From contig NZ_CP061498.1 in the NCBI RefSeq assembly GCF_014681765.1, positions 2,493,501 to 2,557,500 on the forward strand: DNA of 64,000 bases, in the 5' to 3' direction. Positions 1-64,000 of the stretch are shown in pieces. A program made the position numbers and the translations under genes. Below the pieces are notes generated by a model. The model had not been told where the DNA came from and made no database searches. It saw nothing but the letters and a program-made list of their open reading frames with translations. The stretch comes from Roseicitreum antarcticum. Lineage in GTDB: Bacteria > Pseudomonadota > Alphaproteobacteria > Rhodobacterales > Rhodobacteraceae. The stretch's first letter is position 1. Each line of letters starts with the position of its first letter.

Positions 1-17
1 CGATTTCGGAGGCTCTT

Positions 18-866
18 TTGGAAGATACTTCAGGCCAGACCACACGCGACGGGATCACGCTGCACGCGCCCGCAGATTTCGCTGGGATGCGCGCCGCCGG
101 GCAACTGGCCGCGCATATCCTGGATGAGATCGCGCCGCATGTCGTACCCGGCCAGACCACGGGCGAACTGGACCGCATCATCACGGAACGGGTTGCGGCC
201 TCGGGCGCTGCCTCGGCCACCATCGGCTACCGCGGCTATCAGCATGCGTCGTGCATCAGCGTCAACCATGTGGTGTGTCACGGCATCCCCGGCGCAAAGA
301 TCCCCTACAGCAAGGCCCCGGCGCCACGGCGCGATGGCGACATCTTGCTGGACGGCGATATCATCAACATCGACGTGACGGTGATTGTGGATGGCTGGTT
401 CGGCGACACCTCGCGCATGTATGTGGCGGGAAAGCTGAAGCCGTTTGCCGAACGCCTCATCAACATCACCCATGACGCGCTGATGCGCGGGATCGAGGCC
501 GTGCGCCCCGGCAACACCTTCGGCGATATCGGCCATGCGATCCAATCCTATGTCGAGGCTGAGCGTATGTCGGTCGTGCGCGACTTCTGTGGCCACGGGC
601 TGGGCCGTGTGTTCCACGCGCCGCCCAATGTGCTGCACTATGGCCGCGCGGGCACTGGCCCGGTGCTGGAAGAGGGGATGTTCTTCACGATCGAGCCCAT
701 GGTGAACATCGGCCGTCCCGAAACCAAGGTGCTGCGCGACGACTGGACTGCCATCACGCGCGACAAATCGTTGTCGGCGCAGTTTGAACATTCGGTCGGC
801 GTGACCGCCAGCGGGGCCGAGATCTTCACACTGTCGCCTGCTGGGAAATTCCACCCGACATGGTAG
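18..866 (+). CDS. map: Methionine aminopeptidase, type I
   Basis: Removes the initiator methionine from nascent proteins in the cytoplasm; a dinuclear-metal enzyme. The 282-residue product has the pita-bread fold signatures of the type I family: GDIINIDVTV with metal-ligand Asp, the Asp in GDTSRMY, the His in CGHGLGR, and glutamates in TIEPM and in the QFEHS segment near the C-terminus. The start used is TTG at 18, preceded at 5 nt by GGAGG (8-12). The frame stays open to the left edge of the window, so a start before base 1 cannot be excluded. It is followed 16 nt later by a hydrolase gene on the same strand. The family call is firm; the exact N-terminus is not. Confidence 0.93.
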   Translation: MEDTSGQTTRDGITLHAPADFAGMRAAGQLAAHILDEIAPHVVPGQTTGELDRIITERVAASGAASATIGYRGYQHASCISVNHVVCHGIPGAKIPYSKAPAPRRDGDILLDGDIINIDVTVIVDGWFGDTSRMYVAGKLKPFAERLINITHDALMRGIEAVRPGNTFGDIGHAIQSYVEAERMSVVRDFCGHGLGRVFHAPPNVLHYGRAGTGPVLEEGMFFTIEPMVNIGRPETKVLRDDWTAITRDKSLSAQFEHSVGVTASGAEIFTLSPAGKFHPTW

Positions 867-882
867 CGGCGGTGGCCTCGGC

Positions 883-2385
883 ATGACGGCGCTGCGCGCG
901 CTTACAGGGGTGATGGCATTGGCCATCGCCGCGCTGTGCATCTGGCAGTTGGAGCGTGACCGCGCCGGGCTGGTCATCACCGCGCTGGAAGGGACGGGCA
1001 GCACGCCCGCCACGCTGTTCCACCGCGCAGACGCCACGCCCGCGCCGTTGGTGGTGATCGCCCATGGCTTTGCCGGGTCGGAGCAACTGATGCACCCCTT
1101 CGCGCTGACGCTGGCGCAATCAGGCTATCTGGTTGCGACGTTCGACTTCATGGGCCATGGCCGGAACCCGGTGCCGATGTCGGGCGACGTTACCTCGGTC
1201 GATGGCACCACACAGCTTTTGATGCAGGAGGTCGGGCGCGTCACCGATGCCGCCCTTGCGCATCCGCTGGCCGATGGCAGGGTCGCGCTGCTGGGCCATT
1301 CCATGGCATCCGACATCGTGGTGCGGCAGTCGCTTGCCGACGACCGGGTGACGGCAACCGTCGCGGTCTCCATGTTCTCGCAGGCGGTGACGGCCAGCAC
1401 GCCCGCCAACCTTCTGATCCTCGTGGGCGACTGGGAAGGCATGTTGAAGACCGAGGCGTTGCGCGCCCTGCATCTGGCCGATCCCGACGCTGTCGCAGGC
1501 CAGACCGTGGGCGACCCCGCCACCGGTACCGGCCGCCGCGCCGTTTTCGCGCCGATGGTTGAACATGTCGGCGTCCTCTATTCCATGACATCGTTGACCG
1601 AGGCGCAGGCTTGGCTGGATGCGACATTCGGGCGGATGAGCGAGATTAACGCCCTGCAGCGCGGTGGCTGGATTGCGCTGTTGCTGGTCGCGGTGGTGGC
1701 GCTGGGCTGGCCCCTTGCTGGCCTGTTGCCTGCCGCGACCACTGTCGCCGCGCCTCTGTCCCGGGGTGCTTTCCTCATCACCGCAGGGACACCGGCCCTG
1801 CTGACACCGTTGGTTCTCTGGCCCTTTGACACCCGCTTCCTGCCGGTGCTGGTGGCCGATTACCTGGCGCTGCATTTCGCGGTCTATGGCGCGCTGACGC
1901 TGGGCCTTCTGGCATGGATGAACCGCGCCCGCCTGTCCGGGCCGCACCACTGGGGCCGCAGCTTGTGGATCGCCGCCGCCGTCGCGGTTTTCGGGATAGC
2001 TGTGTTCGGCGGGGTGATGGACCGCTATGTCGCGTCGTTTTTCCCGCACGCCGGCCGCGTCCCCATCATTGCCGCCATGGCGCTGGGTGCGGTGCCCTTC
2101 ATGCTGGGTGATGCGTTCCTGACCATGGGCGGCCGGGCGGCAATCTGGCGCACCGTTACTGTCCGCGCCTTGTTTCTGGCGTCCCTGGGGCTGGCCGTCG
2201 CGCTGGACTTTGAGCGGTTGTTTTTCCTGCTGATCATCCTGCCGGTGATCTTGCTGTTCTTCATCCTGTTCGGCGTGATGGGGGGCTGGGTCGGTCGCCG
2301 CTCCGGCCTGCCCGCCGCAGGCGGTATCGGGCTGGGCCTTGTGCTGGCATGGTCACTGGGCGTGACCTTTCCGCTATTCGTCTGA
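883..2385 (+). CDS. Alpha/beta hydrolase fused to a C-terminal multi-pass membrane domain
   Basis: A 500-residue protein in two parts. Residues about 1-20 form an N-terminal hydrophobic anchor. Residues about 55-250 are an alpha/beta-hydrolase domain, with an oxyanion-type HGFAGS segment near 61 and the nucleophile elbow GHSMA with Ser140. The second half, from about residue 262, is a series of strongly hydrophobic segments (I see about six or seven) ending in a hydrophobic tail. The hydrolase half predicts an esterase-, lipase- or dienelactone-type reaction; the substrate is unknown. It lies 16 nt after map on the same strand and its 3' end overlaps the convergent YihY-family gene by 12 nt. 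The membrane half matches no family I can name, so the role is inferred only as a membrane-bound hydrolase. Confidence 0.8.
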   Translation: MTALRALTGVMALAIAALCIWQLERDRAGLVITALEGTGSTPATLFHRADATPAPLVVIAHGFAGSEQLMHPFALTLAQSGYLVATFDFMGHGRNPVPMSGDVTSVDGTTQLLMQEVGRVTDAALAHPLADGRVALLGHSMASDIVVRQSLADDRVTATVAVSMFSQAVTASTPANLLILVGDWEGMLKTEALRALHLADPDAVAGQTVGDPATGTGRRAVFAPMVEHVGVLYSMTSLTEAQAWLDATFGRMSEINALQRGGWIALLLVAVVALGWPLAGLLPAATTVAAPLSRGAFLITAGTPALLTPLVLWPFDTRFLPVLVADYLALHFAVYGALTLGLLAWMNRARLSGPHHWGRSLWIAAAVAVFGIAVFGGVMDRYVASFFPHAGRVPIIAAMALGAVPFMLGDAFLTMGGRAAIWRTVTVRALFLASLGLAVALDFERLFFLLIILPVILLFFILFGVMGGWVGRRSGLPAAGGIGLGLVLAWSLGVTFPLFV

Positions 2386-3291
2386 CGGCACGGAAGCGGC
2401 TGCGCCTCCCGCTGTGTCCGAGGGTTCTTCGTCGACGAAAGGCGACACTTCCTTGCGGTGTCGTCCCTCCATGACCGAGTTCAGCACGCCGCCCAGCAGC
2501 ACCGAATAGGCCGAGATGTAGAACCACATCAACAGCGCGACCACCGCGCCGATAGAGCCGTAAACCTCATTGTAATTGCCGAAATTCGCCAGAAATATCG
2601 AAAACGCCACCGACGCTCCGGCCCAGAGCACCACGGCCAGCGCGAGTCCCGGCGATGCCCAGCGCCCGCGTCCGACGCCTTCCCGGTTCGGACCATAGCG
2701 GTAGAACAGCGCCAGCCCGACGACCAGGACGCCCAGCGCCGCCGCCCAGCGCAGCACCTCCAGCAATACCCCGTAGAACCCGCCCAACGGAAAGAAGGCC
2801 AGCAAGATCGGCACGATCACCAGCGCCGCCAGTGCCACCAGCGCCACCAGCACCATCGCGCCCGTCATCGCCACCGCAACGATCATGTCGCGTAGCCCGC
2901 CGCGGCTGTGCGTACCGTAAATCGCATTGAGTCCCTGGATCAGCGCCGCAACCCCGCGCCGCGCCGACCACAAGGCGGCCCCGATCGAAATGACCGATGT
3001 CCAGCCCAATGTGCTGTCATTGGTCTGTACCAGCCTCAGCACCTGGTTTCGCAACAGCGTGTAGGCGTCTGTGGGGATGAAATCCGACAACAGTTCCAGT
3101 TGGTTCTGGATCAGCTGTGGATCGGTAAAGTATCCGAACAACGCGATGACGGCTGCCACTGCCGGAAAGATCGCCAGCATTGCAAAAAACGCCACCCCGG
3201 CCGAAACAAGGCCAAGGTGACGCCGCTGGATCAATTGCAAGGTATCACTCAGATGACGGAACGCATAAAATATTGCAGAAGCAAAAGTCAT
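2374..3291 (-). CDS. YihY/BrkB family inner-membrane protein
   Basis: A 305-residue membrane protein of the YihY/virulence factor BrkB family (once misannotated as RNase BN). Visible hallmarks are an N-terminal HLSDTLQLIQRRHLGLVSAGVAFF segment leading into the first membrane helix, about six hydrophobic segments, and a final motif with GSIGAVVALLMWFYISAYSVLLGG, typical of the family C-terminus. After that comes a charged cytoplasmic tail rich in Glu, Asp and Ala. The molecular function of the family is unsettled. The gene lies just downstream of the H-NS-like gene, 6 nt between them, so the two may be co-transcribed. Its 3' end overlaps the hydrolase gene on the other strand by 12 nt. Confidence 0.87.
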   Translation of the reverse strand: MTFASAIFYAFRHLSDTLQLIQRRHLGLVSAGVAFFAMLAIFPAVAAVIALFGYFTDPQLIQNQLELLSDFIPTDAYTLLRNQVLRLVQTNDSTLGWTSVISIGAALWSARRGVAALIQGLNAIYGTHSRGGLRDMIVAVAMTGAMVLVALVALAALVIVPILLAFFPLGGFYGVLLEVLRWAAALGVLVVGLALFYRYGPNREGVGRGRWASPGLALAVVLWAGASVAFSIFLANFGNYNEVYGSIGAVVALLMWFYISAYSVLLGGVLNSVMEGRHRKEVSPFVDEEPSDTAGGAAASVPSDE

Positions 3292-3297
3292 CCGTAC

Positions 3298-3612
3298 TCA
3301 GATTTCAATGTCTGACAGCGTCTTCCCGGAAGCGAGCAATTCCGTTACCCAACGCGGCTTGCGCCCTCGCCCTGACCATTTTTGCGTCGGGTCGGTCGGG
3401 TTTGAATATTTCGCGACAACGGGTTTCGGTTTTTTCTTGCCTGATACCCCGGTCAGTTCCGCCAAGGTATATCCCTTGTCACGCGCGACCGCCTCGAGTT
3501 CCGCCAATGCTTCTTGGCGTTTGCGTTCTGAATAGGTTTCGATGGCGGCGCCAGTTTCTTTGTGGAGCTTCTTCAACTCTTTCAACGAAAGGCTGCTGAT
3601 GTCGATTGTCAT
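3298..3612 (-). CDS. H-NS family histone-like protein (HvrA-like)
   Basis: A 104-residue nucleoid-associated DNA-binding protein. Residues 5-50 are a charged, heptad-like oligomerisation helix. Residues about 68-90 carry the H-NS C-terminal DNA-binding motif: YSNPTDPTQKWSGRGRKPRW, with the AT-hook-like GRGRKP core. In Rhodobacter the homologue HvrA (SPB) modulates photosynthesis genes under low light, and proteins of this size and architecture are its usual orthologues, so a role in silencing or tuning photosynthesis and AT-rich loci is likely by family. It sits beside the AT-richer stretch at 3613-4118. No direct link to the photosynthesis cluster 50 kb away can be seen in the sequence. Confidence 0.88.
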   Translation of the reverse strand: MTIDISSLSLKELKKLHKETGAAIETYSERKRQEALAELEAVARDKGYTLAELTGVSGKKKPKPVVAKYSNPTDPTQKWSGRGRKPRWVTELLASGKTLSDIEI

Positions 3613-4118
3613 GGTTTATCCCCGGTGTTCTTGCCAAGCGTCAGTTCAGCCCGCAAAACTCTGAAAACACGGGCCATGATTTAGAAGGTGTTTACTTCCT
3701 CATTTTGCAAGTGTCGAGTCCACGCGATAGAATTGGAGTATCAAAAACGGGACACTGAAGGATTACCTTCATCAATAAAGCTGTTTGCTCAGCCTCAAAA
3801 CTGCGGGGTCCGGTCGTTTCAAAGGTGAGCGCTGCGTAGGGTTGAAGCATATTCCCTCTGCGCCGCAGATGACATTCTATTGGCGGCACCGCAGGCTGGT
3901 GTGAGTTTTGACCAGATCGTATGTGCTTTATAAAGTCTCGCATCCACTCTGACATAAGCCGCTTGAAAAAACGGCTTCTTATTGGAATGCGATATAATGG
4001 GAACGAGATCTTGGGTCACATCTGGTGGGGTTTGCAGCAATGCAGTCGCAGACCCCGGCATACTTTTGTTGCATTAGAACGCGCCTCAACGAGGATCGCC
4101 GCACTGCGGCAGTCGTTG
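3613..4118. other. AT-richer intergenic stretch, no recognised gene
   Basis: About 500 nt between the H-NS-like gene and flgI, visibly less GC-rich than its neighbours. The longest frames (minus strand 3692-3955 and 3819-4061) have no family I recognise, no convincing ribosome-binding site and a composition unlike nearby genes. A small inverted repeat is present: AAGCCG (3956-3961) and CGGCTT (3972-3977) around an A-rich loop. It probably holds the hvrA-like promoter on the left and the 3' region of the flagellar operon on the right; it could be the remnant of an inserted element. Confidence 0.4.
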
Positions 4119-5219
4119 CTATCTGACGATCAGTTCCGCATGCAATGCGCCCGCTGCGTTGATGCTGTTGAGTATGTCAATCATCTCCCGTGGTGCAACG
4201 CCCAACGCATTCAGCCCTGCAACGACTTCGGCCAGTGATGTCCCTTCATTGATCTGAGCGAGACCGGTGCCGTCTTCTTCTTCAATATCAACGCGGGTTC
4301 GGGGTACAACAACAGTTTCGCCATCCGTAAAGGGGTTTGGCTGAACGACCATCGGTTCTTCCTCAACCCGCAGGGTCAGGCCGCCCTGCGCCACGGCGAC
4401 CCGGCTGATCCGTACGGTATCGCCAATCACGATGGTCCCTGACCTTTGGTCTACAACGACACGGGCGCGCAATTGCGGTGCGATCTGAAGGTTCTCGATG
4501 CGCGTTAGCGCATGCGCGGGCGATCGTGCCCGCGTCGCCCCCACATCCAGAACGACCGTTCCTGCATCCAGCATTTCCGCGACCTCACGCCCGAAATCTG
4601 CATTGATCGCTTGCTCGATGCGGGCCGCAGTCGTGAAATCCGGGTAGCGCAGCGCCAGCCGTATGCGGGACAGTCCGCCGAAATCGAAATCGACTTCGCG
4701 CTCTACCCGGGCGCCGAGCGGGATGATACCCGCTGTCGGAACGCCCTGAACGACCGTCGCAGCCTCGCCTTCGGCTGAAACGCCGCCTGCCAGAATGGAA
4801 CCCTGCGCGACCGCATATATCTGCCCATCCGCTCCATTCAGCGGGGTCATGACCAATGTGCCGCCCAGAAGGCTGGAGGCGTCACCGATTGCCGAAACCG
4901 TTACGTCGATACGCCCGCCGGTTCGTGAAAAAGGCGGTAAACTTGCCGTCACGATCACCGCCGCGACGTTCTGTGGCCTGAATTGCTCGCCAGTTACATT
5001 TACGCCCAGCCGTTCCAGAATATTTGCCATGATGTCTTCGGTGAATGGCGCATTCCGCATGCCGTCACCCGTACCATTCAATCCGACAACCAGCCCATAT
5101 CCCAAAAGGTCATTGCCACGCACGCCGTCAAATTCGACCAGATCTTTCAGACGGACGTTCGCAGACGCCATGGTCGCTTGCGCAAGAATAAAGATGACTC
5201 CGATCAGGATGCGCATCAT
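4119..5219 (-). CDS. flgI: Flagellar P-ring protein FlgI
   Basis: Forms the periplasmic P ring, the bushing around the flagellar rod in the peptidoglycan. The 366-residue product starts with a signal peptide (hydrophobic residues about 3-20, cleavage after a SANV-like site). It then has the conserved RLKDLVEFDGVRGNDLLGYGLVVGLNGTGD region split here by family consensus residues, and ends with the NALGVAPREMIDILNSINAAGALHAELIV segment of FlgI. The ATG overlaps the stop of flgL by 4 nt (ATGA), so translation is probably coupled. It is the last gene of the motB/flgE-flgK-flgL-flgI block on the minus strand. Length is normal for the family. Confidence 0.95.
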   Translation of the reverse strand: MMRILIGVIFILAQATMASANVRLKDLVEFDGVRGNDLLGYGLVVGLNGTGDGMRNAPFTEDIMANILERLGVNVTGEQFRPQNVAAVIVTASLPPFSRTGGRIDVTVSAIGDASSLLGGTLVMTPLNGADGQIYAVAQGSILAGGVSAEGEAATVVQGVPTAGIIPLGARVEREVDFDFGGLSRIRLALRYPDFTTAARIEQAINADFGREVAEMLDAGTVVLDVGATRARSPAHALTRIENLQIAPQLRARVVVDQRSGTIVIGDTVRISRVAVAQGGLTLRVEEEPMVVQPNPFTDGETVVVPRTRVDIEEEDGTGLAQINEGTSLAEVVAGLNALGVAPREMIDILNSINAAGALHAELIVR

Positions 5220-6223
5220 CGCATATACCCGACCAGCGACAGTCCCGCTGAACGCGCCGTCAATGTGTATATCGCGTCCAGCTGTGAAATTGCATTCTGA
5301 AGCGATGTGGCCGTTTCGAACTGATCGACGTCGGTCAGCGAATTGCGTGCTATATCAATTGCGGCATTGTTTGAAACCAGATGTACCCTGTTCGCCTCCA
5401 CACTCTCCTGAATTTGCCCCACTGAAGCTGATAGGTTGATCAGCCCATAATCCGCCCCGAAAAGTTCCTGCCCCGCAGCCCGGATGACGGCGGCCTTACC
5501 AGTTTCGTTCAGCGGGGTGTCTGAAAGCACAGCTACCTTGGCGTATTGGGCCAGCACTTTTCGGATATCTGGTGTCGCGGCTGTTATCTCTGGTCCGAAG
5601 ATGCCGGAGGATTGGTTGATCGCCAGTCTTTCGGTGGAAGCAGCACCGCCCAGATATGCATGTTGGTCATATTCGCCCCCTGGCGCCATGAACCAGTCCT
5701 CGACGGCAGAGATGATGTCTGACGCAACGGTCAGGCCCGAAACATGTGTCTGAACCCTAGCCAAAATGGCTGCACCCGATGTAAGGGCTGGTTGATCGTC
5801 GTCCACCCCTGCGAGCAGCGTTCGCCCTCCGGCTGATCCATTCAGATCGGCAACTGTTTGGGTGAACATGGTCCGCGCTTCGCTGATGGAGCGTTGGATT
5901 TTTCCACTATCGGCTTCGGTCCCCACTTGTAGGAAATCTACTGCCAGCTGTTTGACCGGTTGCGCAACCTTTTGCAAAACTGCCTGCATGGCGCTCAGAT
6001 CTGTCGCAATTCTGGTCCCGTTCTTCAAAAAGGCAGTGTTCAACTGATGCTGGTGATGGAGTTCGGCAAAGCGGACATAGCTGCCCCGAAGGGCCGCATT
6101 GGTATCGGCTGCTTTGCCGGTCGACAGCGCGGTTGATAGCTGGGAGATGCGCAGCTTGGCGGCGCCGGCAGCGCGCTGGCTATGAAAGCCTTTGGCCATG
6201 TCGCCCAAGGTGATTCCGGTCAT
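5216..6223 (-). CDS. flgL: Flagellar hook-associated protein 3 (FlgL), flagellin-like
   Basis: Hook-filament junction protein, exported by the flagellar type III system. The 335-residue product has an N-terminal helical region with ISQLSTALSTGKAADT, resembling the conserved flagellin/FlgL helix, and a C-terminal helix containing DQFETATSLQNAISQLDAIYTLTARSAGLSLVGYMR in outline, typical of the D0/D1 region. No signal peptide is present, as expected for type III export. It lies between flgK (4-nt gap upstream) and flgI (4-nt overlap downstream), which supports the junction-protein call over true flagellin. Confidence 0.9.
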   Translation of the reverse strand: MTGITLGDMAKGFHSQRAAGAAKLRISQLSTALSTGKAADTNAALRGSYVRFAELHHQHQLNTAFLKNGTRIATDLSAMQAVLQKVAQPVKQLAVDFLQVGTEADSGKIQRSISEARTMFTQTVADLNGSAGGRTLLAGVDDDQPALTSGAAILARVQTHVSGLTVASDIISAVEDWFMAPGGEYDQHAYLGGAASTERLAINQSSGIFGPEITAATPDIRKVLAQYAKVAVLSDTPLNETGKAAVIRAAGQELFGADYGLINLSASVGQIQESVEANRVHLVSNNAAIDIARNSLTDVDQFETATSLQNAISQLDAIYTLTARSAGLSLVGYMR

Positions 6224-6227
6224 GATT

Positions 6228-7661
6228 TCAGATCTCCAGGATTGTACGCATCATTTCATCCACGGCCTGGATGACGCGGGCGTTTGCGGCATATGCCTGC
6301 TCCAGCCGCAACAGTTTTTGCATCTCTGCATCGGTGTCTACGCCGCCACGCTTGATCAGTTCCAGCAATTCGGAATCGCGCCCGGCTGCATAGCTATGGG
6401 AGATTTCTGCGCTGTAACTCGCCGAGCCGATATGTGATGCGAAAGCGGTGGTATGGCCTAATACGCTATGGGCCGGGCTGCCGGGCGTCAGCGGTTTCCT
6501 TGTTTCCAGAGCGTCACCAAGCCTTAGAAGCAAGGTCGTCTCGCCGGTTGGCGCCGGGGTTGTGGCGCCCATCCCGCTGCGCAGCCTCCAGTCCGCTTCG
6601 CCATTCGCGGCGGCGATCAGCGGGTTCAGTTTCAGCCGACCAGCCGACCCCGCAAGCTCCACCGGGGTTGCGACGGCACCGTCGATCGTGAAAAGCCCGG
6701 GCTGATTGGTGGGAAGGGTCGGGTCGATCAGTGGGTCCGCGAAGCGGTTGACCAGATCCTGGGCCAGCGTGTCGAGCCGCATTTGTGCGTCGGGGGCAAG
6801 CGTGTCGCGCATGTCGATGGCGGCGGCAAGCGTCCCGCCCGCTATCCTGGTAGAGGTCAGCGAGATTTCGTGACCATTCACAGTCAGCCCCGACAATTCA
6901 CCGCCCGCAGCCGTCATGGTCGAATCCAGGGCGCGCGCGGGGGCAAATCCGAAGACTGCGGGCTTGTGATCCAGCAGCACAAGCCCGCCCGTCGTCATCA
7001 GTTCGATGCGTCCGCCTTCGCGTTTGATTTCAGTAATCGGCACGATTTCCGAAAGGGAAGACACCACCGCCTGTCGCATGTCCATCAGTCCCAGCGCATC
7101 GCGGCCTTCGGCGACCGCCCGGCGGATGGACTTGTTCAGCGCCTCGACCTTTTGTAGACCGGCATTCAGACTTTCGACATTCTGCCCGATTGCCTGGTCT
7201 GCCGCCATGCGCTGTTTCTGGATGTAGCTTTCGGTGTCCTGAATCTTTTGCACGATAGCGTCGGCCGCCCGCCGGACATTTGCAAGTTTGGCCCCGCTTT
7301 CGGAATTGGCCGCAGCGTCTTGCAGGGCAAATGCAAGCCCTGAAATGCGCTGTGTTAGCGATCCCGCGTGGTCCGGGGTGCCGATCTGGCGGTCGAGGGC
7401 CTGCCAGAATTCCTGAAGCATGCCGGTGCCTGCGGCGCCGGCATGCGCCTGTCGGCGCAGCTCCAGCAAGCCTTGATCCAATGCGCGATCCACGCTGGCA
7501 ATTCTGACCCCGCTGGTGTTGGGGCGGGATGCCAGCACGAGGGATCGCACGCCGTAATCGTCAGTCGCGGCGTTGGCAACGTTGGTGGAAACCGCCTGAA
7601 TTCCCCGGGAGACGGCAGATAATCCTGAAACCGCAGCATTCAGGGCGTAGCTTAAGGTCAT
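6228..7661 (-). CDS. flgK: Flagellar hook-associated protein 1 (FlgK)
   Basis: First junction protein on top of the hook. In the 477-residue product the N-terminus has the rod/hook-family motif (SGLSAVSRGIQAVSTNVANA) and the C-terminus has the matching heptad-rich helix (LLRLEQAYAANARVIQAVDE). This is the standard D0 pairing of axial proteins. The middle region (about 200-400) is the variable domain. It follows flgE after 41 nt and precedes flgL by 4 nt, in the order of assembly. Length is in the lower normal range for alphaproteobacterial FlgK. Confidence 0.93.
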   Translation of the reverse strand: MTLSYALNAAVSGLSAVSRGIQAVSTNVANAATDDYGVRSLVLASRPNTSGVRIASVDRALDQGLLELRRQAHAGAAGTGMLQEFWQALDRQIGTPDHAGSLTQRISGLAFALQDAAANSESGAKLANVRRAADAIVQKIQDTESYIQKQRMAADQAIGQNVESLNAGLQKVEALNKSIRRAVAEGRDALGLMDMRQAVVSSLSEIVPITEIKREGGRIELMTTGGLVLLDHKPAVFGFAPARALDSTMTAAGGELSGLTVNGHEISLTSTRIAGGTLAAAIDMRDTLAPDAQMRLDTLAQDLVNRFADPLIDPTLPTNQPGLFTIDGAVATPVELAGSAGRLKLNPLIAAANGEADWRLRSGMGATTPAPTGETTLLLRLGDALETRKPLTPGSPAHSVLGHTTAFASHIGSASYSAEISHSYAAGRDSELLELIKRGGVDTDAEMQKLLRLEQAYAANARVIQAVDEMMRTILEI

Positions 7662-7702
7662 GTTTCAAATCCCGTTGGTGCTCAGCTGTGCAGGCGCAAG
7701 AA

Positions 7703-9016
7703 TCAGCGTTTGATGTTGGTGGTTTCCTGCAACATCTCATCCACCGTCTGGATGACCTTCGCATTGGACGAATACGCGCGCTGGGTCCGGATCAGCTGCG
7801 TCAGTTCCGCCGCCACATCTGCGGCGGATTCCTGAAGGGCAAAGCCCACGATGCCGCCTGTCGGCCCGTCCCCCGCGTTCCACAGGAAGAACGGGCCGCT
7901 GGCTTGCGAGATCTGATAGGTCTGGCTGTCGAGCGATCGCAGGCCGTTCTGGTTGGGAACGTTGATGAGCGGGATCTGATAGATCACACGGCTGAAGCCC
8001 TGATCGTTGATGGAGCGGACAAAGCCGTTTTCATCGACGTTGACGCTGACCAGGTTGCCTGTCGCCGATCCGTTCTTGGTGATCGACACGGGCACGAAGG
8101 ACGAGGCAAGTTGCGTCAGGCCGGTAGATGTGCCGGGCATCCCGACCTCGACCTCGATCACTTGATCGCCGATGTCCAGGGCAAACCTTCCGGTGGCGGG
8201 ATCGTAGTTTCCGCCAAGGCCCGCTGCGGTGCGCGTCACGTTTGACAGCGTGCCACCGTTGGTGGAGGCCGCGTTGAAGTTTACCGTGTATTCACCGATC
8301 ACTGCATCTGCATTGCGCGGATTGGTGAAGCGCATGGTCCAGGTATTGGTCGAGGTTGCCGGGTCCAGTGTCGGTTCAAACACGATATTGATGGTTTCCG
8401 GCGTGCCGAGGTTGCTGAAATATTCCATCGACAGCGCATAGGGTTCGCCACTGGCTTCGGGGCGCGTCGCGGTGGCGGGCAAGTTCACCGCCATGGATAC
8501 CAGATTGGTCGGGTTGCCGGTAAACGCGCCCGCCTGCACCCGTATCGGTTCCAGCCCACCCATGGCGTCGCGCGGGAAGGCGCCTACATTGCCGTTCGCA
8601 TCAGCGGGCCAGCCCAGCAGGACCAGCCCGGATGCGGTGCGCAGAACACCTTCGGCATCTGGCCGGAAAGACCCCGTCCCGGTCAGCATCAGTGGCAGCG
8701 TGCCCGCACCGCTGCCCACGGCGGTAACGGTGGTCACGGGCAGAAATCCACGGCCGTTTACGGCAAGATCGGTGGAATTCTGTGTGTTGATCATCGGCCC
8801 GCTCTGGTCGATCAGGCGGTGTGTCGTGTTGCGCACACCGCCTGCGGCGTAGGATCCGGCGGCGCTGCTGCTCAGGACCATGGAGGAAAACTGCGTTTCA
8901 ACCCGCCGATACCCATGCGTGCCAGAATTCGCGATGTTGTCGGAAATACCGGCCAGTCGCGCCGCGTTCGAGGTGAGCCCGGCTAGTCCCGCGCTCATCG
9001 AAGAGGAAATGGTCAT
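7703..9016 (-). CDS. flgE: Flagellar hook protein FlgE
   Basis: Structural subunit of the flagellar hook. The 437-residue product starts with a flg_bb_rod domain (GLTSNAARLAGISDNIANSG, residues about 12-31), then has the family segment DLAVNGRGFLPV near residue 82, a central hook-specific domain with repeated small and polar residues, and the C-terminal axial motif (ELTQLIRTQRAYSSNAKVIQ). Start ATG at 9016. It is the first gene of the flgE-flgK-flgL-flgI run. The 93-nt gap to motB holds a possible CtrA-type site (9072-9086). Confidence 0.94.
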   Translation of the reverse strand: MTISSSMSAGLAGLTSNAARLAGISDNIANSGTHGYRRVETQFSSMVLSSSAAGSYAAGGVRNTTHRLIDQSGPMINTQNSTDLAVNGRGFLPVTTVTAVGSGAGTLPLMLTGTGSFRPDAEGVLRTASGLVLLGWPADANGNVGAFPRDAMGGLEPIRVQAGAFTGNPTNLVSMAVNLPATATRPEASGEPYALSMEYFSNLGTPETINIVFEPTLDPATSTNTWTMRFTNPRNADAVIGEYTVNFNAASTNGGTLSNVTRTAAGLGGNYDPATGRFALDIGDQVIEVEVGMPGTSTGLTQLASSFVPVSITKNGSATGNLVSVNVDENGFVRSINDQGFSRVIYQIPLINVPNQNGLRSLDSQTYQISQASGPFFLWNAGDGPTGGIVGFALQESAADVAAELTQLIRTQRAYSSNAKVIQTVDEMLQETTNIKR

Positions 9017-9071
9017 GCGTTTGCCTTTCTGGTGGCGATCGTTGATTCCTCTTCATTGTGCGCGCTCCAAC

Positions 9072-9086
9072 TTAATGTTCTGCTAA
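9072..9086 (-). promoter_or_regulatory. Possible CtrA-type half-site pair upstream of flgE
   Basis: Read on the minus strand this is TTAG-N7-TTAA, one mismatch from the TTAA-N7-TTAA box bound by CtrA, which controls flagellar genes in many Rhodobacterales. It lies 56-70 nt upstream of the flgE start, in the motB-flgE gap. A single imperfect match can occur by chance. Confidence 0.3.
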
Positions 9087-9109
9087 TGACACCGCATTTC
9101 CTTGCACGC

Positions 9110-9907
9110 TCAGTCGCGCAGCAAGATAACCTCCAGCCGGTTGTTGCGCGGCGACATCGGATCGACAACCACCGGACGCCGGTCGGCAAACCCCGTCACG
9201 CGCCGCACCCGGTCAGGCGACAGTCCGCGTTGCTCCAGCAGGCGGCGCATCAGTTGCGCCCGGTCCGCCGACAATTCCCAGGTCGGGTTGTTGCGCACCA
9301 CCAAGGCATATTCCCGCGTGTGGCCGACAACCGCCACGGGGTTCACCGCCAGTTGCAGCACATCGGTCAGGATTTGCCCAAGGACCAGCAGGATCGGTTC
9401 CGGCGACGCGGTATCGCCTGTGAACAGCGGCACCGTATCGAGGTCGAACAACTCGATCACCAGCCCCTCATCCGTGACGCGTGTCACGACATGGCGCAGC
9501 GCATCGTCGATCACCGCACTTTCGCCCGACAATGCGCTCAGCGCGTCCTCGACCACGGCTTGTGCCTCTTCGACACCTGTCAGCGCGGTTGCTACGCGTT
9601 CGATGATGATGCCATCGGTCGGCACGTCATCGATCCGTTCGTTCTGGATCATGCCCTGACCGCTAAGCGCGCCATCTGCCCCGGCGGACACCCTGTGCAC
9701 CGCATATGTCGGGGTGAAGTAGTCGGCCAACCCCTTTCGCTGGGTTTCATCTGTCGACCCCAGCAGCCACATCATCAAGAAAAAGGCCATCATCGCTGTC
9801 ACGAAATCGGCGTATGCGACTTTCCACGCACCGCCATGATGGCCACCACCGACCACCACTTTCTTTCGCTTAATGATAATTGGCCGCACGTCATTTAACT
9901 GCGCCAT
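9110..9907 (-). CDS. motB: Flagellar motor stator protein MotB
   Basis: Ion-conducting stator subunit that anchors the motor to peptidoglycan. In the 265-residue product, one membrane helix spans about residues 29-50 with the critical proton-binding Asp34 (YADFVTAMMAFFLMMWLL). It is followed by a linker and a C-terminal OmpA-like peptidoglycan-binding domain from about residue 145, ending with the RxxxVxGFADRRPVV and NNRLEVILL motifs. No motA is adjacent in this window, so its partner must lie elsewhere. It precedes flgE on the same strand by 93 nt, an arrangement common in Rhodobacterales. Confidence 0.92.
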   Translation of the reverse strand: MAQLNDVRPIIIKRKKVVVGGGHHGGAWKVAYADFVTAMMAFFLMMWLLGSTDETQRKGLADYFTPTYAVHRVSAGADGALSGQGMIQNERIDDVPTDGIIIERVATALTGVEEAQAVVEDALSALSGESAVIDDALRHVVTRVTDEGLVIELFDLDTVPLFTGDTASPEPILLVLGQILTDVLQLAVNPVAVVGHTREYALVVRNNPTWELSADRAQLMRRLLEQRGLSPDRVRRVTGFADRRPVVVDPMSPRNNRLEVILLRD

Positions 9908-10118
9908 CCCAACACCCTGATTTTAGTCACCCAAACACAGGCTAACATTCAGGTCTGAACGAAAGGTAAAGCTGTCGCGGGGGCGGTGCGCGGGCTGCAA
10001 CGGGCCGCACGATATCTCAGGATTGTCATCCGTTTGGGGCCATGACCGGGGATTTCGCATTTCTATATGCAGGCAAATCCTGTAACATATAAAAAAAATT
10101 AAATGTACCGAGGCAGTC

Positions 10119-10706
10119 ATGAGCAAGTTTACAAAAACAGCAGTTTTGCTGCTCCTGCTGGCGTCCTGTGGCGGCGGGCGCGAGTTTTCAGCCCCCCGCA
10201 ACCTGGAAAACGCCTGCGCGATCGTCGATGAGCGTCCCGTCTACCTGAGCGCAATGCGCAACGCGGAACGCCGCTGGGGTGTGCCGGTGGCGGTGCAGAT
10301 GGCGATCATTCACGCCGAAAGCCGGTTCATCGGCGATGCGCGCACGCCGTTCCGCTATACACTGGGCGTCATTCCGATGGGGCGCCAGTCTTCGGCCTAT
10401 GGCTATAGTCAGGCGCTGGACGGGACCTGGGAAGAGTATCAGGAAGAGACCGGCAACCGCCGCAGCAACCGCCATGACATCAACGATGCGACCGATTTCA
10501 TCGGCTGGTATGCCAGCAAGTCACTGGAGCGCAACGGTATTCCGGCAAATGACCCGCGTAATTTGTATCTTGCCTATCATGATGGCCACACAGGGTTCGC
10601 GCGCGGGTCGTATAACGCGAAGCCGTGGCTGATCACCGTGGCGGACCGTGTGGCAACGCGCGCGGCGATGTATGACGCGCAGTTGCGCAGCTGCCGCATG
10701 ATCTGA
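10119..10706 (+). CDS. Lytic transglycosylase-like lipoprotein
   Basis: A 195-residue predicted lipoprotein: basic N-terminus, hydrophobic core and lipobox LLASC with Cys17. The mature part has an SLT-like fold pattern: RRWGVPVAVQMAIIHAESRF with probable catalytic Glu67, then a SAYGYSQALDGTWEEYQ segment, as in Slt/MltC-type enzymes that cut peptidoglycan glycan strands. A conserved YLAYHDGHTGF segment follows. Start ATG at 10119 is preceded by a weak purine-rich stretch. It is divergent from motB across a 211-nt gap and is followed by a strong terminator. Its position next to motB and the P-ring gene suggests, but does not show, a role in wall remodelling for flagellum assembly. Confidence 0.8.
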   Translation: MSKFTKTAVLLLLLASCGGGREFSAPRNLENACAIVDERPVYLSAMRNAERRWGVPVAVQMAIIHAESRFIGDARTPFRYTLGVIPMGRQSSAYGYSQALDGTWEEYQEETGNRRSNRHDINDATDFIGWYASKSLERNGIPANDPRNLYLAYHDGHTGFARGSYNAKPWLITVADRVATRAAMYDAQLRSCRMI

Positions 10707-10714
10707 GGTATTGC

Positions 10715-10745
10715 AAAAAAGCCGCCCTGAGGGGCGGCTTTTTCA
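10715..10745. terminator. Bidirectional intrinsic terminator
   Basis: GCCGCCC / GGGCGGC-type stem with a 3- to 4-nt loop, flanked by an A-run on the left and a T-run on the right. It can stop both the transglycosylase gene (plus) and lolA (minus), which converge here. Confidence 0.9.
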
Positions 10746-10755
10746 GACAGAATGC

Positions 10756-11370
10756 TCAGCGGCGACGCTGGTCGGTTTCGGCGACGATGTTGAACAGCCC
10801 CGCCGACAGATCCATGCCGAATTGAAGGTCGTTGAGGATCACGGTCGTCTCGCGGCCCATGTCATCCGTGACGACCCATTGACGAAGCTCCGTCGGATTT
10901 TCACTGAAAACCAAGCGAATATTGCCGTATTCCGGATGCTCCGGATCCTGGGCAGTGACCGAGGTTGTCAGTTCGTCATTGGTGTGTTGGACGACCATTC
11001 TGTCGCGGGTAAAATCCACATTTCGGGTTAAGATCAGGTTAAGCGGGGTGCGGCTGAGGGGGTATTGCGCCGGGCCCTGGTTGGATCTCGCATCAAACAC
11101 CGCGACCGTGCTGCCGCCTGCCATCACCAGGCTGCGGTCGGGTGGGTCGTATTCGAACCGCACGCGACCGGGGCGGTGGATGTAGATGCGCCCGGTCGAC
11201 AGGGTGCCATCGGCGTTGATCTGGGTGAACCCGCCCTGCGCCGTGGTGAAGGCGTTGAAATAGCGTGATAATTCCGACAACGCAATGCGGTCGGCCTGGG
11301 CGGGACCGGCAAGTGCCAGCCACAGTGTGGCCAGCAGCATGACAACGGGAAAGGAGCGTATTTTCATCAT
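10756..11370 (-). CDS. lolA: Outer-membrane lipoprotein carrier protein LolA
   Basis: Periplasmic chaperone that carries lipoproteins from the LolCDE transporter to the outer membrane. The start is taken at ATG 11370 (a second in-frame ATG is at 11367), because a clean signal peptide follows: MKIRSF, a hydrophobic run, then cleavage near AQA-D. The frame continues upstream without any secretion signal. The mature part has the LolA pattern GGFTQINADGTLSTGRIYIHRPGRVRFEY and ends at a beta-strand-rich C-terminus (FGMDLSAGLFNI). About 204 residues, normal length. It converges with the transglycosylase gene on a shared terminator. Confidence 0.92.
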   Translation of the reverse strand: MMKIRSFPVVMLLATLWLALAGPAQADRIALSELSRYFNAFTTAQGGFTQINADGTLSTGRIYIHRPGRVRFEYDPPDRSLVMAGGSTVAVFDARSNQGPAQYPLSRTPLNLILTRNVDFTRDRMVVQHTNDELTTSVTAQDPEHPEYGNIRLVFSENPTELRQWVVTDDMGRETTVILNDLQFGMDLSAGLFNIVAETDQRRR

Positions 11371-11739
11371 GTATTCGGTATAAGACCTTCGCGGGCCAAC
11401 TGCACCTGACAATTTATCACGCGCCGTGCACAAGGCAGAGAGTTGCCGAAACATGGGCGCGGCCCCCCCGGCCATTGCGTCACCGCGCAGGCTGTTAACC
11501 GGGCCGAACCACGCCGAAAATGCAGTCTGGAAATGGTATGGTTCCGGTATGGCTTTGATACGTACGCGCGTTTCGCCAAGAATCGGTTAACGCCTGCCGG
11601 TGCTTGGGCGATTATGGTTGTTCACGCAGCATTCTGCCCCCGCGCCGCCCGCTATTTCGGCGCCGGAAGCGATGGCCCCTCGACGGGGCGGGCGCTGGCG
11701 CTTATCTTGTAGAGAACCTATCAGAAGGAACGCGCTGAC
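11371..11739. other. Divergent intergenic region lolA / peptidase C26 gene
   Basis: About 370 nt that must hold the promoters of lolA (minus) and of the gene at 11740 (plus). Frames here lack family resemblance and a plausible ribosome-binding site. A purine-rich AGAAGGAA precedes the 11740 start. I see no RNA gene or repeat. Confidence 0.5.
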
Positions 11740-12513
11740 ATGTCCCGCCCCGTGATTGGCATTATTGGCAACAATCACCTCATCAACAACGAATACCCGG
11801 CCCATGCCGGAGGCACGATGAACTCCGAGGCCGTGGCCGAGGTGTGCGCTGCCTTGCCGTTGTTGATTCCCGCCGACCCGCGTCTTGTATCGCTCGAGGA
11901 TCTTCTGGAAACCTGCGACGGCTTCTTGCTGACCGGCGGGCGCCCGAACGTGCATCCAGAAGAATACGGCGAGACGCCGACCGATGCGCATGGCACCTTC
12001 GACCGGGCGCGCGACGCCATTGCGCTGCCGCTGGTGCGGGCCTGCGTCATGCGGGGGCAACCGTTCATGGGGATCTGCCGGGGGTTTCAGGAGGTCAACG
12101 TGGCGATGGGCGGCACGCTGTATCCGGAAATCCGCGATCTGCCGGGGCGGATGAACCACCGGATGCCGCCTGACGGGTCGCTGGAAGAGAAGTTCGCGCT
12201 GCGCCACCCGGTCAAATTCACCGAGGGCGGGCCGTTTCACCGGCTGTTCGGCGAAGCCGAGGTGATGACCAACACGCTGCACGGGCAGGGCATCAAGACG
12301 CCCGGCGTGCGCGTGGCGATCGATGGCCACGCCCCCGATGGTACGCCAGAGGCGCTCTATATCAAGGATGCGCCCGGTTTCACGCTGTCGGTGCAGTGGC
12401 ACCCGGAATGGAACGCGGCGCACGACCCGGTGTCGCGCCCGCTGTTCCATGCCTTCGGCCAGGCGGTGCAGGCCTGGGCCAGCGCGAAACGGCGGTTGGC
12501 GCTAAGCGCTTGA
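11740..12513 (+). CDS. Gamma-glutamyl-gamma-aminobutyrate hydrolase family protein (peptidase C26)
   Basis: A 257-residue class I glutamine-amidotransferase-like hydrolase, related to PuuD, which releases GABA from gamma-glutamyl-GABA in putrescine catabolism. Seen: GFLLTGGRPNVHPEEYGE, the nucleophile elbow GICRGFQE with Cys113, a long helix-rich middle, and QWHPEW with the catalytic His near residue 230, followed by acidic context. Start ATG at 11740 has an AGAAGGAA ribosome-binding region. There are no polyamine genes next to it, so the exact substrate (gamma-Glu-GABA or another gamma-glutamyl compound) is uncertain. Confidence 0.85.
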   Translation: MSRPVIGIIGNNHLINNEYPAHAGGTMNSEAVAEVCAALPLLIPADPRLVSLEDLLETCDGFLLTGGRPNVHPEEYGETPTDAHGTFDRARDAIALPLVRACVMRGQPFMGICRGFQEVNVAMGGTLYPEIRDLPGRMNHRMPPDGSLEEKFALRHPVKFTEGGPFHRLFGEAEVMTNTLHGQGIKTPGVRVAIDGHAPDGTPEALYIKDAPGFTLSVQWHPEWNAAHDPVSRPLFHAFGQAVQAWASAKRRLALSA

Positions 12514-12578
12514 TTGGCCCTAAAGCATTGATTTTTATATGAATTATGGCGCGCCGCTGCTTGCGGCGCGCTGTCTTC

Positions 12579-13220
12579 TCAGACCACCACGACCCGCGCG
12601 CCAATGGCGACGCGCTGGTGCAGGTCGATCACGTCGTGATGCAGCATGCGGAAACAGCCTGATGATGCGAAGCGCCCGATGGATTGCCATTGCGGCGTTC
12701 CGTGAATGCGGTAGCCCTGATCGCGGCCATCGGTCATCAGATAGAGCGCCCGCGCGCCCAGGGGGTTGTTTGGCCCGCCGGGCTGCCCGTCCTTCCAGCG
12801 TTCCAGATGCGGCTCGCGGCGGATCATTTCCGCGGGCGGGGTCCATGTGGGCCAGTGCGCGGTGCGGTAGACGGTGGAAACCCCGGTCCAGTCGAACCCT
12901 TCGCGCCCGACGCTGATGCCATAGCGCAGGGCATAGCCATCGGCGAGGACAAGGTGCAGAAGGCGGTTCTGGTTCTGGATGACCACGGCACCCGGCGCCT
13001 CGGTGGTTTCAAACGGCACAACCTGACGGTGCAGAAAGGCGGGGATTTCCTGGATCGGCACGGCGGGAATGGTGTGTCGGCCATCGCGCAGCGCGCCGTA
13101 GGATAGCGGTGGGATGTCCGGCGGCGGCGGCGGCATCTGCACGCAGCCCGATAGTGCCAGCGCGCCCCCCGCAAAGACGCCCGTGCGCAACATCATGCGC
13201 CGCGTCAGAATTGTCATCAT
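12579..13220 (-). CDS. L,D-transpeptidase (YkuD family), probable lipoprotein
   Basis: Cross-links peptidoglycan stem peptides or attaches proteins to the wall, acting in the periplasm. The N-terminus has an arginine-rich stretch (TRRMMLRTG) then a hydrophobic core with lipobox LSGC (Cys26), so it is either a lipoprotein or a Tat-like export. The catalytic YkuD motif is near the C-terminus: HGTPQW followed by SSGCFRM, with catalytic Cys. A proline-rich linker follows the lipobox. 213 residues; ATG at 13220, an alternative ATG at 13217. It converges with the C26 peptidase gene across 65 nt. Confidence 0.9.
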   Translation of the reverse strand: MMTILTRRMMLRTGVFAGGALALSGCVQMPPPPPDIPPLSYGALRDGRHTIPAVPIQEIPAFLHRQVVPFETTEAPGAVVIQNQNRLLHLVLADGYALRYGISVGREGFDWTGVSTVYRTAHWPTWTPPAEMIRREPHLERWKDGQPGGPNNPLGARALYLMTDGRDQGYRIHGTPQWQSIGRFASSGCFRMLHHDVIDLHQRVAIGARVVVV

Positions 13221-13773
13221 GGCACTTATGTCCCCTGTTTACTGCGCCCAGCTTAAGCCGAAGGTGTGAAGATACAATTGGCAGGGTACCGAAAAAAGGG
13301 GTCTGTGCCTTTTCGGGGTGGGAAGTTGTTCCACCCGGATTCCGGAACGATGGCCAGCCACGGGCGCATCACGATACGCACTGACTTTGCTCCGATGCGC
13401 GCGAAACGCAGTATTTTGTTGGTTCCAACACGCAGCACAGGGGTATCTGCCCCCCCCAGCCATTCCGGGTCCTTCCGGTCCATTCTGGGCGCGGGAAGAA
13501 CACTTTGCCGGGTTCGGGGCAGGGGATCCTTTGCGCCCCCCTGTTGGCGGATTCGCGGTGAAAGTCCGGGTGGAAGTCCGGGTGAAAGTCCGGGGGCCGG
13601 CCCCGACACCGCTGAAGATGGTGCTTGCTATTGGGCGGCGGACCCGTCATAAGGGAGGGGCAAAGCTTCTTCTTTCGACCTTCTGTCTCCTATTCGGCTT
13701 CAGTTGCGATTCTGACGACACTGAGCCGGGCCACTGCATTTCGCGGGTGGCAATATGACTAAGGAGACACACG
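13221..13773. other. Intergenic region with csp 5' leader and a 12-bp tandem repeat
   Basis: About 550 nt without a supported gene. The left part holds the L,D-transpeptidase promoter. The right 130 nt is the probable 5' untranslated leader of the cold-shock gene, ending in AAGGAG (13761-13766). Between them lies a tandem repeat (13557-13594). Confidence 0.5.
13557..13594. repeat. 12-bp direct tandem repeat, three copies
   Basis: Unit GGTGAAAGTCCG, copies starting at 13557, 13569 and 13581; the middle copy has one A-to-G change. It lies in a non-coding region. Confidence 0.85.
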
Positions 13774-13980
13774 ATGGCTAATGGCACCGTGAAATGGTTT
13801 AACGCAACCAAAGGTTTTGGCTTCATCGCACCCGAGCATGGATCGAAGGACGTTTTCGTCCACATCTCCGCGCTGGAACGCGCTGGCCTGCGTCAGCTGG
13901 ACGACGGTCAGGCAGTGACCTACGACCTGGAAAGCGACCGTAACGGCCGCGAATCCGCGATGAACCTCGCACTGGCTTGA
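13774..13980 (+). CDS. Cold-shock protein (CspA family)
   Basis: A 68-residue single cold-shock domain, an RNA chaperone that melts mRNA structure. RNP1 is GFGFIAP and RNP2 is DVFVHIS, both intact; the N-terminus [11 protein letters not shown] is canonical. The start has AAGGAG 7 nt upstream. The gene has a long upstream gap, as is common for csp genes with regulatory 5' leaders. It is followed at once by a strong terminator, so it is probably monocistronic. Confidence 0.96.
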
Positions 13981-14006
13981 TTTAAAGCCACGACCGGGAA
14001 TTTTGG

Positions 14007-14042
14007 AAACGGGGGTGACGCAGGTCGCCCCCGTTTTCTTTT
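14007..14042 (+). terminator. Intrinsic terminator after the cold-shock gene
   Basis: AAACGGGGG and CCCCCGTTT arms around a GC-rich loop, followed by TTTCTTTT. Confidence 0.85.
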
Positions 14043-14109
14043 GCGCTGAAGGTCTGTTGTGCTGACTGTCTTTTGCAGGCAGGGGCGGGACAAGGTCCAA
14101 CCCGATGCA

Positions 14110-14139
14110 CCCCCTGCCGTGCTGCTATCCGGCAGGGGG
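14110..14139 (-). terminator. Strong hairpin downstream of the MscS-type channel gene
   Basis: A 10-bp perfect stem, CCCCCTGCCG with CGGCAGGGGG and a 10-nt loop, 11 nt beyond the channel gene's stop. There is no clear T-run, so it may act as a 3' end stabiliser rather than as a terminator. Confidence 0.5.
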
Positions 14140-14149
14140 CGAGGGGGCG

Positions 14150-16513
14150 TTATCTGCCCGCCCCGTCTTCGCTGACCCCGTCTTCGGTATCATCCCCGTC
14201 ACGGTCGGGCATGGTGCGCAGGATCTGATCGCGTCGGCTGCGTTGGGTGTCGCCCGTGCCGGTCCCCGGGGTTTCGGGCGCGTCGGGCACCTGTTTCGCG
14301 GGGGATTGCGCGGCGCCCTCGATCGTGTCGCGCGGGCGGCGCAGGTTCAGGGGCGGGGCATCGCCGTCCTTGTCCTGCCCCATGTAAAGCGTCATGTGCG
14401 GGTATGGAATTTCGACGCCCGCATCATCCAGCACTTTCTTGACGATCTCATTATAGGCGCGGCCCACAGCCCATTGCAGGCCGGGTTTCGTCTTGATGCG
14501 GGCGCGGACGACCACGGCGGAATCGCCCAGCGAGACGACGCCCATGATGTCCAGCGGCTCCAGGATCTCGGGGCCCAGCTCCCCTGCGGCCAAGATGTCG
14601 AACGCGTCTTGCAGCAGGCCGCGCACCTCGGTCACATCCTCGCGGTAAGCGACGCCGATTTCGGCGACGTGATAGGCGAAATCCTTCATGAAGTTCGACA
14701 CCATATCGACCGAGCTGAAGGGGATCAGGTGGTACGTCCCGCTGAGGTCGCGCAGCCCGACCGAGCGGATCGTCAGCTTTTCGACCACGCCAGAGGTCCC
14801 GCCTGCGGTGACCACATCGCCCTCGTTCATCGCGTTTTCAAACTGGATGAAGGCGCCGGTGATGATGTCTTGCACCAGTTTTTGCGCGCCAAAACCGATG
14901 GCAAGGCCCAGGACCCCGGCACCGGCCAGCAGCGGCGCGATGTTCACGCCCAGTTCGGCCAGCGTCAGCATGACGCCGATCACGATCAGGGCGATGGTAA
15001 AGGCGTTGCGGAACAGCGCCAGCAGCGTGCGTTCGCGCGCGGTGGGGATGCGGCTGACGGCGGGGTTGAGGCGGTATTCGATGTAGGACGACATCGCCAG
15101 CCATATCGCCCATGTGACCAGCACCACCAGCACGGCCGACACAACCCGTCCCGTGGTGGCACGCCCGACCTCGGACGCGACCCAGCCCAGGAAATCCATG
15201 ACTTGCCAAGCCTGGGCGATGGCGATGACCACAGCCAGCATGATGAGGACGCGCGCCACCTTCAGGATCTTCGGCACAAAGGCGTTCAACCGCGATTCCA
15301 GCAGCGGTAGTTTGCGCCGCACCTCTTCGGGCAGGCGCATGCCGCCGGTGATCGCGCGCGAGATGAAGGCCATGGCGATCACGCCAATGGCGACGGCGAC
15401 AGCCGAGGTCAGGGTTGCCACCAGCATGAATTGCAGCGCGTCGCCGGGCCGGGTGCTCCAGATCCCGAACAGCGCCAGCAGGTAGGCGATGGCGAGCCAG
15501 TGCCAGACCCCGGCAAAGAACGCCTCGATCCGGCCGATCACGTCGTCGGGGTCGCGCGCGTTGCGGGCGCGCAGCGCGGCGCTGACCGGCGCGCGGTTTT
15601 GCAGTACCAGCAGGACCGCGATGATCAGCGCGGTCAGGGCGATCAGCATCAGGACGCTTTGTCCCACGGCAAAGGTCGCCACGGCGTTGACCGTCGGCAC
15701 CACCAGCAGCGCGCCATAGCCCAGCAGGCTGGTCAGGCGTGAGGACCAGAAGTACCAATAGGCCGCCGTCTCATCGCTGACCGGCAAGAAGCGCAGCCGC
15801 CCGAAGCTGGGCGACAGCACGGCGCGCAAGATGACTTTGGTCATCTCGACCAGCAAGAAGGCATTGAGGAACAGCGTCTGGCGGAAATCCATGCTGCCCG
15901 CTTCGCCGGTCAGCAGGGCAAAGGCATAGCCGCCGCCCCATGCCAGGATGATGAGCAGCGCGTCGATCACGCTGGACGCGGCCAGCCAGAAGGTCGAGAC
16001 CAGCCAGTTGCCGCGGCCCATGCGGTTGGCCATGGCCGAGAAAATCCGCATGCCGATGGCCCGCATCACGAAAAACAGGCCAATGGTGACGGCCATGACC
16101 AGCGACAGGGCAATCGCGGCGCTGTAGAGCTCTGGCCAGTTGACCCGGCTTTCCCCGGTGAAGACGCCCAGTATGTCATCCATGGTGGACGTGAGGCCGA
16201 CGATAAAGGCCATTGACGCCTCGGCCGTGTCGCGGGTGTATTCGGCGATCTGCCGCGCGAGGGAGATCTGCGTATCCACTGGCGGCGGGGCCGCTGATTC
16301 CGGCGCGGTGGGGTCGGTCGCTGCGGCCTCCAACTGGCGGATCAGGTCGGCGCGCGCGGCGTCATCGCGCAAAATCTCGATCAGGACCGACGCCGGTGTG
16401 CCGTCCTGTGCCGCCGCATCGCCGCCACTGTTGCCCGCATCAAACAGGGATTGCGCCGCAGCGGGGACCGCGAAAAACACCAGAAAAAGCACCGCGCGTA
16501 TCAGCAAGACCAT
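14150..16513 (-). CDS. Mechanosensitive ion channel (MscS family), large multi-pass form
   Basis: A 787-residue inner-membrane channel that releases solutes on membrane tension. It starts with a signal peptide (about 1-20, cleaved near AAA-Q). A periplasmic stretch of about 90 residues and roughly ten hydrophobic segments follow (residues about 125-560). The MscS pore-lining helix with Gly/Ala packing (AGAGVLGLAIGFGAQKLVQD) is near 540, then comes the beta domain (GDVV, GVVEKLTIRSVGLRDLSG) and an alpha/beta C-terminal domain. The last about 70 residues are acidic and low-complexity. It is larger than MscS itself and resembles the YbdG/MscK-type extended group. A single gene, with no obvious operon partner. 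Confidence 0.9.
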   Translation of the reverse strand: MVLLIRAVLFLVFFAVPAAAQSLFDAGNSGGDAAAQDGTPASVLIEILRDDAARADLIRQLEAAATDPTAPESAAPPPVDTQISLARQIAEYTRDTAEASMAFIVGLTSTMDDILGVFTGESRVNWPELYSAAIALSLVMAVTIGLFFVMRAIGMRIFSAMANRMGRGNWLVSTFWLAASSVIDALLIILAWGGGYAFALLTGEAGSMDFRQTLFLNAFLLVEMTKVILRAVLSPSFGRLRFLPVSDETAAYWYFWSSRLTSLLGYGALLVVPTVNAVATFAVGQSVLMLIALTALIIAVLLVLQNRAPVSAALRARNARDPDDVIGRIEAFFAGVWHWLAIAYLLALFGIWSTRPGDALQFMLVATLTSAVAVAIGVIAMAFISRAITGGMRLPEEVRRKLPLLESRLNAFVPKILKVARVLIMLAVVIAIAQAWQVMDFLGWVASEVGRATTGRVVSAVLVVLVTWAIWLAMSSYIEYRLNPAVSRIPTARERTLLALFRNAFTIALIVIGVMLTLAELGVNIAPLLAGAGVLGLAIGFGAQKLVQDIITGAFIQFENAMNEGDVVTAGGTSGVVEKLTIRSVGLRDLSGTYHLIPFSSVDMVSNFMKDFAYHVAEIGVAYREDVTEVRGLLQDAFDILAAGELGPEILEPLDIMGVVSLGDSAVVVRARIKTKPGLQWAVGRAYNEIVKKVLDDAGVEIPYPHMTLYMGQDKDGDAPPLNLRRPRDTIEGAAQSPAKQVPDAPETPGTGTGDTQRSRRDQILRTMPDRDGDDTEDGVSEDGAGR

Positions 16514-16898
16514 CTCCCGTTCCAGAAAAATCTCAGGTTTTCAAAGTTTGACGGTTAGAGCCTTCGCCACGGGGGGTCAAGTTTCAGCCCCCGGGGTGCC
16601 CCGGATGCGGGTGGTCCGGCGTCTCACCTTTTGGTTATTTGGTCTGAAACGTCTGCAAAGGCGTAAAGGTTGCGCACGTTCGGTGGAAAACACGCAAGGC
16701 GAGGAATCTTGCAGCGCGCCAATGCCAAGGGGCCTGAAAAACGGCACAGAGCCCGCACAGGGCGAACCAGAAAAGCAGTGTCTTTCCCGCCCCCTGTTCC
16801 GCCCCCTGTCCCGTCCCCTGTGTCGATCACGCCGGATCGTGCGCGTCGCACCCGTGCACAATCCTGGGGTCAGCGCCCGCCATCGGCAGGGCGGGCGG
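16514..16898. other. Intergenic region with a 12-bp tandem repeat
   Basis: About 385 nt upstream of the channel gene and downstream of the UPF0303 gene. No supported gene; it probably contains the channel promoter on the left. The right part carries the tandem repeat at 16787-16822. Confidence 0.45.
16787..16822. repeat. 12-bp direct tandem repeat, three copies
   Basis: Units CCGCCCCCTGTT, CCGCCCCCTGTC and CCGTCCCCTGTG, head to tail. Non-coding. Confidence 0.8.
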
Positions 16899-17372
16899 TT
16901 ACAATGTGTGCAGCACGCCTTCGATGGCCGTCACCACCATCGCATGGTCGTCGGCCTGCGGCAGGCCCGAAACTGTCACCGCCGCGACCACGCGGCCACC
17001 GCGCAGCCGCACGGGAAAGCTGCCGCCATGGGTCGCAAAATCTATCGCAGGCAGGCCCTGATCTGCACCGGGCGCGGTGATTCCGCGCCGGGCGAAGTTC
17101 AGCCCCATGGCCCAGGATGCCTTGTGGCAATGCAGCGTCACGTTGGATTTGCGGCGTGCCCAGTTCTCATTCGCGGGGGCCGCACCGGGCAGCGCCGCGT
17201 GGAACAGCGTCGCATCTTGGGTGCGGATGTTGATGACAACGGGCAGTTGACCTGCGCGTGCGACATCGACCAGCGCCACGCCGATCTGCCACGCGACGCC
17301 TTCATCGAAATGCGGGAATTGCAGGCGCTCTTCCTCTAGCGCGATGCGGGCAAGCGTTTCGTCTTCGGTCAT
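16899..17372 (-). CDS. UPF0303 / heme-degrading-domain (GlcG/HbpS-like) protein
   Basis: A 157-residue protein of the DUF336 superfamily (HbpS/GlcG/PduO C-terminal fold), subgroup UPF0303. Seen: an N-terminal ETLARIALEEERLQFPHFD helix, VVINIRTQDATLFHAALPG, and the C-terminal FATHGGSFPVRLRGGRVVAAVTVSGLPQADDHAMVV, which is the family signature in outline. The start is taken at ATG 17372; the frame runs on upstream, but that part is proline/arginine-rich and looks non-coding. Some relatives bind haem or cobalamin, but the function of UPF0303 members is unknown. Confidence 0.82.
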   Translation of the reverse strand: MTEDETLARIALEEERLQFPHFDEGVAWQIGVALVDVARAGQLPVVINIRTQDATLFHAALPGAAPANENWARRKSNVTLHCHKASWAMGLNFARRGITAPGADQGLPAIDFATHGGSFPVRLRGGRVVAAVTVSGLPQADDHAMVVTAIEGVLHTL

Positions 17373-17446
17373 CGGGGGTCGTCCTGATATGAGGGATGTT
17401 CGGCGAGGGTTCGGCGGCGGGGGTTCGGCGGGGGTTCGGGGTGTGT

Positions 17447-17926
17447 TCAACGGTCGGTCTTGCGCAGGATCATCTGCGTCTGTGTCACCAGGGCTGCCAG
17501 CTTGCCGTCGCTGCCGGTGATACGGGTTTGCCACACCATGGTCGAGCGCCCGAGATGCAGCGGCGTGGTTTCGGTATGGGCCGTGTCGCCGATCCGCACC
17601 GCGCGAAAGAAGTTCGTCTTGCTTTCGATGGTGGTGGTGCCCGCACCCGGGCCGATGTTGAGGAAGGTGGCCGTGCCGCCCATGTTGTCGGCCAGCGCCA
17701 TGATCGCGCCGCCGTGCAGCACGCCGTTGCGGTTGGCAAGGCCCTCGGTCACCGGCAATTCACCCAGCACGCAATCGGGCCTGGCCGAGATGACGCGCAG
17801 GCCCAGAAGCTGTGCAAAGGGCGGCTGGTCATGGGCGATCTGCATCAGCGCGTCGGTGGGGGTGTCTGTGGCAGTGTCTGTGGCAGTGTCTGTGGCGGCG
17901 TCTTCGGTGGGGTTCTCGTCGGTCAT
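17447..17926 (-). CDS. PaaI-family hotdog-fold thioesterase
   Basis: A 159-residue acyl-CoA thioesterase-like protein. The hotdog core includes NGVLHGGAIMALADNMGGTAT, with the HGG-to-Asp/Asn active-site pattern of the PaaI (4HBT) family, then a TTTIESKTNFFRAVR strand. The first about 25 residues are an extension made largely of a Thr-Asp-Thr-Ala repeat, which comes from a 12-bp tandem repeat in the DNA (17862-17897). The true start may therefore be downstream of the repeat. It is 12 nt after the SPOR-protein gene on the same strand. The substrate is unknown. Confidence 0.87.
   Translation of the reverse strand: MTDENPTEDAATDTATDTATDTPTDALMQIAHDQPPFAQLLGLRVISARPDCVLGELPVTEGLANRNGVLHGGAIMALADNMGGTATFLNIGPGAGTTTIESKTNFFRAVRIGDTAHTETTPLHLGRSTMVWQTRITGSDGKLAALVTQTQMILRKTDR
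17862..17897. repeat. 12-bp in-frame tandem repeat in thioesterase N-terminus
   Basis: Unit GTGTCTGTGGCA, three copies head to tail with one change in the last. Being 12 bp it adds four residues (Thr-Asp-Thr-Ala) per copy on the minus strand. Confidence 0.85.
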
Positions 17927-17938
17927 GCGGTCTTTCCC

Positions 17939-18952
17939 TCAGCGGCGGATGAAGGCGTCGGCAAAGCCCATGCCGCGCGCGGTCTGCACCGCATTGCGCG
18001 CCGTATTCGTGTCGAAGAACGGCCCGGCAAGCACGACCTGCATGCGCTGTCCATGCGCGTGCGTCGGCTGCAGGCGCGCAGGCAGGCCGCGCGCCTGCAG
18101 CGCGGCATGGGTGCGGGCGGCGTTTTGCGGTACGCCAAAGGTGGCGACCTGCACGAAGGTGCCGATATAAGGTGCCGCGCGGGGTGCCGGGGGCGTCGTC
18201 AGGGCCACAGGTTGCAGGGTGACGGGTTGCAGCATGACGGGTTGCGGCGCGACCGTCGGCAACGGGGCGATAGGCGGGGGGGCGATAGGCAGGGGGGCGA
18301 TAGGCAAGGGTGCGGGACGGGGCTGCACCGCGGTATTGGTCAGGGCGACGGGGGGCAGGTAGGGCATCGTGGTGGCGCCTGCGGGCGGGTTCAGCATCAG
18401 ATTGGCCGAGGTGACGCAGCGCACCGCAACCTCACCCGACGCGCGGCGCACCAATTCACCAAAGGGGCTGGAGGCGGGGCAGGCGGCGTTATGACCGGCG
18501 GGCAGGGACGGGCGGGATGTCTGGCGCGGGCTGCTGGCGCGGCGCGGCGGTGTGGCGGGTTGCGGCACGCTTACAGTCTGGCTGATGCGCTGCGGGGCGA
18601 TGGCCGGGGAGCGCGCCAGTGTGCCCGCCGTTGTGCTGGCCGTTGTGGTGGTGGCGGGCGGCGGACTTGCGGGCACGGGGGCAGGCGCTGGGGCAGGCGC
18701 AGGGGCGCTTGCCGGTGCCGATGCAGGCGTGGTGCAGATCGGCTGACGGTTTCCATCGAAGCGGGGCACCCATGTCACCCGCCCGTCGAAGGATGCGCGG
18801 ATGAACAGGCAGCCACGGCTGTCGGAATACTGGTTGCCGCTGTAGTCGGCGGGCGGCATTTCCGCAGGCACCAGCGCACCGTTTTGTGCCAGCGCGGGGC
18901 CAGTCACGCCAAAGGTTACCAAAAGAACCGCTGCAATGCCGTTGAACCGCAT
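17939..18952 (-). CDS. Secreted SPOR-domain protein with low-complexity linker
   Basis: A 337-residue exported protein. Signal peptide about residues 1-22 (cleavage near ALA-Q). A small N-terminal domain (about 30-75) contains two cysteines (RGCLFIRASFDGRVTWVP, then QPIC). Next is a long Ala/Pro/Thr-rich linker (about 75-260) with short repeats such as PLPIA and QPVTL. The C-terminal SPOR domain (about 262-337, IGTFVQVATFG to the end) should bind denuded glycan strands at the division site. It is 12 nt upstream of the thioesterase gene. The linker is encoded by 15-bp DNA repeats (18208-18310 region). Confidence 0.82.
   Translation of the reverse strand: MRFNGIAAVLLVTFGVTGPALAQNGALVPAEMPPADYSGNQYSDSRGCLFIRASFDGRVTWVPRFDGNRQPICTTPASAPASAPAPAPAPAPVPASPPPATTTTASTTAGTLARSPAIAPQRISQTVSVPQPATPPRRASSPRQTSRPSLPAGHNAACPASSPFGELVRRASGEVAVRCVTSANLMLNPPAGATTMPYLPPVALTNTAVQPRPAPLPIAPLPIAPPPIAPLPTVAPQPVMLQPVTLQPVALTTPPAPRAAPYIGTFVQVATFGVPQNAARTHAALQARGLPARLQPTHAHGQRMQVVLAGPFFDTNTARNAVQTARGMGFADAFIRR
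18208..18310. repeat. 15-bp periodic repeats in the SPOR protein linker
   Basis: Two adjacent arrays of period 15: GGTTGCAG-type units from about 18208 to 18252, and GCGATAGGC units at 18267, 18282 and 18297. They encode QPV(T/M/A)L and PLPIA pentapeptides on the minus strand. Confidence 0.75.
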
Positions 18953-19021
18953 CTGACCCTCAAAATCGCTAAATGTGGAGAGGATGCAGGAAGGCTGCTG
19001 CCAAGTCCAGTGGCAACGCCC

Positions 19022-19660
19022 TTATTTTGTGCCAAACATCCGGTCACCCGCATCCCCTAGCCCGGGAACGATGTATCCCTGATCGTTCAGCCGGGTATCG
19101 AGCGACGCGGTGACGATGGGAACATCGGGATGCGCCGCTTTCATCCGGGCGACGCCTTCGGGCGCGGCCAGAAGGCACAGGAAGCGGATATTGGTGGCAC
19201 CGGAGGCTTTCAGCAGGTCGATCGCCGCGACCGAGGAATTGCCGGTGGCCAGCATCGGGTCCACGGCGATCACCAGACGCTCGTCCAGTTCCGAAGGCAG
19301 TTTGCAGTAATATTGCACGGGTTGCAACGTCTCTTCATCACGGTAGAGGCCGACAAAACCGACGCGGGCCGACGGGATGAGCTCCAATATCCCGTCCAGC
19401 AGCCCGTTGCCCGCCCGCAGGATCGACACCAGCGCCAGCTTGCGCCCCGCCAGCACCGGCGCATCCATTTCGCACATGGGCGTGTCGATGCGCCGGGTCG
19501 TCATGGCCATGTCGCGCGTGACTTCATAGGCCAGCAATTGGCTGATCTCGCGCAGAAGCTGGCGGAACACGGCGGTCGAGGTCTCGGCCTCGCGCATCAG
19601 GGTCAGTTTGTGCTGCACCAGCGGGTGCTCGACAATGGTGAGGTGCGGAATGGGGGTCAT
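19022..19660 (-). CDS. upp: Uracil phosphoribosyltransferase
   Basis: Converts uracil and PRPP to UMP in pyrimidine salvage. The 212-residue product has the conserved [15 protein letters not shown]-like N-terminal region (here [15 protein letters not shown]), [40 protein letters not shown] in outline, and the PRPP loop DPMLATGNS. It ends with ...[14 protein letters not shown], typical of Upp. It is the last gene of the cdd-deoA-deoB-add-upp operon and overlaps add by 4 nt. Confidence 0.96.
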
Positions 19661-20637
19661 GCGGAGGTCTCCAGTCGTTTCAGCAGCTTTTGCCGCGTGG
19701 CATCATCGCAGAACGCGGCATTTGCCGCCGTGAGGTTCAGGGCGCGCAGCATCGCATCGTCCCAGCCGAAGGTGCGGGACAGCTGGTCATATTCGGCGCG
19801 CAGGGAGGTATGGAAAAACGGCGGGTCATCGGTGGAAACGGTGACTTTCACCCCCGCATCCGCCAGCCGCGCGATGGGATGGGCGGCCCAGTCGGGGAAG
19901 ACCCCCAGCGCCACGTTGGAGCCCGGGCAGACCTCCAGCACAATGTCGCGCGCGGCCAGTTCGGCGACCAGCTTGGCATCCTCGATGGCGCGCACGCCGT
20001 GGCCGATACGTTCGACGCGCAGGTGTTCCAGCGCGTCGCGCACCGATTGCGGCCCGCCCCATTCGCCCGCATGGGCGGTCAGGCGCAGCCCGGCCTCGCG
20101 CGCCATGTCGAAAGCATAGGTAAAGTCACGCGGATGGCCCGCGGTCTCATCCCCCGCGATGCCAAAGCCGGTGATGAAATCGCCTGCGGTTTCCGCCGCG
20201 CAGCGCGCGGTTGCGCGGGCCCGGTCGGGGCCGAAATGGCGGATGCAGGTGACGATGCCGCGCAGGGTGATGCCGTGGCGTGCCTCGGCCATCGCGGCGG
20301 CCTCTTGCATCGCGTGCAGGTATTCGCGCCACGCGCCCAGGTCGCCGCCGCCACAAAAATCGGGCGACAGGAATGCCTCGGAATAGACCACGCCTTGCTG
20401 GCTGGATTGTTCCAGGACCGCCAGCGTCAGGCGGTGAAAGTCCTCAGGGGTTTGCAAGACGGTGCACGCGGCCTCGTACACCTTCAGGAATTGCCAGAAA
20501 TCGGTGAAGACGTAGTTGCCGGCGGCGTCGAACACCCCGGCCAGATCGACATGTTTTTCCTGTGCAAGGCGGCGGATGAAGGCGGGCGGTGCCGCGCCTT
20601 CCAGATGCAGGTGCAATTCGACTTTCGGCAATGTCAT
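19657..20637 (-). CDS. add: Adenosine deaminase
   Basis: Deaminates (deoxy)adenosine to (deoxy)inosine. The 326-residue product from ATG 20637 has the metal ligands in [11 protein letters not shown] (His9, His11), the HAGE motif near residue 190, the SHGVR-equivalent GHGVRA, and the catalytic STDDPPFF near 265. The start was chosen because it begins directly at the family N-terminus (TLPKVELH) and overlaps the deoB stop by 4 nt; the upstream in-frame extension lies inside deoB. Also possible is an adenine-deaminase-type specificity within the same family. Confidence 0.92.
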
Positions 20638-21818
20638 AGCAGGTTTTTCCCCGGTCCAAGGTTTTCCACCGACAGGTGGGCCGCGACCGTGGCGGCCACA
20701 TCGGCAAAGGCGCACAGGCCCAGCGGTCCGGTGCCCGCGCCCGCGATCAGCACGGGCACACGTTCGCGCGTGTGGTCACTGCCGGGTGCGGTGGGGTCGT
20801 TGCCGTGATCGGCGGTAAAGATCACCAGATCGCCGGGCTGCATCCGTGCCAGCACCTTGCCCGCGACGGTGTCAAACCAGCGCAGCGCGCGGGCATAGCC
20901 CGCCACGTCGCGCGGGTGTCCGTAGAGCGAGTCGAATTCGACGAAATTCGCAAATGTCAGGCTGCCGGGTTCGGCATTGTCCATCAGGGCGATCAGGTGG
21001 TCGGCCAAGGCGGCGTCATCCGCGCCCTTGTGCGTCTTGGTTATGCCATGGCCTGAGAAGATGTCGCCGATCTTTCCCACCGCATGCACTGTCCGCCCCG
21101 CCTTGTGCACCCAATCGCACAGCGTGGGCTGCGGCGGCGCGATGGCATAGTCACGGCGGTTGCCGGTGCGTTTGAAGCCAGCCTCGGCATCGCCTACGAA
21201 CGGGCGGGCGATGACACGGCCCACGCGCTGCGCGTGCAGGCTGGGCGCCAGCGTTTCGCACAGGTGCAGCAGGCGCGACAGCCCGAAGGTTTCTTCGTGC
21301 GCGGCGATCTGGAACACGGAATCGGCCGAGGTGTAGCAGATCGGCCAGCCGGTGCGCATGTGTTCCGCGCCAAGCTGCGTGATGATCGGAACGCCCGCCG
21401 CATGGCAATTGCCAAGGGTGCCGTCCACCCCCGCAATCGCGCAGAGCTGCGCCATCAGGTCGGCGGGGAAGGCAGGTTGCGTGCGGGGGAAATAGGTCCA
21501 GTCCCAGGGCACCGGCACGCCCGCAAGCTCCCAATGGCCCGAGGGGGTGTCCTTGCCGCGCGATACCTCGGTCGCGGCGGCCCAGCGGCCCGTGGGCGTG
21601 GCATCCAGCCCCGCAGTCAGTTCGGGCGCGCTGTCGCTTGATGCCAGCCGCAGCGCCGCGCCAAGGCCCAGCCCGTCCAGCACCGGCAGATGCAGCCCGC
21701 CGGGTGTGGCGACGGCGATATGGGCAACGGTATTCGCCCCCGCATCGCCGAACGCGTCCGCATCCGGCGCGCCGCCGATCCCGACCGAGTCCATGACGAT
21801 GAGGAATGCGCGGGTCAT
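20634..21818 (-). CDS. deoB: Phosphopentomutase
   Basis: Interconverts (deoxy)ribose 1- and 5-phosphate, linking nucleoside phosphorolysis to central carbon metabolism. The 394-residue product is an alkaline-phosphatase-superfamily enzyme: N-terminal [18 protein letters not shown] with a metal Asp and a nearby GANT motif, a cap domain, then [18 protein letters not shown] near the C-terminus with the Asp/His metal ligands. ATG at 21818 overlaps the deoA stop (TGATG). Confidence 0.96.
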
Positions 21819-23323
21819 CAGATCACCTGTTCCAGAATGAGGGCGGGCGTCGCGGGTGGTGTGCTGGCCAGACGGGTTGCGGCCTGTACCGCTGCCACGG
21901 CACGTTGGCCTGCGTCATGGCGGGCGGCGTGGACAAAGGCAAGGGGGTCGCCGCGTTCCACCCATTGGCCCAGCCGGGCAATGGCGCTGATGCCCACCGC
22001 GGGGTCGATCCGGTCGCCGGGCTGGGTCCGCCCGCCGCCCAGTGCCACCACGGCGCGGCCCAGCGCGGTGCCGTCGATGGCCGTGACATAGCCCGGCGCC
22101 GGGGCGGGCACGGGCAGGATCACGGGGGCCGTGGGCAGAAGATCTGGCGCAAAGACATCCCCCCGCCCGCCCATGGCGCGCACCATGGCGGCAAAGCGTT
22201 CCGCCGCGCGTCCGCTGGTCAGCGCAGCGCGCAGGCGGTCGGCGCCGCTGGCGCCATGGGGCGTGCCCGTCTGTGTGGTGTGCCCGCGCGCTTTCGTGTC
22301 GCCCGTTGCTGCTTTGCCCGTTGCTGCTTTGCGCGTCAATGCGCCGCCTGCCGCCGATGCACCGCTGCCGCCGGGCGTCCGGGCGTCCCGCGCGGCCCCG
22401 TCCAGCAGCGCACCGCCAAGGGCCACGGTCAGGTCGATCAGCGGGCAGGGCGCGGGGTCGCGCAGCAGGCGCAGCACCTCGGCCACCTCCAGCGCGTTGC
22501 CCATGGCGGGGGACAGGGGTTGGGACATGTCGGTGATGCACGCGGTGGTCGGGCAGCCCGCGCCCTTTGCCGTATCCACCAGCGCGCGGGCCAGGATGCG
22601 GGCGCCGGGCAGGTCTGCCGCAAACGCCCCCGCGCCGCATTTCACATCCAGGATCAGCCCGTCCAGCCCGGCGGCCAGCTTCTTTGACAAGATCGAGGCG
22701 GTAATCAGGTCGATGCTGTCCACCGTCCCGGTTACGTCGCGCAGCGCATATAATCGCCGGTCGGCGGGGGCGATGGAGTCGCTGGCGGCAACGATGGCGC
22801 AGCCGTGGTCGCGCACGATCTGGCGGAATGCCTCGGTCGGTTGGTCGGTGCGCAGGCCGGGGATCGCGTCCAGCTTGTCCAGCGTGCCGCCGGTATGACC
22901 CAGCCCCCGCCCCGAGATCATGGGCACATAGACCCCACACGCCGCCAGCGCCGGGGCCAGCAGCAGCGACACGGTATCACCGACGCCGCCGGTCGAATGC
23001 TTGTCCAGCACCGGCCCCGGCAGATCCCAGCGCAGCACCTGCCCGCTGTCGCGCATGGCGGCGGTCAGGGCGGTGCGCCCCGCGTCGCCCAGCCCGCGCC
23101 AGCACACGGCCATGGCAAAGGCCCCCGCCTGCGCATCGCTGACCCGCCCCTCCGTCAGCCCGGCAACAAAGTGGCGCAGCGCGGCGGCATCGGGGTGGAT
23201 GCCGCGCCGCAGCCCGTCGATCAGCGCGACGGTATCGGTTGGCGCGGGCCCAGTGTCTGGCCCATTGTAGGGCTCAGTGTCTGGTGCAGTGTCTGGCGCA
23301 GTGTCTGGCCCATTGTCGGGCAT
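21818..23323 (-). CDS. deoA: Thymidine phosphorylase with repeat-derived extension and internal insert
   Basis: Cleaves thymidine with phosphate. The 501-residue product is longer than the usual about 435-440. The family core is intact: [12 protein letters not shown] near residue 106, [16 protein letters not shown] near 137, [11 protein letters not shown] near 213. Two parts are extra. Residues 1-28 are a Pro-Asp-Thr-Ala repeat from a 12-bp DNA repeat, and residues about 308-361 are an Ala/Gly/Thr-rich insert that includes two copies of a 15-bp DNA repeat (22301-22330). The start could lie downstream of the N-terminal repeat (family homology starts near residue 31), but ATG 23323 is the one that follows the cdd stop directly (1-nt gap). 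Confidence 0.9.
22301..22330. repeat. 15-bp in-frame duplication inside deoA
   Basis: GCCCGTTGCTGCTTT twice, head to tail, encoding an Ala/Thr/Gly/Lys pentapeptide repeat in the internal insert of thymidine phosphorylase. Confidence 0.85.
23251..23322. repeat. 12-bp-based in-frame repeat in the deoA N-terminus
   Basis: CAGTGTCTGG-type units start at 23251, 23275, 23287 and 23299, with spacings 24, 12 and 12. They encode Pro-Asp-Thr-Ala-like tetrapeptides on the minus strand, covering the first about 25 codons of deoA. Confidence 0.85.
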
Positions 23324-23324
23324 G

Positions 23325-23738
23325 TCAGGCGCGGTCCATATGTGCCGGGGTGAAGGCGCCGGGCAAAAGCTCTGCCATGGTCATGGTCAGGGTGGCGCCG
23401 TCGGTGGTGGCCATGGTGACGTGCACATCCGCCGGGGCGAATTCCGACAGTTTCTGACGGCACCCGCCACAGGGCGGCACCGGCTGGTCGCTGTCGGCGA
23501 TCACGAAGACCTCGGCGATCTTGGTGTCACCGCCCGCGATCATGGCGGCGATGGCGCCTGCCTCGGCGCAGGTGCCTTGCGGATAGGCGACGTTTTCGAC
23601 GTTGCACCCCGCATAAACCGTGCCCGAGGCCGCGCGGATCGCCGCGCCGACCTTGAAGCGGGAATAGGGCACATAGGCTTTTTCCCGCACGGCGCGTGCC
23701 GGCGCTGCAAGGGGGTGTGCGGTATCTGGCTGGGTCAT
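23325..23738 (-). CDS. cdd: Cytidine deaminase
   Basis: Converts (deoxy)cytidine to (deoxy)uridine. The 137-residue product has the zinc site split as expected: TCAEA with Cys57 and catalytic Glu59, and PCGGC with Cys90 and Cys93. The upstream segment YAGCNVENVAYP is canonical for the homotetrameric type. It is the first gene of the salvage operon, followed 1 nt later by deoA. Directly upstream lies a 15-bp tandem repeat array (23791-23876), so the promoter must lie beyond or within it. Confidence 0.96.
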   Translation of the reverse strand: MTQPDTAHPLAAPARAVREKAYVPYSRFKVGAAIRAASGTVYAGCNVENVAYPQGTCAEAGAIAAMIAGGDTKIAEVFVIADSDQPVPPCGGCRQKLSEFAPADVHVTMATTDGATLTMTMAELLPGAFTPAHMDRA

Positions 23739-23790
23739 CGGAACCTCTGGGGGTTGGTGTGCGGTTGGTGAAGTTTGCGACCGCGCGCGC

Positions 23791-23876
23791 CAGACTGCAA
23801 GAGGCCAGACTGCAAGAGGCCAGACTGCAAGAGGCCAGACTGCAAGAGGCCAGACTGCAAGAGGCCAGACTGCAAG
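23791..23876. repeat. 15-bp tandem repeat, about 5.7 copies, upstream of cdd
   Basis: Unit CAGACTGCAAGAGGC, five identical copies from 23791, 23806, 23821, 23836 and 23851, plus a partial sixth from 23866. It begins 53 nt upstream of the cdd start, in the 268-nt gap between cdd and maeB. Perfect identity suggests recent expansion. Not a CRISPR: no spacers. Confidence 0.95.
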
Positions 23877-23959
23877 CGGTACATCGCAAGCAGCCTTTGG
23901 CCAAAGCAGATATAACTTGAAAGAATCCGCCCGAACGCGGTAACTGAAGAGTAACCGAT

Positions 23960-23977
23960 TAGTTTAATGCTAAACTA
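23960..23977. promoter_or_regulatory. Inverted repeat upstream of maeB, possible operator
   Basis: TAGTTTA-ATGC-TAAACTA, a perfect 7-bp inverted repeat with a 4-nt spacer, ending 29 nt before the maeB start. Its size and AT-rich arms suit a dimeric regulator (MarR-like operators look similar). The regulator is unknown. Confidence 0.5.
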
Positions 23978-24006
23978 CTTTCAGACGGCGATCCGGGGGA
24001 CCTTCC

Positions 24007-26286
24007 ATGACCGAACTGCGCAACGACAGCCTGCGGCAGGCAGCGCTGGATTATCACGAGTTTCCGCGTCCAGGGAAGCTGGAAATCCGTGCAACCAAAC
24101 CGCTTGCCAACGGGTTCGATCTGGCGCGCGCCTATTCGCCCGGCGTCGCCGAAGCCTGCCTGGAGATCAAGGCCGACCCCGCCGCCGCCACGCGCTATAC
24201 CGCGCGGGGCAATCTGGTGGCGGTGGTCACCAACGGCACGGCGGTGCTGGGGCTGGGCAACATCGGGGCGCTGGCCTCGAAACCCGTGATGGAGGGCAAG
24301 GCGGTCCTGTTCAAGAAATTCGCCAACATTGATTGTTTCGACATCGAACTGAACGAATCCGACCCCGAGAAACTGGCCGATATCGTCTGCGCGCTGGAAC
24401 CCACGTTCGGCGCGATCAATCTGGAGGACATCAAGGCCCCCGATTGTTTCATTGTCGAGAAGATCTGCCGCGAACGCATGGGCATCCCGGTGTTTCACGA
24501 TGACCAGCATGGCACGGCGATTGTCGTGGGTGCGGCGGCGACCAACGCGCTGCGCGTCGCGGGCAAGCGGTTCGAGGATATCAAGATCGTGTCCACCGGC
24601 GGTGGGGCGGCGGGCATTGCCTGCCTGAACATGCTGCTGAAACTGGGCGTGAAGCGCGAAAACGTCTGGCTGTGCGACATCCACGGTGTGGTCTACAAGG
24701 GCCGTGCGGTGGATATGAACCCGCAAAAAGCCGCGTTCGCCCAACCGACCGAGGCGCGCACCCTGGCGGATGTGATCGAGGGTGCGGACCTGTTTCTGGG
24801 CCTGTCCGGGCCGGGGGTGCTGTCAAAGACGCTGGTTGCGCAGATGGCGGCGCGGCCGATCATCTTCGCGCTGGCCAACCCGACCCCGGAAATCCTGCCC
24901 ACCGATGTGCGCGAGGTTGCGCCTGATGCGATCATCGCCACGGGGCGGTCAGATTTTCCCAATCAGGTCAACAACGTGCTGTGCTTCCCCTTCATCTTTC
25001 GCGGGGCGCTGGACGTGGGCGCGACCGAGATCAACGATGCCATGCAGATCGGTTGTATCGAGGGCATTGCCGCCCTGGCCCGCGCCACCACCAGCGCCGA
25101 GGCCGCAGCAGCCTATAGCGGCGAGCAACTGACGTTTGGCGCGGATTACCTGATCCCCAAACCCTTCGATCCGCGCCTGATGGGCATCGTGGCCAGCGCC
25201 GTGGCGCGCGCTGCGATGGAATCGGGCGTGGCGACGCGGCCGATTGCCGACCTTGCGGATTACAAGGCGAAGCTGGACGGGTCGGTCTTCCGCTCGGCGA
25301 TGATCATGCGTCCGGTGTTCGAGGCCGCGCGCGCGACCTCGCGCCGGATCGTGTTTGCCGAGGGCGAGGATGAGCGGGTGCTGCGCGCCGCCAACGCCCT
25401 CATCGAGGAAACGACCGAGGTGCCGATCCTGATCGGCCGCCCCGACGTGGTGGAAATGCGCTGCGAACGCGCCGGGCTGTCGATCCGTCCCGGCAAGGAT
25501 TTCCAGATCGTGAACCCGGAAAACGACCCGCGCTACCGCGATTATTGGGAAACCTATCACGGGCTGATGCAGCGGCGCGGCGTCACGCCCGACATCGCCA
25601 AGGCCGTGCTGCGCACCAATTCCACCGCCATCGGCGCGATCATGGTCCACCGGGGCGAGGCTGACAGCCTGATCTGCGGCACCTTCGGGCAATATCTGTG
25701 GCACCTGAACTATGTCACGCAGATCCTGGGCAATGCCGCCCGCCGCCCCGTCGGCGCGCTCAGCCTGATGATCCAGCCCGAAGGCAACATCTTCGTCGCC
25801 GACACGCAGGTCCACCCCGAACCCTCGCCCGAACAGATCGCCGAGGTGGTGATCGCGGCGGCGCGGCATGTGAAGCGCTTTGGCCTCGACCCCAAGATCG
25901 CGCTGTGTTCGCATTCGCAATTCGGCAACCTCGACACGTCATCGGGGCGGCGGATGCGCGGGGCGCTGGAAATCCTGGATCAGACGCCACGGGACTTCGC
26001 CTATGAGGGGGAAATGGCGGTCGATATCGCGCTGGACCCCGAATTGCGCGCCCGGATCTTCCCCAATGCCCGGTTCGATGGGGTGGCCAATGTGCTGGTC
26101 TTCAGCTCGACCGACGCGGCCAGCGGCGTGCGCAACATCCTGAAGATGCGCGGCAGCGGGCTGGAGGTCGGCCCGATCCTGATGGGCATGGGCAATTCGG
26201 CGCATATCGTCACGCCGTCGATCACCACGCGGGGGCTGCTGAACATGTCCGGCTTGGCCGGTACGCCGGTGGCGCATTACGGATAA
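24007..26286 (+). CDS. maeB: NADP-dependent malic enzyme (malic + phosphotransacetylase-like domains)
   Basis: Oxidatively decarboxylates malate to pyruvate. The 759-residue MaeB type: residues about 1-430 are the malic enzyme ([35 protein letters not shown] in outline, [12 protein letters not shown](P)-binding [13 protein letters not shown]), and about 430-759 are the phosphotransacetylase-like regulatory domain. In this class the PTA domain binds acetyl-CoA as an allosteric effector and is not normally catalytic. It is divergent from cdd, with a candidate operator just before the start. The gene is fully intact. Confidence 0.95.
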
Positions 26287-26404
26287 CGCGCCAGCGCAGG
26301 GGAATCTTTGCGGTTGCGCTACCACGCGGCGGTGTTGGCGCAATATTCTTGCTTGGGGGCAGGTCAGGGCGTAACAGGGCTCCAATTCAGGGATGGAGAT
26401 ATGA

Positions 26405-28294
26405 ATGCGTTACGCGGATCTTTACGCGCGGTCGATCGCCGACCGTGATGGTTTCTGGATGGATCAGATCGGCGCGATCGACTGGGTGACGCCACCGTCC
26501 AAGGCGTTGTTCGATGACGCAGCCCCCTTTTATGCATGGTTCCGCGACGCGCAGGTCAATACTTGCTGGAACGCGGTGGACCGGCATGTGTTGGCCGGGC
26601 GCGGCGATCAGACTGCAATCATCCACGACAGTCCGATGACCGGCACAACCACCCATATCAGCTATGCCGACCTGCAAGGCCGCGTTGCGGCACTGGCGGG
26701 GGCGCTGGCCGCGCGCGGCGTGGGGTTGGGCGACCGCGTGGTGATCTACATGCCGATGATCCCCGAGGCGCTGGTGGCCATGCTTGCCTGCGCGCGCATC
26801 GGCGCGGTGCATTCGGTGGTGTTTGGCGGGTTTGCCGCGCATGAACTGGCCACCCGGCTGAACGACGCGCAGCCAAAGGCGGTGATCGCCGCCTCCTGCG
26901 GGTTGGAACCCGGGCGCGTCGTGGCCTATAAACCCCTGCTGGATCACGCGATTGCCGAGGCGACGCACAAGCCAGATTTCATCATCATCTTCCAGCGCGA
27001 TGCCGCCACCGCCACGTTGCGCGACGGCTATGACCTTGATTGGTACGCGGCGCAGGACGGCGTGCCCCCGGCGGATTGCGTGCCGGTCAGCGGCGATCAT
27101 CCGGCCTATATCCTCTATACCTCGGGCACGACGGGGCAACCGAAGGGCGTGGTGCGGTCCACCGCCGGGCATCTGGTCGCGCTGGCCTGGAGCATGAAGA
27201 ACCTCTACGGCGTCAACCCGGGCGAAGTGTTCTGGGTCGCGTCCGATGTCGGCTGGGTCGTGGGGCACAGCTACATCTGCTATGGCCCGCTGATCCACGG
27301 TGCGACCACCGTGGTATTCGAGGGCAAGCCGGTCGGCACCCCGGATGCGGGCACCTTCTGGCGGGTGATTTCCGACCACAAGGTTGCCAGTTTCTTCACT
27401 GCACCCACGGCGTTCCGCGCCATCAAGCGGGAGGATCCGCAGGGCCTTTTGGTGCAGAATTATGACCTGTCATCGCTGCGCTGCCTGTACCTTGCCGGCG
27501 AACGCGCCGACCCTGATACCGTGATCTGGGCGCAAGAAAAGCTGGGCGTGCCGGTGATCGACCATTGGTGGCAGACCGAAACCGGCTGGGCCGTGGCGGG
27601 CAACCCGATGGGTCTGGACCCGCTGCCGGTAAAGATCGGCTCGCCCTCGGTGCCGATGCCGGGGTATGAGATCCACATTCTGGATGAGGCCGGGCACAAG
27701 GTTCCCGCGGGCACGCTGGGCGCGATTGCCATCAGGCTGCCGCTGCCGCCGGGCACCCTGCCGACGCTGTGGAATGCCGATGCGCGGTTTCAGACATCCT
27801 ACCTGACGACCTTTCCGGGGTATTATGAGACGGGGGACGCCGGGTATCTGGACGATGACGGCTATATCTACATCATGGCGCGCACCGATGATGTCATCAA
27901 CGTGGCGGGCCACCGCCTGTCCACCGGCGGGATGGAAGAGGTGCTTGCCGCCCATCCCGATGTCGGCGAATGCGCAGTAGTTGGGGTGGCGGATGATCTG
28001 AAGGGTCAGGTGCCCATGGGCTTCTTGTGCCTGAACAGGGGCGTGACCCGTGATGCCGCCGAGGTGGTGAAGGAATGCGTGGCGCTGGTACGCGACCAGA
28101 TCGGCCCCGTCGCGGCGTTCCGTCTGGCGGTGGTGGTAGACCGCTTGCCAAAGACCCGGTCGGGCAAGATTCTGCGCGCCACGATGGCAAAAATCGCCGA
28201 TGGTGTGGCCTTCAAACCACCCGCGACGATTGACGACCCGGCGATTCTGGATGAGATTGCCACTGCACTGCGGGCGCTGGGCTACCCGAAATAA
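26405..28294 (+). CDS. prpE: Propionate-CoA ligase (propionyl-CoA synthetase)
   Basis: Activates propionate (and perhaps acetate) to its CoA thioester through an acyl-adenylate. The 629-residue product is a member of the ANL superfamily: YILYTSGTTGQPKGVVRST is the P-loop-like motif A3 in outline, WWQTETG is motif A5, YETGDAGYLDDDGY is A7, and a C-terminal TRSGKIL with the catalytic Lys is A10. The N-terminus (YADLYARSIADRDGFW, then NTCWNAVDRHV) is of the PrpE rather than Acs type. Start ATG at 26405, preceded by GGATGGAG. No prpBCD genes are near, so propionate may feed the methylmalonyl or ethylmalonyl route. Confidence 0.9.
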   Translation: MRYADLYARSIADRDGFWMDQIGAIDWVTPPSKALFDDAAPFYAWFRDAQVNTCWNAVDRHVLAGRGDQTAIIHDSPMTGTTTHISYADLQGRVAALAGALAARGVGLGDRVVIYMPMIPEALVAMLACARIGAVHSVVFGGFAAHELATRLNDAQPKAVIAASCGLEPGRVVAYKPLLDHAIAEATHKPDFIIIFQRDAATATLRDGYDLDWYAAQDGVPPADCVPVSGDHPAYILYTSGTTGQPKGVVRSTAGHLVALAWSMKNLYGVNPGEVFWVASDVGWVVGHSYICYGPLIHGATTVVFEGKPVGTPDAGTFWRVISDHKVASFFTAPTAFRAIKREDPQGLLVQNYDLSSLRCLYLAGERADPDTVIWAQEKLGVPVIDHWWQTETGWAVAGNPMGLDPLPVKIGSPSVPMPGYEIHILDEAGHKVPAGTLGAIAIRLPLPPGTLPTLWNADARFQTSYLTTFPGYYETGDAGYLDDDGYIYIMARTDDVINVAGHRLSTGGMEEVLAAHPDVGECAVVGVADDLKGQVPMGFLCLNRGVTRDAAEVVKECVALVRDQIGPVAAFRLAVVVDRLPKTRSGKILRATMAKIADGVAFKPPATIDDPAILDEIATALRALGYPK

Positions 28295-28432
28295 TGCTGA
28301 CTTCTCATCATTCTTCCACATTTTTCTCGCGCTGTGGTTGAAAACAAATGTTTTTTCTGCTCCCCCCCTGATTGAGCACTTGGTTTTTGCAAGGGTGTTC
28401 GGTATCACTTGGCCAACCACAGTAGAGTTCCG

Positions 28433-28852
28433 ATGTCATCCATTTCCGATCATCACGCGTCCGATCGTACCGCTGCCGGTTCGTCAGATACCGGCCGTCA
28501 GCCTCCTTATGACCAAAAAACCCTTGAGGAACTGCTAAATCTCGGCGATGAGGCCATCGCCGCAGAGCTGCTTTCGCAGCTTCTGTCGGATTTTGAGCGT
28601 CTCAACGGCGTGATACAGGTCGGGGTCGAACCGCTGGATTTTGACGCGCTTGCGCGTGCCGCGCATGAACTGAAGGGGTTGTCCGCCACCATCGGGGCGC
28701 GCCACCTGACGCAACTGGCGGAATTGGTCAATGTTGCTGCCAATTCAAACAGCGCCCAACAGATCGCGGTTTTCGGCGGCCCGCTGCGGGTTGAGCTGGA
28801 GCGCGTGATCGTGCACCTGACGCGCCGCCGGGACCAGGCGAAGGGCGTCTGA
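28433..28852 (+). CDS. Histidine phosphotransfer (Hpt) protein, LuxU-like
   Basis: A 139-residue Hpt protein: a four-helix domain with the phosphorylatable His in ARAAHELKGLSATIGA (about residue 80), preceded by a poorly conserved N-terminus of about 30 residues. It should pass a phosphoryl group between a hybrid histidine kinase and a response regulator. It ends 2 nt before the sigma-54 activator gene, so the two form a pair like luxU-luxO of vibrios. Start ATG at 28433; an in-frame TTG at 28409 is less likely. Confidence 0.8.
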   Translation: MSSISDHHASDRTAAGSSDTGRQPPYDQKTLEELLNLGDEAIAAELLSQLLSDFERLNGVIQVGVEPLDFDALARAAHELKGLSATIGARHLTQLAELVNVAANSNSAQQIAVFGGPLRVELERVIVHLTRRRDQAKGV

Positions 28853-28854
28853 GC

Positions 28855-30309
28855 ATGGGATCGCCAGACAGTTCGATCCTGTTGATCGAGGACACGCCGT
28901 CGCTGCAAATGATCTATGCGGCCGTCTTGCGCAAGGCGGGGTACGAGGTCACCTCTGCCGGGACCGCCGCCGAAGGCACGAAGCTGTTTCGCGAAACCGC
29001 GCCCAAGGTCGTGCTGCTGGACCTGATGCTGCCAGACCGCGACGGGCTGGACCTGATGCAGGACATGCTGGCGGATGCACCTGAAACCTGCGTGATCGTC
29101 ATCACGGCCAATGGCTCGATCAACAAGGCCGTGGACGCGATGCGCGGCGGTGCGCATGAATTTCTGGTCAAACCCTTTGATGAGACGCGGCTGGCCAGCG
29201 CGGTGGAAAACGCCTTCCGGCTGGTCCGGTCGCGCCCGCACTTGCAGCCCGTGCCCGATGCGCCGCAGGCCGATCAGGCGTTGCCGCCGTTCATCGGGTC
29301 TTCCGATGTCATGCAAGATGTGTATCGCAAGATCCGTTCCGTCTCGCGCTCCATGGCGACGGTGTTCATCACTGGCGAAAGCGGCACCGGCAAAGAGCTG
29401 TGCGCCGAAGCGGTGCACCGCATTTCCGACCGTGCGTCGGGGCCGCTGATCGCGCTGAACTGCGGCGCAATTCCGGTGGATCTGCTGGAATCAGAGGTTT
29501 TTGGCCACCTCAAAGGCTCGTTCACCGGCGCGATTTCGGACAAGCCGGGGGCGGCGGCGGCGGCGGATGGCGGCACGTTGTTCCTCGATGAGATCTGCGA
29601 GATGGATCTGAACCTTCAGACCAAACTGCTGCGATTCCTCCAGACATCGACCATCACACCTGTCGGCGCGACGCGCCCGCGCAAGGTCAGCGTGCGGATT
29701 GTCTGCGCCACCAACCGCGACCCGCTGGATGCCGTGCGCAAGGGCATCTTCCGCGAGGATCTGTATTATCGCCTGCATGTCGTGCCGATCCACATGCCGC
29801 CTTTGCGCGCGCGCGGCAACGATGTCATTCAAATCGCCGAAAGCATCCTGACCGACATGGCGTGCGAGGAAGGGCATGACTTCACGGGTCTGGATCCGGC
29901 CGTGGTGGATCGTTTCCTGTCGCTGCAATGGCCGGGCAATGTGCGGCAACTGATCAACGTGCTGCGCAACGTGGTGGTTCTGAATCGCGGGCCCCTGGTC
30001 ACCACGCCGATGCTGCCGCATGATATCGCACAGCCCACCAGCCGCTATACCTCGGACCCGATGGATGAACCCGCGCCCGTGCCACACGCAGCCGCCGCCG
30101 CCGTGCAGGTGCTGGAAAGCGCGCCCGGCGACCCGTTGGACATCTTTGCGGGCAAGACCCTGGCCGAGATCGAGCGTATCATCATCGAAGCCACGGTAGA
30201 GCGGCATCAAGGTTCGGTTCCCCGCGCGGCACGGGAACTTTCCGTATCGCCGTCAACGCTTTACCGGAAGTTTGACGTGTGGAACAAGATCCAGCATTCG
30301 GCTGAATGA
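28855..30309 (+). CDS. Sigma-54-dependent response regulator (NtrC family, LuxO-like)
   Basis: A 484-residue three-domain regulator. The REC domain (about 7-120) has acidic pocket Glu12/Asp13, phospho-acceptor Asp56 and Lys106. The AAA+ domain (about 145-375) has Walker A GESGTGKE near 174 and Walker B TLFLDEI. The sigma-54-contact loop reads GSFTGA (221-226) instead of the usual GAFTGA. The C-terminus (about 440-484) is a Fis-type helix-turn-helix. REC resembles LuxO (IEDTPSLQ, NGSINKAVDAMRGGAHEFLVKP). It follows the Hpt gene by 2 nt and overlaps the SDR gene by 4 nt. Its targets and the kinase are not in the window. Confidence 0.92.
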   Translation: MGSPDSSILLIEDTPSLQMIYAAVLRKAGYEVTSAGTAAEGTKLFRETAPKVVLLDLMLPDRDGLDLMQDMLADAPETCVIVITANGSINKAVDAMRGGAHEFLVKPFDETRLASAVENAFRLVRSRPHLQPVPDAPQADQALPPFIGSSDVMQDVYRKIRSVSRSMATVFITGESGTGKELCAEAVHRISDRASGPLIALNCGAIPVDLLESEVFGHLKGSFTGAISDKPGAAAAADGGTLFLDEICEMDLNLQTKLLRFLQTSTITPVGATRPRKVSVRIVCATNRDPLDAVRKGIFREDLYYRLHVVPIHMPPLRARGNDVIQIAESILTDMACEEGHDFTGLDPAVVDRFLSLQWPGNVRQLINVLRNVVVLNRGPLVTTPMLPHDIAQPTSRYTSDPMDEPAPVPHAAAAAVQVLESAPGDPLDIFAGKTLAEIERIIIEATVERHQGSVPRAARELSVSPSTLYRKFDVWNKIQHSAE

Positions 30310-31157
30310 CAGCGCCGGGTCAGGGCCAGCCCACGCGGTCGGTGCTGATGACCGGCTGTTCCAGCGGCATCGGCTATCACGCCGCGCATACGCTGTCGGC
30401 ACGCGGCTGGCAGGTGTTTGCAACCTGCCGCAGCCAGCGCGATTGTGACCGGCTGATTGCGGAAGGGCTGCAAAGTTTCCGCCTTGACTACACCGACCCC
30501 GACAGCATGCAGGCCGCACTTGATGCGGTGCTGGCGCAGACTGGCGGGCGGCTGGACGCGCTGTTCAACAACGGTGCCTATGCTATTCCCGGTGCCACCG
30601 AAGACCTGCCGACGGATGCGCTGCGCGCCTTGTTCGAGACCAATCTGTTCGGCTGGCACCACCTGACGCGGCTGGTGCTGCCGGTGATGCGCGCGCAGGG
30701 GCACGGGCGAATCGTGCAATGTTCCTCGGTGCTTGGGCTGGCGGGGCTGAAATGGCGCGGTGCCTATGTGGCGACGAAACACGCGCTCGAAGGGTTGTCC
30801 GACGTGCTGCGGCTGGAAATGCGCGACACCGGGATCAAGGTTGTGCTGATCGAACCCGGGCCGATCACCTCGCATATCCGGCAAAATTCGATCCCGCATT
30901 TTGAGCGTTGGATAGATTGGGAAAACTCCCCCCGCGCGGATGAATACCGCAACAACCTGCTGGCCCGGCTGTACCACAAGACCGCGCCTGACCGCTTTGA
31001 ACTGGGACCAGAGGCCGTGACGAAGCGCCTGATCGCCGCGCTGGAACACGCCAACCCGCGCCCGCGCTATTATGTGACCAAGGCCACCCATCTGGTGGGC
31101 GCAGCGCGGCGGGTCTTGCCGGGGCGCACCTTTGATTGGCTGGCGGCGCGCCTGTAG
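30306..31157 (+). CDS. Short-chain dehydrogenase/reductase (SDR)
   Basis: A 283-residue classical SDR. Cofactor motif TGCSSGIG near residue 16, NNGAY (NNAG position), active-site YVATK with Tyr and Lys near 157-161, and Ser in QCSSVLG. ATG overlaps the regulator's stop (ATGA), so it is probably co-transcribed with the LuxU/LuxO-like pair. It could be the effector gene or simply sit downstream. The substrate is unknown. Confidence 0.85.
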   Translation: MTAPGQGQPTRSVLMTGCSSGIGYHAAHTLSARGWQVFATCRSQRDCDRLIAEGLQSFRLDYTDPDSMQAALDAVLAQTGGRLDALFNNGAYAIPGATEDLPTDALRALFETNLFGWHHLTRLVLPVMRAQGHGRIVQCSSVLGLAGLKWRGAYVATKHALEGLSDVLRLEMRDTGIKVVLIEPGPITSHIRQNSIPHFERWIDWENSPRADEYRNNLLARLYHKTAPDRFELGPEAVTKRLIAALEHANPRPRYYVTKATHLVGAARRVLPGRTFDWLAARL

Positions 31158-31288
31158 GCCCGCCCCCCGGCAATGGCAGTGCGTCGATCCCCGCGCGCGC
31201 CGCGATCCCCTGCCGGTTGTCCCGATTGGGCTGTCGCCTTTTGTCGGCGGTCTGCTAGATAGGGGGCGACGCAACAGGAAGGGTTCAC

Positions 31289-31495
31289 ATGATCAACGAT
31301 CCGATTTTGATCGCGGCTGCCATCGCGGCGCTGGCGGTCCTGGTGGTGCTGGGCATCGGCATCGGCGGCTTTGCGCGGGGCGGCGAATTCAACCGCAAGC
31401 ACGGCAACCGCATGATGCGCTACCGGCTGATCGCGCAATTCGTCGCGGTGGTGCTGATCGTGGCCTTTGTCTATTTCCGCAAACAAGGGGGCTGA
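31289..31495 (+). CDS. Twin-transmembrane HIG1-domain-like protein
   Basis: A 68-residue protein with two hydrophobic segments (about 5-27 and 46-63) separated by a basic loop with NRKHGNRMMRYR, the pattern of the hypoxia-induced-protein (HIG1_N) family. In alphaproteobacteria such proteins are often next to cobalamin adenosyltransferase or linked to respiratory complexes; here the pduO-type gene starts 1 nt after its stop. Start ATG at 31289 with CAGGAAGGG upstream. Function unknown. Confidence 0.82.
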   Translation: MINDPILIAAAIAALAVLVVLGIGIGGFARGGEFNRKHGNRMMRYRLIAQFVAVVLIVAFVYFRKQGG

Positions 31496-31496
31496 G

Positions 31497-32069
31497 ATGG
31501 TCGTTCTCAACAAGATATACACGCGCACCGGCGACAGGGGCGATACCGCGCTGGGCAACGGGGACCGCGTGGCGAAACACAGCCTGCGGGTCGCGTCTTA
31601 TGGCACGGTCGATGAGGTGAACGCGACCGTCGGCATGGCCCGGCTGCATGCCGATGCCAACATGGCGGCCATGCTGTCGCGCATCCAGAACGACCTGTTC
31701 GACCTGGGCGCCGATCTGTGCCGCCCGGACATGGAGGCCGACAGCAAGGCGGAATACACGCCCCTGCGCATCGTGCCCGCGCAGGTGGACCGGCTGGAGG
31801 CTGAGATCGACACCATGAACGCGCGGCTGACGCCGTTGCGCAGCTTCATCTTGCCGGGCGGCTCGGCGCTGGCGGCGCATCTGCACCTGTGCCGCACGGT
31901 GTCGCGCCGGGCCGAACGGCTGGCGACCGAACTTGCCGGGGCAGAGCCGGTGAACGAGGCCGCGCTGCGCTACATCAACCGGCTGTCGGACTGGTTTTTC
32001 GTGGCCGGGCGGATCGCCAACGAAGATGGGCACGCGGATGTCCTGTGGGTGCCGGGCGCAAATCGCTGA
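31497..32069 (+). CDS. Cob(I)alamin adenosyltransferase, PduO type
   Basis: Transfers the adenosyl group of ATP to cob(I)alamin, making adenosylcobalamin. The 190-residue product has the family motifs: N-terminal KIYTRTGDRGDTALG (ATP binding), a DLFDLGADLC segment, and the R-rich helix CRTVSRRAERLATELA near the C-terminus with ...YINRLSDWFFVAGR. The start is at 31497, directly after the HIG1-like stop; the frame extends upstream but into that gene. Adenosylcobalamin could serve mutases, for example methylmalonyl-CoA mutase for propionyl-CoA made by prpE. Confidence 0.93.
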   Translation: MVVLNKIYTRTGDRGDTALGNGDRVAKHSLRVASYGTVDEVNATVGMARLHADANMAAMLSRIQNDLFDLGADLCRPDMEADSKAEYTPLRIVPAQVDRLEAEIDTMNARLTPLRSFILPGGSALAAHLHLCRTVSRRAERLATELAGAEPVNEAALRYINRLSDWFFVAGRIANEDGHADVLWVPGANR

Positions 32070-32169
32070 ATGGTGGCGCTACCGCGTCGGTGACGTGGCG
32101 GCGTGGGGCGTTTTTGTCCTGTTGTGGACCGGGCCAACCCGATAGATAACATGGGGTAATGCAACATCT

Positions 32170-32187
32170 GCCCGCAAGCTGGCGGGC
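32170..32187 (+). terminator. Weak hairpin between pduO-type gene and etfB
   Basis: GCCCGC and GCGGGC arms with a 6-nt loop, followed by CCTTT. Possible partial terminator or mRNA 3' end. Confidence 0.35.
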
Positions 32188-32219
32188 CCTTTGACTGTCG
32201 GAAAAAGAGGGAGATGCCC

Positions 32220-32981
32220 ATGAAGGTTCTGGTGCCGGTCAAACGAGTGATCGACTATAACGTGAAGGTCCGGGTAAAGGCGGACGGCAGCGGCGTCGAT
32301 CTGGCGAATGTGAAGATGTCGATGAATCCGTTCGACGAAATCGCGGTCGAAGAAGCGATCCGCCTGAAAGAGGCGGGCGTCGCGTCCGAGGTTATCGCGG
32401 TTTCCATCGGCGTGAAACAGGCGCAGGAAACCCTGCGTACCGCGCTGGCCATGGGCGCGGACCGGGCAATCTTGATCGTCGCCACCGACGATGTGCACAC
32501 CGATATCGAGCCGCTGGCCGTTGCAAAACTGCTCAAGGCCGTGATCGACGCCGAGGAACCGGGGCTGGTTCTGGCGGGCAAACAGGCGATCGACAATGAC
32601 ATGAACGCCACGGGCCAGATGCTGGCCGCGCTGACCGGCTGGGCACAGGCGACCTTCGCCTCGGAGGTCAGGATTGAGGGCGAACATGCCGTGGTCACCC
32701 GCGAAGTGGACGGCGGCTTGCAGACCATCAAGGTTGCGCTGCCCGCGATCGTCACGGTGGACCTGCGCTTGAATGAGCCGCGCTATGCCAGCCTGCCCAA
32801 CATCATGAAGGCCAAGAAAAAGCCGATTGATGAGAAAACGCCCGCCGATTACGGCGTCGATGTCACCCCGCGCCTGAACGTGCTGAAGACGGTGGAACCC
32901 GCCGCGCGGCAGGCAGGCATCAAGGTGTCCTCGGTGGATGAGCTGATTGCGAAACTCAAAGACGAAGCGGGGGTACTCTGA
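32220..32981 (+). CDS. etfB: Electron transfer flavoprotein, beta subunit
   Basis: Small subunit of the FAD/AMP-containing heterodimer that takes electrons from acyl-CoA dehydrogenases to ETF-ubiquinone oxidoreductase. The 253-residue product starts [16 protein letters not shown], as is standard for EtfB, and contains the AMP-binding region [20 protein letters not shown] and [21 protein letters not shown] in outline. ATG 32220 was chosen over ATG 32214 because AGGGAG (32208-32213) sits at proper spacing only from 32220. etfA follows with no gap. Confidence 0.95.
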
Positions 32982-33911
32982 ATGGCGGTTCTTTTGTTGG
33001 CCGAAGTTACCGACGGCACGTTGAATGTGGATGCCACCAGCAAGGCGGTCAGCGCCGCCGTGCAACTGGGCGATGTGACCGTGCTGTGCGTGGGGGCAAA
33101 AGCCGCTGACGCGGCGGCGGACGCGGCGAAGATCGCGGGCGTCAAGGCGGTGCTGTGCGCCGAGGCCGATTTCTACGGCCACCGGCTGGCCGAACCCACC
33201 GCTGCGCTGATCGTCAGCCTTGCGGGGGATTACAGCCATATCTGCGCCCCCGCGACAACGGATGCGAAGAACATCATGCCGCGGGTTGCGGCGCTGCTGG
33301 ACGTCATGGTGATCTCTGACGTGTCGGCTGTGGTGGATGGCGACACGTTTGAACGCCCGGTCTATGCGGGCAACGCGGTGCAGACGGTGCAATCGTCGGA
33401 TTCGGTAAAGGTCGTGACCTTCCGCACCTCGACCTTCGCCGCCGCCGGTTCGGGCGATGCGGTCGCGGTGACGTCGATCGACAGCGCCGCCAACCCCGGC
33501 CTGTCCGAATGGGTCGAGGATAAGGTGGCCGAATCGGACCGCCCTGACCTGACCAGCGCGGGGATCGTGGTGTCCGGCGGGCGTGGCGTGGGGTCGGAAG
33601 ACGACTTTGCGATGATCGAGAAACTGGCCGATGCGCTGGGCGCGGCGGTCGGTGCCTCGCGCGCGGCGGTGGATTCGGGCTATGCGCCCAACGACTGGCA
33701 GGTGGGGCAGACCGGCAAGGTTGTCGCGCCGCAGCTCTACATCGCGGTGGGGATTTCCGGCGCGATCCAGCATCTGGCCGGGATGAAGGACTCCAAGGTG
33801 ATCGTCGCGATCAACAAGGATGAGGAAGCGCCCATCTTCCAGGTTGCCGATTATGGGCTGGTGGCGGATCTGTTCACCGCCGTGCCCGAATTGACCGAAA
33901 AACTGGGCTAA
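32982..33911 (+). CDS. etfA: Electron transfer flavoprotein, alpha subunit
   Basis: FAD-binding subunit of ETF. The 309-residue product has the alpha-subunit C-terminal FAD domain with [49 protein letters not shown] in outline, and the [20 protein letters not shown] signature near the end. It follows etfB with the ATG directly after the TGA (zero gap), so it is translationally coupled. Confidence 0.97.
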
Positions 33912-33918
33912 GGCCCTT

Positions 33919-33950
33919 GGTTGCGTCGGGTGATGCCATCTGACGCAACC
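33919..33950 (+). terminator. Hairpin after etfA
   Basis: GGTTGCGTC with GACGCAACC, a perfect 9-bp stem with a 14-nt loop, 7 nt after the etfA stop. No T-run; may be a Rho-assisted or stabilising 3' hairpin. Confidence 0.45.
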
Positions 33951-34012
33951 CCTGTCACGGGTCGGCCCGGCGGCTTATGTCTTGGCAAGGACGGGCAGAC
34001 CATGAGGGCAAT

Positions 34013-34750
34013 ATGCGCAAGATCCTGAAAATCGAAGGCGAAGAAGCGCGGGATTTCCTGCAAGGGCTGGTCAGTAATGACCTGCGGCGGCTGGATACCG
34101 ACGGCATCGTTTATGCAGCGCTGCTGACGCCGCAGGGAAAATACCTCGCGGATTTCTTCGTGCTGCGCGGCGCAGATGCGCTGCTGGTCGATGTGGATGC
34201 CGCGCTGGCAGAGGATCTGCTGCGCCGGCTGACGCTCTATCGGATGCGCAAGAAAGTGGTGATTTCCGAAACCGACATGACCGTCGCGCGCGGCACCGGC
34301 ACGCCGCCTGATGGTGCGCTGTCCGACCCACGCCACCCGGCCATGGGCTGGCGGCTTTATGGGGCGGCGGGCGATGACGGCACCGATTGGGACGCGCTGC
34401 GCGTGGCCCATTGCATCCCCCAATCGGGGGTGGAGCTGATCCCGAATGAGACATTCTTGCTGGAAGCAGGCTTTGACCGGCTGAACGGCGTGGATTTCCG
34501 CAAGGGGTGCTATGTCGGGCAGGAAGTCACCGCGCGGATGCGCCACAAGACCGAATTGCGCAAGGGCTTTGTACGGGTCGAGGTGACAGGCGACGCCGGG
34601 CCCGGCACTGCGATCACCTCGGGCGAAAAGCCTGCGGGCACGCTGCTTACCCGGTCGGGCGACGCCGCTATTGCCTATCTGCGGTTCGACCGCGCGGGTG
34701 ATGAGATGCAGGCAGGCGATGCCCGCGTGGTCTGGCCGGACGCGCCGTAA
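34013..34750 (+). CDS. ygfZ: YgfZ/GcvT-like folate-binding protein (Fe-S cluster maintenance)
   Basis: A tetrahydrofolate-dependent protein of the YgfZ/Iba57 group, required for assembly or repair of some iron-sulfur enzymes. The 245-residue product has the family signature KGCYVGQEVTARMRHK near residue 163, with its conserved Cys, and the N-terminal DFLQGLVSNDL motif. The start is taken at ATG 34013 (MRKILKIEGEEAR); ATG 33977 in frame is possible. Convergent with the next gene, 5 nt between stops. Confidence 0.9.
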   Translation: MRKILKIEGEEARDFLQGLVSNDLRRLDTDGIVYAALLTPQGKYLADFFVLRGADALLVDVDAALAEDLLRRLTLYRMRKKVVISETDMTVARGTGTPPDGALSDPRHPAMGWRLYGAAGDDGTDWDALRVAHCIPQSGVELIPNETFLLEAGFDRLNGVDFRKGCYVGQEVTARMRHKTELRKGFVRVEVTGDAGPGTAITSGEKPAGTLLTRSGDAAIAYLRFDRAGDEMQAGDARVVWPDAP

Positions 34751-34755
34751 GCCGG

Positions 34756-35379
34756 CTATTGCAGCAGGCTGACCCGTGCGGCCAGCCGCAACCCGTGGCT
34801 TGGATCTTGCGCCATGCCGGGCAGGACCGGGTCATAGGCGGCACGGATCACGGACGCAATCTCGGGGCGCAAGATCAGCGTGCCGCCCGCATCGGCCAGC
34901 GGCGAGATGTCGGTGAATGCCCTGTCTGACCACAGCAATATGACCTGCGCGGCCTGCGACAGCGCCAGCGTGTCGGCGGGCACTTCCGCCAGATGCGCAT
35001 CCATCCGGATGAACACGAAGGCCGCCTTGATCTGGCCATCGGGGTCAAAACGGAACACCCGGTATTGGTTGGCGTCCGCTGCCGTCAGCCGTTCCACCAG
35101 CGGCGCCAGCCCGTCGACCAACCGATCCAGGTTCGGCACCTCCGGCAGTTCAGCCCAGTCGCGGCAGAAGAATACCATCAGGTTTGCGCCCAGTTCGGGG
35201 TCGGTGTCTGACATCTTGTGATTTGCCAGCGTCACCACCGCCTCGACCGCGCCCTTGACCACGCGCAGGGTGGCGTCCTCCACGCCAAAGACCACCGGCA
35301 CGATCGGGCGGCCCCAGCGGGCGAACAGGTAGGACCCGTCGGCGCGGGTGAACAGGGCGGTGATTTCGTCAGGTGTCAT
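34756..35379 (-). CDS. Conserved hypothetical protein, no known domain
   Basis: About 207 residues (ATG 35379), or 214 from ATG 35400. It has regular soluble-protein composition, no membrane segment or signal peptide, and central segments FARWGRPIVPVVFGVEDATL and FVFIRMDAHLAEVPADTLALSQAAQ in outline. I know similar proteins only as uncharacterised ones in the Rhodobacteraceae. It is convergent with ygfZ and lies upstream of nothing on its strand; ruvB ends 94 nt away on the same strand. Function unknown. Confidence 0.7.
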   Translation of the reverse strand: MTPDEITALFTRADGSYLFARWGRPIVPVVFGVEDATLRVVKGAVEAVVTLANHKMSDTDPELGANLMVFFCRDWAELPEVPNLDRLVDGLAPLVERLTAADANQYRVFRFDPDGQIKAAFVFIRMDAHLAEVPADTLALSQAAQVILLWSDRAFTDISPLADAGGTLILRPEIASVIRAAYDPVLPGMAQDPSHGLRLAARVSLLQ

Positions 35380-35472
35380 GGCTTGACCGTCATTATGCAT
35401 CACTTGTCGGGGGCGGGTGGTACTTTCCCGTTCTGACGCAGGGCGCAGGCGGGGTCAATTCCGCAGCGCGCT

Positions 35473-36507
35473 TCAGTCAAACAACACCCCCTGTCCCGGC
35501 GCGCGCGGTGCGTCGAGGCCCAGATGGGTCCATGCCTTGGCGGCCAGCATCCGCCCGCGCGGCGTGCGCTGGATCAGGCCCTGTTGCAGCAGGAATGGCT
35601 CGATCACTTCCTCGATGGCGTCGCGCGCCTCGGACAGGGCGGCGGCGATGGTTTCCACGCCCACCGGCCCGCCGCCGTAGTTTTCCGCCAGCAGCGTCAG
35701 ATAGCGCCGGTCGGCCCCGTCGAGGCCCAGGTGATCGACCCCCAGCCGCGTCAGCGAACTGTCGGCCAGCGCATGGGTCAGTTTGCCGTCACCTTCGACC
35801 AGCGCGAAATCCACCACGCGGCGTAACAGGCGGCCCGCGATGCGCGGCGTGCCGCGCGCGCGCCGCGCGATTTCGCGCACGCCCTCAGGCTCCGCCGACA
35901 CGCCCAGCAACCGTGCGCCCCGCGTCACGATCAGTTCCAGTTCCGCCAGCGTATAATATTGCAGCCGCGTCGGGATGCCGAAACGGTCGCGCAGCGGCGT
36001 GGTCAGCAGGCCCAGCCGCGTGGTGGCGCCGACCAGCGTGAAGGGCTGCAATTCGATACGCACGGTGCGCGCGGCAGGCCCTTCACCGATCACCAGATCC
36101 AGCTGGAAATCTTCCAGCGCGGGGTACAGCACTTCCTCTACCGCGGGGCTGAGGCGGTGGATCTCGTCGATGAACAGCACATCGCGCGCCTCAAGGTTGG
36201 TCAGGATCGCGGCCAGATCGCCGGCCTTTGCCAGCACCGGCCCGGATGTCATGCGAAACCCCACGCCCAGTTCGCGCGCCATGATCTGCGCCAGCGTGGT
36301 CTTGCCCAGACCGGGCGGGCCGTAAAACAGCGTGTGGTCCATCGCCTCGGCCCGCATCTTTGCCGATTGGATGAAGACGCGCAGGTTGGCGCGCGCTTCG
36401 GCCTGACCGATGAATTCGTCCAGCGTCTGCGGGCGCAGGGCCTTGTCGACCTCGGGCGCGTCTTCGGGCAGGCCATCGCCGCGCAGGGTGGGGTCTGGCT
36501 GGGTCAT
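35473..36507 (-). CDS. ruvB: Holliday junction branch migration DNA helicase RuvB
   Basis: AAA+ motor that drives branch migration with RuvA. The 344-residue product has Walker [13 protein letters not shown] near residue 62, Walker [11 protein letters not shown], sensor 1 [19 protein letters not shown] with Arg finger, and a winged-helix C-terminus ([14 protein letters not shown]). It is the third gene of ruvC-ruvA-ruvB, 4 nt after ruvA. Confidence 0.97.
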
Positions 36508-36511
36508 CGCA

Positions 36512-37171
36512 TCAGCCTTTCGGCGCCAGCAGGCGCAGGGCCGCGCGGATCAGCCCGGCAGTGTCCAGCGCGGGGTCGGCATCCATCGCCTCGGCCACGG
36601 CGCGCGACGCATCGGGGGGCGCGTAGCCAAGGTTGGTCAGCGCCGACATCGCCTCGGCGCTGTGGCTGCTGGGCAGTGGGGGCGGTGCTGCGACCTCGAT
36701 CACCGCGTCATCGCCGGGCGCGGGGGCCGCCGGTGCGGGGCGCGGCGCGGCATGACCCATGGCCATCAGCGCGGGCGCCTTGTCCTTCAGCTCCATCACC
36801 ACGCGCTGTGCCAGTTTGGGGCCGACCCCGGGGGCCGCGCGCACCGATCCCGCATCGCCCAGCGCAATCGCGCGGCTGACACCATCGGCACCGAGGGTGC
36901 TCAGAATCGCCATGGACGCCTTCGCCCCCACCCCCTGCACCGACGTCAGCAGGCGGTGCCATTCCTTTTCCAGAAGCGTCGGAAAGCCATAAAGTTGCAG
37001 CAGGTCTTCGCGCACCACCAGATCGGTATAGAGCGCGCAGGCCCCGCCCGGCCCCGGCAGCCCCATCAGCGTGCGGTCAGAGACATAGACAATATAGCCC
37101 ACGCCGCCCACGTCGATCAGCACATGGTCGGACCCGCGATAATCCAGCCGTCCCGCAACCCGTCCGATCAT
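36512..37171 (-). CDS. ruvA: Holliday junction branch migration protein RuvA
   Basis: Tetrameric Holliday-junction-binding subunit. The 219-residue product has an OB-fold N-terminus ([13 protein letters not shown]), helix-hairpin-helix motifs ([17 protein letters not shown] and [19 protein letters not shown]), an Ala/Pro-rich linker (about 135-160), and the C-terminal RuvB-contact domain ([16 protein letters not shown]). ATG at 37171 overlaps the ruvC stop by 4 nt. The linker is somewhat long but normal for alphaproteobacteria. Confidence 0.96.
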
Positions 37172-37677
37172 CGTGCGCCCCCCGCGATGGCCAGTTGCAG
37201 ACGTCCCGCCGATTGCATGTGATGCGCGTGGCAGATGGCGATGGCCAGCGCATCGGCGGCATCGGGGCTGTCGATCTGTACGCCGGGCAGTTGCATGCGT
37301 ACCATATGATCTACCTGCGCCTTTGCGGCCTTGCCCACGCCGACCACGGTTTTCTTGACCGCGTTCGGGGCATATTCCCCAACGGTCAGCCCGGCCTGCG
37401 CAGGGACCAGCAGGGCAATGGCCCGGGCATGGCCCAGTTTCAGCGTGGCCACCGCGTCCTTGTTCACAAAGGTCTGTTCGACGGCGGCTTCGGTCGGCTG
37501 GTACTGCGCCACCACGCGGGTCAACTGGCCATAGAGGTCCAGAAGGCGGCTTGCGAGGTCCTGGCTGCCATCGCTGTGGCACACGCCGTTGGCAATATGC
37601 GTCAGCCGTGCGCCCGCCACGTCGATCACGCCCCAGCCAAGGTTGCGCAAGCCCGGATCAATCCCCATTACCCGCAT
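37168..37677 (-). CDS. ruvC: Crossover junction endodeoxyribonuclease RuvC
   Basis: Resolves Holliday junctions by paired nicking. The 169-residue product has [15 protein letters not shown] with catalytic Asp near residue 6, the [20 protein letters not shown] region with Glu, and the [12 protein letters not shown] motif with the C-terminal acidic pair. The start at ATG 37677 gives the family N-terminus; upstream sequence in frame is not homologous. First gene of the operon. Confidence 0.96.
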
Positions 37678-37718
37678 GATTTTCCTGTGTTTGCCTGCAT
37701 TTATGCAGCGCAGGATTA

Positions 37719-37733
37719 GCACGAAAAGCGAAC
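37719..37733 (-). promoter_or_regulatory. Possible LexA (SOS) box upstream of ruvC
   Basis: On the minus strand GTTC-N7-GTGC, one mismatch from the alphaproteobacterial GTTC-N7-GTTC box, 42-56 nt before ruvC. ruv operons are often SOS-controlled. Confidence 0.35.
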
Positions 37734-37907
37734 ATCTGCCAAGGCCATTCTGAAGTCCGGGCGATTCGCCAGTGGGTAAGCTATGCGTCAAGCGCATGAT
37801 GGCCATGCGCCGACTGTGTGTTGTGAAGATTCGCGTGTCGGCCTATCTGAATGGCACGAAGCATAATGCTTGACCAGTTTGAAAACTTTTATCTTACGGA
37901 GCCTGAT

Positions 37908-38117
37908 ATGGCCTTCTTCACCCAAACCCGCCCTGTCGCCGATGGCGTCTTTGGCAATGTCCGCAGCTGGGCGCTCGGCGATCTGTTCGCCGTTTTCACG
38001 CGTTGGAACGACCAGCGCATCACCCGCATGCAGCTGAACGCATTGTCCGACCGCGAGCTGAGCGATATCGGCCTGTGCCGCGCCGACATCGAAGATGCCG
38101 TGACCGAACAGCGCTGA
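37908..38117 (+). CDS. DUF1127 small protein
   Basis: A 69-residue small protein with the C-terminal DUF1127 motif (LNALSDRELSDIGLCRADIEDAV), Arg-rich in related proteins. In Rhodobacter some DUF1127 proteins bind RNA or affect phosphate and stress physiology. Start ATG at 37908 with GGAG 8 nt upstream. Followed by a terminator, so monocistronic. Confidence 0.9.
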   Translation: MAFFTQTRPVADGVFGNVRSWALGDLFAVFTRWNDQRITRMQLNALSDRELSDIGLCRADIEDAVTEQR

Positions 38118-38290
38118 GGCTGACGCGCAGGGTCGCGTGACCCTGCCCGCGATGTGATACCCCGCCGCGCGCCGCCCTCCCTTGTCGGAGGGTGGCGCCA
38201 CGCGGGGGACAGATGGCGCGGTCTGCCCCGGCATCCGGCCTCTTCCCCTCCCTCAGGGGCCAATGCTGTGACGTGGCGACCCGCTATGCG

Positions 38291-38326
38291 AAAAGACCGC
38301 CCGGTGTATGCTGGGCGGTCTTTTTT
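38291..38326. terminator. Bidirectional intrinsic terminator
   Basis: GACCGCCC and GGGCGGTC arms with a 10-nt loop, AAAA on the left and TTTTTT on the right. It ends the DUF1127 gene (plus) and the small membrane-protein gene (minus). Confidence 0.92.
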
Positions 38327-38351
38327 GTTTTCAATCAGCGGGTTAGCGCGC

Positions 38352-38711
38352 TCAGTCGGTCAGCGCAGCCACTGTGGTGCTTTGTGCCTGTGTGGTGTTG
38401 CGGAACAGCCGGGCCAGCGCGTCCGATACCGGATCGGGTCCCAGCAGCCATGCGGGCAGGGACGGGCCAGCGGGGCTGGTGGCAATACTGGCGGTGGCCT
38501 GCGCGAACCCTTCGGGTCCCAGCCGGGCCAGCGTCAGCCCCTTGAAGCCTACCCCGATGATCGCCAGCGCTATCAGAAGCGACAGGGCAATCGACAGCCC
38601 GCTTGCCCGGCGTTCGCGGCGCAGGCGTTGCCATTCCGGGTTGCGCGCGGCGTGCTTCTTCAGGATGCGGGCGCGGCGGGCCTGAAAATCGGCTCTGATA
38701 CGGTCGCTCAT
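38352..38711 (-). CDS. Small single-pass membrane protein, function unknown
   Basis: A 119-residue protein with a highly basic N-terminus (residues 1-37, many Arg and Lys), one hydrophobic helix (about 39-58) and a polar, Ala/Pro-rich C-terminus. Positive-inside rule: N-terminus cytoplasmic, C-terminus periplasmic. I do not recognise a family. ATG at 38711, shared terminator with DUF1127 downstream. Confidence 0.65.
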   Translation of the reverse strand: MSDRIRADFQARRARILKKHAARNPEWQRLRRERRASGLSIALSLLIALAIIGVGFKGLTLARLGPEGFAQATASIATSPAGPSLPAWLLGPDPVSDALARLFRNTTQAQSTTVAALTD

Positions 38712-38834
38712 GGTATGTCCCCGATGGCTGTTCGGAGAGCTTGCTACGCGATGAATTCGACCGAATTACGGCGCGGGGCGGGATTACCGCCGCGCAGCGC
38801 CAGTGCTCAGCCCCACCTTTTCAGCCCCGCCTTT

Positions 38835-39704
38835 TCAGTCGCGCCGCAGGGTCAGCGTCGCCCATTCGCCGATATCTTCGCGGTGGTGCAGACCGAATCG
38901 CTGCGCCGTATAGGCCGCCAGCACCGATTCCGCCTGCGTGGTCAGCAGGCCCGACAGGATGGCAAAGCCACCCGGCATCACATGCCGCCCCATATCGGGG
39001 GCCAGATCAATCAGCGGACCCTTCAGGATATTGGCGAAAACCAGATCGAAGGGCGCGGCGGCGCTCAGCGTCGGGTGGTCAAAGCCCACAGCCTCCAGGC
39101 AGGTCACGCGGCCTGCCATGTTGTTGGCCGTCACATTGGCATTGGCCACATCCACGGCCACCTCATCAATGTCGCTGGCCAGCACCGGGTGCGGCCAGAT
39201 CGCGGCGGCCCCCATGGCCAGCACGGCGGTGCCGCAGCCGATGTCCACGGTATTGACCGGGCGCACGCCCTCCAGGTCCAGCCGGTCCAGCGCGCGCAGA
39301 CAGCCCAAGGTGGTGCCATGGTGGCCGGTGCCGAAGGCCATCGCGGCTTCGATCAACAGACCCACGCGGCCCTCGGGCAGTTTGTCGGCATCATGGCTGC
39401 CATAGACGAAGAAGCGCCCGGCCTCGACAGGGTGCAGATCGCGGCGGACCTTGGCGACCCAGTCGGTTTCCGGCAGTTCCGATACGGCAAACGGCTTTGA
39501 GCCGAACGCCTGCGCCAGAAGCGCCAGTTCGCTGGCATCGGGCGCTTCGGTGAAATAGCCCCCAACTTCCCACAGCCCGGACCCATCCTCCATCTCGAAC
39601 ACGCCGACGCCGGTGGGGGCGGGCATCATTGCCTCCATCGCCTGCGCCATGGCGTTGGCGTTGTCTTCTTCGGGCAGGGTGGTCAGGGCGGTAAAGGTGG
39701 GCAT
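38835..39704 (-). CDS. prmA: Ribosomal protein L11 methyltransferase
   Basis: Trimethylates ribosomal protein L11 using S-adenosylmethionine. The 289-residue product has the PrmA motifs: AFGTGHHGTT near residue 154, the SAM loop VDIGCGTAVLAMGAA, the acidic motif ASDIDEVAVDVANAN, and NILKGPLIDLAP (NxL/PP-type motif IV). The start at ATG 39704 fits; the upstream extension in frame is low-complexity. Genuine protein-length variation only. Confidence 0.94.
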   Translation of the reverse strand: MPTFTALTTLPEEDNANAMAQAMEAMMPAPTGVGVFEMEDGSGLWEVGGYFTEAPDASELALLAQAFGSKPFAVSELPETDWVAKVRRDLHPVEAGRFFVYGSHDADKLPEGRVGLLIEAAMAFGTGHHGTTLGCLRALDRLDLEGVRPVNTVDIGCGTAVLAMGAAAIWPHPVLASDIDEVAVDVANANVTANNMAGRVTCLEAVGFDHPTLSAAAPFDLVFANILKGPLIDLAPDMGRHVMPGGFAILSGLLTTQAESVLAAYTAQRFGLHHREDIGEWATLTLRRD

Positions 39705-40189
39705 GGGTTGGGGCCTTTGTGCCAGAGTTACTGCGCGGCATACCATGGCGGGCGTCATGGTCAAGCGGTGGCAGTGTGGGGGGGGGATGCAAGCATGGGG
39801 CGCGCGTGACCGCCGGATGCGGCGTGGCAAGGTGCAGACATACGTTGCGAACGCTTCCCCTATGAAAAAACGTCCGGGTCGGGCGGATCAGGAAAAGCAC
39901 CGCTTTTCCCCGCCCGTGTTGACGACGTTTCAATGTGGCCGGCGCAGTACACACACGGAAGGCCAGCGCCTGCCCCGGTGGGCGCAAAGCGCCCGCCATT
40001 GGCGGGGCGGGCGCTGGCCGGGGGCCGTAAGCCCCCGTCCGAAGAGTTGCGAGGGCACCGCGTGACCTCGGCGATGGCCTCGGTCAGCGCAGGGTTTGGG
40101 CGAAACGCGCCCCAGACCTCGGTCAGGAGATGCGGCGTGCAAGAAGTGCTCGCCGCCCTCTGAAGCGTGCCCGTCACCAGCCTGTCAGA
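39705..40189. other. Non-coding region with a large structured inverted repeat
   Basis: 485 nt between msrA and prmA (both minus strand) without a supported gene. The left part holds the prmA promoter and the right part the msrA 3' end. The region 39961-40037 can form two adjacent, very stable GC-rich hairpins. Confidence 0.5.
39961..40037. repeat. Composite inverted repeat: 17-bp stem with nested hairpin, then a second hairpin
   Basis: Arms 39961-39977 and 40003-40019 pair over 17 bp with a single T:G wobble. Inside lies GGGCGC-AAA-GCGCCC (39980-39994). Directly adjacent is CGGGGGC-CGTAA-GCCCCCG (40019-40037). It resembles an extragenic palindromic element. Confidence 0.85.
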
Positions 40190-40840
40190 TCACGCCCCTA
40201 CGCCGACAGGGCAGGTCACGCCCGTGCCGCCGATGCCGCAATAGCCGCCCGGGTTCTTCGCCAGATATTGCTGGTGGTAATCCTCGGCAAAGTAAAACGC
40301 GGGCGCGGCCATGATCTCGGTCGTGATCGCGCCGTATCCGGCGGCTTTCAGGCGCGGCGCGAAGGTTTCGCGGCTGGCCTCGGCCTTGGTACGGTCGGCA
40401 TCCGACGCGCAATAGATGCCCGAGCGGTATTGCGTGCCGCGGTCATTGCCCTGCGCCATGCCCTGCGTCGGGTCGTGGCCTTCCCAGAAGGTGCGCAACA
40501 ACGCGTCATAGCTGATGATGCTGGGATCATAGATCACGCGCACCACCTCATTATGGCCCGTATGGCCGGTGCAGACCTCCTGATAGGTCGGGTTGGGGGT
40601 GAAGCCTGCGGCATATCCCACCATGGTCAGCCAGACACCATCGAGCTTCCAGAACATCCGTTCCACGCCCCAGAAACAGCCCATGCCGAATACCGCCTCG
40701 GCCATGCCATCGGGCACCGGGGATTTCAGCGGGCGACCGGACAGGAAATGCGCCTCGGCCGTCGGGATCGACGTGGCGCGCCCGGGCAGGGCGGCGGATG
40801 GGTGGACCATCTCGACAGGTTTGCGTGTAAAGGGGAACAT
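40190..40840 (-). CDS. msrA: Peptide methionine-S-sulfoxide reductase MsrA
   Basis: Repairs oxidised methionine (S-epimer). The 216-residue product has the catalytic GCFWG motif with Cys55, an [25 protein letters not shown] segment typical of MsrA in outline, and resolving cysteines near the C-terminus ([14 protein letters not shown]). ATG at 40840 was chosen because the upstream frame is arginine-rich and non-homologous. The N-terminal 45 residues precede the usual domain start. Relevant to defence against photo-oxidative stress. Confidence 0.94.
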
Positions 40841-41213
40841 GGGTGGGGCCTCCGGGTTTGATTGGGGTAGATGTAATCTGGCAATGCGTGCTTGCAATGG
40901 GGGGCGGCGACCGGGCCAGAGGTGGGGAAGCCGCGCGCTCTGCGCCAAGGCGTTGATAGCGCCCTTGGGGCGAAGGGCTTGCCGCGCGTGGTCAGCAAGG
41001 TTTTTCTTCCCACGCTGTCAAGGGCCGAGGCCACGCGCCGGCCTTTCAGAATGCCCGGACGGGGGCCAAGGCCCCCTTTTCAGCATCCGGCCAAAGCCCG
41101 GCGGGCAAAGCGGAAAATGGCTTTTCAGATCAAGGATCAGCCAAAGAACGCGCGCGGCGCAATGTCCCTGCGATCTTGCAGCATCACGGACCCGCCACGC
41201 CCGCGCCTGCAGG
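40841..41213. other. Intergenic region msrA-pncB with a hairpin
   Basis: About 370 nt; msrA promoter on the left, pncB 3' end on the right. No gene supported. It contains GGGGGCC-AA-GGCCCCC followed by TTTT (41061-41080), shaped like a plus-strand terminator although no plus-strand gene precedes it. Confidence 0.5.
41061..41080 (+). terminator. Orphan terminator-like hairpin
   Basis: A 7-bp GC stem and T4 tail in plus orientation, in the msrA-pncB gap. Confidence 0.4.
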
Positions 41214-42506
41214 TCACACCACCACATCCATCGCTTGCTGCGGGCCCACGCCGAACACGCGCTTGTAGCGGTCGATCTCGGTCTGCGGGCCCATCGCCTT
41301 GTTGGGGTTGTCCGACAGCTTCACCGTCGGCCGCCCGTTCGCCGCCACCGCCTTGCAGACCAAGGAGAACGGCGCAAGGCGGTTGTCGGATACCAGCCCG
41401 CGAAAGTCATTCGTCAGCATGGTGCCCCAGCCAAAGCTGACCCGCACCCGCCCCGCGAATTGCTGCTGCAACTGGATGATCGTATCCACATCCAGCCCGT
41501 CGGAAAAGATCACCAGCTTTTCGCGCGGGTCTTCGCCCCGGTCATGCCACCATTTGATCGCGCGTTCCGCCCCCAACGCGGGGTCGCCGCTGTCGATGCG
41601 GATGCCGGTCCAGCCTGACAGCCAGTCGGGGGCCTTGTCCAGAAACCCCTGCGTGCCGAACGTGTCGGGCAAGATCATGCGCAGGTTGCCGTCATGCTCC
41701 TCGTGCCAATCGGCCAGCACCTGATAGGGTGCCTGCGCCAGTTCGGCATCCGTCTCGGCCAGCGCGGCATAGACCATGGGCAGTTCATGCGCATTGGTGC
41801 CGATCGCCTCGACCTCGCGCCGCATGGCGATCAGACAGTTCGAGGTGCCCGCGAAACTGCTGCCCAACCCTTCCTGCATCGCTTGCACGCACCAGTCCTG
41901 CCACATGAAGCTGTGCCGCCGCCGCGTGCCGAAATCGGCCACGCGCAAACCGTCGAGGCTGCGCAGCCGTTCGACCTTTTCCCACAGCTTTGTCATGGCG
42001 CGGGCATACAGCACCTGAAGCTCGAACCGGCCCATGTCCTTCAGGACTGCGCGCCCGCGCAATTCCATCAGCACGGCCAGCGCGGGAATTTCCCACAGCA
42101 TCACCTCGGGCCACGACCCCTCGAACGTCAGCTCATACTGGTCGCCGACGCGCTCCAGGTGATAGGGCGGCAGGCGCAGCGCCTCGAACCATTCCATGAA
42201 ATCAGAGCGGAACATCTGACGTTTGCCATAGAAGGTATTGCCCCGCAAAAAGGTGCTTTCGCCCCGCGACAGGGAAAGGGACCGGATGTGATCCAGCTGT
42301 TCGCGCAGCTCTCCCTCATCGACCAGCTTGGCCAGCGGCACATGGCTGGACCGGTTGATCAGGCTGAAGGTCACAATGGTGTCGCGTCGGTTGCGAAACA
42401 CCGACTGACACATCAGCAGCTTGTAGAAATCGGTGTCGATCAGCGACCGCACGATGGGGTCGATCTTCCATTTGTGGTTATAGACGCGCGACGCGATATC
42501 GACCAT
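41214..42506 (-). CDS. pncB: Nicotinate phosphoribosyltransferase
   Basis: Makes nicotinate mononucleotide from nicotinate, PRPP and ATP (Preiss-Handler NAD salvage). The 430-residue product starts with SLIDTDFYKLLMCQSVF in outline, has FGTRRRHSF near residue 195, the GTSN motif, and the phosphoribosyl region RIDSGDP near 305, with IFSDGLDVDTI following. Operon with pncA, 2 nt downstream of it. Confidence 0.96.
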   Translation of the reverse strand: MVDIASRVYNHKWKIDPIVRSLIDTDFYKLLMCQSVFRNRRDTIVTFSLINRSSHVPLAKLVDEGELREQLDHIRSLSLSRGESTFLRGNTFYGKRQMFRSDFMEWFEALRLPPYHLERVGDQYELTFEGSWPEVMLWEIPALAVLMELRGRAVLKDMGRFELQVLYARAMTKLWEKVERLRSLDGLRVADFGTRRRHSFMWQDWCVQAMQEGLGSSFAGTSNCLIAMRREVEAIGTNAHELPMVYAALAETDAELAQAPYQVLADWHEEHDGNLRMILPDTFGTQGFLDKAPDWLSGWTGIRIDSGDPALGAERAIKWWHDRGEDPREKLVIFSDGLDVDTIIQLQQQFAGRVRVSFGWGTMLTNDFRGLVSDNRLAPFSLVCKAVAANGRPTVKLSDNPNKAMGPQTEIDRYKRVFGVGPQQAMDVVV

Positions 42507-42508
42507 GC

Positions 42509-43126
42509 TCAGCCCTCCAGCACAACACCGGCGGCGCGCATCGCGTCCAGCGCGGCGGCCTTTGATCCGTCAAGGTCGATCGCGCGACACAGATCGGTGC
42601 GTACCGTGACGTGGTACCCCAGGCGCGCAGCATCAAGGGCCGAGTAATTCACGCAAAAATCCAGCGCCAGCCCCGCCAGCGTCAGATGCGTCACCCCGCG
42701 CGCGCGCAGGTAGCCGTCCAGCCCGGTGGTGGTGGTGCGGTCATTCTCAAAGAACGCCGAGTAACTGTCGATCCCGCGCCGGAACCCCTTGCGGATGATC
42801 AGATCACCCCGGTCGGTATCCAGATCGGCATGAAACGCTGCGCCATGGCTGCCCTGCACGCAATGATCCGGCCACAGCACCTGCGGGCCATAGGGCATGT
42901 CAACCATTTCCATCGGCGCGCGGCCCGGGTGCTGGCTGGCGAAGGATGCATGGTCGGCGGGGTGCCAGTCCTGGGTCAGCACGCGCACCGGCGCGCCGTG
43001 CAGCAGCGCGTTGATGCCCGCAACCACCGCGTCGCCGCCCGGCACGGCCAGCGCGCCGCCGGGGCAAAAGTCGTTCTGCACGTCGATGACGATCAGGGCA
43101 GGGGTCGCATCAGGGCGTTCGGGCAT
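42509..43126 (-). CDS. pncA: Nicotinamidase
   Basis: Hydrolyses nicotinamide to nicotinate, feeding pncB. The 205-residue isochorismatase-fold product has [19 protein letters not shown] with catalytic Asp, metal-ligand region [23 protein letters not shown], the catalytic Lys region [14 protein letters not shown], and nucleophile Cys in [14 protein letters not shown] near residue 148. First gene of pncA-pncB. Confidence 0.96.
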
Positions 43127-43241
43127 GGGGGCCTCGGGTCAGTTTCAGGGCAGGCAGCACTTGGGTAAGGTCATGCCGCCCGCGCGTCAATGGGCAAGGC
43201 TATGGCGCCGCGTTTGCGGTAACGCCGCGCGCGCGCGGCCG

Positions 43242-43274
43242 CACGGGTGCTTCACGGGTGCTTCACGGGTGCTT
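43242..43274. repeat. 11-bp direct tandem repeat, three copies
   Basis: CACGGGTGCTT, identical copies at 43242, 43253 and 43264, ending 34 nt upstream of the trhO start. Period 11, so it does not keep a frame; probably in the promoter or leader. Confidence 0.9.
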
Positions 43275-43308
43275 GCGGCTTGCACGGCGGGGCAGTAAAT
43301 ACGCCCCC

Positions 43309-44217
43309 ATGTTCACCGTTGCCGCGCTTTACCACTTCACCCGGTTTGACGACCCCGCCGCCCTGCGCGGGCCGCTTCTGGCGTGCTGCACCGCAGGCGG
43401 CGTGCGCGGGTCTCTTCTGATTGCGCCCGAAGGCATCAACGGCACCATTGCGGGCACCCGCGCCGGGATCGACGCCGCGCTGGCGCATATCCGCGCCCTG
43501 CCGGGCTGTGACGGGCTGATCTGGAAGGAAAGCCCTGCCGAGGTTCTGCCCTTCGGCCGCATGAAGGTCCGCCTGAAGCGCGAGATCGTGACCATGGGCC
43601 AGCCTGATGTCGACCCGCTTGCGGGCACCGGGCATTACGTCGACCCCGCCGACTGGAATGCCCTGATCAGCGCCCCCGATGTCGCCGTGATCGACACGCG
43701 CAACGATTACGAGGTCGCCATCGGCACCTTTCAGGGCGCGATCGACCCCGAAACCCGTGCCTTCGGCGCGTTTCCGGCGTGGTGGGAGGCCAATCGCCAC
43801 CGCTTCCACAATAAACGCATCGCGATGTTCTGCACTGGTGGGATCCGGTGCGAGAAGTCGACCAACTACCTCCTGCAACAGGGCGTCGAAGAGGTGTATC
43901 ATCTGCGCGGCGGCATCCTGAAGTATCTGGAAGAGGTGCCGCAGGACCAAAGCCTGTGGGAGGGCGCGTGTTTCGTCTTCGATCAGCGCGTTTCCGTCGG
44001 CCACGGCCTGCGCCCGGCGGATCATGCGATGTGCCACGCCTGCCGTCGCCCGCTGACCCCCGCTGACCGCGATCATCCGCTGTATGAGGCGGGCGTGTCG
44101 TGCCACCATTGCCACGCGGAATATGACGACGCCCGGCGCGACCGCTTCCGCGAACGCCAACGCCAGATCGCGCTGGCGGAAGCGCGCGGCGACCGCCATC
44201 TGGGCGCAGAGCACTGA
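43309..44217 (+). CDS. trhO: tRNA uridine-34 hydroxylase TrhO (rhodanese-like, UPF0176)
   Basis: Oxygen-dependent hydroxylation of tRNA uridine 34 (YceA family). The 302-residue product has an N-terminal UPF0176 domain ([19 protein letters not shown]), a rhodanese domain with the active loop [10 protein letters not shown] (Cys175 and Cys181), and a C-terminal Cys/His cluster CHACRRPL ... CHHCHAEY that may bind zinc. Start at ATG 43309 (family N-terminus FTVAALYHF); upstream in-frame sequence overlaps the tandem repeat and is not homologous. Convergent with the serine hydrolase gene. Confidence 0.92.
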
Positions 44218-44266
44218 GCAACGCGGCCAGATCGCCAGCAATGCGCGCTACCGCCCTTGGCAAAAA

Positions 44267-45280
44267 TTACGCAAGATCGAGGACGGGACCATCAAGAAGC
44301 TGCATCAGATCTCCGAAATACCCTTCGGATCGCGCCGGCTGGGTCGGATCGGAAGTGATCGCCACGGCAAGGTTTCTGCCACGATGCGCGGCGATGATCT
44401 GCCCGCCGTATCCTCTGGCAAGGACATAACCGGAGGGTGACAAGAACCAGCCATAGCCATACGAAAGCCCGGACCATGGCGACCGCGCACGCGGTTGGAC
44501 AGAGGCGTCAATCCAGGATTGCGGAACAACCTGGCGGCCTTTGAACTGGCCACCGTCCCGCAGCATGGTCGCAACATCCAGCATGGCTGTCGGGCTCAGC
44601 GCCATTTCGTTCCCCCCCAGATAGTATCCCTGCGAGTCGCGCGTCCAGGCCGGAATTTCGATGCCCATGGGGTCGCCAATCCGTGCGCGAGCCTGCGCGA
44701 GAAGGCTCTGCCCGGTCGCCTCTGCCAGCGCTGCGCCAAGGATGTGGGTCGACCCCGTCGAGTACAGCATCTGACCGCCCGGGTCTGCGACCATCGGGCG
44801 TGTCAACGCGTCAGACAGCCAATCGCGAGAGTTTACCCATGCGCCGTAGTTTGCGCCCGACGTACGCTCCAGCCCGGCACGCAGCGTCACCAGATCCTCA
44901 AGCGTAATATCGGCTGCGCCGGGCGTGGCGTCGGTTGGCAGGATGCCGGGTGCAACCTCGCCCAGGGTTGCGGTGACAGAGGGCACGTCGCCGCTGTCGA
45001 TCGCCGCGCCCAGAAGCAGGGCAACGATGCTTTTGGAGCAAGACTTGATGTTTGCGGGACGATCCAGCCCCCGTCCACGCGGTGCCGCGGCAAACACAAC
45101 CTCGTCTCCGCGCCGGACCAGAAGCGAATGCAATTGCGACAGACGCCCGATGGCTTCGTTCAGCCCGGTTTCTCCGTTCAGCCCGGTTCCTTCGTTCAGC
45201 CTGTCTGTCTGTGCGCGCAGGATATGCGGCAAGGCAAGCGGGGCGGCGGCAGTAATCAAAAATGCGCGGCGTTTCATCAT
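44267..45280 (-). CDS. Serine hydrolase, beta-lactamase/class C family, Tat-like signal
   Basis: A 337-residue exported serine hydrolase. N-terminus KRRAFLITAAAPLALPHILRAQT resembles a Tat or Sec signal with a KRR start. SxxK is Ser80-Cys-Ser-Lys83 (NIKSCSKSI), and the second-motif tyrosine is probably in MLYSTGSTH. A C-terminal GYGGQ segment is near the expected H/KxG. Between the signal peptide and the domain is a six-residue repeat (T-G-L-N-G/E) from an 18-bp DNA repeat. Esterase, peptidase and penicillin-binding activity are all possible. Upstream is a non-coding gap. Confidence 0.82.
   Translation of the reverse strand: MMKRRAFLITAAAPLALPHILRAQTDRLNEGTGLNGETGLNEAIGRLSQLHSLLVRRGDEVVFAAAPRGRGLDRPANIKSCSKSIVALLLGAAIDSGDVPSVTATLGEVAPGILPTDATPGAADITLEDLVTLRAGLERTSGANYGAWVNSRDWLSDALTRPMVADPGGQMLYSTGSTHILGAALAEATGQSLLAQARARIGDPMGIEIPAWTRDSQGYYLGGNEMALSPTAMLDVATMLRDGGQFKGRQVVPQSWIDASVQPRARSPWSGLSYGYGWFLSPSGYVLARGYGGQIIAAHRGRNLAVAITSDPTQPARSEGYFGDLMQLLDGPVLDLA
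45157..45210. repeat. 18-bp in-frame tandem repeat, three copies, in serine hydrolase
   Basis: CGTTCAGCC-led units at 45157, 45175 and 45193, period 18, adding six residues per copy just after the signal peptide. Confidence 0.8.
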
Positions 45281-45769
45281 CAGATGTAGATGCGGGAATG
45301 GAGGGGGGGTGTCTATATGCCGCTTTGTCACAATCGCGTTGGTCTTTGTCCCTGAAAACCTCAATGTCGGTATCGCGTCGCTTTGGGCTGTATCCCCTCA
45401 GCACAGTGTTGGGCATATGATCCGGAATCGTGAGGTTGGGGGGGATGATGGAATGGCTTAACCCACAGGTCATCATGACCTCATGTCTGACACACTGCAT
45501 TGCTCGCCAGTCGGTGCGCGCATCATCAGGGCTTTCCCCAAACCTTAACACCCCCACCCTCACCGCGCGTATGTATCAAACCCATACCGGATCCATACCG
45601 TTTCCAGACTCGCCAAAATCGCCCGAAACCCAATAAATTAACGCGATTCCATCCCCGTCGCAGGCCCGCCCCCCGCCAAACCCATACGCCCGGAAATTAA
45701 CCCAAACACAACAAAAAGGGGGCCGTTCCCGGCCCCCTGCGTGTCACGCGGCACTGATGCGAAGGCGGA
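45281..45769. other. Non-coding region, C-rich and G-poor on the plus strand
   Basis: 489 nt between the serine hydrolase start and the galU stop (both minus strand). No gene supported. The part 45530-45715 is strongly strand-asymmetric: in 45541-45600 I count 26 C and 7 G. The galU terminator is at its right end. Confidence 0.55.
45711..45738 (-). terminator. Intrinsic terminator of galU
   Basis: AGGGGGCCG and CGGCCCCCT arms with a 4-nt loop, preceded on the plus strand by an A-run (a T-run on the minus transcript), 31 nt past the galU stop. Confidence 0.9.
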
Positions 45770-46663
45770 TTACTCAGCCGCCTGACGCATCGCCATCATC
45801 TCGTACAGGAAGCCTTCCAGTTCCTCCCGCAACTCTTCCCGCGCCAGCCCAAAAGCCACGGTCGCTTGCAGGAATCCGGCTTTCGATCCGCAGTCATAGC
45901 GCTGCCCTTCGAACCGGAAGCCGTTGACATTGTTGGATTCCGCGATCTCGCGCGCGATGGCGTCGGTCAGTTGGATCTCGCCGCCCGCGCCCGTGCCGAT
46001 CTCGCCAAGATGCTGCATGATGCGCGGCGACAGGATGTAGCGGCCAATCGCGGCCAGGTTCGACGGCTGTGTGCCGGGGCTGGGTTTTTCCACCATGGCC
46101 TGCACCCGCACCGTCTGGCCCATGGCCGACGGCGTGTCGAGGATCCCATAGCTCGACGCCATTTCGGGTGCCACTTCCATCGCGGCGACCATGTTGCCAC
46201 CAACCTCGGCGTAAGCCTCAACCATTTGTTTCAAACAGGGTTTTTCGGCGGCGATCACGTCATCTGGCAACAAGACCGCAAAGGGTTCGTCCTTGATCAG
46301 ATGCCGCGCGCACCACACCGCATGGCCCAGTCCCAGCGCCTGATGCTGGCGCACATACGCAATCGCACCGCTGTCCATGTTGGTGGCTTCGAGCGTCTTC
46401 AGCAGCGCGGTTTTCCCCTTGGCCCGCAGGCTGGATTCCAGTTCCGGGGCGCGGTCGAAGTAATCCTCCAGCGCGCCCTTGCCGCGCGAGGTGACGAAGA
46501 TGAATTCGGTGATCCCGGCCTCGCGCGCCTCGTCGATCGCGTATTGGATCAGCGGACGGTCGACCAGCGTCATGATTTCTTTCGGGACCGATTTGGTCGC
46601 GGGCAGAAAGCGGGTGCCCATACCGGCGACGGGGAAAATGGCCTTGGTGACTTTATGTTTCAT
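45770..46663 (-). CDS. galU: UTP-glucose-1-phosphate uridylyltransferase
   Basis: Makes UDP-glucose for polysaccharide and glycolipid synthesis. The 297-residue product starts with IFPVAGMGTRFLPATKSVPKEIM (nucleotide-binding GxGTR in outline), has VLLPDDVI with metal Asp, and the sugar-binding VEKP region. Length is normal. Alone on its strand with its own terminator; the neighbouring glycosyltransferase and cysQ are separated by about 200 nt. Confidence 0.96.
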   Translation of the reverse strand: MKHKVTKAIFPVAGMGTRFLPATKSVPKEIMTLVDRPLIQYAIDEAREAGITEFIFVTSRGKGALEDYFDRAPELESSLRAKGKTALLKTLEATNMDSGAIAYVRQHQALGLGHAVWCARHLIKDEPFAVLLPDDVIAAEKPCLKQMVEAYAEVGGNMVAAMEVAPEMASSYGILDTPSAMGQTVRVQAMVEKPSPGTQPSNLAAIGRYILSPRIMQHLGEIGTGAGGEIQLTDAIAREIAESNNVNGFRFEGQRYDCGSKAGFLQATVAFGLAREELREELEGFLYEMMAMRQAAE

Positions 46664-46860
46664 GTCAGTCCCTATGTGGTTTTGTCTGTTGCTGCTCGCG
46701 GCGCGTTAACCTCTCGCCGTTGAGGAAAGGAATGCCCCGGGACATGGGCCTCAATGTGGCAGGATATGGCACAAACTGGATGATATTGGGGATTTACCGT
46801 GGTTAAGCGAAACAATCCCGGCGGCGGCCGGGGGCATTGTTGCGCGGCGCGGACAGGGTG

Positions 46861-48132
46861 TCAGGGGCGCAACGGGCGAAGGCGTGCGACCTCGATCGCG
46901 GTGCGGGTGCGCAGGGTCTGGCGCAGCGGTACCGGCGTGGCACGGTCTGACCGCCCCCAGAGTCCGCCGGTTTGCAGCCAGTAGCCATCCGGGTGGAAGA
47001 CATGCCGATGCGGACGCCACGTCGGGCTGAGGCACAGGAGGGTGACGATAGGGGCGCGGGCGCTGGTTTCGAAAACCGGGGATTCGGGCGGACCAGGCGC
47101 GCGCATCGCCCGCGCCCGGTCCGCCAGACGGCGTCGCGCCCACGCCCAGCCCACGATGATCTGACCGGGTCGGGGGCCGGTGCCGGGCAAGGGGGCGAAG
47201 GGCGGTGGTTGCGTCGTCAAGGGCGGCAGCGGGGCCAGCGGCAGGACGGCACCCGCGGCGATACCTGCCTCCAACCCGGCCATCAGGCGGGGGATGTCGC
47301 GTGGCTCCAGCCCGCCGCCGATCAGGTGCCGGATCAGGCGTTTGCGCTGCTGGACCCGCAAATCCGCCAGCGCGGCGTCGTGCTGCGCGGCGGGCGCGTG
47401 TTTGCGCAAAAACACCATTTGACTGTGCCCGATGTCGAAAAGGTCGCGCGGCGCGCGGTCTGCGCTGCGGCGAGACGAGGGTTTGACGCCGTGATGCACC
47501 TGCGCCAGTGGCACCAGCGCCGTGAACGCGCCGACGGCGGCCAGCCGCATGTTCACATCCGTTTCATCCAGATAGAATGTGTAGGCGGGGTCAAAGCCTC
47601 CGATTTCCAGCAGGGTCCGGCGGTCGAACGCCATGTTCGTGCCCTCGGTCCGAATGGCGCCGCCGGGCGGGGGGGGCAGGATGGCCACCGCTGTCCCGTC
47701 GATCTGCAAGGCGCGGTCGCGCCCGCAGGCATCCACGGCCTTTGCGCCCCATTGCAGGCTGATGCCATTGCGCCCGCGCACGAAACCGCCCGATGCCAGC
47801 GCCGCGCCGTCCAGCACGGGTTGCACCAGCCGCGACAGCCATGTCGGTTCTGCGCAGGCATCATCGTCGATGAAGGCCACGACCTGCCCCGCGGCCAGCC
47901 CCAGCCCCAGGTTGCGCGCGGCCGAGATATTGGGCCGGTCGAACGCTTCGACCTTGAGCGCCCCCGCAAACGGCAGGGTTTGCAGCGCGGCGATGCCCTG
48001 GGGGCAGGCGACCACGATGACCTCGAACGCCGGGAAATCCTGCTGCGCCAGCGCCAGCAGACACAGGCGCAGCGCTTGCCCGCGGTGTCGGCTGACGATG
48101 ATGACGCTGACAGGTGCCGCGTCCTTGGTCAT
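46861..48132 (-). CDS. Family 2 glycosyltransferase
   Basis: A 423-residue GT-A fold glycosyltransferase. Residues about 8-230 are the GT2 domain: PVSVIIVSRHRGQALRLCL N-terminus in outline, metal-binding VAFIDDDACAEP near 90, and an acceptor region with FYLDETDVNMRLA (ED-type motif near 190). The C-terminal third is a basic, Pro/Arg-rich extension with no recognised domain. ATG overlaps the cysQ stop by 4 nt. With galU and the ABC permease nearby, it may build an exported polysaccharide; the acceptor is unknown. Confidence 0.85.
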   Translation of the reverse strand: MTKDAAPVSVIIVSRHRGQALRLCLLALAQQDFPAFEVIVVACPQGIAALQTLPFAGALKVEAFDRPNISAARNLGLGLAAGQVVAFIDDDACAEPTWLSRLVQPVLDGAALASGGFVRGRNGISLQWGAKAVDACGRDRALQIDGTAVAILPPPPGGAIRTEGTNMAFDRRTLLEIGGFDPAYTFYLDETDVNMRLAAVGAFTALVPLAQVHHGVKPSSRRSADRAPRDLFDIGHSQMVFLRKHAPAAQHDAALADLRVQQRKRLIRHLIGGGLEPRDIPRLMAGLEAGIAAGAVLPLAPLPPLTTQPPPFAPLPGTGPRPGQIIVGWAWARRRLADRARAMRAPGPPESPVFETSARAPIVTLLCLSPTWRPHRHVFHPDGYWLQTGGLWGRSDRATPVPLRQTLRTRTAIEVARLRPLRP

Positions 48133-48938
48133 CCGTCGGGTACCAGATCCACCCCAGGCGCATGGGCGATGAAGAACGGGTTTTCATAGCCCGGCTTGCC
48201 GTAGGTCAGCGGCGTCAGGTCGTCAAACCGCACGACGCTGCCCCCGGCGCCTGTCAGCACCGCATGGCCTGCGGCAGTGTCCCATTCCATCGTGCGGCCC
48301 AGCCGGGGATACAGGTCAGCCTCGCCGCCCGCAACCAGACAAAACTTCAGCGATGACCCCGCGCCGGTCATGTCGGCGACGTGGTAGCGGTTGATATAGG
48401 CATCTGTTGCCGCATCGCGGTGCGATTTCGAGGCGACGACGATCAGCGCGGCATTGTCGGGTTTTGATACGGCAAGGGGCGTCTGCACGCCGGACGCATC
48501 GGGATCGAAGGGGCCGGCCTCTTCGACGCTGGAGCCATCGGCGCGGGTATAGAACATCCGGCCTTTGGCGGGCGCGTAGACCACCCCCCGCACCGGCACG
48601 CCGTTTTCGACCAGCGCGATATTGACGGTGAAATCGCCGCGCCGCTGCACGAATTCCTTGGTGCCATCCAACGGATCGACGATGATGAAACGGTCGGCCT
48701 GCTGGCTGTGGGTGCCCGCCTGTTCTTCGGTCACAAGAAGGATGTCGGGGAAGGCGGCGGCCAGCCCGGCCGTGATGAGGCGGTCGGCGGCCTCATCGGC
48801 TTCGGTCACGGGGCTGGCGTCGGATTTGGTGCGCACATCGAAATCGGGGCGCTGGTAAATTTCCATGATGGTGTCGCCCGCGGCCAGTGCCAGCGTTCTG
48901 AACACTGTTTCGATACGGTCGTGGAAGGTCTGGGTCAT
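48129..48938 (-). CDS. cysQ: 3'(2'),5'-bisphosphate nucleotidase CysQ
   Basis: Removes the 3'-phosphate from PAP/PAPS; lithium-sensitive phosphatase of the inositol-monophosphatase fold. The 269-residue product has SPVTEADEAADRLI, TEEQAG, and the metal site IVDPLDGTKEF near residue 86, with a WDTAAGHAVL segment near 218. ATG 48938 (MTQTFHDRIE) has AGGAAA upstream; an in-frame TTG one codon earlier is not needed. Pairs with a GT2 gene downstream. Confidence 0.93.
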   Translation of the reverse strand: MTQTFHDRIETVFRTLALAAGDTIMEIYQRPDFDVRTKSDASPVTEADEAADRLITAGLAAAFPDILLVTEEQAGTHSQQADRFIIVDPLDGTKEFVQRRGDFTVNIALVENGVPVRGVVYAPAKGRMFYTRADGSSVEEAGPFDPDASGVQTPLAVSKPDNAALIVVASKSHRDAATDAYINRYHVADMTGAGSSLKFCLVAGGEADLYPRLGRTMEWDTAAGHAVLTGAGGSVVRFDDLTPLTYGKPGYENPFFIAHAPGVDLVPDG

Positions 48939-49070
48939 CAAATTTCCTTAATTGCGGCTATACTGCGGGACAGGCATCATTGTTTGATACCCTTTCCCGT
49001 TTTATCATACGGGTGGTGACCGAACTCAAGGACCCCGTTGGGGACGCATTTTCGCAGGAACGCACGGACC

Positions 49071-49892
49071 ATGGCGCAGCAAAAACGGCGCGAACACCCG
49101 CTGATCACAATTCTGACGATCATGGAGCTGATTTTTCACTCCTCCGTCAGGTCCATCCGCAAATCGCACAGCAATGCGCTGATCGGGTTGCTGATGAACG
49201 TTATCCAGACGGTGCTTCTGGTTGCGGTGTTTTTCATCGTTTTCTCGGTGGTGGGCGGCGGTGCGGCGGCAATCCGGGGCGATTATCTGCTGTTCCTGCT
49301 CAGCGGGATTTTCGTCTATATGTGCCATATCAAGGTACTGTCGGCGGTTGTCGGGTCTGAGGGGCCAGCCTCGCCCATGATGAAGCACGCGCCGATGAAC
49401 ACGATCGTGGCGATCGGTGCCGCCGCGCTGGGTGAGCTGTATATCCAGACGCTGTCGCTGGCGGTGGTGTTGCTGCTGTACCACACCGCCTGGACTCCGC
49501 TGGAGATCTATCAGCCCGTGGGCTTCTTCGGGATGGTGTTCCTGGGCTGGTTTTCGGGGCTGGCGGTGGGCATGGTGCTGCTGTCGCTGAAGCCCTGGAT
49601 GCCGCAATCGGTAAAGCTGTTCACGCAGCTTTATTCGCGGCTGAACATGTTTGCCTCGGGCAAGATGTTCGCGGCCAACAGCCTGCCTGCGTTCATGTTG
49701 CCCTATTTCACCTGGAACCCGTTGTTCCATATCGTGGATCAGGGACGCGGCTATGCCTTCATCAACTACACCCCGTATCAATCCAGCCTGACCTATCCGA
49801 TCTATGTGTCGCTGATCTTGCTGATGATCGGGCTGATGGGGGAATTCTATACGCGGCAGCGGGCCTCGGCATCATGGGAGGCAAAGCTGTGA
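49071..49892 (+). CDS. ABC-2 type transporter permease (polysaccharide-export-like)
   Basis: A 273-residue permease with about six hydrophobic segments (roughly 40-60, 72-92, 115-140, 150-172, 178-200 and 240-260). The N-terminal coupling segment is amphipathic (ITILTIMELIFHSSVRSIRKS). It resembles KpsM/Wzm ABC-2 permeases that export capsule or O-antigen. No ATPase gene is adjacent. Start at ATG 49071 (GGAA 8 nt upstream), not the upstream in-frame ATG 49038. The next gene overlaps its stop. Confidence 0.78.
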   Translation: MAQQKRREHPLITILTIMELIFHSSVRSIRKSHSNALIGLLMNVIQTVLLVAVFFIVFSVVGGGAAAIRGDYLLFLLSGIFVYMCHIKVLSAVVGSEGPASPMMKHAPMNTIVAIGAAALGELYIQTLSLAVVLLLYHTAWTPLEIYQPVGFFGMVFLGWFSGLAVGMVLLSLKPWMPQSVKLFTQLYSRLNMFASGKMFAANSLPAFMLPYFTWNPLFHIVDQGRGYAFINYTPYQSSLTYPIYVSLILLMIGLMGEFYTRQRASASWEAKL

Positions 49893-50500
49893 GCCGGGTC
49901 TGGGCCTTGGTGCTGGCACTGTGGCTGGTACCTTCCACGCTGTTGGCCGACGGTTTTCCGGCGCTTTATTCCGTTACCGGCGTGCCGTCCGATGATGTGT
50001 TGAATGTGCGCGCCTTTCCCGATGCGGACGCGTCCTTGCTGGGCTATCTGGAACCCGGCGCCACGGGGGTGGAGGTCGTGGGCCTGTCAGAAACCGGGCG
50101 CTGGGGTCAGGTGAACATGGTGGAACGTGCGGGCTGGGTTTCCATGCATTACATGAAGCGAGACGCGGGCCCGGACTGGTTCAGCGGCGCGGCGCCGTTG
50201 TCGTGCCTGGGCACCGAACCTTTCTGGAGCTTCGACGCTGCGTTACCCGGCGCCGGTGTCACTTTTTCCACGCCTGACGGTCAATTTGCGCTGCAAACCC
50301 GGCCGGATGCGCTGCCGGGCACCGCCTTTGCGCGCACGCTGGCCCTGCCGCTGCGGGGTGGGGCAGAAGGTATCGCCGTGGTGCGTGCCCAGAGCTGTTT
50401 CGACAATATGTCCGACCGTGCCTATGGCCTGTCGGTCCTGTTGTATTTTACCGATACGGCTGCGGGCTATTCAGGATGCTGTCGGCTGCACGGCGGCTAA
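49889..50500 (+). CDS. Secreted SH3-like domain protein (COG3650-like)
   Basis: A 203-residue exported protein. Start GTG at 49889, chosen for its GTGA overlap with the permease stop and GGGAGG 8 nt upstream; ATG 49874 is an alternative. Signal peptide about residues 1-20 (VWALVLALWLVPSTLLADG). Residues 25-90 are an SH3-like beta-barrel (DDVLNVRAFPDADASLLGYLEPGATGVEVV ... AGWVSMHYM). Residues about 105-200 form a COG3650-type domain with two conserved cysteine contexts (SCLGTEPFW, AQSCFDNMSDRAYG). Its function is unknown; translational coupling suggests a link to the permease. Confidence 0.78.
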   Translation: MSRVWALVLALWLVPSTLLADGFPALYSVTGVPSDDVLNVRAFPDADASLLGYLEPGATGVEVVGLSETGRWGQVNMVERAGWVSMHYMKRDAGPDWFSGAAPLSCLGTEPFWSFDAALPGAGVTFSTPDGQFALQTRPDALPGTAFARTLALPLRGGAEGIAVVRAQSCFDNMSDRAYGLSVLLYFTDTAAGYSGCCRLHGG

Positions 50501-50670
50501 GGCGCGGCTAACGCTGCGCCCCGCCCCCGCCCACACCCTCGCCAAACGGGCGGGCGTTGGCATCGCGCCGCCGGGCAAGTCTGTTCAAGGCCAGCGGACT
50601 GCGCCATTCCTGAGGTCTTGCGGACCGGCGGGACCGGGGCGCCAAAAGGCGGTTGCGCCCTGCGGCTTGG

Positions 50671-50693
50671 CTGTCAGGGCCAAGGCCCGACAG
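50671..50693 (-). terminator. Hairpin downstream of dxs
   Basis: CTGTC(A)GGGCC and GGCCCGACAG arms with a 1-nt bulge and AA loop, 21 nt beyond the dxs stop. No clear T-run. Confidence 0.35.
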
Positions 50694-50713
50694 ACAAACC
50701 CCGAAAGCGCTGC

Positions 50714-52627
50714 CTATGCGCTGTGCAGGCGCAGCGACGAAACCCCCAATGCCGCTTGCGCGACCTCGGCGATGGTGTCGGCGTTCAGGCCTGCATCGGC
50801 ATACATTGCCGCCGGGCTTGCCTGTTCGATGAAGCGGTCGGGCAGGGTCATGGTGCGGATGGCAAGGCCCCGGTCCAACCGGCCGGTGGCCGCCAGATGG
50901 TGCAGCACCATGGCGCCGAACCCGCCCTGCGCGCCCTGTTCCACGGTGATGAGGGCCGCGTGATGGTCGGCCAGTTGCGCGATCAGGTCGGTATCCAGCG
51001 GCTTGGCGAAACGGGCATCGGCAATGGTGACCGAGATCCCCTTTGCCTCCAGCTGCTGCGCGGCCAGACGACATTCGCTCAGATGCGCGCCAAAGGACAG
51101 AAGTGCGACGGTGCTGCCCTCGGCCACGACGCGGCCCTTGCCGATTTCCAGCGGCTGGCCGCGTTCCGGCAATTCTATCCCCGTCCCCTCGCCGCGCGGA
51201 TAGCGGAAGGCGATGGGGCCCGCGTCATATTCGGCGGCGGTTGCGACCATGTGCATCAGCTCAGCCTCATCGCCCGCCGCCATGACGACAAAACCGGGCA
51301 GGTTCGACAGGAAGGCCACGTCGAAACTGCCCGCATGGGTCGCACCATCCGCCCCCACAAGGCCCGCACGGTCGATGGCAAAGCGGACCGGCAGCTTTTG
51401 CAGCGCCACGTCATGCACGATCTGGTCATAGCCGCGTTGCAGAAAGGTGGAGTAGATCGCGCAGAACGGTTTCAGTCCGCTGGCGGCCATTCCGGCGGCG
51501 AAGGTGACGCCGTGCTGTTCGGCAATGCCCACGTCGAACACCCGTTTGGGAAAGCGCGCGGTCATTGCGTCCAGCCCGGTGCCTGACGGCATGGCCGCCG
51601 TCACGGCGACCACGCGGGGGTCGCGCGCGGCCTCTGCCTCCAGCGCCTGGCCGAAGACGGCGGTATAGCTGGGTGCGCCGGGCTTCGATTTCGCCTGCGC
51701 GCCGCTGACGACATCGAACTTTCCCACGCCGTGGTATTTGTCGGCCGAGGTTTCAGCGGGTGCGTAGCCCTTGCCCTTTACCGTGCAGCAATGGATCAAG
51801 ACTGGCCCGGTGGCGCGGGCCTTGGCGGCGCGCAGCACGGACAGAAGCTGCCCCATGTCATGTCCGTCGATCGGGCCGATGTAGGAAAATCCCAGTTCCT
51901 CGAACAACGTACCGCCGCCAGGCATGCCGGTGACCAGTTGCCGCGCACGGCGTGCATGGTCCCGCAGTGGGCCGGGCAGGGCGCGTTCAAAGCCGTCCGC
52001 GATGTCCTTCAGCGTGCCCAACGGCGTTTCGGTGTAGAGGCCGGACATGTATTTCGACATCGCGCCGACGGGCGGCGCGATGGACATCTCGTTGTCGTTC
52101 AAGATGACGAACAGACGTCGACCTTCGGCGCCCGCGTTGTTCATCGCCTCATAGGCCATGCCCGCGCTGATGGCCCCGTCGCCGATCACCGCGATGGCGT
52201 CGCCCGTGGATTGCCCCATGTCGCGCCCGACAGTGAATCCCAGCGCGGCCGAGATCGAGGTCGAGCTGTGCGCCGCGCCGAATGGGTCAAAGTCGGATTC
52301 GGCGCGTTTGGTGAAGCCCGACAGCCCGCCGCCCTGCCGGAGCGATCGGATACGGTCGCGCCGACCGGTCAGCACCTTGTGCGGGTAACATTGGTGGCCG
52401 ACATCGAAGATCAGCTTGTCGTGCGGGGTATTGAACACCGCATGCAGCGCCACGGTAAGTTCCACGACCCCAAGGCTGGAGCCCAGATGCCCGCCGGTTT
52501 CCGACACGGCGGAAATCACCTCGGCCCGCAACTCATCCGCCACGCGCCCAAGGTCGGCATCGTTCATGCCGCGCAGATCGGACGGGCCTGCAACGCGGTC
52601 CAGGGTGGGGGTGTGGGGATGGGTCAT
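50714..52627 (-). CDS. dxs: 1-deoxy-D-xylulose-5-phosphate synthase
   Basis: First and flux-controlling step of the MEP isoprenoid pathway (pyruvate + glyceraldehyde 3-phosphate). The 637-residue TPP enzyme has [30 protein letters not shown], the TPP motif [16 protein letters not shown] near residue 150, and the transketolase-type ...[19 protein letters not shown]. Start ATG 52627 has GGAGG 8 nt upstream. Next to the puf operon, it supplies precursors for bacteriochlorophyll tails and carotenoids. Confidence 0.97.
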
Positions 52628-52680
52628 CGGGGTGCCTCCTGCACGGGATAAACGGGGCTGTCAGCGAATTTGTCAGCCTG

Positions 52681-52718
52681 TAAAAGACGCCGTGCGCGGG
52701 GTTTCCCCCGGCACGGCG
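52681..52718 (-). terminator. Intrinsic terminator of the puf operon
   Basis: A GCCGTGC...GCACGGC stem with an inner CGGGG/CCCCG helix (52689-52717), followed in the minus direction by a TCTTTT tract. It should separate pufC from dxs. Further small hairpins lie at 52727-52741 (CCTGT-TGGCT-ACAGG read minus) and 52750-52830. Confidence 0.8.
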
Positions 52719-52832
52719 TTAGTTTTCCTGTAGCCAACAGGAAGGGAACCGGGGTGTGGAGACCCCGAATGCCGGACCGAGCGACCGGCCCGAACCCCTG
52801 AAAGGGGGGCGGTGGGGAACACCGCCACCGCC

Positions 52833-53954
52833 TTATTCCGTAGGATAGACGACATCAGTTCCGGTCGTCGCCAGTTCCGGCCAGTCGCTGATCATGTTCG
52901 TGCCTTGCAGCGGGCGGTTATACCCTTGGTGGCATGTCGCGCAGGCAACCTTGGCGACATCGCCGTATACCGGGCCCAGGCGGTGTTCGGGGAACACATC
53001 TTGCAACGGCAACAGCCATTGGTTGTTCAGCTCTCGCACCATGTCGATCCCCATCAGGGCATTGGCCCATTGCGGGGTGACCTGTGCGGGGTCATAGAAC
53101 GCGCGGCTGTTGTGGCAGAAGACGCAGTTCACACCCAGCGAGTTGCTGAAGTAGTTCATCAGCGAGAAGGTGCGTTCGGTATTCTGCCATGTCGCCGGGT
53201 TGGCATCGGCGCTGCTGACGCGCGGGTCCAGATCGTGGACCTTGATCGAGTTGTCTTCCAGCAGGTACTTTTCCAGCGCGTCCGAGGGAAGCGAGGTATA
53301 CTGGCTTTGCACGGTGGCAATGTTCTGGTTGGCCGACCAGCCCGCCATGGATTTGGTGACCGGCGTGATCGAGAACCAGACATTGCCGGGCACGTTCTGA
53401 CCGCGGTGGCAGGTGTAGCAGTTGACCCCCACTTCGCCGTTATACTGAACGTGGCCGATCCATTCGTCGTTGATGGTCTGCGTCATCTGGATCATCGAGC
53501 GGGCGACAACCTTCGTATAAAGGTCGTCATCTGCATACAGGCCCTCATTCGCGCCGGCGTGGCAATAAGAACAGCCCGCATCGCCCGCACCGATCCAGTA
53601 GGTCATAGACGCCATGAGCCGGTTGAAGTTGGCGTCGGTCAGGTGCCCCAGGACCTGCACGTTCTCATAGATGTCGCCTGCCAGCTCTTCGCCGGGCTCG
53701 GGGATCCACGGCTCGGATGAGAAGTAATTCTCGATCGTGGGATCGGGTTGCGCCGCGTCATTGACGAAGCGCACCACTGACATGCCCGTGCCACGCGGGC
53801 CGGTCTGAACGCTGTCGGTCGCGTAGGGTTGCCCGAAGGCTACCAGCATCGCCGCGACAAAGACCGCCCCGCCCACAGCGCCGACCAATATGGCCGGGCC
53901 GTAGACATCCTTGGGGTTGTCCTTGTTCCATTTGTCGAACCACTTGGGAAACAT
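52833..53954 (-). CDS. pufC: Reaction-centre tetrahaem cytochrome c subunit PufC
   Basis: Re-reduces the photo-oxidised special pair. The 373-residue product is anchored by an uncleaved N-terminal helix (about 21-40) with no lipobox. Four c-type haem motifs: CSYCH (128-132), CYTCH (179-183), CVFCH (277-281), CATCH (338-342). TAATG links it to pufM. Its presence instead of pufX is informative for lineage: typical of Roseobacter-type and Rhodovulum/Rhodobaca-type phototrophs. Followed by the operon terminator. Confidence 0.98.
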   Translation of the reverse strand: MFPKWFDKWNKDNPKDVYGPAILVGAVGGAVFVAAMLVAFGQPYATDSVQTGPRGTGMSVVRFVNDAAQPDPTIENYFSSEPWIPEPGEELAGDIYENVQVLGHLTDANFNRLMASMTYWIGAGDAGCSYCHAGANEGLYADDDLYTKVVARSMIQMTQTINDEWIGHVQYNGEVGVNCYTCHRGQNVPGNVWFSITPVTKSMAGWSANQNIATVQSQYTSLPSDALEKYLLEDNSIKVHDLDPRVSSADANPATWQNTERTFSLMNYFSNSLGVNCVFCHNSRAFYDPAQVTPQWANALMGIDMVRELNNQWLLPLQDVFPEHRLGPVYGDVAKVACATCHQGYNRPLQGTNMISDWPELATTGTDVVYPTE

Positions 53955-54928
53955 TACTGACCCCCTGCTTGATAGGCTTCGTAGCCATAGGCGCCGTCAT
54001 ACGAGGGGGCGAACCCCTTTTCGACTGCCCAGAGAAACCAGTTGTCTACAACAGTGCCGGTCAGAAGAATGCCAATCCCGCCCGTGATCGGGGTCAGAAC
54101 CGCAAACCACCAGGCCCAGCGGTGAATGCCTTCCATCGTGGCGTTGAAGCCCATGGTCCAGCGCCAGAACAGCGCAGCCCGTTCGGTCGCCGTGCCCCGG
54201 TCATAGATCTGCTCCAGCTCGCGGTCGCCACCGAAGCGGCTGACGGCCAGAATGGTCGCGCCATGCATGGCAAACAACAGAACCGAGCCATAGAGGAACA
54301 CGATCGAAAGTGCATGGAACGGGTTATAGTAAAGGTTGCCGTAGCGAATGGAAAACGCCGTGGTCCAGTCAAGGTGCGGGAAGATGCCATAGGGCACAGC
54401 TTCGGACCAGGACCCCATCAAGATGGGACGGAACAGGCCCAGCACCAGGAACAGCCAGATCGCTGCAAGGAAAGCCCAGGCGACGTGTTTGCCCATCTTG
54501 TGCTGCGCGGCCAGCATATAGGACCGCAGCCACCATGCCATGACCGACACCAGCAAGAAGAAGCCGGCGATGATGAACCAGCCGCCGTCGTTCAGCGGCG
54601 GGATGCTGAGGCCGTATTCCGGGCTGGGCGGTTCCAGCGACAGCCAGAACAATTGCCGGATGAACTGCACGATGGACCAGTCGACCTGTGCCAGCATGTT
54701 CAGTCCGACGATGATGAACCACATGGTGCCGGTGGCGATGCTGATGACCCCCATCATGCCCAGATGGATCGGACCCAGCTGCGCGTTGCCCAGCCACCCG
54801 ATGAGGGAAGAGAAGAAGGGCGTGCCCCCCCGCTCTGCCATCATCTTGTTTTCGTTGTCGGTGCCCCATTCAGGGACGCCCTGAACCTGCACCTGAGTGA
54901 AGATGTTCTGATACTCGGGCCGGATCAT
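53954..54928 (-). CDS. pufM: Photosynthetic reaction centre M subunit
   Basis: Membrane core subunit that binds the special pair and the primary quinone QA with PufL. The 324-residue product has five membrane helices. The special-pair His and non-haem iron ligands sit in [28 protein letters not shown] (helix D/E region, in outline) and [20 protein letters not shown], the characteristic M-subunit motif with QA contacts. ATG overlaps the pufL stop (ATGA) and the stop overlaps pufC (TAATG). Confidence 0.98.
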
Positions 54929-55815
54929 TGCAGTGCCCCCCTGTTGATGGCAGCCGCATCCATTGCTTCGCGGCCGGTCACGGCGTCACCCATGGGCCAG
55001 ATCGGCAGATCCAGCCACCAGTTCCACCATTCTGGCCAGCCCGCGGTCCAGAGCGGCCCGGAAATTACGATACAGATTGCGGACCAGAACCCTGCGTTCA
55101 GCGCCAGCAAAAGCCCCACGCGGTGGATGCCCAGCGTACCGACCGAATAGCCGATGAAATCGCGAAAGAACGTGTCTTCATGGTCAGGCGTGAGGGCGGT
55201 TTCGCCCTTCGGCGGGTTGGCGGCCGACAGGACCAACGCCCCGTGCAGCGCCAGGGCCAGCGTGGTGGTGAAGAAGAAGGTCACCGCCAGCATGTGCGCC
55301 GGGTTGTAGTGGAAGTGCAGATACGCGTAGCCCGTGTTGCTGACCCAATCCAGGTGGCTGAAGATGCCATAGGGGAAAGCATGGCCCCAGGCGCCCATCA
55401 GTACCGGGCGGATCACCACCAGTGTCACATAGGCAAAGATCGCGAAGGCAAAGGCAAAGGGCACATGATAGCCCATGCCCAGCTTGCGGCAGATCTCGAC
55501 CTCGCGCAGTGCCCAGCTGACAAAGGCACCGATCGCGCAGATCGTGATGATCTGCCACAGCCCGCCCTCCATCAGGGGGGCCATGCCCAGACCGTAGGAC
55601 AGGTCCGGCGGTGCGATGTTAATCAGCCAGGGATTCCAGGTGCCGCCCTGCGACGCCCCCCAGAAAATCAACACCGTTCCCAGAACGGCAAAGAAGGCGG
55701 TCGTGACACCGAAGAAGCCCACATAGAAGGGGCCTACCCAGAAATCAAAAAGATCGCCGCCTACCAGCGTCCCTCCGCGGACGCGATATTTTCGTTCGAA
55801 ACTCAGCAATGCCAT
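54925..55815 (-). CDS. pufL: Photosynthetic reaction centre L subunit
   Basis: Partner of PufM; binds bacteriochlorophylls, bacteriopheophytin and QB. The 296-residue product starts [37 protein letters not shown] in outline, the standard L subunit start, with five helices and [25 protein letters not shown] (special-pair and iron His) and [19 protein letters not shown]. Slightly longer C-terminus than the usual about 280. It follows pufA after 197 nt holding stable hairpins. Start ATG at 55815 with GGAG upstream. Confidence 0.98.
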
Positions 55816-55940
55816 GCGTTTAACTCCGCTAGTGGCGGCCTTGCCGCCCGAACTATTAAGTTATTGACGGGATTTCCCGTCCGGGCCGTCAGCCGTCGTA
55901 TCTTGCTTTTGGTCTTGTCTTGGTTCTTGTTTGGTATGCT

Positions 55941-56001
55941 GCGGGCGGTCCGGACCGCCCGCGGCGATGGTATCGGCGCCAGCAGCCCCCGCATGGGGGG
56001 C
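55941..56001 (-). promoter_or_regulatory. pufA-pufL intercistronic hairpins (mRNA stability element)
   Basis: Two stem-loops. First, a perfect 22-nt palindrome (55941-55962): GCGGGCGGTCC followed by its exact reverse complement. Second, CCCCC-GCAT-GGGGG (55986-55999). In Rhodobacter, hairpins here protect the pufBA message from decay and set the LH1 to reaction-centre ratio; the same role is inferred. Confidence 0.8.
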
Positions 56002-56012
56002 CGCCGCCGGTA

Positions 56013-56171
56013 TCACATCCCGCCTGCGCGGGCTGCGTTTTCAAACCAGTTCAGGCCCGAGCTGAGCACGACCAGGTGGATCATGACGGCCAGCAAGAAC
56101 AGGAACACGCCCTGAGCGACGAACACGCGGCGCGGATCGAAGATCAGCCAGATTTTGTAAAATTTAGCCAT
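56013..56171 (-). CDS. pufA: Light-harvesting complex 1 alpha subunit
   Basis: A 52-residue single-pass antenna polypeptide that binds bacteriochlorophyll a. It has [17 protein letters not shown] at the N-terminus, a membrane helix about 15-37 and ligand His32 ([11 protein letters not shown]). It has a short polar C-terminus ([12 protein letters not shown]). It lies 14 nt after pufB and 197 nt before pufL. Too short for most gene finders but unambiguous. Confidence 0.97.
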
Positions 56172-56185
56172 TTGTTATGTTCCCT

Positions 56186-56335
56186 TCAGAACCACGGGCG
56201 CCAGATGTAAGTTGCGATGTGTGCCACGACGGCCACGGCTGAAAACAGCCAAAGCCCGCTCATGTACACCGAGTGCAACTCCTGCGCCTGCTCATCGGTA
56301 AGACCTGTGAAAGACAGATCAGTTTTATCAGCCAT
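56186..56335 (-). CDS. pufB: Light-harvesting complex 1 beta subunit
   Basis: A 49-residue partner of PufA in the LH1 ring. N-terminus [19 protein letters not shown], membrane helix about 24-45 and ligand His39 in [14 protein letters not shown], the conserved LH beta ending. Start ATG 56335 with TTTGGAGG 5 nt upstream, a strong site, as expected for the highest-expressed gene of the operon. Confidence 0.97.
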
Positions 56336-56384
56336 GATAACCTCCAAAAGGTAGACTGATGCCGCGCACCCCGGCGGCCAGGCC

Positions 56385-56438
56385 CCGGCGCAACCTCATG
56401 CTGCGCCGGCAATTCGCCCCACCGGGGGGAAGGGCGAA
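56385..56438 (-). promoter_or_regulatory. pufQ-pufB gap hairpins
   Basis: CCGGCGCA and TGCGCCGG arms with a 9-nt loop (56385-56409), and TTCGCCC with GGGCGAA (56413-56438). They fall in the leader between pufQ and pufB, where processing or RNA stability control is known in relatives. Confidence 0.55.
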
Positions 56439-56456
56439 CCAGTCATCCCGACCCTT

Positions 56457-56675
56457 TCAGGCCGAGAATATCGCGGGCGTGATGATCCGCGCCTGGCTCC
56501 AGGCGCGGGCAACAGGCCCTTTTTCGGGGATGGCACCGCTTTTGATCATCGCCAGTGCCCAAGTCAGGGTCGCCAGCGGCAGCGTTGCCAGGAAAATGAT
56601 CGCAAAGTAGACGCGAAACTCGGCTTTGCTTTCACGTTTTACGCGCGGCAGGCCGTTTGAGGTAAAGTCAGTCAT
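56457..56675 (-). CDS. pufQ: PufQ, bacteriochlorophyll-related assembly protein
   Basis: A 72-residue protein with a basic N-terminus ([13 protein letters not shown]) and one membrane helix (about 22-44, [23 protein letters not shown]), as in PufQ, which is needed for normal bacteriochlorophyll formation or pigment delivery. ATG overlaps the bchZ stop by 4 nt (ATGA), tying the puf operon to bchCXYZ. Its identity rests on position plus size; homology by eye is good. Confidence 0.88.
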
Positions 56676-58150
56676 CGTGTCCCTCCTTCAATGATTGGGT
56701 CACTTTGCCGGGGCGACAGCGCCTCGACTGTTTCCAGAACCACACGTTCGGCACCTTGGGCGAGGGCGGCTTTCTCGGCCGCGTCACGCAGGGATTTTGC
56801 CGCTGAAATGCGGGTCAGAATGGGATGCTGTGCCACAATCCGGTCGAGGGCGGCTTGCGCATCCTCATCCCAGGGAAAGTCGCGGCGCAGGGTTGTGGGG
56901 GTGGCGTCGGCGGCGTCCATTTCCGAGCCGAGCGGCAGGATATGGAACAGCGCGTCAAAGAGGCTGTTGCAGACTTCCTGCACCAGATAGGTCGCGCCGG
57001 CGTAGCCCATGAAGGGCGTGCCGGTATGGCGCCGGATCGCCGCGCCGGGGAAACCGGCGGGGATGAATGTCGGGCGCGGGCCGTGGCCTGCCGACATCTC
57101 GGCCATGTAGATCTTCTCATTGATCGACCCGAACACCACCAGCGGGCGTTTCGCGTGCATCAACGCGCGGACCTCGTTGTTGTTGGTCTTCTTGCCGCGC
57201 ACACGGGCCACTGCAAACGCGCACGAGAAACCAAGGTCAGTTTCCAGAAAATTCCGGATGCCGCGCGCGTAGGTTTCTGTGGACACGACCGCGAAGCTGG
57301 CCGTGGCAAAGAAATCTTGCGTGACGCTGCGCCACAGGTCCCAGACGGGTTTGATGGTCGAATGCTTCTCGCGGGCGATGAACGGTTCCGGGTCCAGGCC
57401 CAGCATCTCGCCCAGGGTGCGCAAGAACCGCGTGGTCGATTCAATCCCGATGGGGGCCTGAAGATACGGTTTGCCCAGACATTCCGCCAGACCGCGGCCA
57501 AATTCGCGGTACATGACGATGTTCACATCGGCATTCACCAGCTTGTTCATATCGGCCAGATGCGCGCCCAGCGGCATCACCATGTTCAGTTCCGCCCCGA
57601 TGCCTTCGACCAGACGCTGGATTTCGGCAAGATCGGATGGCATGTTGAAGACGCCGTACATCGGGCCCAGAATGTTGACGCGGGGCTTTGCACCTTCCTC
57701 GCGCTTGGTCTCCTTTGGCATCCTGCCCTTGGTCATGCCAAATTCGGTAAACAGCCATGTCATTGCACGGTCGGCGGCTTCCCATTGATCTTCGTCGATG
57801 GTGCGCGGCAGGAAACGCTGGATGTTGGTGCCCTGCGGTGTCACGCCGCCGCCGATCATCTCGGCGATGGAACCCGTGACGACCACGGCGGGCAGCGCAG
57901 GATCAAGGGTTTCCCAGGCGCGTTTCATTGCATCCTCGGTGCCTTTGCCCATTTCATCCTCGGACAGGCCGGTGACGACGATGGGCAATTCATGCGGCGG
58001 TAGCGCGTCGGTATAGTGCAGCACCGAGGTGACGGGCAGGTTTTCACAGCCAACCGGGCCGTCGATGACAACCTGCAAGCCCTTGACGGCGGTGAAGCAG
58101 TAGACTGCCCCCCAATAGCCGCCAGCGCGATCATGATCCTGTATCAGCAT
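56672..58150 (-). CDS. bchZ: Chlorophyllide a reductase subunit Z
   Basis: Catalytic beta-type subunit of chlorophyllide a reductase (nitrogenase-like, with BchX and BchY). It reduces ring B on the way to bacteriochlorophyll a. The 492-residue product has an N-terminal [30 protein letters not shown] in outline with conserved Cys, and C-terminal [26 protein letters not shown] sits at TGATG with the bchY stop. No truncation. Confidence 0.97.
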
Positions 58151-59751
58151 CAGATCATTTCCTCGGCTTTGCGAGCGCGGGCCTGTTTGTCGAGTTTCTT
58201 CTGATGCAGGGCGCGGAATTGCGGCTGCACGTTCGGGGTCCCTGTCCAGACACCGGCCGTGTCGCCGCTACCCACACCTTCGAAGAATTCGCGCATGTGA
58301 TCCATCCGGGCCTTGTTGCCCATCGCGGCGTTGACGACTTCTTGCAGGCTGCCCGCACCGGCCACGCCCATCAGGGGGCGCGCGGAGATCAGGTTGGTGA
58401 AGTAAAGCGCGGGGATGCCCAGTTCCTTCGCCTTCTGCACCACAGGGGTGGTGCCGATAGCCAGATCGGGGCGGATCGCTTCCATCGCCGCGCAATCGTC
58501 TTGCAGGCTGGCGCGGTATTTGACGGTGACGCCGCGCGCCTCCAGCCATTCCTTGTCAGCGCGCGATTGTTCGGTGTTGAAACAGGCGGTGCCGACATAG
58601 GGCACATTCGCGCCAGATTCGATCAGCAGACGCGCGACCAGCAATTCGCTGCCCTCATAGCCCGAAAGGGTGATCGTGCCCTTGATCGGTGTTGCGGCAA
58701 GCGCGCCCTTGATCGCGGGCAGGAAGGCGTTTTGCGCGGCGGCAATTCGCGCGGCGGGAACATTGAAGGCATCGCCGATGTTTTGCAGCCAGGCGGCGGT
58801 GCCGTCATGGCCCACTGGCGCGCTGCCGACAATCGCGCGGCCCGCAGCGGTGAATTCGCGCATCGCGGCGGTGTAGAACGGGTGAATCGCGGCGGCGACC
58901 CCACAATCCAGCGCGGCGTACAGTTCCCGCCATTCGCGACAGGGTACGACCGGGCCTGCGGCCAGACCCATGGGGGCAAGCATCGCGCCGATCATCATCG
59001 GGTCGGCGGGGAACATCTCGCCCAGCAGGGCCACGGTGGGGCGGTCGGATTTCCCTGCGGCGGGGCGGGGCACCGGGCCTGCCTCGGCTTCCTTGCGGGC
59101 GTAGTTGAGCATCGCACCAGCCAGCACATCCTTGGCTTCCGCGTGGGTGGGTATGCCAAAGCCGGGCACATCAATGCCGATGATGCGCACGCCGTTGATC
59201 TGGTCGGGCAGCAGGCGCAGCGGCACGCCGCTGGCGGTCGGAACGCACAGATTGGTGACGACGATGGCATCATAACGGTCGGGATCAGCCATCTCATGCA
59301 CGGCGTCGCGGATGTCCTCGAACAGTTTGCCGGTCACGAGGGATTCCGAGTTGAAAGGCACATAGCCCACGCTGCGGCGCGCGCCGTAGAAATGCGAAAC
59401 AAACGTCAGGCCATAGACGCAGCAGGCGGACCCCGAAAGCATCGTGCCGACGCGGCGCATCCGCAGACCGACGCGCAGCGAGCCAAACGCGGGGCACATG
59501 CTTTGCGGTTGATCGTGCGGGCCGACGGGGTAGTCGGCGGCGTATTTGTCCAGGATCTCGGACTTTCCGGCCATGCGCGCGGCATGGTCCATCGCGGTTT
59601 TCGACTGACAGCCCATCCCCTCGGCGCTGACAGCACCGACCGGCGCGCCAACCTTTTCGGCGTCGGACGGGTCGCGGTCGCGCCCCGTCAGAACCGGGGT
59701 GGTCGCTGCCGCGTCATAGCTGACTTCGCCGCTGTGGGGATCAGATGTCAT
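58150..59751 (-). CDS. bchY: Chlorophyllide a reductase subunit Y
   Basis: Alpha-type subunit of chlorophyllide a reductase. The 533-residue product from ATG 59751 carries cluster-ligand cysteines in [14 protein letters not shown] and [16 protein letters not shown]. The longer frame upstream lies inside bchX and is not homologous. The start overlaps bchX by 11 nt, as often in this operon. It ends exactly at the bchZ start (TGATG). Confidence 0.96.
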
Positions 59752-60745
59752 CGTAAACAACCTCCAGCGATTCGCGGACGATGGCGTTCTTGCCGCGCAT
59801 GTCCTGATCCGTGGCGGGCACCAGCACATAGTCGCCGCCGGTGTCCTTGGCGTCGAACAGGTCCAGAAGCTGGTCCTGGTTCAACGGCGCAGGGCGGACC
59901 GGGGGGGCAATGCCCACAGCCTCGGCCAGTTCCTTGAACATGCCGCCCCATTGGGATTTCATCGTGCCAACGATATGATAATTCGCAGATTTCTTGCGCA
60001 GATCGTCATCGGCAGGGATGGCGGACAGGACGGGGATATTCACCGCCTTGGCAAAGGCCTGCGCCTCGCCGGTGCCGTCATCCTTGTTGATGACAAGGCC
60101 CGCGACCCCGACATTGCCGCCCAGACGGCGGAAGTATTCGACGGCGGAACAGACGTTGTTGGCGACATACAGCGATTGCAGGTCGTTCGAGGCGACCAGG
60201 ATCACCTTTTGCGCCATGTCCCGCGCGATGGGCAGGCCAAAGCCGCCGCAAACCACATCACCAAGGAAGTCGAGCAGCACATAGTCGAAATCCCAGTCGT
60301 GGAAGCCCAGCTTTTCCAGCAGCTCGAACCCGTGGATGATCCCGCGTCCGCCGCAACCCCGGCCCACTTCCGGCCCGCCAAGCTCCATCGCGAACACACC
60401 GTCGCGTTTGAAGCAGACGTCGCCGATCTTGACCTCTTCCCCCGCCAGCTTCTTCTTGCCCGAGGTTTCGATGATCGTCGGGCAGGCTTTGCCGCCGAAC
60501 AAAAGGCTGGTGGTGTCGGATTTCGGGTCGCAACCGATCAGCAGCACGCGCTTGCCCTGCTCGGCCATCATGCACGAAAGATTCGCGAGTGTGAAAGACT
60601 TGCCGATGCCGCCCTTGCCGTAGATCGCGATGATCTGTGTCTTGCTGGTGGGCGGACCCTGCGGCACTTCCAGCGAGGGTTCTTCATGCGCCTCATCACG
60701 CAGGCGCTGATCGAAATCTTTGAGGTTCGGGATATCAAGGGTCAT
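59741..60745 (-). CDS. bchX: Chlorophyllide a reductase iron protein subunit X
   Basis: ATP-dependent electron donor (NifH-like) for BchYZ. The 334-residue product has the P-loop [10 protein letters not shown] near residue 39, a Fe-S ligand Cys in [15 protein letters not shown], and another in DVVCGGFG. N-terminal 30 residues are an extension, as in other BchX. ATG overlaps the bchC stop by 4 nt. Confidence 0.97.
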
Positions 60746-61683
60746 GCGGCGTTCTTCCAGTTCAGGATCATTTTCAGGCAGGCCGGATCATTGAACGCGG
60801 TCTCATACGCCGGTCCGGCATCGGCCACGGTGCTTTGATGGGTGATCAGTCCGCCCAGCGATAGCGCACCGCTGTCGATCAGCGCGCGGGTCGCTGCCAG
60901 ATCATCGCGGGTCCATTCGGCTGCGATGCGGAACCGGGCTTCTTTCATGAAGGCGGGTGGGAAAGCGAATTGCAAAGGCTGGGTGTAGAAGCCCGCCAGT
61001 ACGATCTCGCCGCCCTTTTGCAGGCGCATGATCAGGCTGTTGAGCAGGTCGCCATTGCCCGAGGCATCGTAGATCGCGCGGTAATCGCGGCGCGGGTCGG
61101 CATCGGGGTGGATAACCTCATAGCCCTGCGCGCCAGCACTGCGGCCCGTGTCGATTTCCCAGACAGTGGGCGCGGGGCCACCTGCGGCGACCGTCAGCCG
61201 CGCCAGCAGACGCCCCAGAACACCGTGCCCGACAATCAGATCGGGCAGGGCGCAGTTGAAGCCTGCCAGTGCGTGGCGCGCGGTCGCGGCCAAAGCCAGC
61301 AGCGCGCCTTCGGCCCCAAGGCCGGGATCGATGCGGGTGACGCGGCCCGCGTCAGTGATCAGCAATTCAGCGGCGCCGCCAAACAGGCCCTTCACATCCG
61401 CGTAGCAATTCGCGCCGGGCACGAAGACCCTTTCGCCAACTTTGAAGCCGGTTTCGGCACCAGCCTCGACAACTTCGCCGGCCGATTCGTACCCGGGGAC
61501 CAGCGGGTAGCCCATGCCTGGAAACGGCGGCATGTCGCCGGACCAGAACAGTTTCTCGGTCCCGGTGGAGATGCCCGAATGCGTCACGCGCACCACCAGA
61601 TCATTGGCGCCGGGGGTATTGAGCGTGACTGGGGCCACGAATAAGTCGCGCGGGCCGTTCAGCACCACTGCCTTGGTTTCCAT
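60742..61683 (-). CDS. bchC: 3-hydroxyethyl bacteriochlorophyllide a dehydrogenase
   Basis: Oxidises the 3-hydroxyethyl group to acetyl, a late step of bacteriochlorophyllide a synthesis. The 313-residue medium-chain dehydrogenase starts [19 protein letters not shown], as usual for BchC. It has [31 protein letters not shown] in outline and a [12 protein letters not shown] nucleotide-binding motif. GGGGGAAATC precedes the ATG. Upstream are two PpsR-type boxes; it opens the bchCXYZ-puf superoperon. Confidence 0.96.
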
Positions 61684-61760
61684 GATTTCCCCCCTTTCGC
61701 CAGGTCTTCGCGTCGGCATTCCGAGACTCGGATTCAAGATGCGTTACGGATTAGTGTATA

Positions 61761-61804
61761 TGTAAGTTTTGATTTACACTAGTACCTGTAAACATAATCC
61801 GACA
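61761..61804. promoter_or_regulatory. Tandem PpsR/CrtJ boxes at the bchC promoter
   Basis: Two TGT-N12-ACA palindromes: 61761-61778 and 61787-61804, separated by 8 nt. Two such sites 8 bp apart is the classical bchC arrangement bound cooperatively by PpsR/CrtJ in the presence of oxygen. They lie 78-121 nt upstream of bchC; the second overlaps the crtF 3' flank. Confidence 0.9.
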
Positions 61805-61823
61805 GATTTTTTTACGCGGCCCG

Positions 61824-62951
61824 TTACGGCTTGCGCGCTGTCACGACTGAAGTGACGAAGGCGCGCGCCGGGCGCGGGGTCTGGATGCCGGTGAATCCCG
61901 CGCGGGTCAGGCGCTGGGCAATTTCTGCCTGCGACCGCGCGCGCCCGGTACGCATCGCCATGGTGTAGAAGGCGAAATAGGCATCGCCCGACCGGTTGGG
62001 GTGCGCCCCGCCTGCCATGGGTTCAGAGATGATGAGCCGTCCGCCCGCAGGCAGCGCCGCAAAGACCTGGGCCAGCAACGTGTCGACGGTGGCGTCGTCG
62101 TGGTCATAGAGTACCCGGATCAGCGACATGGCATCGGCCCCGCCGGGGATCGCGTCGTCGCGGAAGCTGCCGGGGTGCAGGGCGACGCGTGCGCCAAGAC
62201 CGTGCTGGGCCAGCCGCGCCCGGGCTGCGTCCATCACCTGTGGCAAGTCCATGAGTTCAAGGGATAATTCTGGATATTGTTGCGCTACATGCTGCAGGAA
62301 AACCCCACTCCCGCCGCCGATATCCATCAATTTTGCAGCGCCGCGCAGGTCTGTCTGCGTTAAGGTTTCCATCGCCACCAGCGCCTGGCTGTCGGCCATA
62401 AGTTGCGAGTACCGGCCTGCATCGGCGGGGGCGATGCCGCTGTCCGCGCCGAAGACATAGGGCCAGAAATGCGCGAGCTCGGTATCCTTCTCGCCCCTCA
62501 GGACCGCCAGTGGGTCGGCCATATCCCGGTAGAATATTGCGTGGTGCCGAATCATATCGGTCAGTCCGGGCACACCTGGAATTGCCGCGCCACGCAGGCT
62601 GGTCTGGAATTTTTCGCCGCTTGTACGGCGCATCAGACCCAGCGCTGTGGCGGCCAGCAGCAGTGCCTCCATCCGTTGCGCGGGCAGGTCTGGCAGGTCG
62701 CCAGAGGCAAGGGGGGTGTCGCGCAAACGGATCAGAAGATCTAGTTCGACCAAGGCGAACAGCACCTGACTGTAAACAAACCCTGACATCAGGTCAAAAA
62801 TCGCCGACCCCTCGGCCCGCGTGCGTCGCCGGGTCAGGGGAAAGCGCGCCGCCCATGCCTGAAAAGCGGGTCTGCCCACCAGCCGGTTCAACCGCCCGCG
62901 CCAGCCCTGCGGCGTGGGCGCGTGCACTGGCGTCGGCTGGTCAAAGGCCAC
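61824..62951 (-). CDS. crtF: Hydroxyneurosporene/demethylspheroidene O-methyltransferase
   Basis: SAM-dependent methylation of the C-1 hydroxyl of carotenoids (spheroidene/spirilloxanthin path). The 375-residue product has the plant-type O-methyltransferase layout: an N-terminal dimerisation domain (about 40-130), the SAM motif [16 protein letters not shown] near residue 210, and a C-terminal motif [11 protein letters not shown]. Start is GTG at 62951, 3 nt after the crtE stop, so coupled. Stop 19 nt from the right PpsR box of bchC. Confidence 0.92.
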
Positions 62952-62954
62952 GGA

Positions 62955-63839
62955 TCAGGCCTTCATGCTGCGCGCCGGGGCGACCGGGGTCAGGCGTTCG
63001 GCATAGGCGTTGACCATCTTGGCCAACTGCGCCTCGCCGGGGCAGGACGGGATGGATGAAATCGCGCCGCCCAAAATGTCCTTCAGCCGCCGGATCGCCC
63101 CTTGCACCCCCAATTCGGACACCGCGTTGGGGCGGTTGTGCATCTGGTCTTGCCCGGCGGGTTTGCCCAGGGCGTCAGCATCGTAAAGCACATCGCGCAG
63201 GTCATCAGCGACCTGAAAAGCCTCGCCGATGCGCGCGCCCAGTTCTTCCCAGGGCTCTGCATCTTGCCCCGCTGCAACGGCGCCCATCTGGGTGGCGGCA
63301 ACGAACAGCGCGCCGGTCTTGGCGCGGTGATAGGCAGACAGGTCGATCTGATCTTCGCTTTCCCAGCCTTGTCCGGCGCAGATCCCGCCCGGCATGCCAG
63401 TGGTGCGCGCGAGGATCAGCGACAATTGTGCTGCGCGCGTGGGGTGGTCGCGCATCGCCAGGGCAAGGGTATGGAAGGCGAGGACGATCAGACTATCGCC
63501 GGTCAGGACCGCCAGTGGTTGGTTGTAGGCGCGAAAGACCGTCGGCTTGCCGCGCCGCTGGTCGGCATTGTCGAAACACGGCAGATCGTCGTGCACCAGG
63601 GATCCGCAATGGATCAGCTCCAGCGCCGCCGCCGCGTCATCTGCCAGACCGGGCGCATCATCGCCGCATGCGCTGGCCACCGCCATGAGAATCGTCGGCC
63701 GGATGCGGGCCCCCCCGGGAAACACCGCATATTCCAACGCGCTGGCAAGCCGTGGTGGCGTCTTATATACTGCACCTGCGCCCTGCCCATGGTTGATGGC
63801 GCGGGTGATGGCGGCTTCGATCCGGTGGGACAAGGGCAT
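62955..63839 (-). CDS. crtE: Geranylgeranyl diphosphate synthase
   Basis: Makes GGPP for carotenoids and for the bacteriochlorophyll tail. The 294-residue product has the first Asp-rich motif HDDLPCFDNADQRRG near residue 90 and the second QVADDLRDVLYD near 230. ATG 63839 was chosen for TTGGAG 7 nt upstream and because the upstream frame crosses the PpsR boxes. Divergent from crtD. Confidence 0.95.
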   Translation of the reverse strand: MPLSHRIEAAITRAINHGQGAGAVYKTPPRLASALEYAVFPGGARIRPTILMAVASACGDDAPGLADDAAAALELIHCGSLVHDDLPCFDNADQRRGKPTVFRAYNQPLAVLTGDSLIVLAFHTLALAMRDHPTRAAQLSLILARTTGMPGGICAGQGWESEDQIDLSAYHRAKTGALFVAATQMGAVAAGQDAEPWEELGARIGEAFQVADDLRDVLYDADALGKPAGQDQMHNRPNAVSELGVQGAIRRLKDILGGAISSIPSCPGEAQLAKMVNAYAERLTPVAPARSMKA

Positions 63840-63861
63840 GGTGTAACTCCAATCTGACACT

Positions 63862-63904
63862 TGTAAGATAGACGATACATTTAAGTTGTAAATACAAATT
63901 GACA
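63862..63904. promoter_or_regulatory. Paired PpsR/CrtJ boxes in the crtE-crtD divergent promoter
   Basis: TGT-N12-ACA at 63862-63879 and again at 63887-63904, 7 nt apart, in the 81-nt gap between divergent crtE and crtD. This would repress both carotenoid operons under oxygen. Confidence 0.88.
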
Positions 63905-63920
63905 CTTTATGGTCCGAACA

Positions 63921-64000
63921 ATGAATGAAACGCCTCATATTGCCATCATTGGCGCAGGTCTCGGCGGCCTCTCGGCGGCCTTGCGTCTGGCGCATGCAGG
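63921..64000 (+). CDS. crtD: Carotenoid 3,4-desaturase (methoxyneurosporene/hydroxyneurosporene dehydrogenase), partial
   Basis: Only the first about 26 codons are in the window. They show an FAD-binding Rossmann start, HIAIIGAGLGGLSAALRL, as in the CrtI/CrtD phytoene-desaturase family. Position (divergent from crtE, in the crtDC-crtEF arrangement) makes CrtD much more likely than CrtI. ATG 63921 or the in-frame ATG 63909 could be the start; neither has a strong ribosome-binding site. Confidence 0.8.
   Translation, partial: MNETPHIAIIGAGLGGLSAALRLAHA

Follow-up and report, generated by a model that had tools for sequence, protein, structure and literature searches.

In Haemophilus influenzae, the promoters of hmw1A and hmw2A contain 7-bp repeats whose copy number varies (PMC2424069, PMC2651432). 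More repeats are reported to result in less transcript, with exceptions (PMC2424069). The sigma70 promoter consensus described for Sinorhizobium is CTTGAC-N17-CTATAT (PMC2873474), and 17 nt is the commonest sigma70 spacer length among the species compared, including R. sphaeroides (PMC8407463). More than 60% of the analysed alphaproteobacterial sigma70 promoters are reported to have no T-7 (PMC8407463). The RpoH2 consensus is given as CTTGCC-N15-16-CCTATCT (PMC4843759).

The window, which is the whole stretch of 64,000 nucleotides of Roseicitreum antarcticum DNA that was analysed, contains a 15-bp tandem array in a 268-nt gap, with cdd and maeB divergent on either side. TRF assigns the array a period of 15, 5.9 copies, and 100% matches (23789-23876), and its score of 176 tops the 50 rows that the window yields at a minimum score of 30. 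Five perfect tandem units are no chance match, and the array described in a first-pass annotation of this DNA is real; the start given there, 23791, is the 23789 array read in another register. The distance of 53 nt to cdd given there is close, as the ATG (23738, - strand) is 50 nt from 23789 and 52 nt from 23791. One correction is needed: the gap that holds the array is common to cdd and the divergent maeB. On the + strand, the array is composed of five GCCAGACTGCAAGAG units and a sixth unit with one base changed (GCG for GAG), and each copy, counted on the cdd strand, has one TTGCAG (-35-like) box. Bacterial minisatellites (VNTR candidates) are near-identical tandem units of ~10-60 bp, and the array (15 bp x 5.9, 100%) is of this kind.

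The gene identities proposed earlier for cdd-deoA-deoB-add-upp (19022-23738) are borne out by NCBIfam models, and gene order and overlaps suggest that the five genes form a single transcript. An imperfect 12/24-bp tandem array (77-79% matches) is located at 23245-23321, 467 nt from the cdd array, and encodes a (GPDTxPDT)-like N-terminal extension of DeoA. The features of the locus are collected in Table 1.

Table 1. Features of the cdd-maeB region, in window coordinates
Feature	Position	Strand	Basis
cdd, cytidine deaminase, first gene of cdd-deoA-deoB-add-upp	23325..23738	-	NF004064, TIGR01354 above cut-off
Inferred 27-nt cdd leader with AGAGG Shine-Dalgarno-like stretch	23739..23765	-	From -10 position
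Predicted -10 box CAAACT; A-11 and T-7 present; C at -12 as in 75/88 relatives	23772..23777	-	Matrix
17-nt spacer, first 6 nt (TCTGGC) from the repeat unit	23778..23794	-	Relatives' 17-nt peak, 84/118
Predicted -35 box TTGCAG, in the cdd-proximal repeat copy	23795..23800	-	Matrix built without the window, 24.7 bits
15-bp tandem array, 5.87 copies; cdd sense (CTTGCAGTCTGGCCT)x5 + CTTGCAGTCTGGC	23789..23876	-	TRF, units counted on the cdd strand
maeB, malic enzyme with phosphate acetyltransferase (PTA) domain, divergent from cdd	24007..26286	+	Pfam PF00390, PF03949, PF01515

The upstream region of cdd was compared among relatives. Eighty named loci with close cdd genes, nearly all from Rhodobacteraceae or unspecified Alphaproteobacteria (family inferred), were joined by further cdd loci drawn from family and class genomes, for 136 loci in total. 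A cdd match was present in 127 and absent from 9, and removing the window's own locus left 126. Exclusion of those with <200 nt upstream or with duplicate sequence gave 118 distinct relatives, in which cdd starts were inferred by tblastn extension. A divergent maeB start is found within 700 nt in 62 of these 118. One record, L075, is titled Enemella evansiae, and its cdd-maeB locus equals that of L003 (Rhodobacteraceae) in identity (78.1%) and in a spacing of 742; this points to a mistaken title or a contaminated assembly.

When upstream regions with a divergent maeB within 300 nt are set side by side (50 rows, the window's included), CTTGCAT, 17 nt, and CAnnnT recur. The pattern TTGC..-N17-CA is present in 84 of 118 relatives, compared to 4-19 at 15 other spacers (10-25) and 9.4 in shuffles at spacer 17. 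The antisense strand also peaks at spacer 17 (41/118) because TTGC...GCAA is partly symmetrical. A matrix was refined on 88 of the 118 relatives with the window excluded; the other 30 yielded no element. In this matrix, C precedes TTGC in 85/88, and C-12 and T-7 each occur in 75/88, while TTGC and A-11 occur in 88/88, an invariance of TTGC and CA that is partly built in, since the seed pattern already contained both. At 85 of 86 scored sites, a start codon was assignable, at a median of 29 nt after the -10 end, a figure from which the script left out starts nearer than 15 nt.

The spacing, the CTTG box, and the A-11 position make this element most likely a sigma70-type promoter. By our count, its CTTG-to-A-11 register is that of the Sinorhizobium sigma70 consensus (PMC2873474). 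The window's own TTGCAG-N17-CAAACT likewise has a TTG-containing -35 and an A-11-containing -10 ~17 nt apart, as in alphaproteobacterial sigma70 promoters. The RpoH2 consensus is partly alike, resembling the family element in the -35 and, with N16, in the position of the A (PMC4843759). The frequent T-7 of the family's cdd -10 is in contrast to the >60% of promoters reported without it (PMC8407463). In its exact form, the element has no peak at spacer 17 in the genome of the window (4, compared to 1-7 at other spacers, in 464 kb), nor does TTGC..-CA...T in 457 upstream regions (8 at spacer 17 and 11 at 18). The looser TTG-N17-.A...T reaches 72, compared to 35-63 at other spacers, and its antisense control also reaches 63. 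CTTGCAT-N17-CAnnnT is a promoter candidate for cdd in this family, conserved and unusual.

The element is not confined to cdd: at spacer 17, 26 of 36 distinct relatives also have this CTTGC-N17 element before a cupin gene, compared to 0-3 at other spacers. The cupin identity comes from a Pfam Cupin_2 match in one relative (L079, element region 1704-1757), and the gene stands between maeB and cdd in some relatives. This occurrence favors a type of promoter over a nucleoside operator. In E. coli, the CytR boxes have the form GTTGCATT. In an operator reading, CTTGCA would be a regulator site that has been multiplied for tighter control by a nucleoside sensor. The likeness to CytR boxes fits this, and the partial symmetry of the family element (TTGC...GCAA, with its antisense peak) leaves room for a dyad-binding protein. 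CytR-type boxes would be expected only at nucleoside genes, but here the element is shared with the cupin gene. The conserved T-7 and the fixed 17 nt suit a promoter, and the 15-bp unit has no second place in the genome within 1 mismatch. An operator array is very unlikely on these grounds. A regulon of the repeat was also rejected, as no further genome site lies within 1 mismatch of the unit; elsewhere in the 4.25-Mb genome, there are only 13 single places, each with 2 mismatches.

On the maeB side of the gap, the dyad TAGTTTA-ATGC-TAAACTA is located at 23960-23977, 29 nt upstream of the maeB ATG. Of the 62 relatives with divergent maeB, 28 by a strict pattern and 43 by a loose one have a similar dyad no more than 90 nt from maeB, and the strict pattern was found 0 times in the cdd-side control and 0 times in one shuffle each. 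The dyad looks like a conserved operator.

Scored against the window, the matrix gives a single strong site, on the - strand (24.7 bits); none of 2000 mononucleotide shuffles reaches this score. No other position among 1,725,458 in the own-genome sample attains 24.7 bits, and 26 of 118 relatives score as high, none of them on the antisense strand. The distance from the -10 end to the cdd ATG is 33 nt, compared to the relatives' median of 29 nt. A simple scan of the region for consensus promoters and terminators of the E. coli type found nothing. By sequence comparison, the predicted promoter belongs to the family-wide promoter-like element; its -35 sits in the cdd-proximal copy of the array, and its -10 follows after 17 nt, outside the repeat in unique DNA. 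The proximal copy thus contains the -35 box together with 6 spacer nucleotides, and so the 15-bp unit is, on this prediction, cdd's own -35 region. The array is accordingly six tandem copies of the predicted cdd -35 region, with five -35-like boxes added upstream. These five TTGCAG copies score -7.4 bits or lower because there is no -10 at the right distance. If transcription starts at 23765, as the -10 position suggests (~7 nt past the -10, as expected of a sigma70 promoter), the array spans approximately -24 to -111 and would not be transcribed with cdd. The first-pass annotation had placed the array in a promoter or leader. The promoter half of this holds, given the overlap with the matrix site; the leader half is unlikely, because the array is upstream of the predicted start and so probably outside the leader.

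The same annotation proposed that copy-number change could switch the operon by phase or dose variation. The intergenic region was built in a script with 0 to 8 units in addition to the terminal copy and rescored. For every state, the best score is 24.73, a single site exceeds 8 bits, and the distance to the ATG is 33 nt; only the number of TTGCAG boxes changes. In a phase-variable promoter repeat (contingency locus), repeat number would be expected to alter the -35/-10 spacing, but here this spacing is constant from 0 to 8 units although the repeat overlaps the -35. Whole-unit gain or loss leaves spacing and leader as they are, thus removing the usual route of a phase switch. Units of 15 bp are also long for high-frequency slippage. 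A phase switch, in which copy-number change would turn the operon on or off, draws on the perfect repeats that adjoin the operon start, but with score, spacing, and leader constant it is highly improbable, and this part of the proposal is not upheld.

The array is probably a recent multiplication of the conserved -35 region of cdd, in which copy number is no switch and the extra boxes are neutral or a weak modulator. Replication slippage or unequal exchange would have multiplied the -35 region. In the distal copy, CG precedes CTTGCAG, compared to CT in the inner copies, which may reflect a first duplication, then one base change, and then re-expansion of the changed copy. RNA polymerase would use only the proximal copy, since none of the five TTGCAG boxes farther upstream is followed by a -10 at workable spacing. 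Units could be gained or lost, down to one copy, without touching the -35/-10 spacing or the leader. Changes in unit number would then leave the core promoter intact, so that copy number would not turn the operon on or off, and expansion would be tolerated because the core promoter is untouched. The extra boxes would be neutral or, at most, modulate weakly, either as decoys for polymerase or by moving upstream DNA 15 bp away with each unit.

The first-pass annotation inferred a recent expansion from the perfect identity of the units, and the comparison with relatives agrees. No comparable array was found upstream of cdd in the 126 relatives, where the next-best TRF score is 57, compared to 176. 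The stretch searched in each was the gap to maeB if a divergent start lay within 700 nt and 350 nt otherwise. A two-unit probe (<=3 mismatches) was run on 394 family genomes sampled evenly from a larger group; it matched one, the window's own, and none of the other 393. An inherited array was rejected: the closest second copy of the relatives' -35 region, sought up to 45 nt upstream, differs at 4 of 15 positions, in a search that skipped sites with <40 nt upstream. The relatives have no excess of further TTGC upstream of the -35 (28 of the 86 sites, compared to 24 in the control stretch). A mobile or plasmid origin was also rejected, with no exact two-unit match in viral contigs and one irrelevant plasmid record.

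The unit length of 15 nt keeps a reading frame, and the array could in principle encode (ARLQE)n on the + strand or (SLASC)n on the - strand. The + frame is open from a GTG at 23759 for 53 codons, and the - frame is open as a TTG ORF at 23527-23904 (125 aa). The - ORF, however, overlaps cdd out of frame, and the + ORF runs antisense to cdd's promoter. No comparable array was found in the stretch searched upstream of cdd in the relatives. The sole plasmid record matched is an Acaryochloris pentapeptide-repeat gene with a 74% match to a 15-nt period. A coding array is hardly credible. An RNA element was rejected: in 20000-28500, no Rfam family reaches its gathering score, and the fold z-score is -0.55.

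The background of tandem arrays was taken from 864 kb of the own genome (the window and 40 stretches), which contains 101 merged arrays with a TRF score of at least 50. With crude ORF calls, 74 are inside called ORFs, 22 are intergenic, and 5 are partial. As the 7th of the 101 by score, the cdd array does not stand out as a tandem repeat in this genome, though it is first among the 22 wholly intergenic ones. Other strong arrays are found at L197 19736-19900 (25 bp x 6.6, 98%), L189 2495-2590 (15 bp x 6.4, 100%), and L165 6398-6524 (18 bp x 7.1, 95%). Arrays with at least 3.5 copies and at least 90% match number 12 in 800 kb without the window, compared to 0 in 400 kb of six other family genomes (binomial P 0.012), by a cut chosen after the own-genome list had been inspected; the units are only 5 or 6 bp long in 2 of the 12. 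At a score of >=70, the own genome (800 kb) and the relatives (400 kb) have 33 and 10 arrays (binomial P 0.20), at >=100 they have 12 and 4, and at >=150 they have 8 and 3, and by score alone the own genome is hardly richer in arrays than its relatives. High-copy arrays are thus frequent in this genome and strong-by-score arrays are not, which makes neutral slippage the default. The active maintenance once suggested for the perfect units is unneeded: similar arrays occur elsewhere in the genome, mostly inside called ORFs, and where tandem expansion is not rare, the array needs no special maintenance.

A graded effect on transcription has more in its favor than a switch. Each added -35-like box, or each 15 bp (1.4 helical turns), might alter polymerase recruitment, and unit number would then dose the salvage operon. 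The array overlaps the predicted promoter, its identical units are in principle gainable and losable, and the 7-bp repeats at Haemophilus hmwA provide a precedent (PMC2424069). Against this, cdd is a metabolic gene, and most of the sampled arrays (74/101) are inside called ORFs, so a promoter position need not be selected. Such dosing is unlikely. It is somewhat less likely still that the locus is a natural multi -35 promoter, in which a fixed -10 and six near-identical -35 boxes at 15-bp intervals, drifting in number with the core intact, make up a rheostat that would set nucleoside salvage through polymerase recruitment, with spacing and frame playing no part.

With the favored reading, a recent multiplication of the -35 region, what was an anonymous repeat becomes a defined object: predicted -35 boxes in a natural series before one -10. 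If copy number affects output, the locus would offer a clean natural experiment on the way added -35 boxes change a promoter. If copy number is without effect, it would show that tandem expansion on a promoter box can be harmless.

Among the literature matches listed, which came from coarse terms and do not speak for all that is in print, there is no bacterial tandem -35 array of this sort. The described systems each share a part of it. The repeats of hmw1A/hmw2A are, like the cdd array, tandem repeats in a promoter region (PMC2424069, PMC2651432), but these genes encode adhesins, and the cdd array has a 15-bp unit carrying the -35 box and precedes a metabolic operon. The (TA)n of Haemophilus hifA/hifB is also located between divergent genes at promoter boxes; it is proposed to alter -35/-10 spacing, whereas the cdd array leaves the spacing the same (PMC2651432). 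The Sinorhizobium sigma70 promoter shares the CTTG box and the A-11 register with the cdd element, which differs in its -35 (TTGCAT/TTGCAG) and in a -10 of CAnnnT with C at -12, and the window differs further in its six -35-like boxes (PMC2873474). E. coli promoter islands, as described, also have several promoter-like signals near one gene, but the boxes of the cdd array are identical, in an exact tandem array, and share one -10 (PMC3661553). The cdd array resembles neutral bacterial minisatellites (VNTR loci) in that its unit is short and perfect, it is lineage-specific in the sample, and it is one of several arrays in its genome; unlike them, it multiplies a promoter box. The cdd array is a promoter-overlapping minisatellite whose unit carries a predicted -35 box, and a chance expansion, or at most a fine-tuning role, is more probable for it than an on/off switch.
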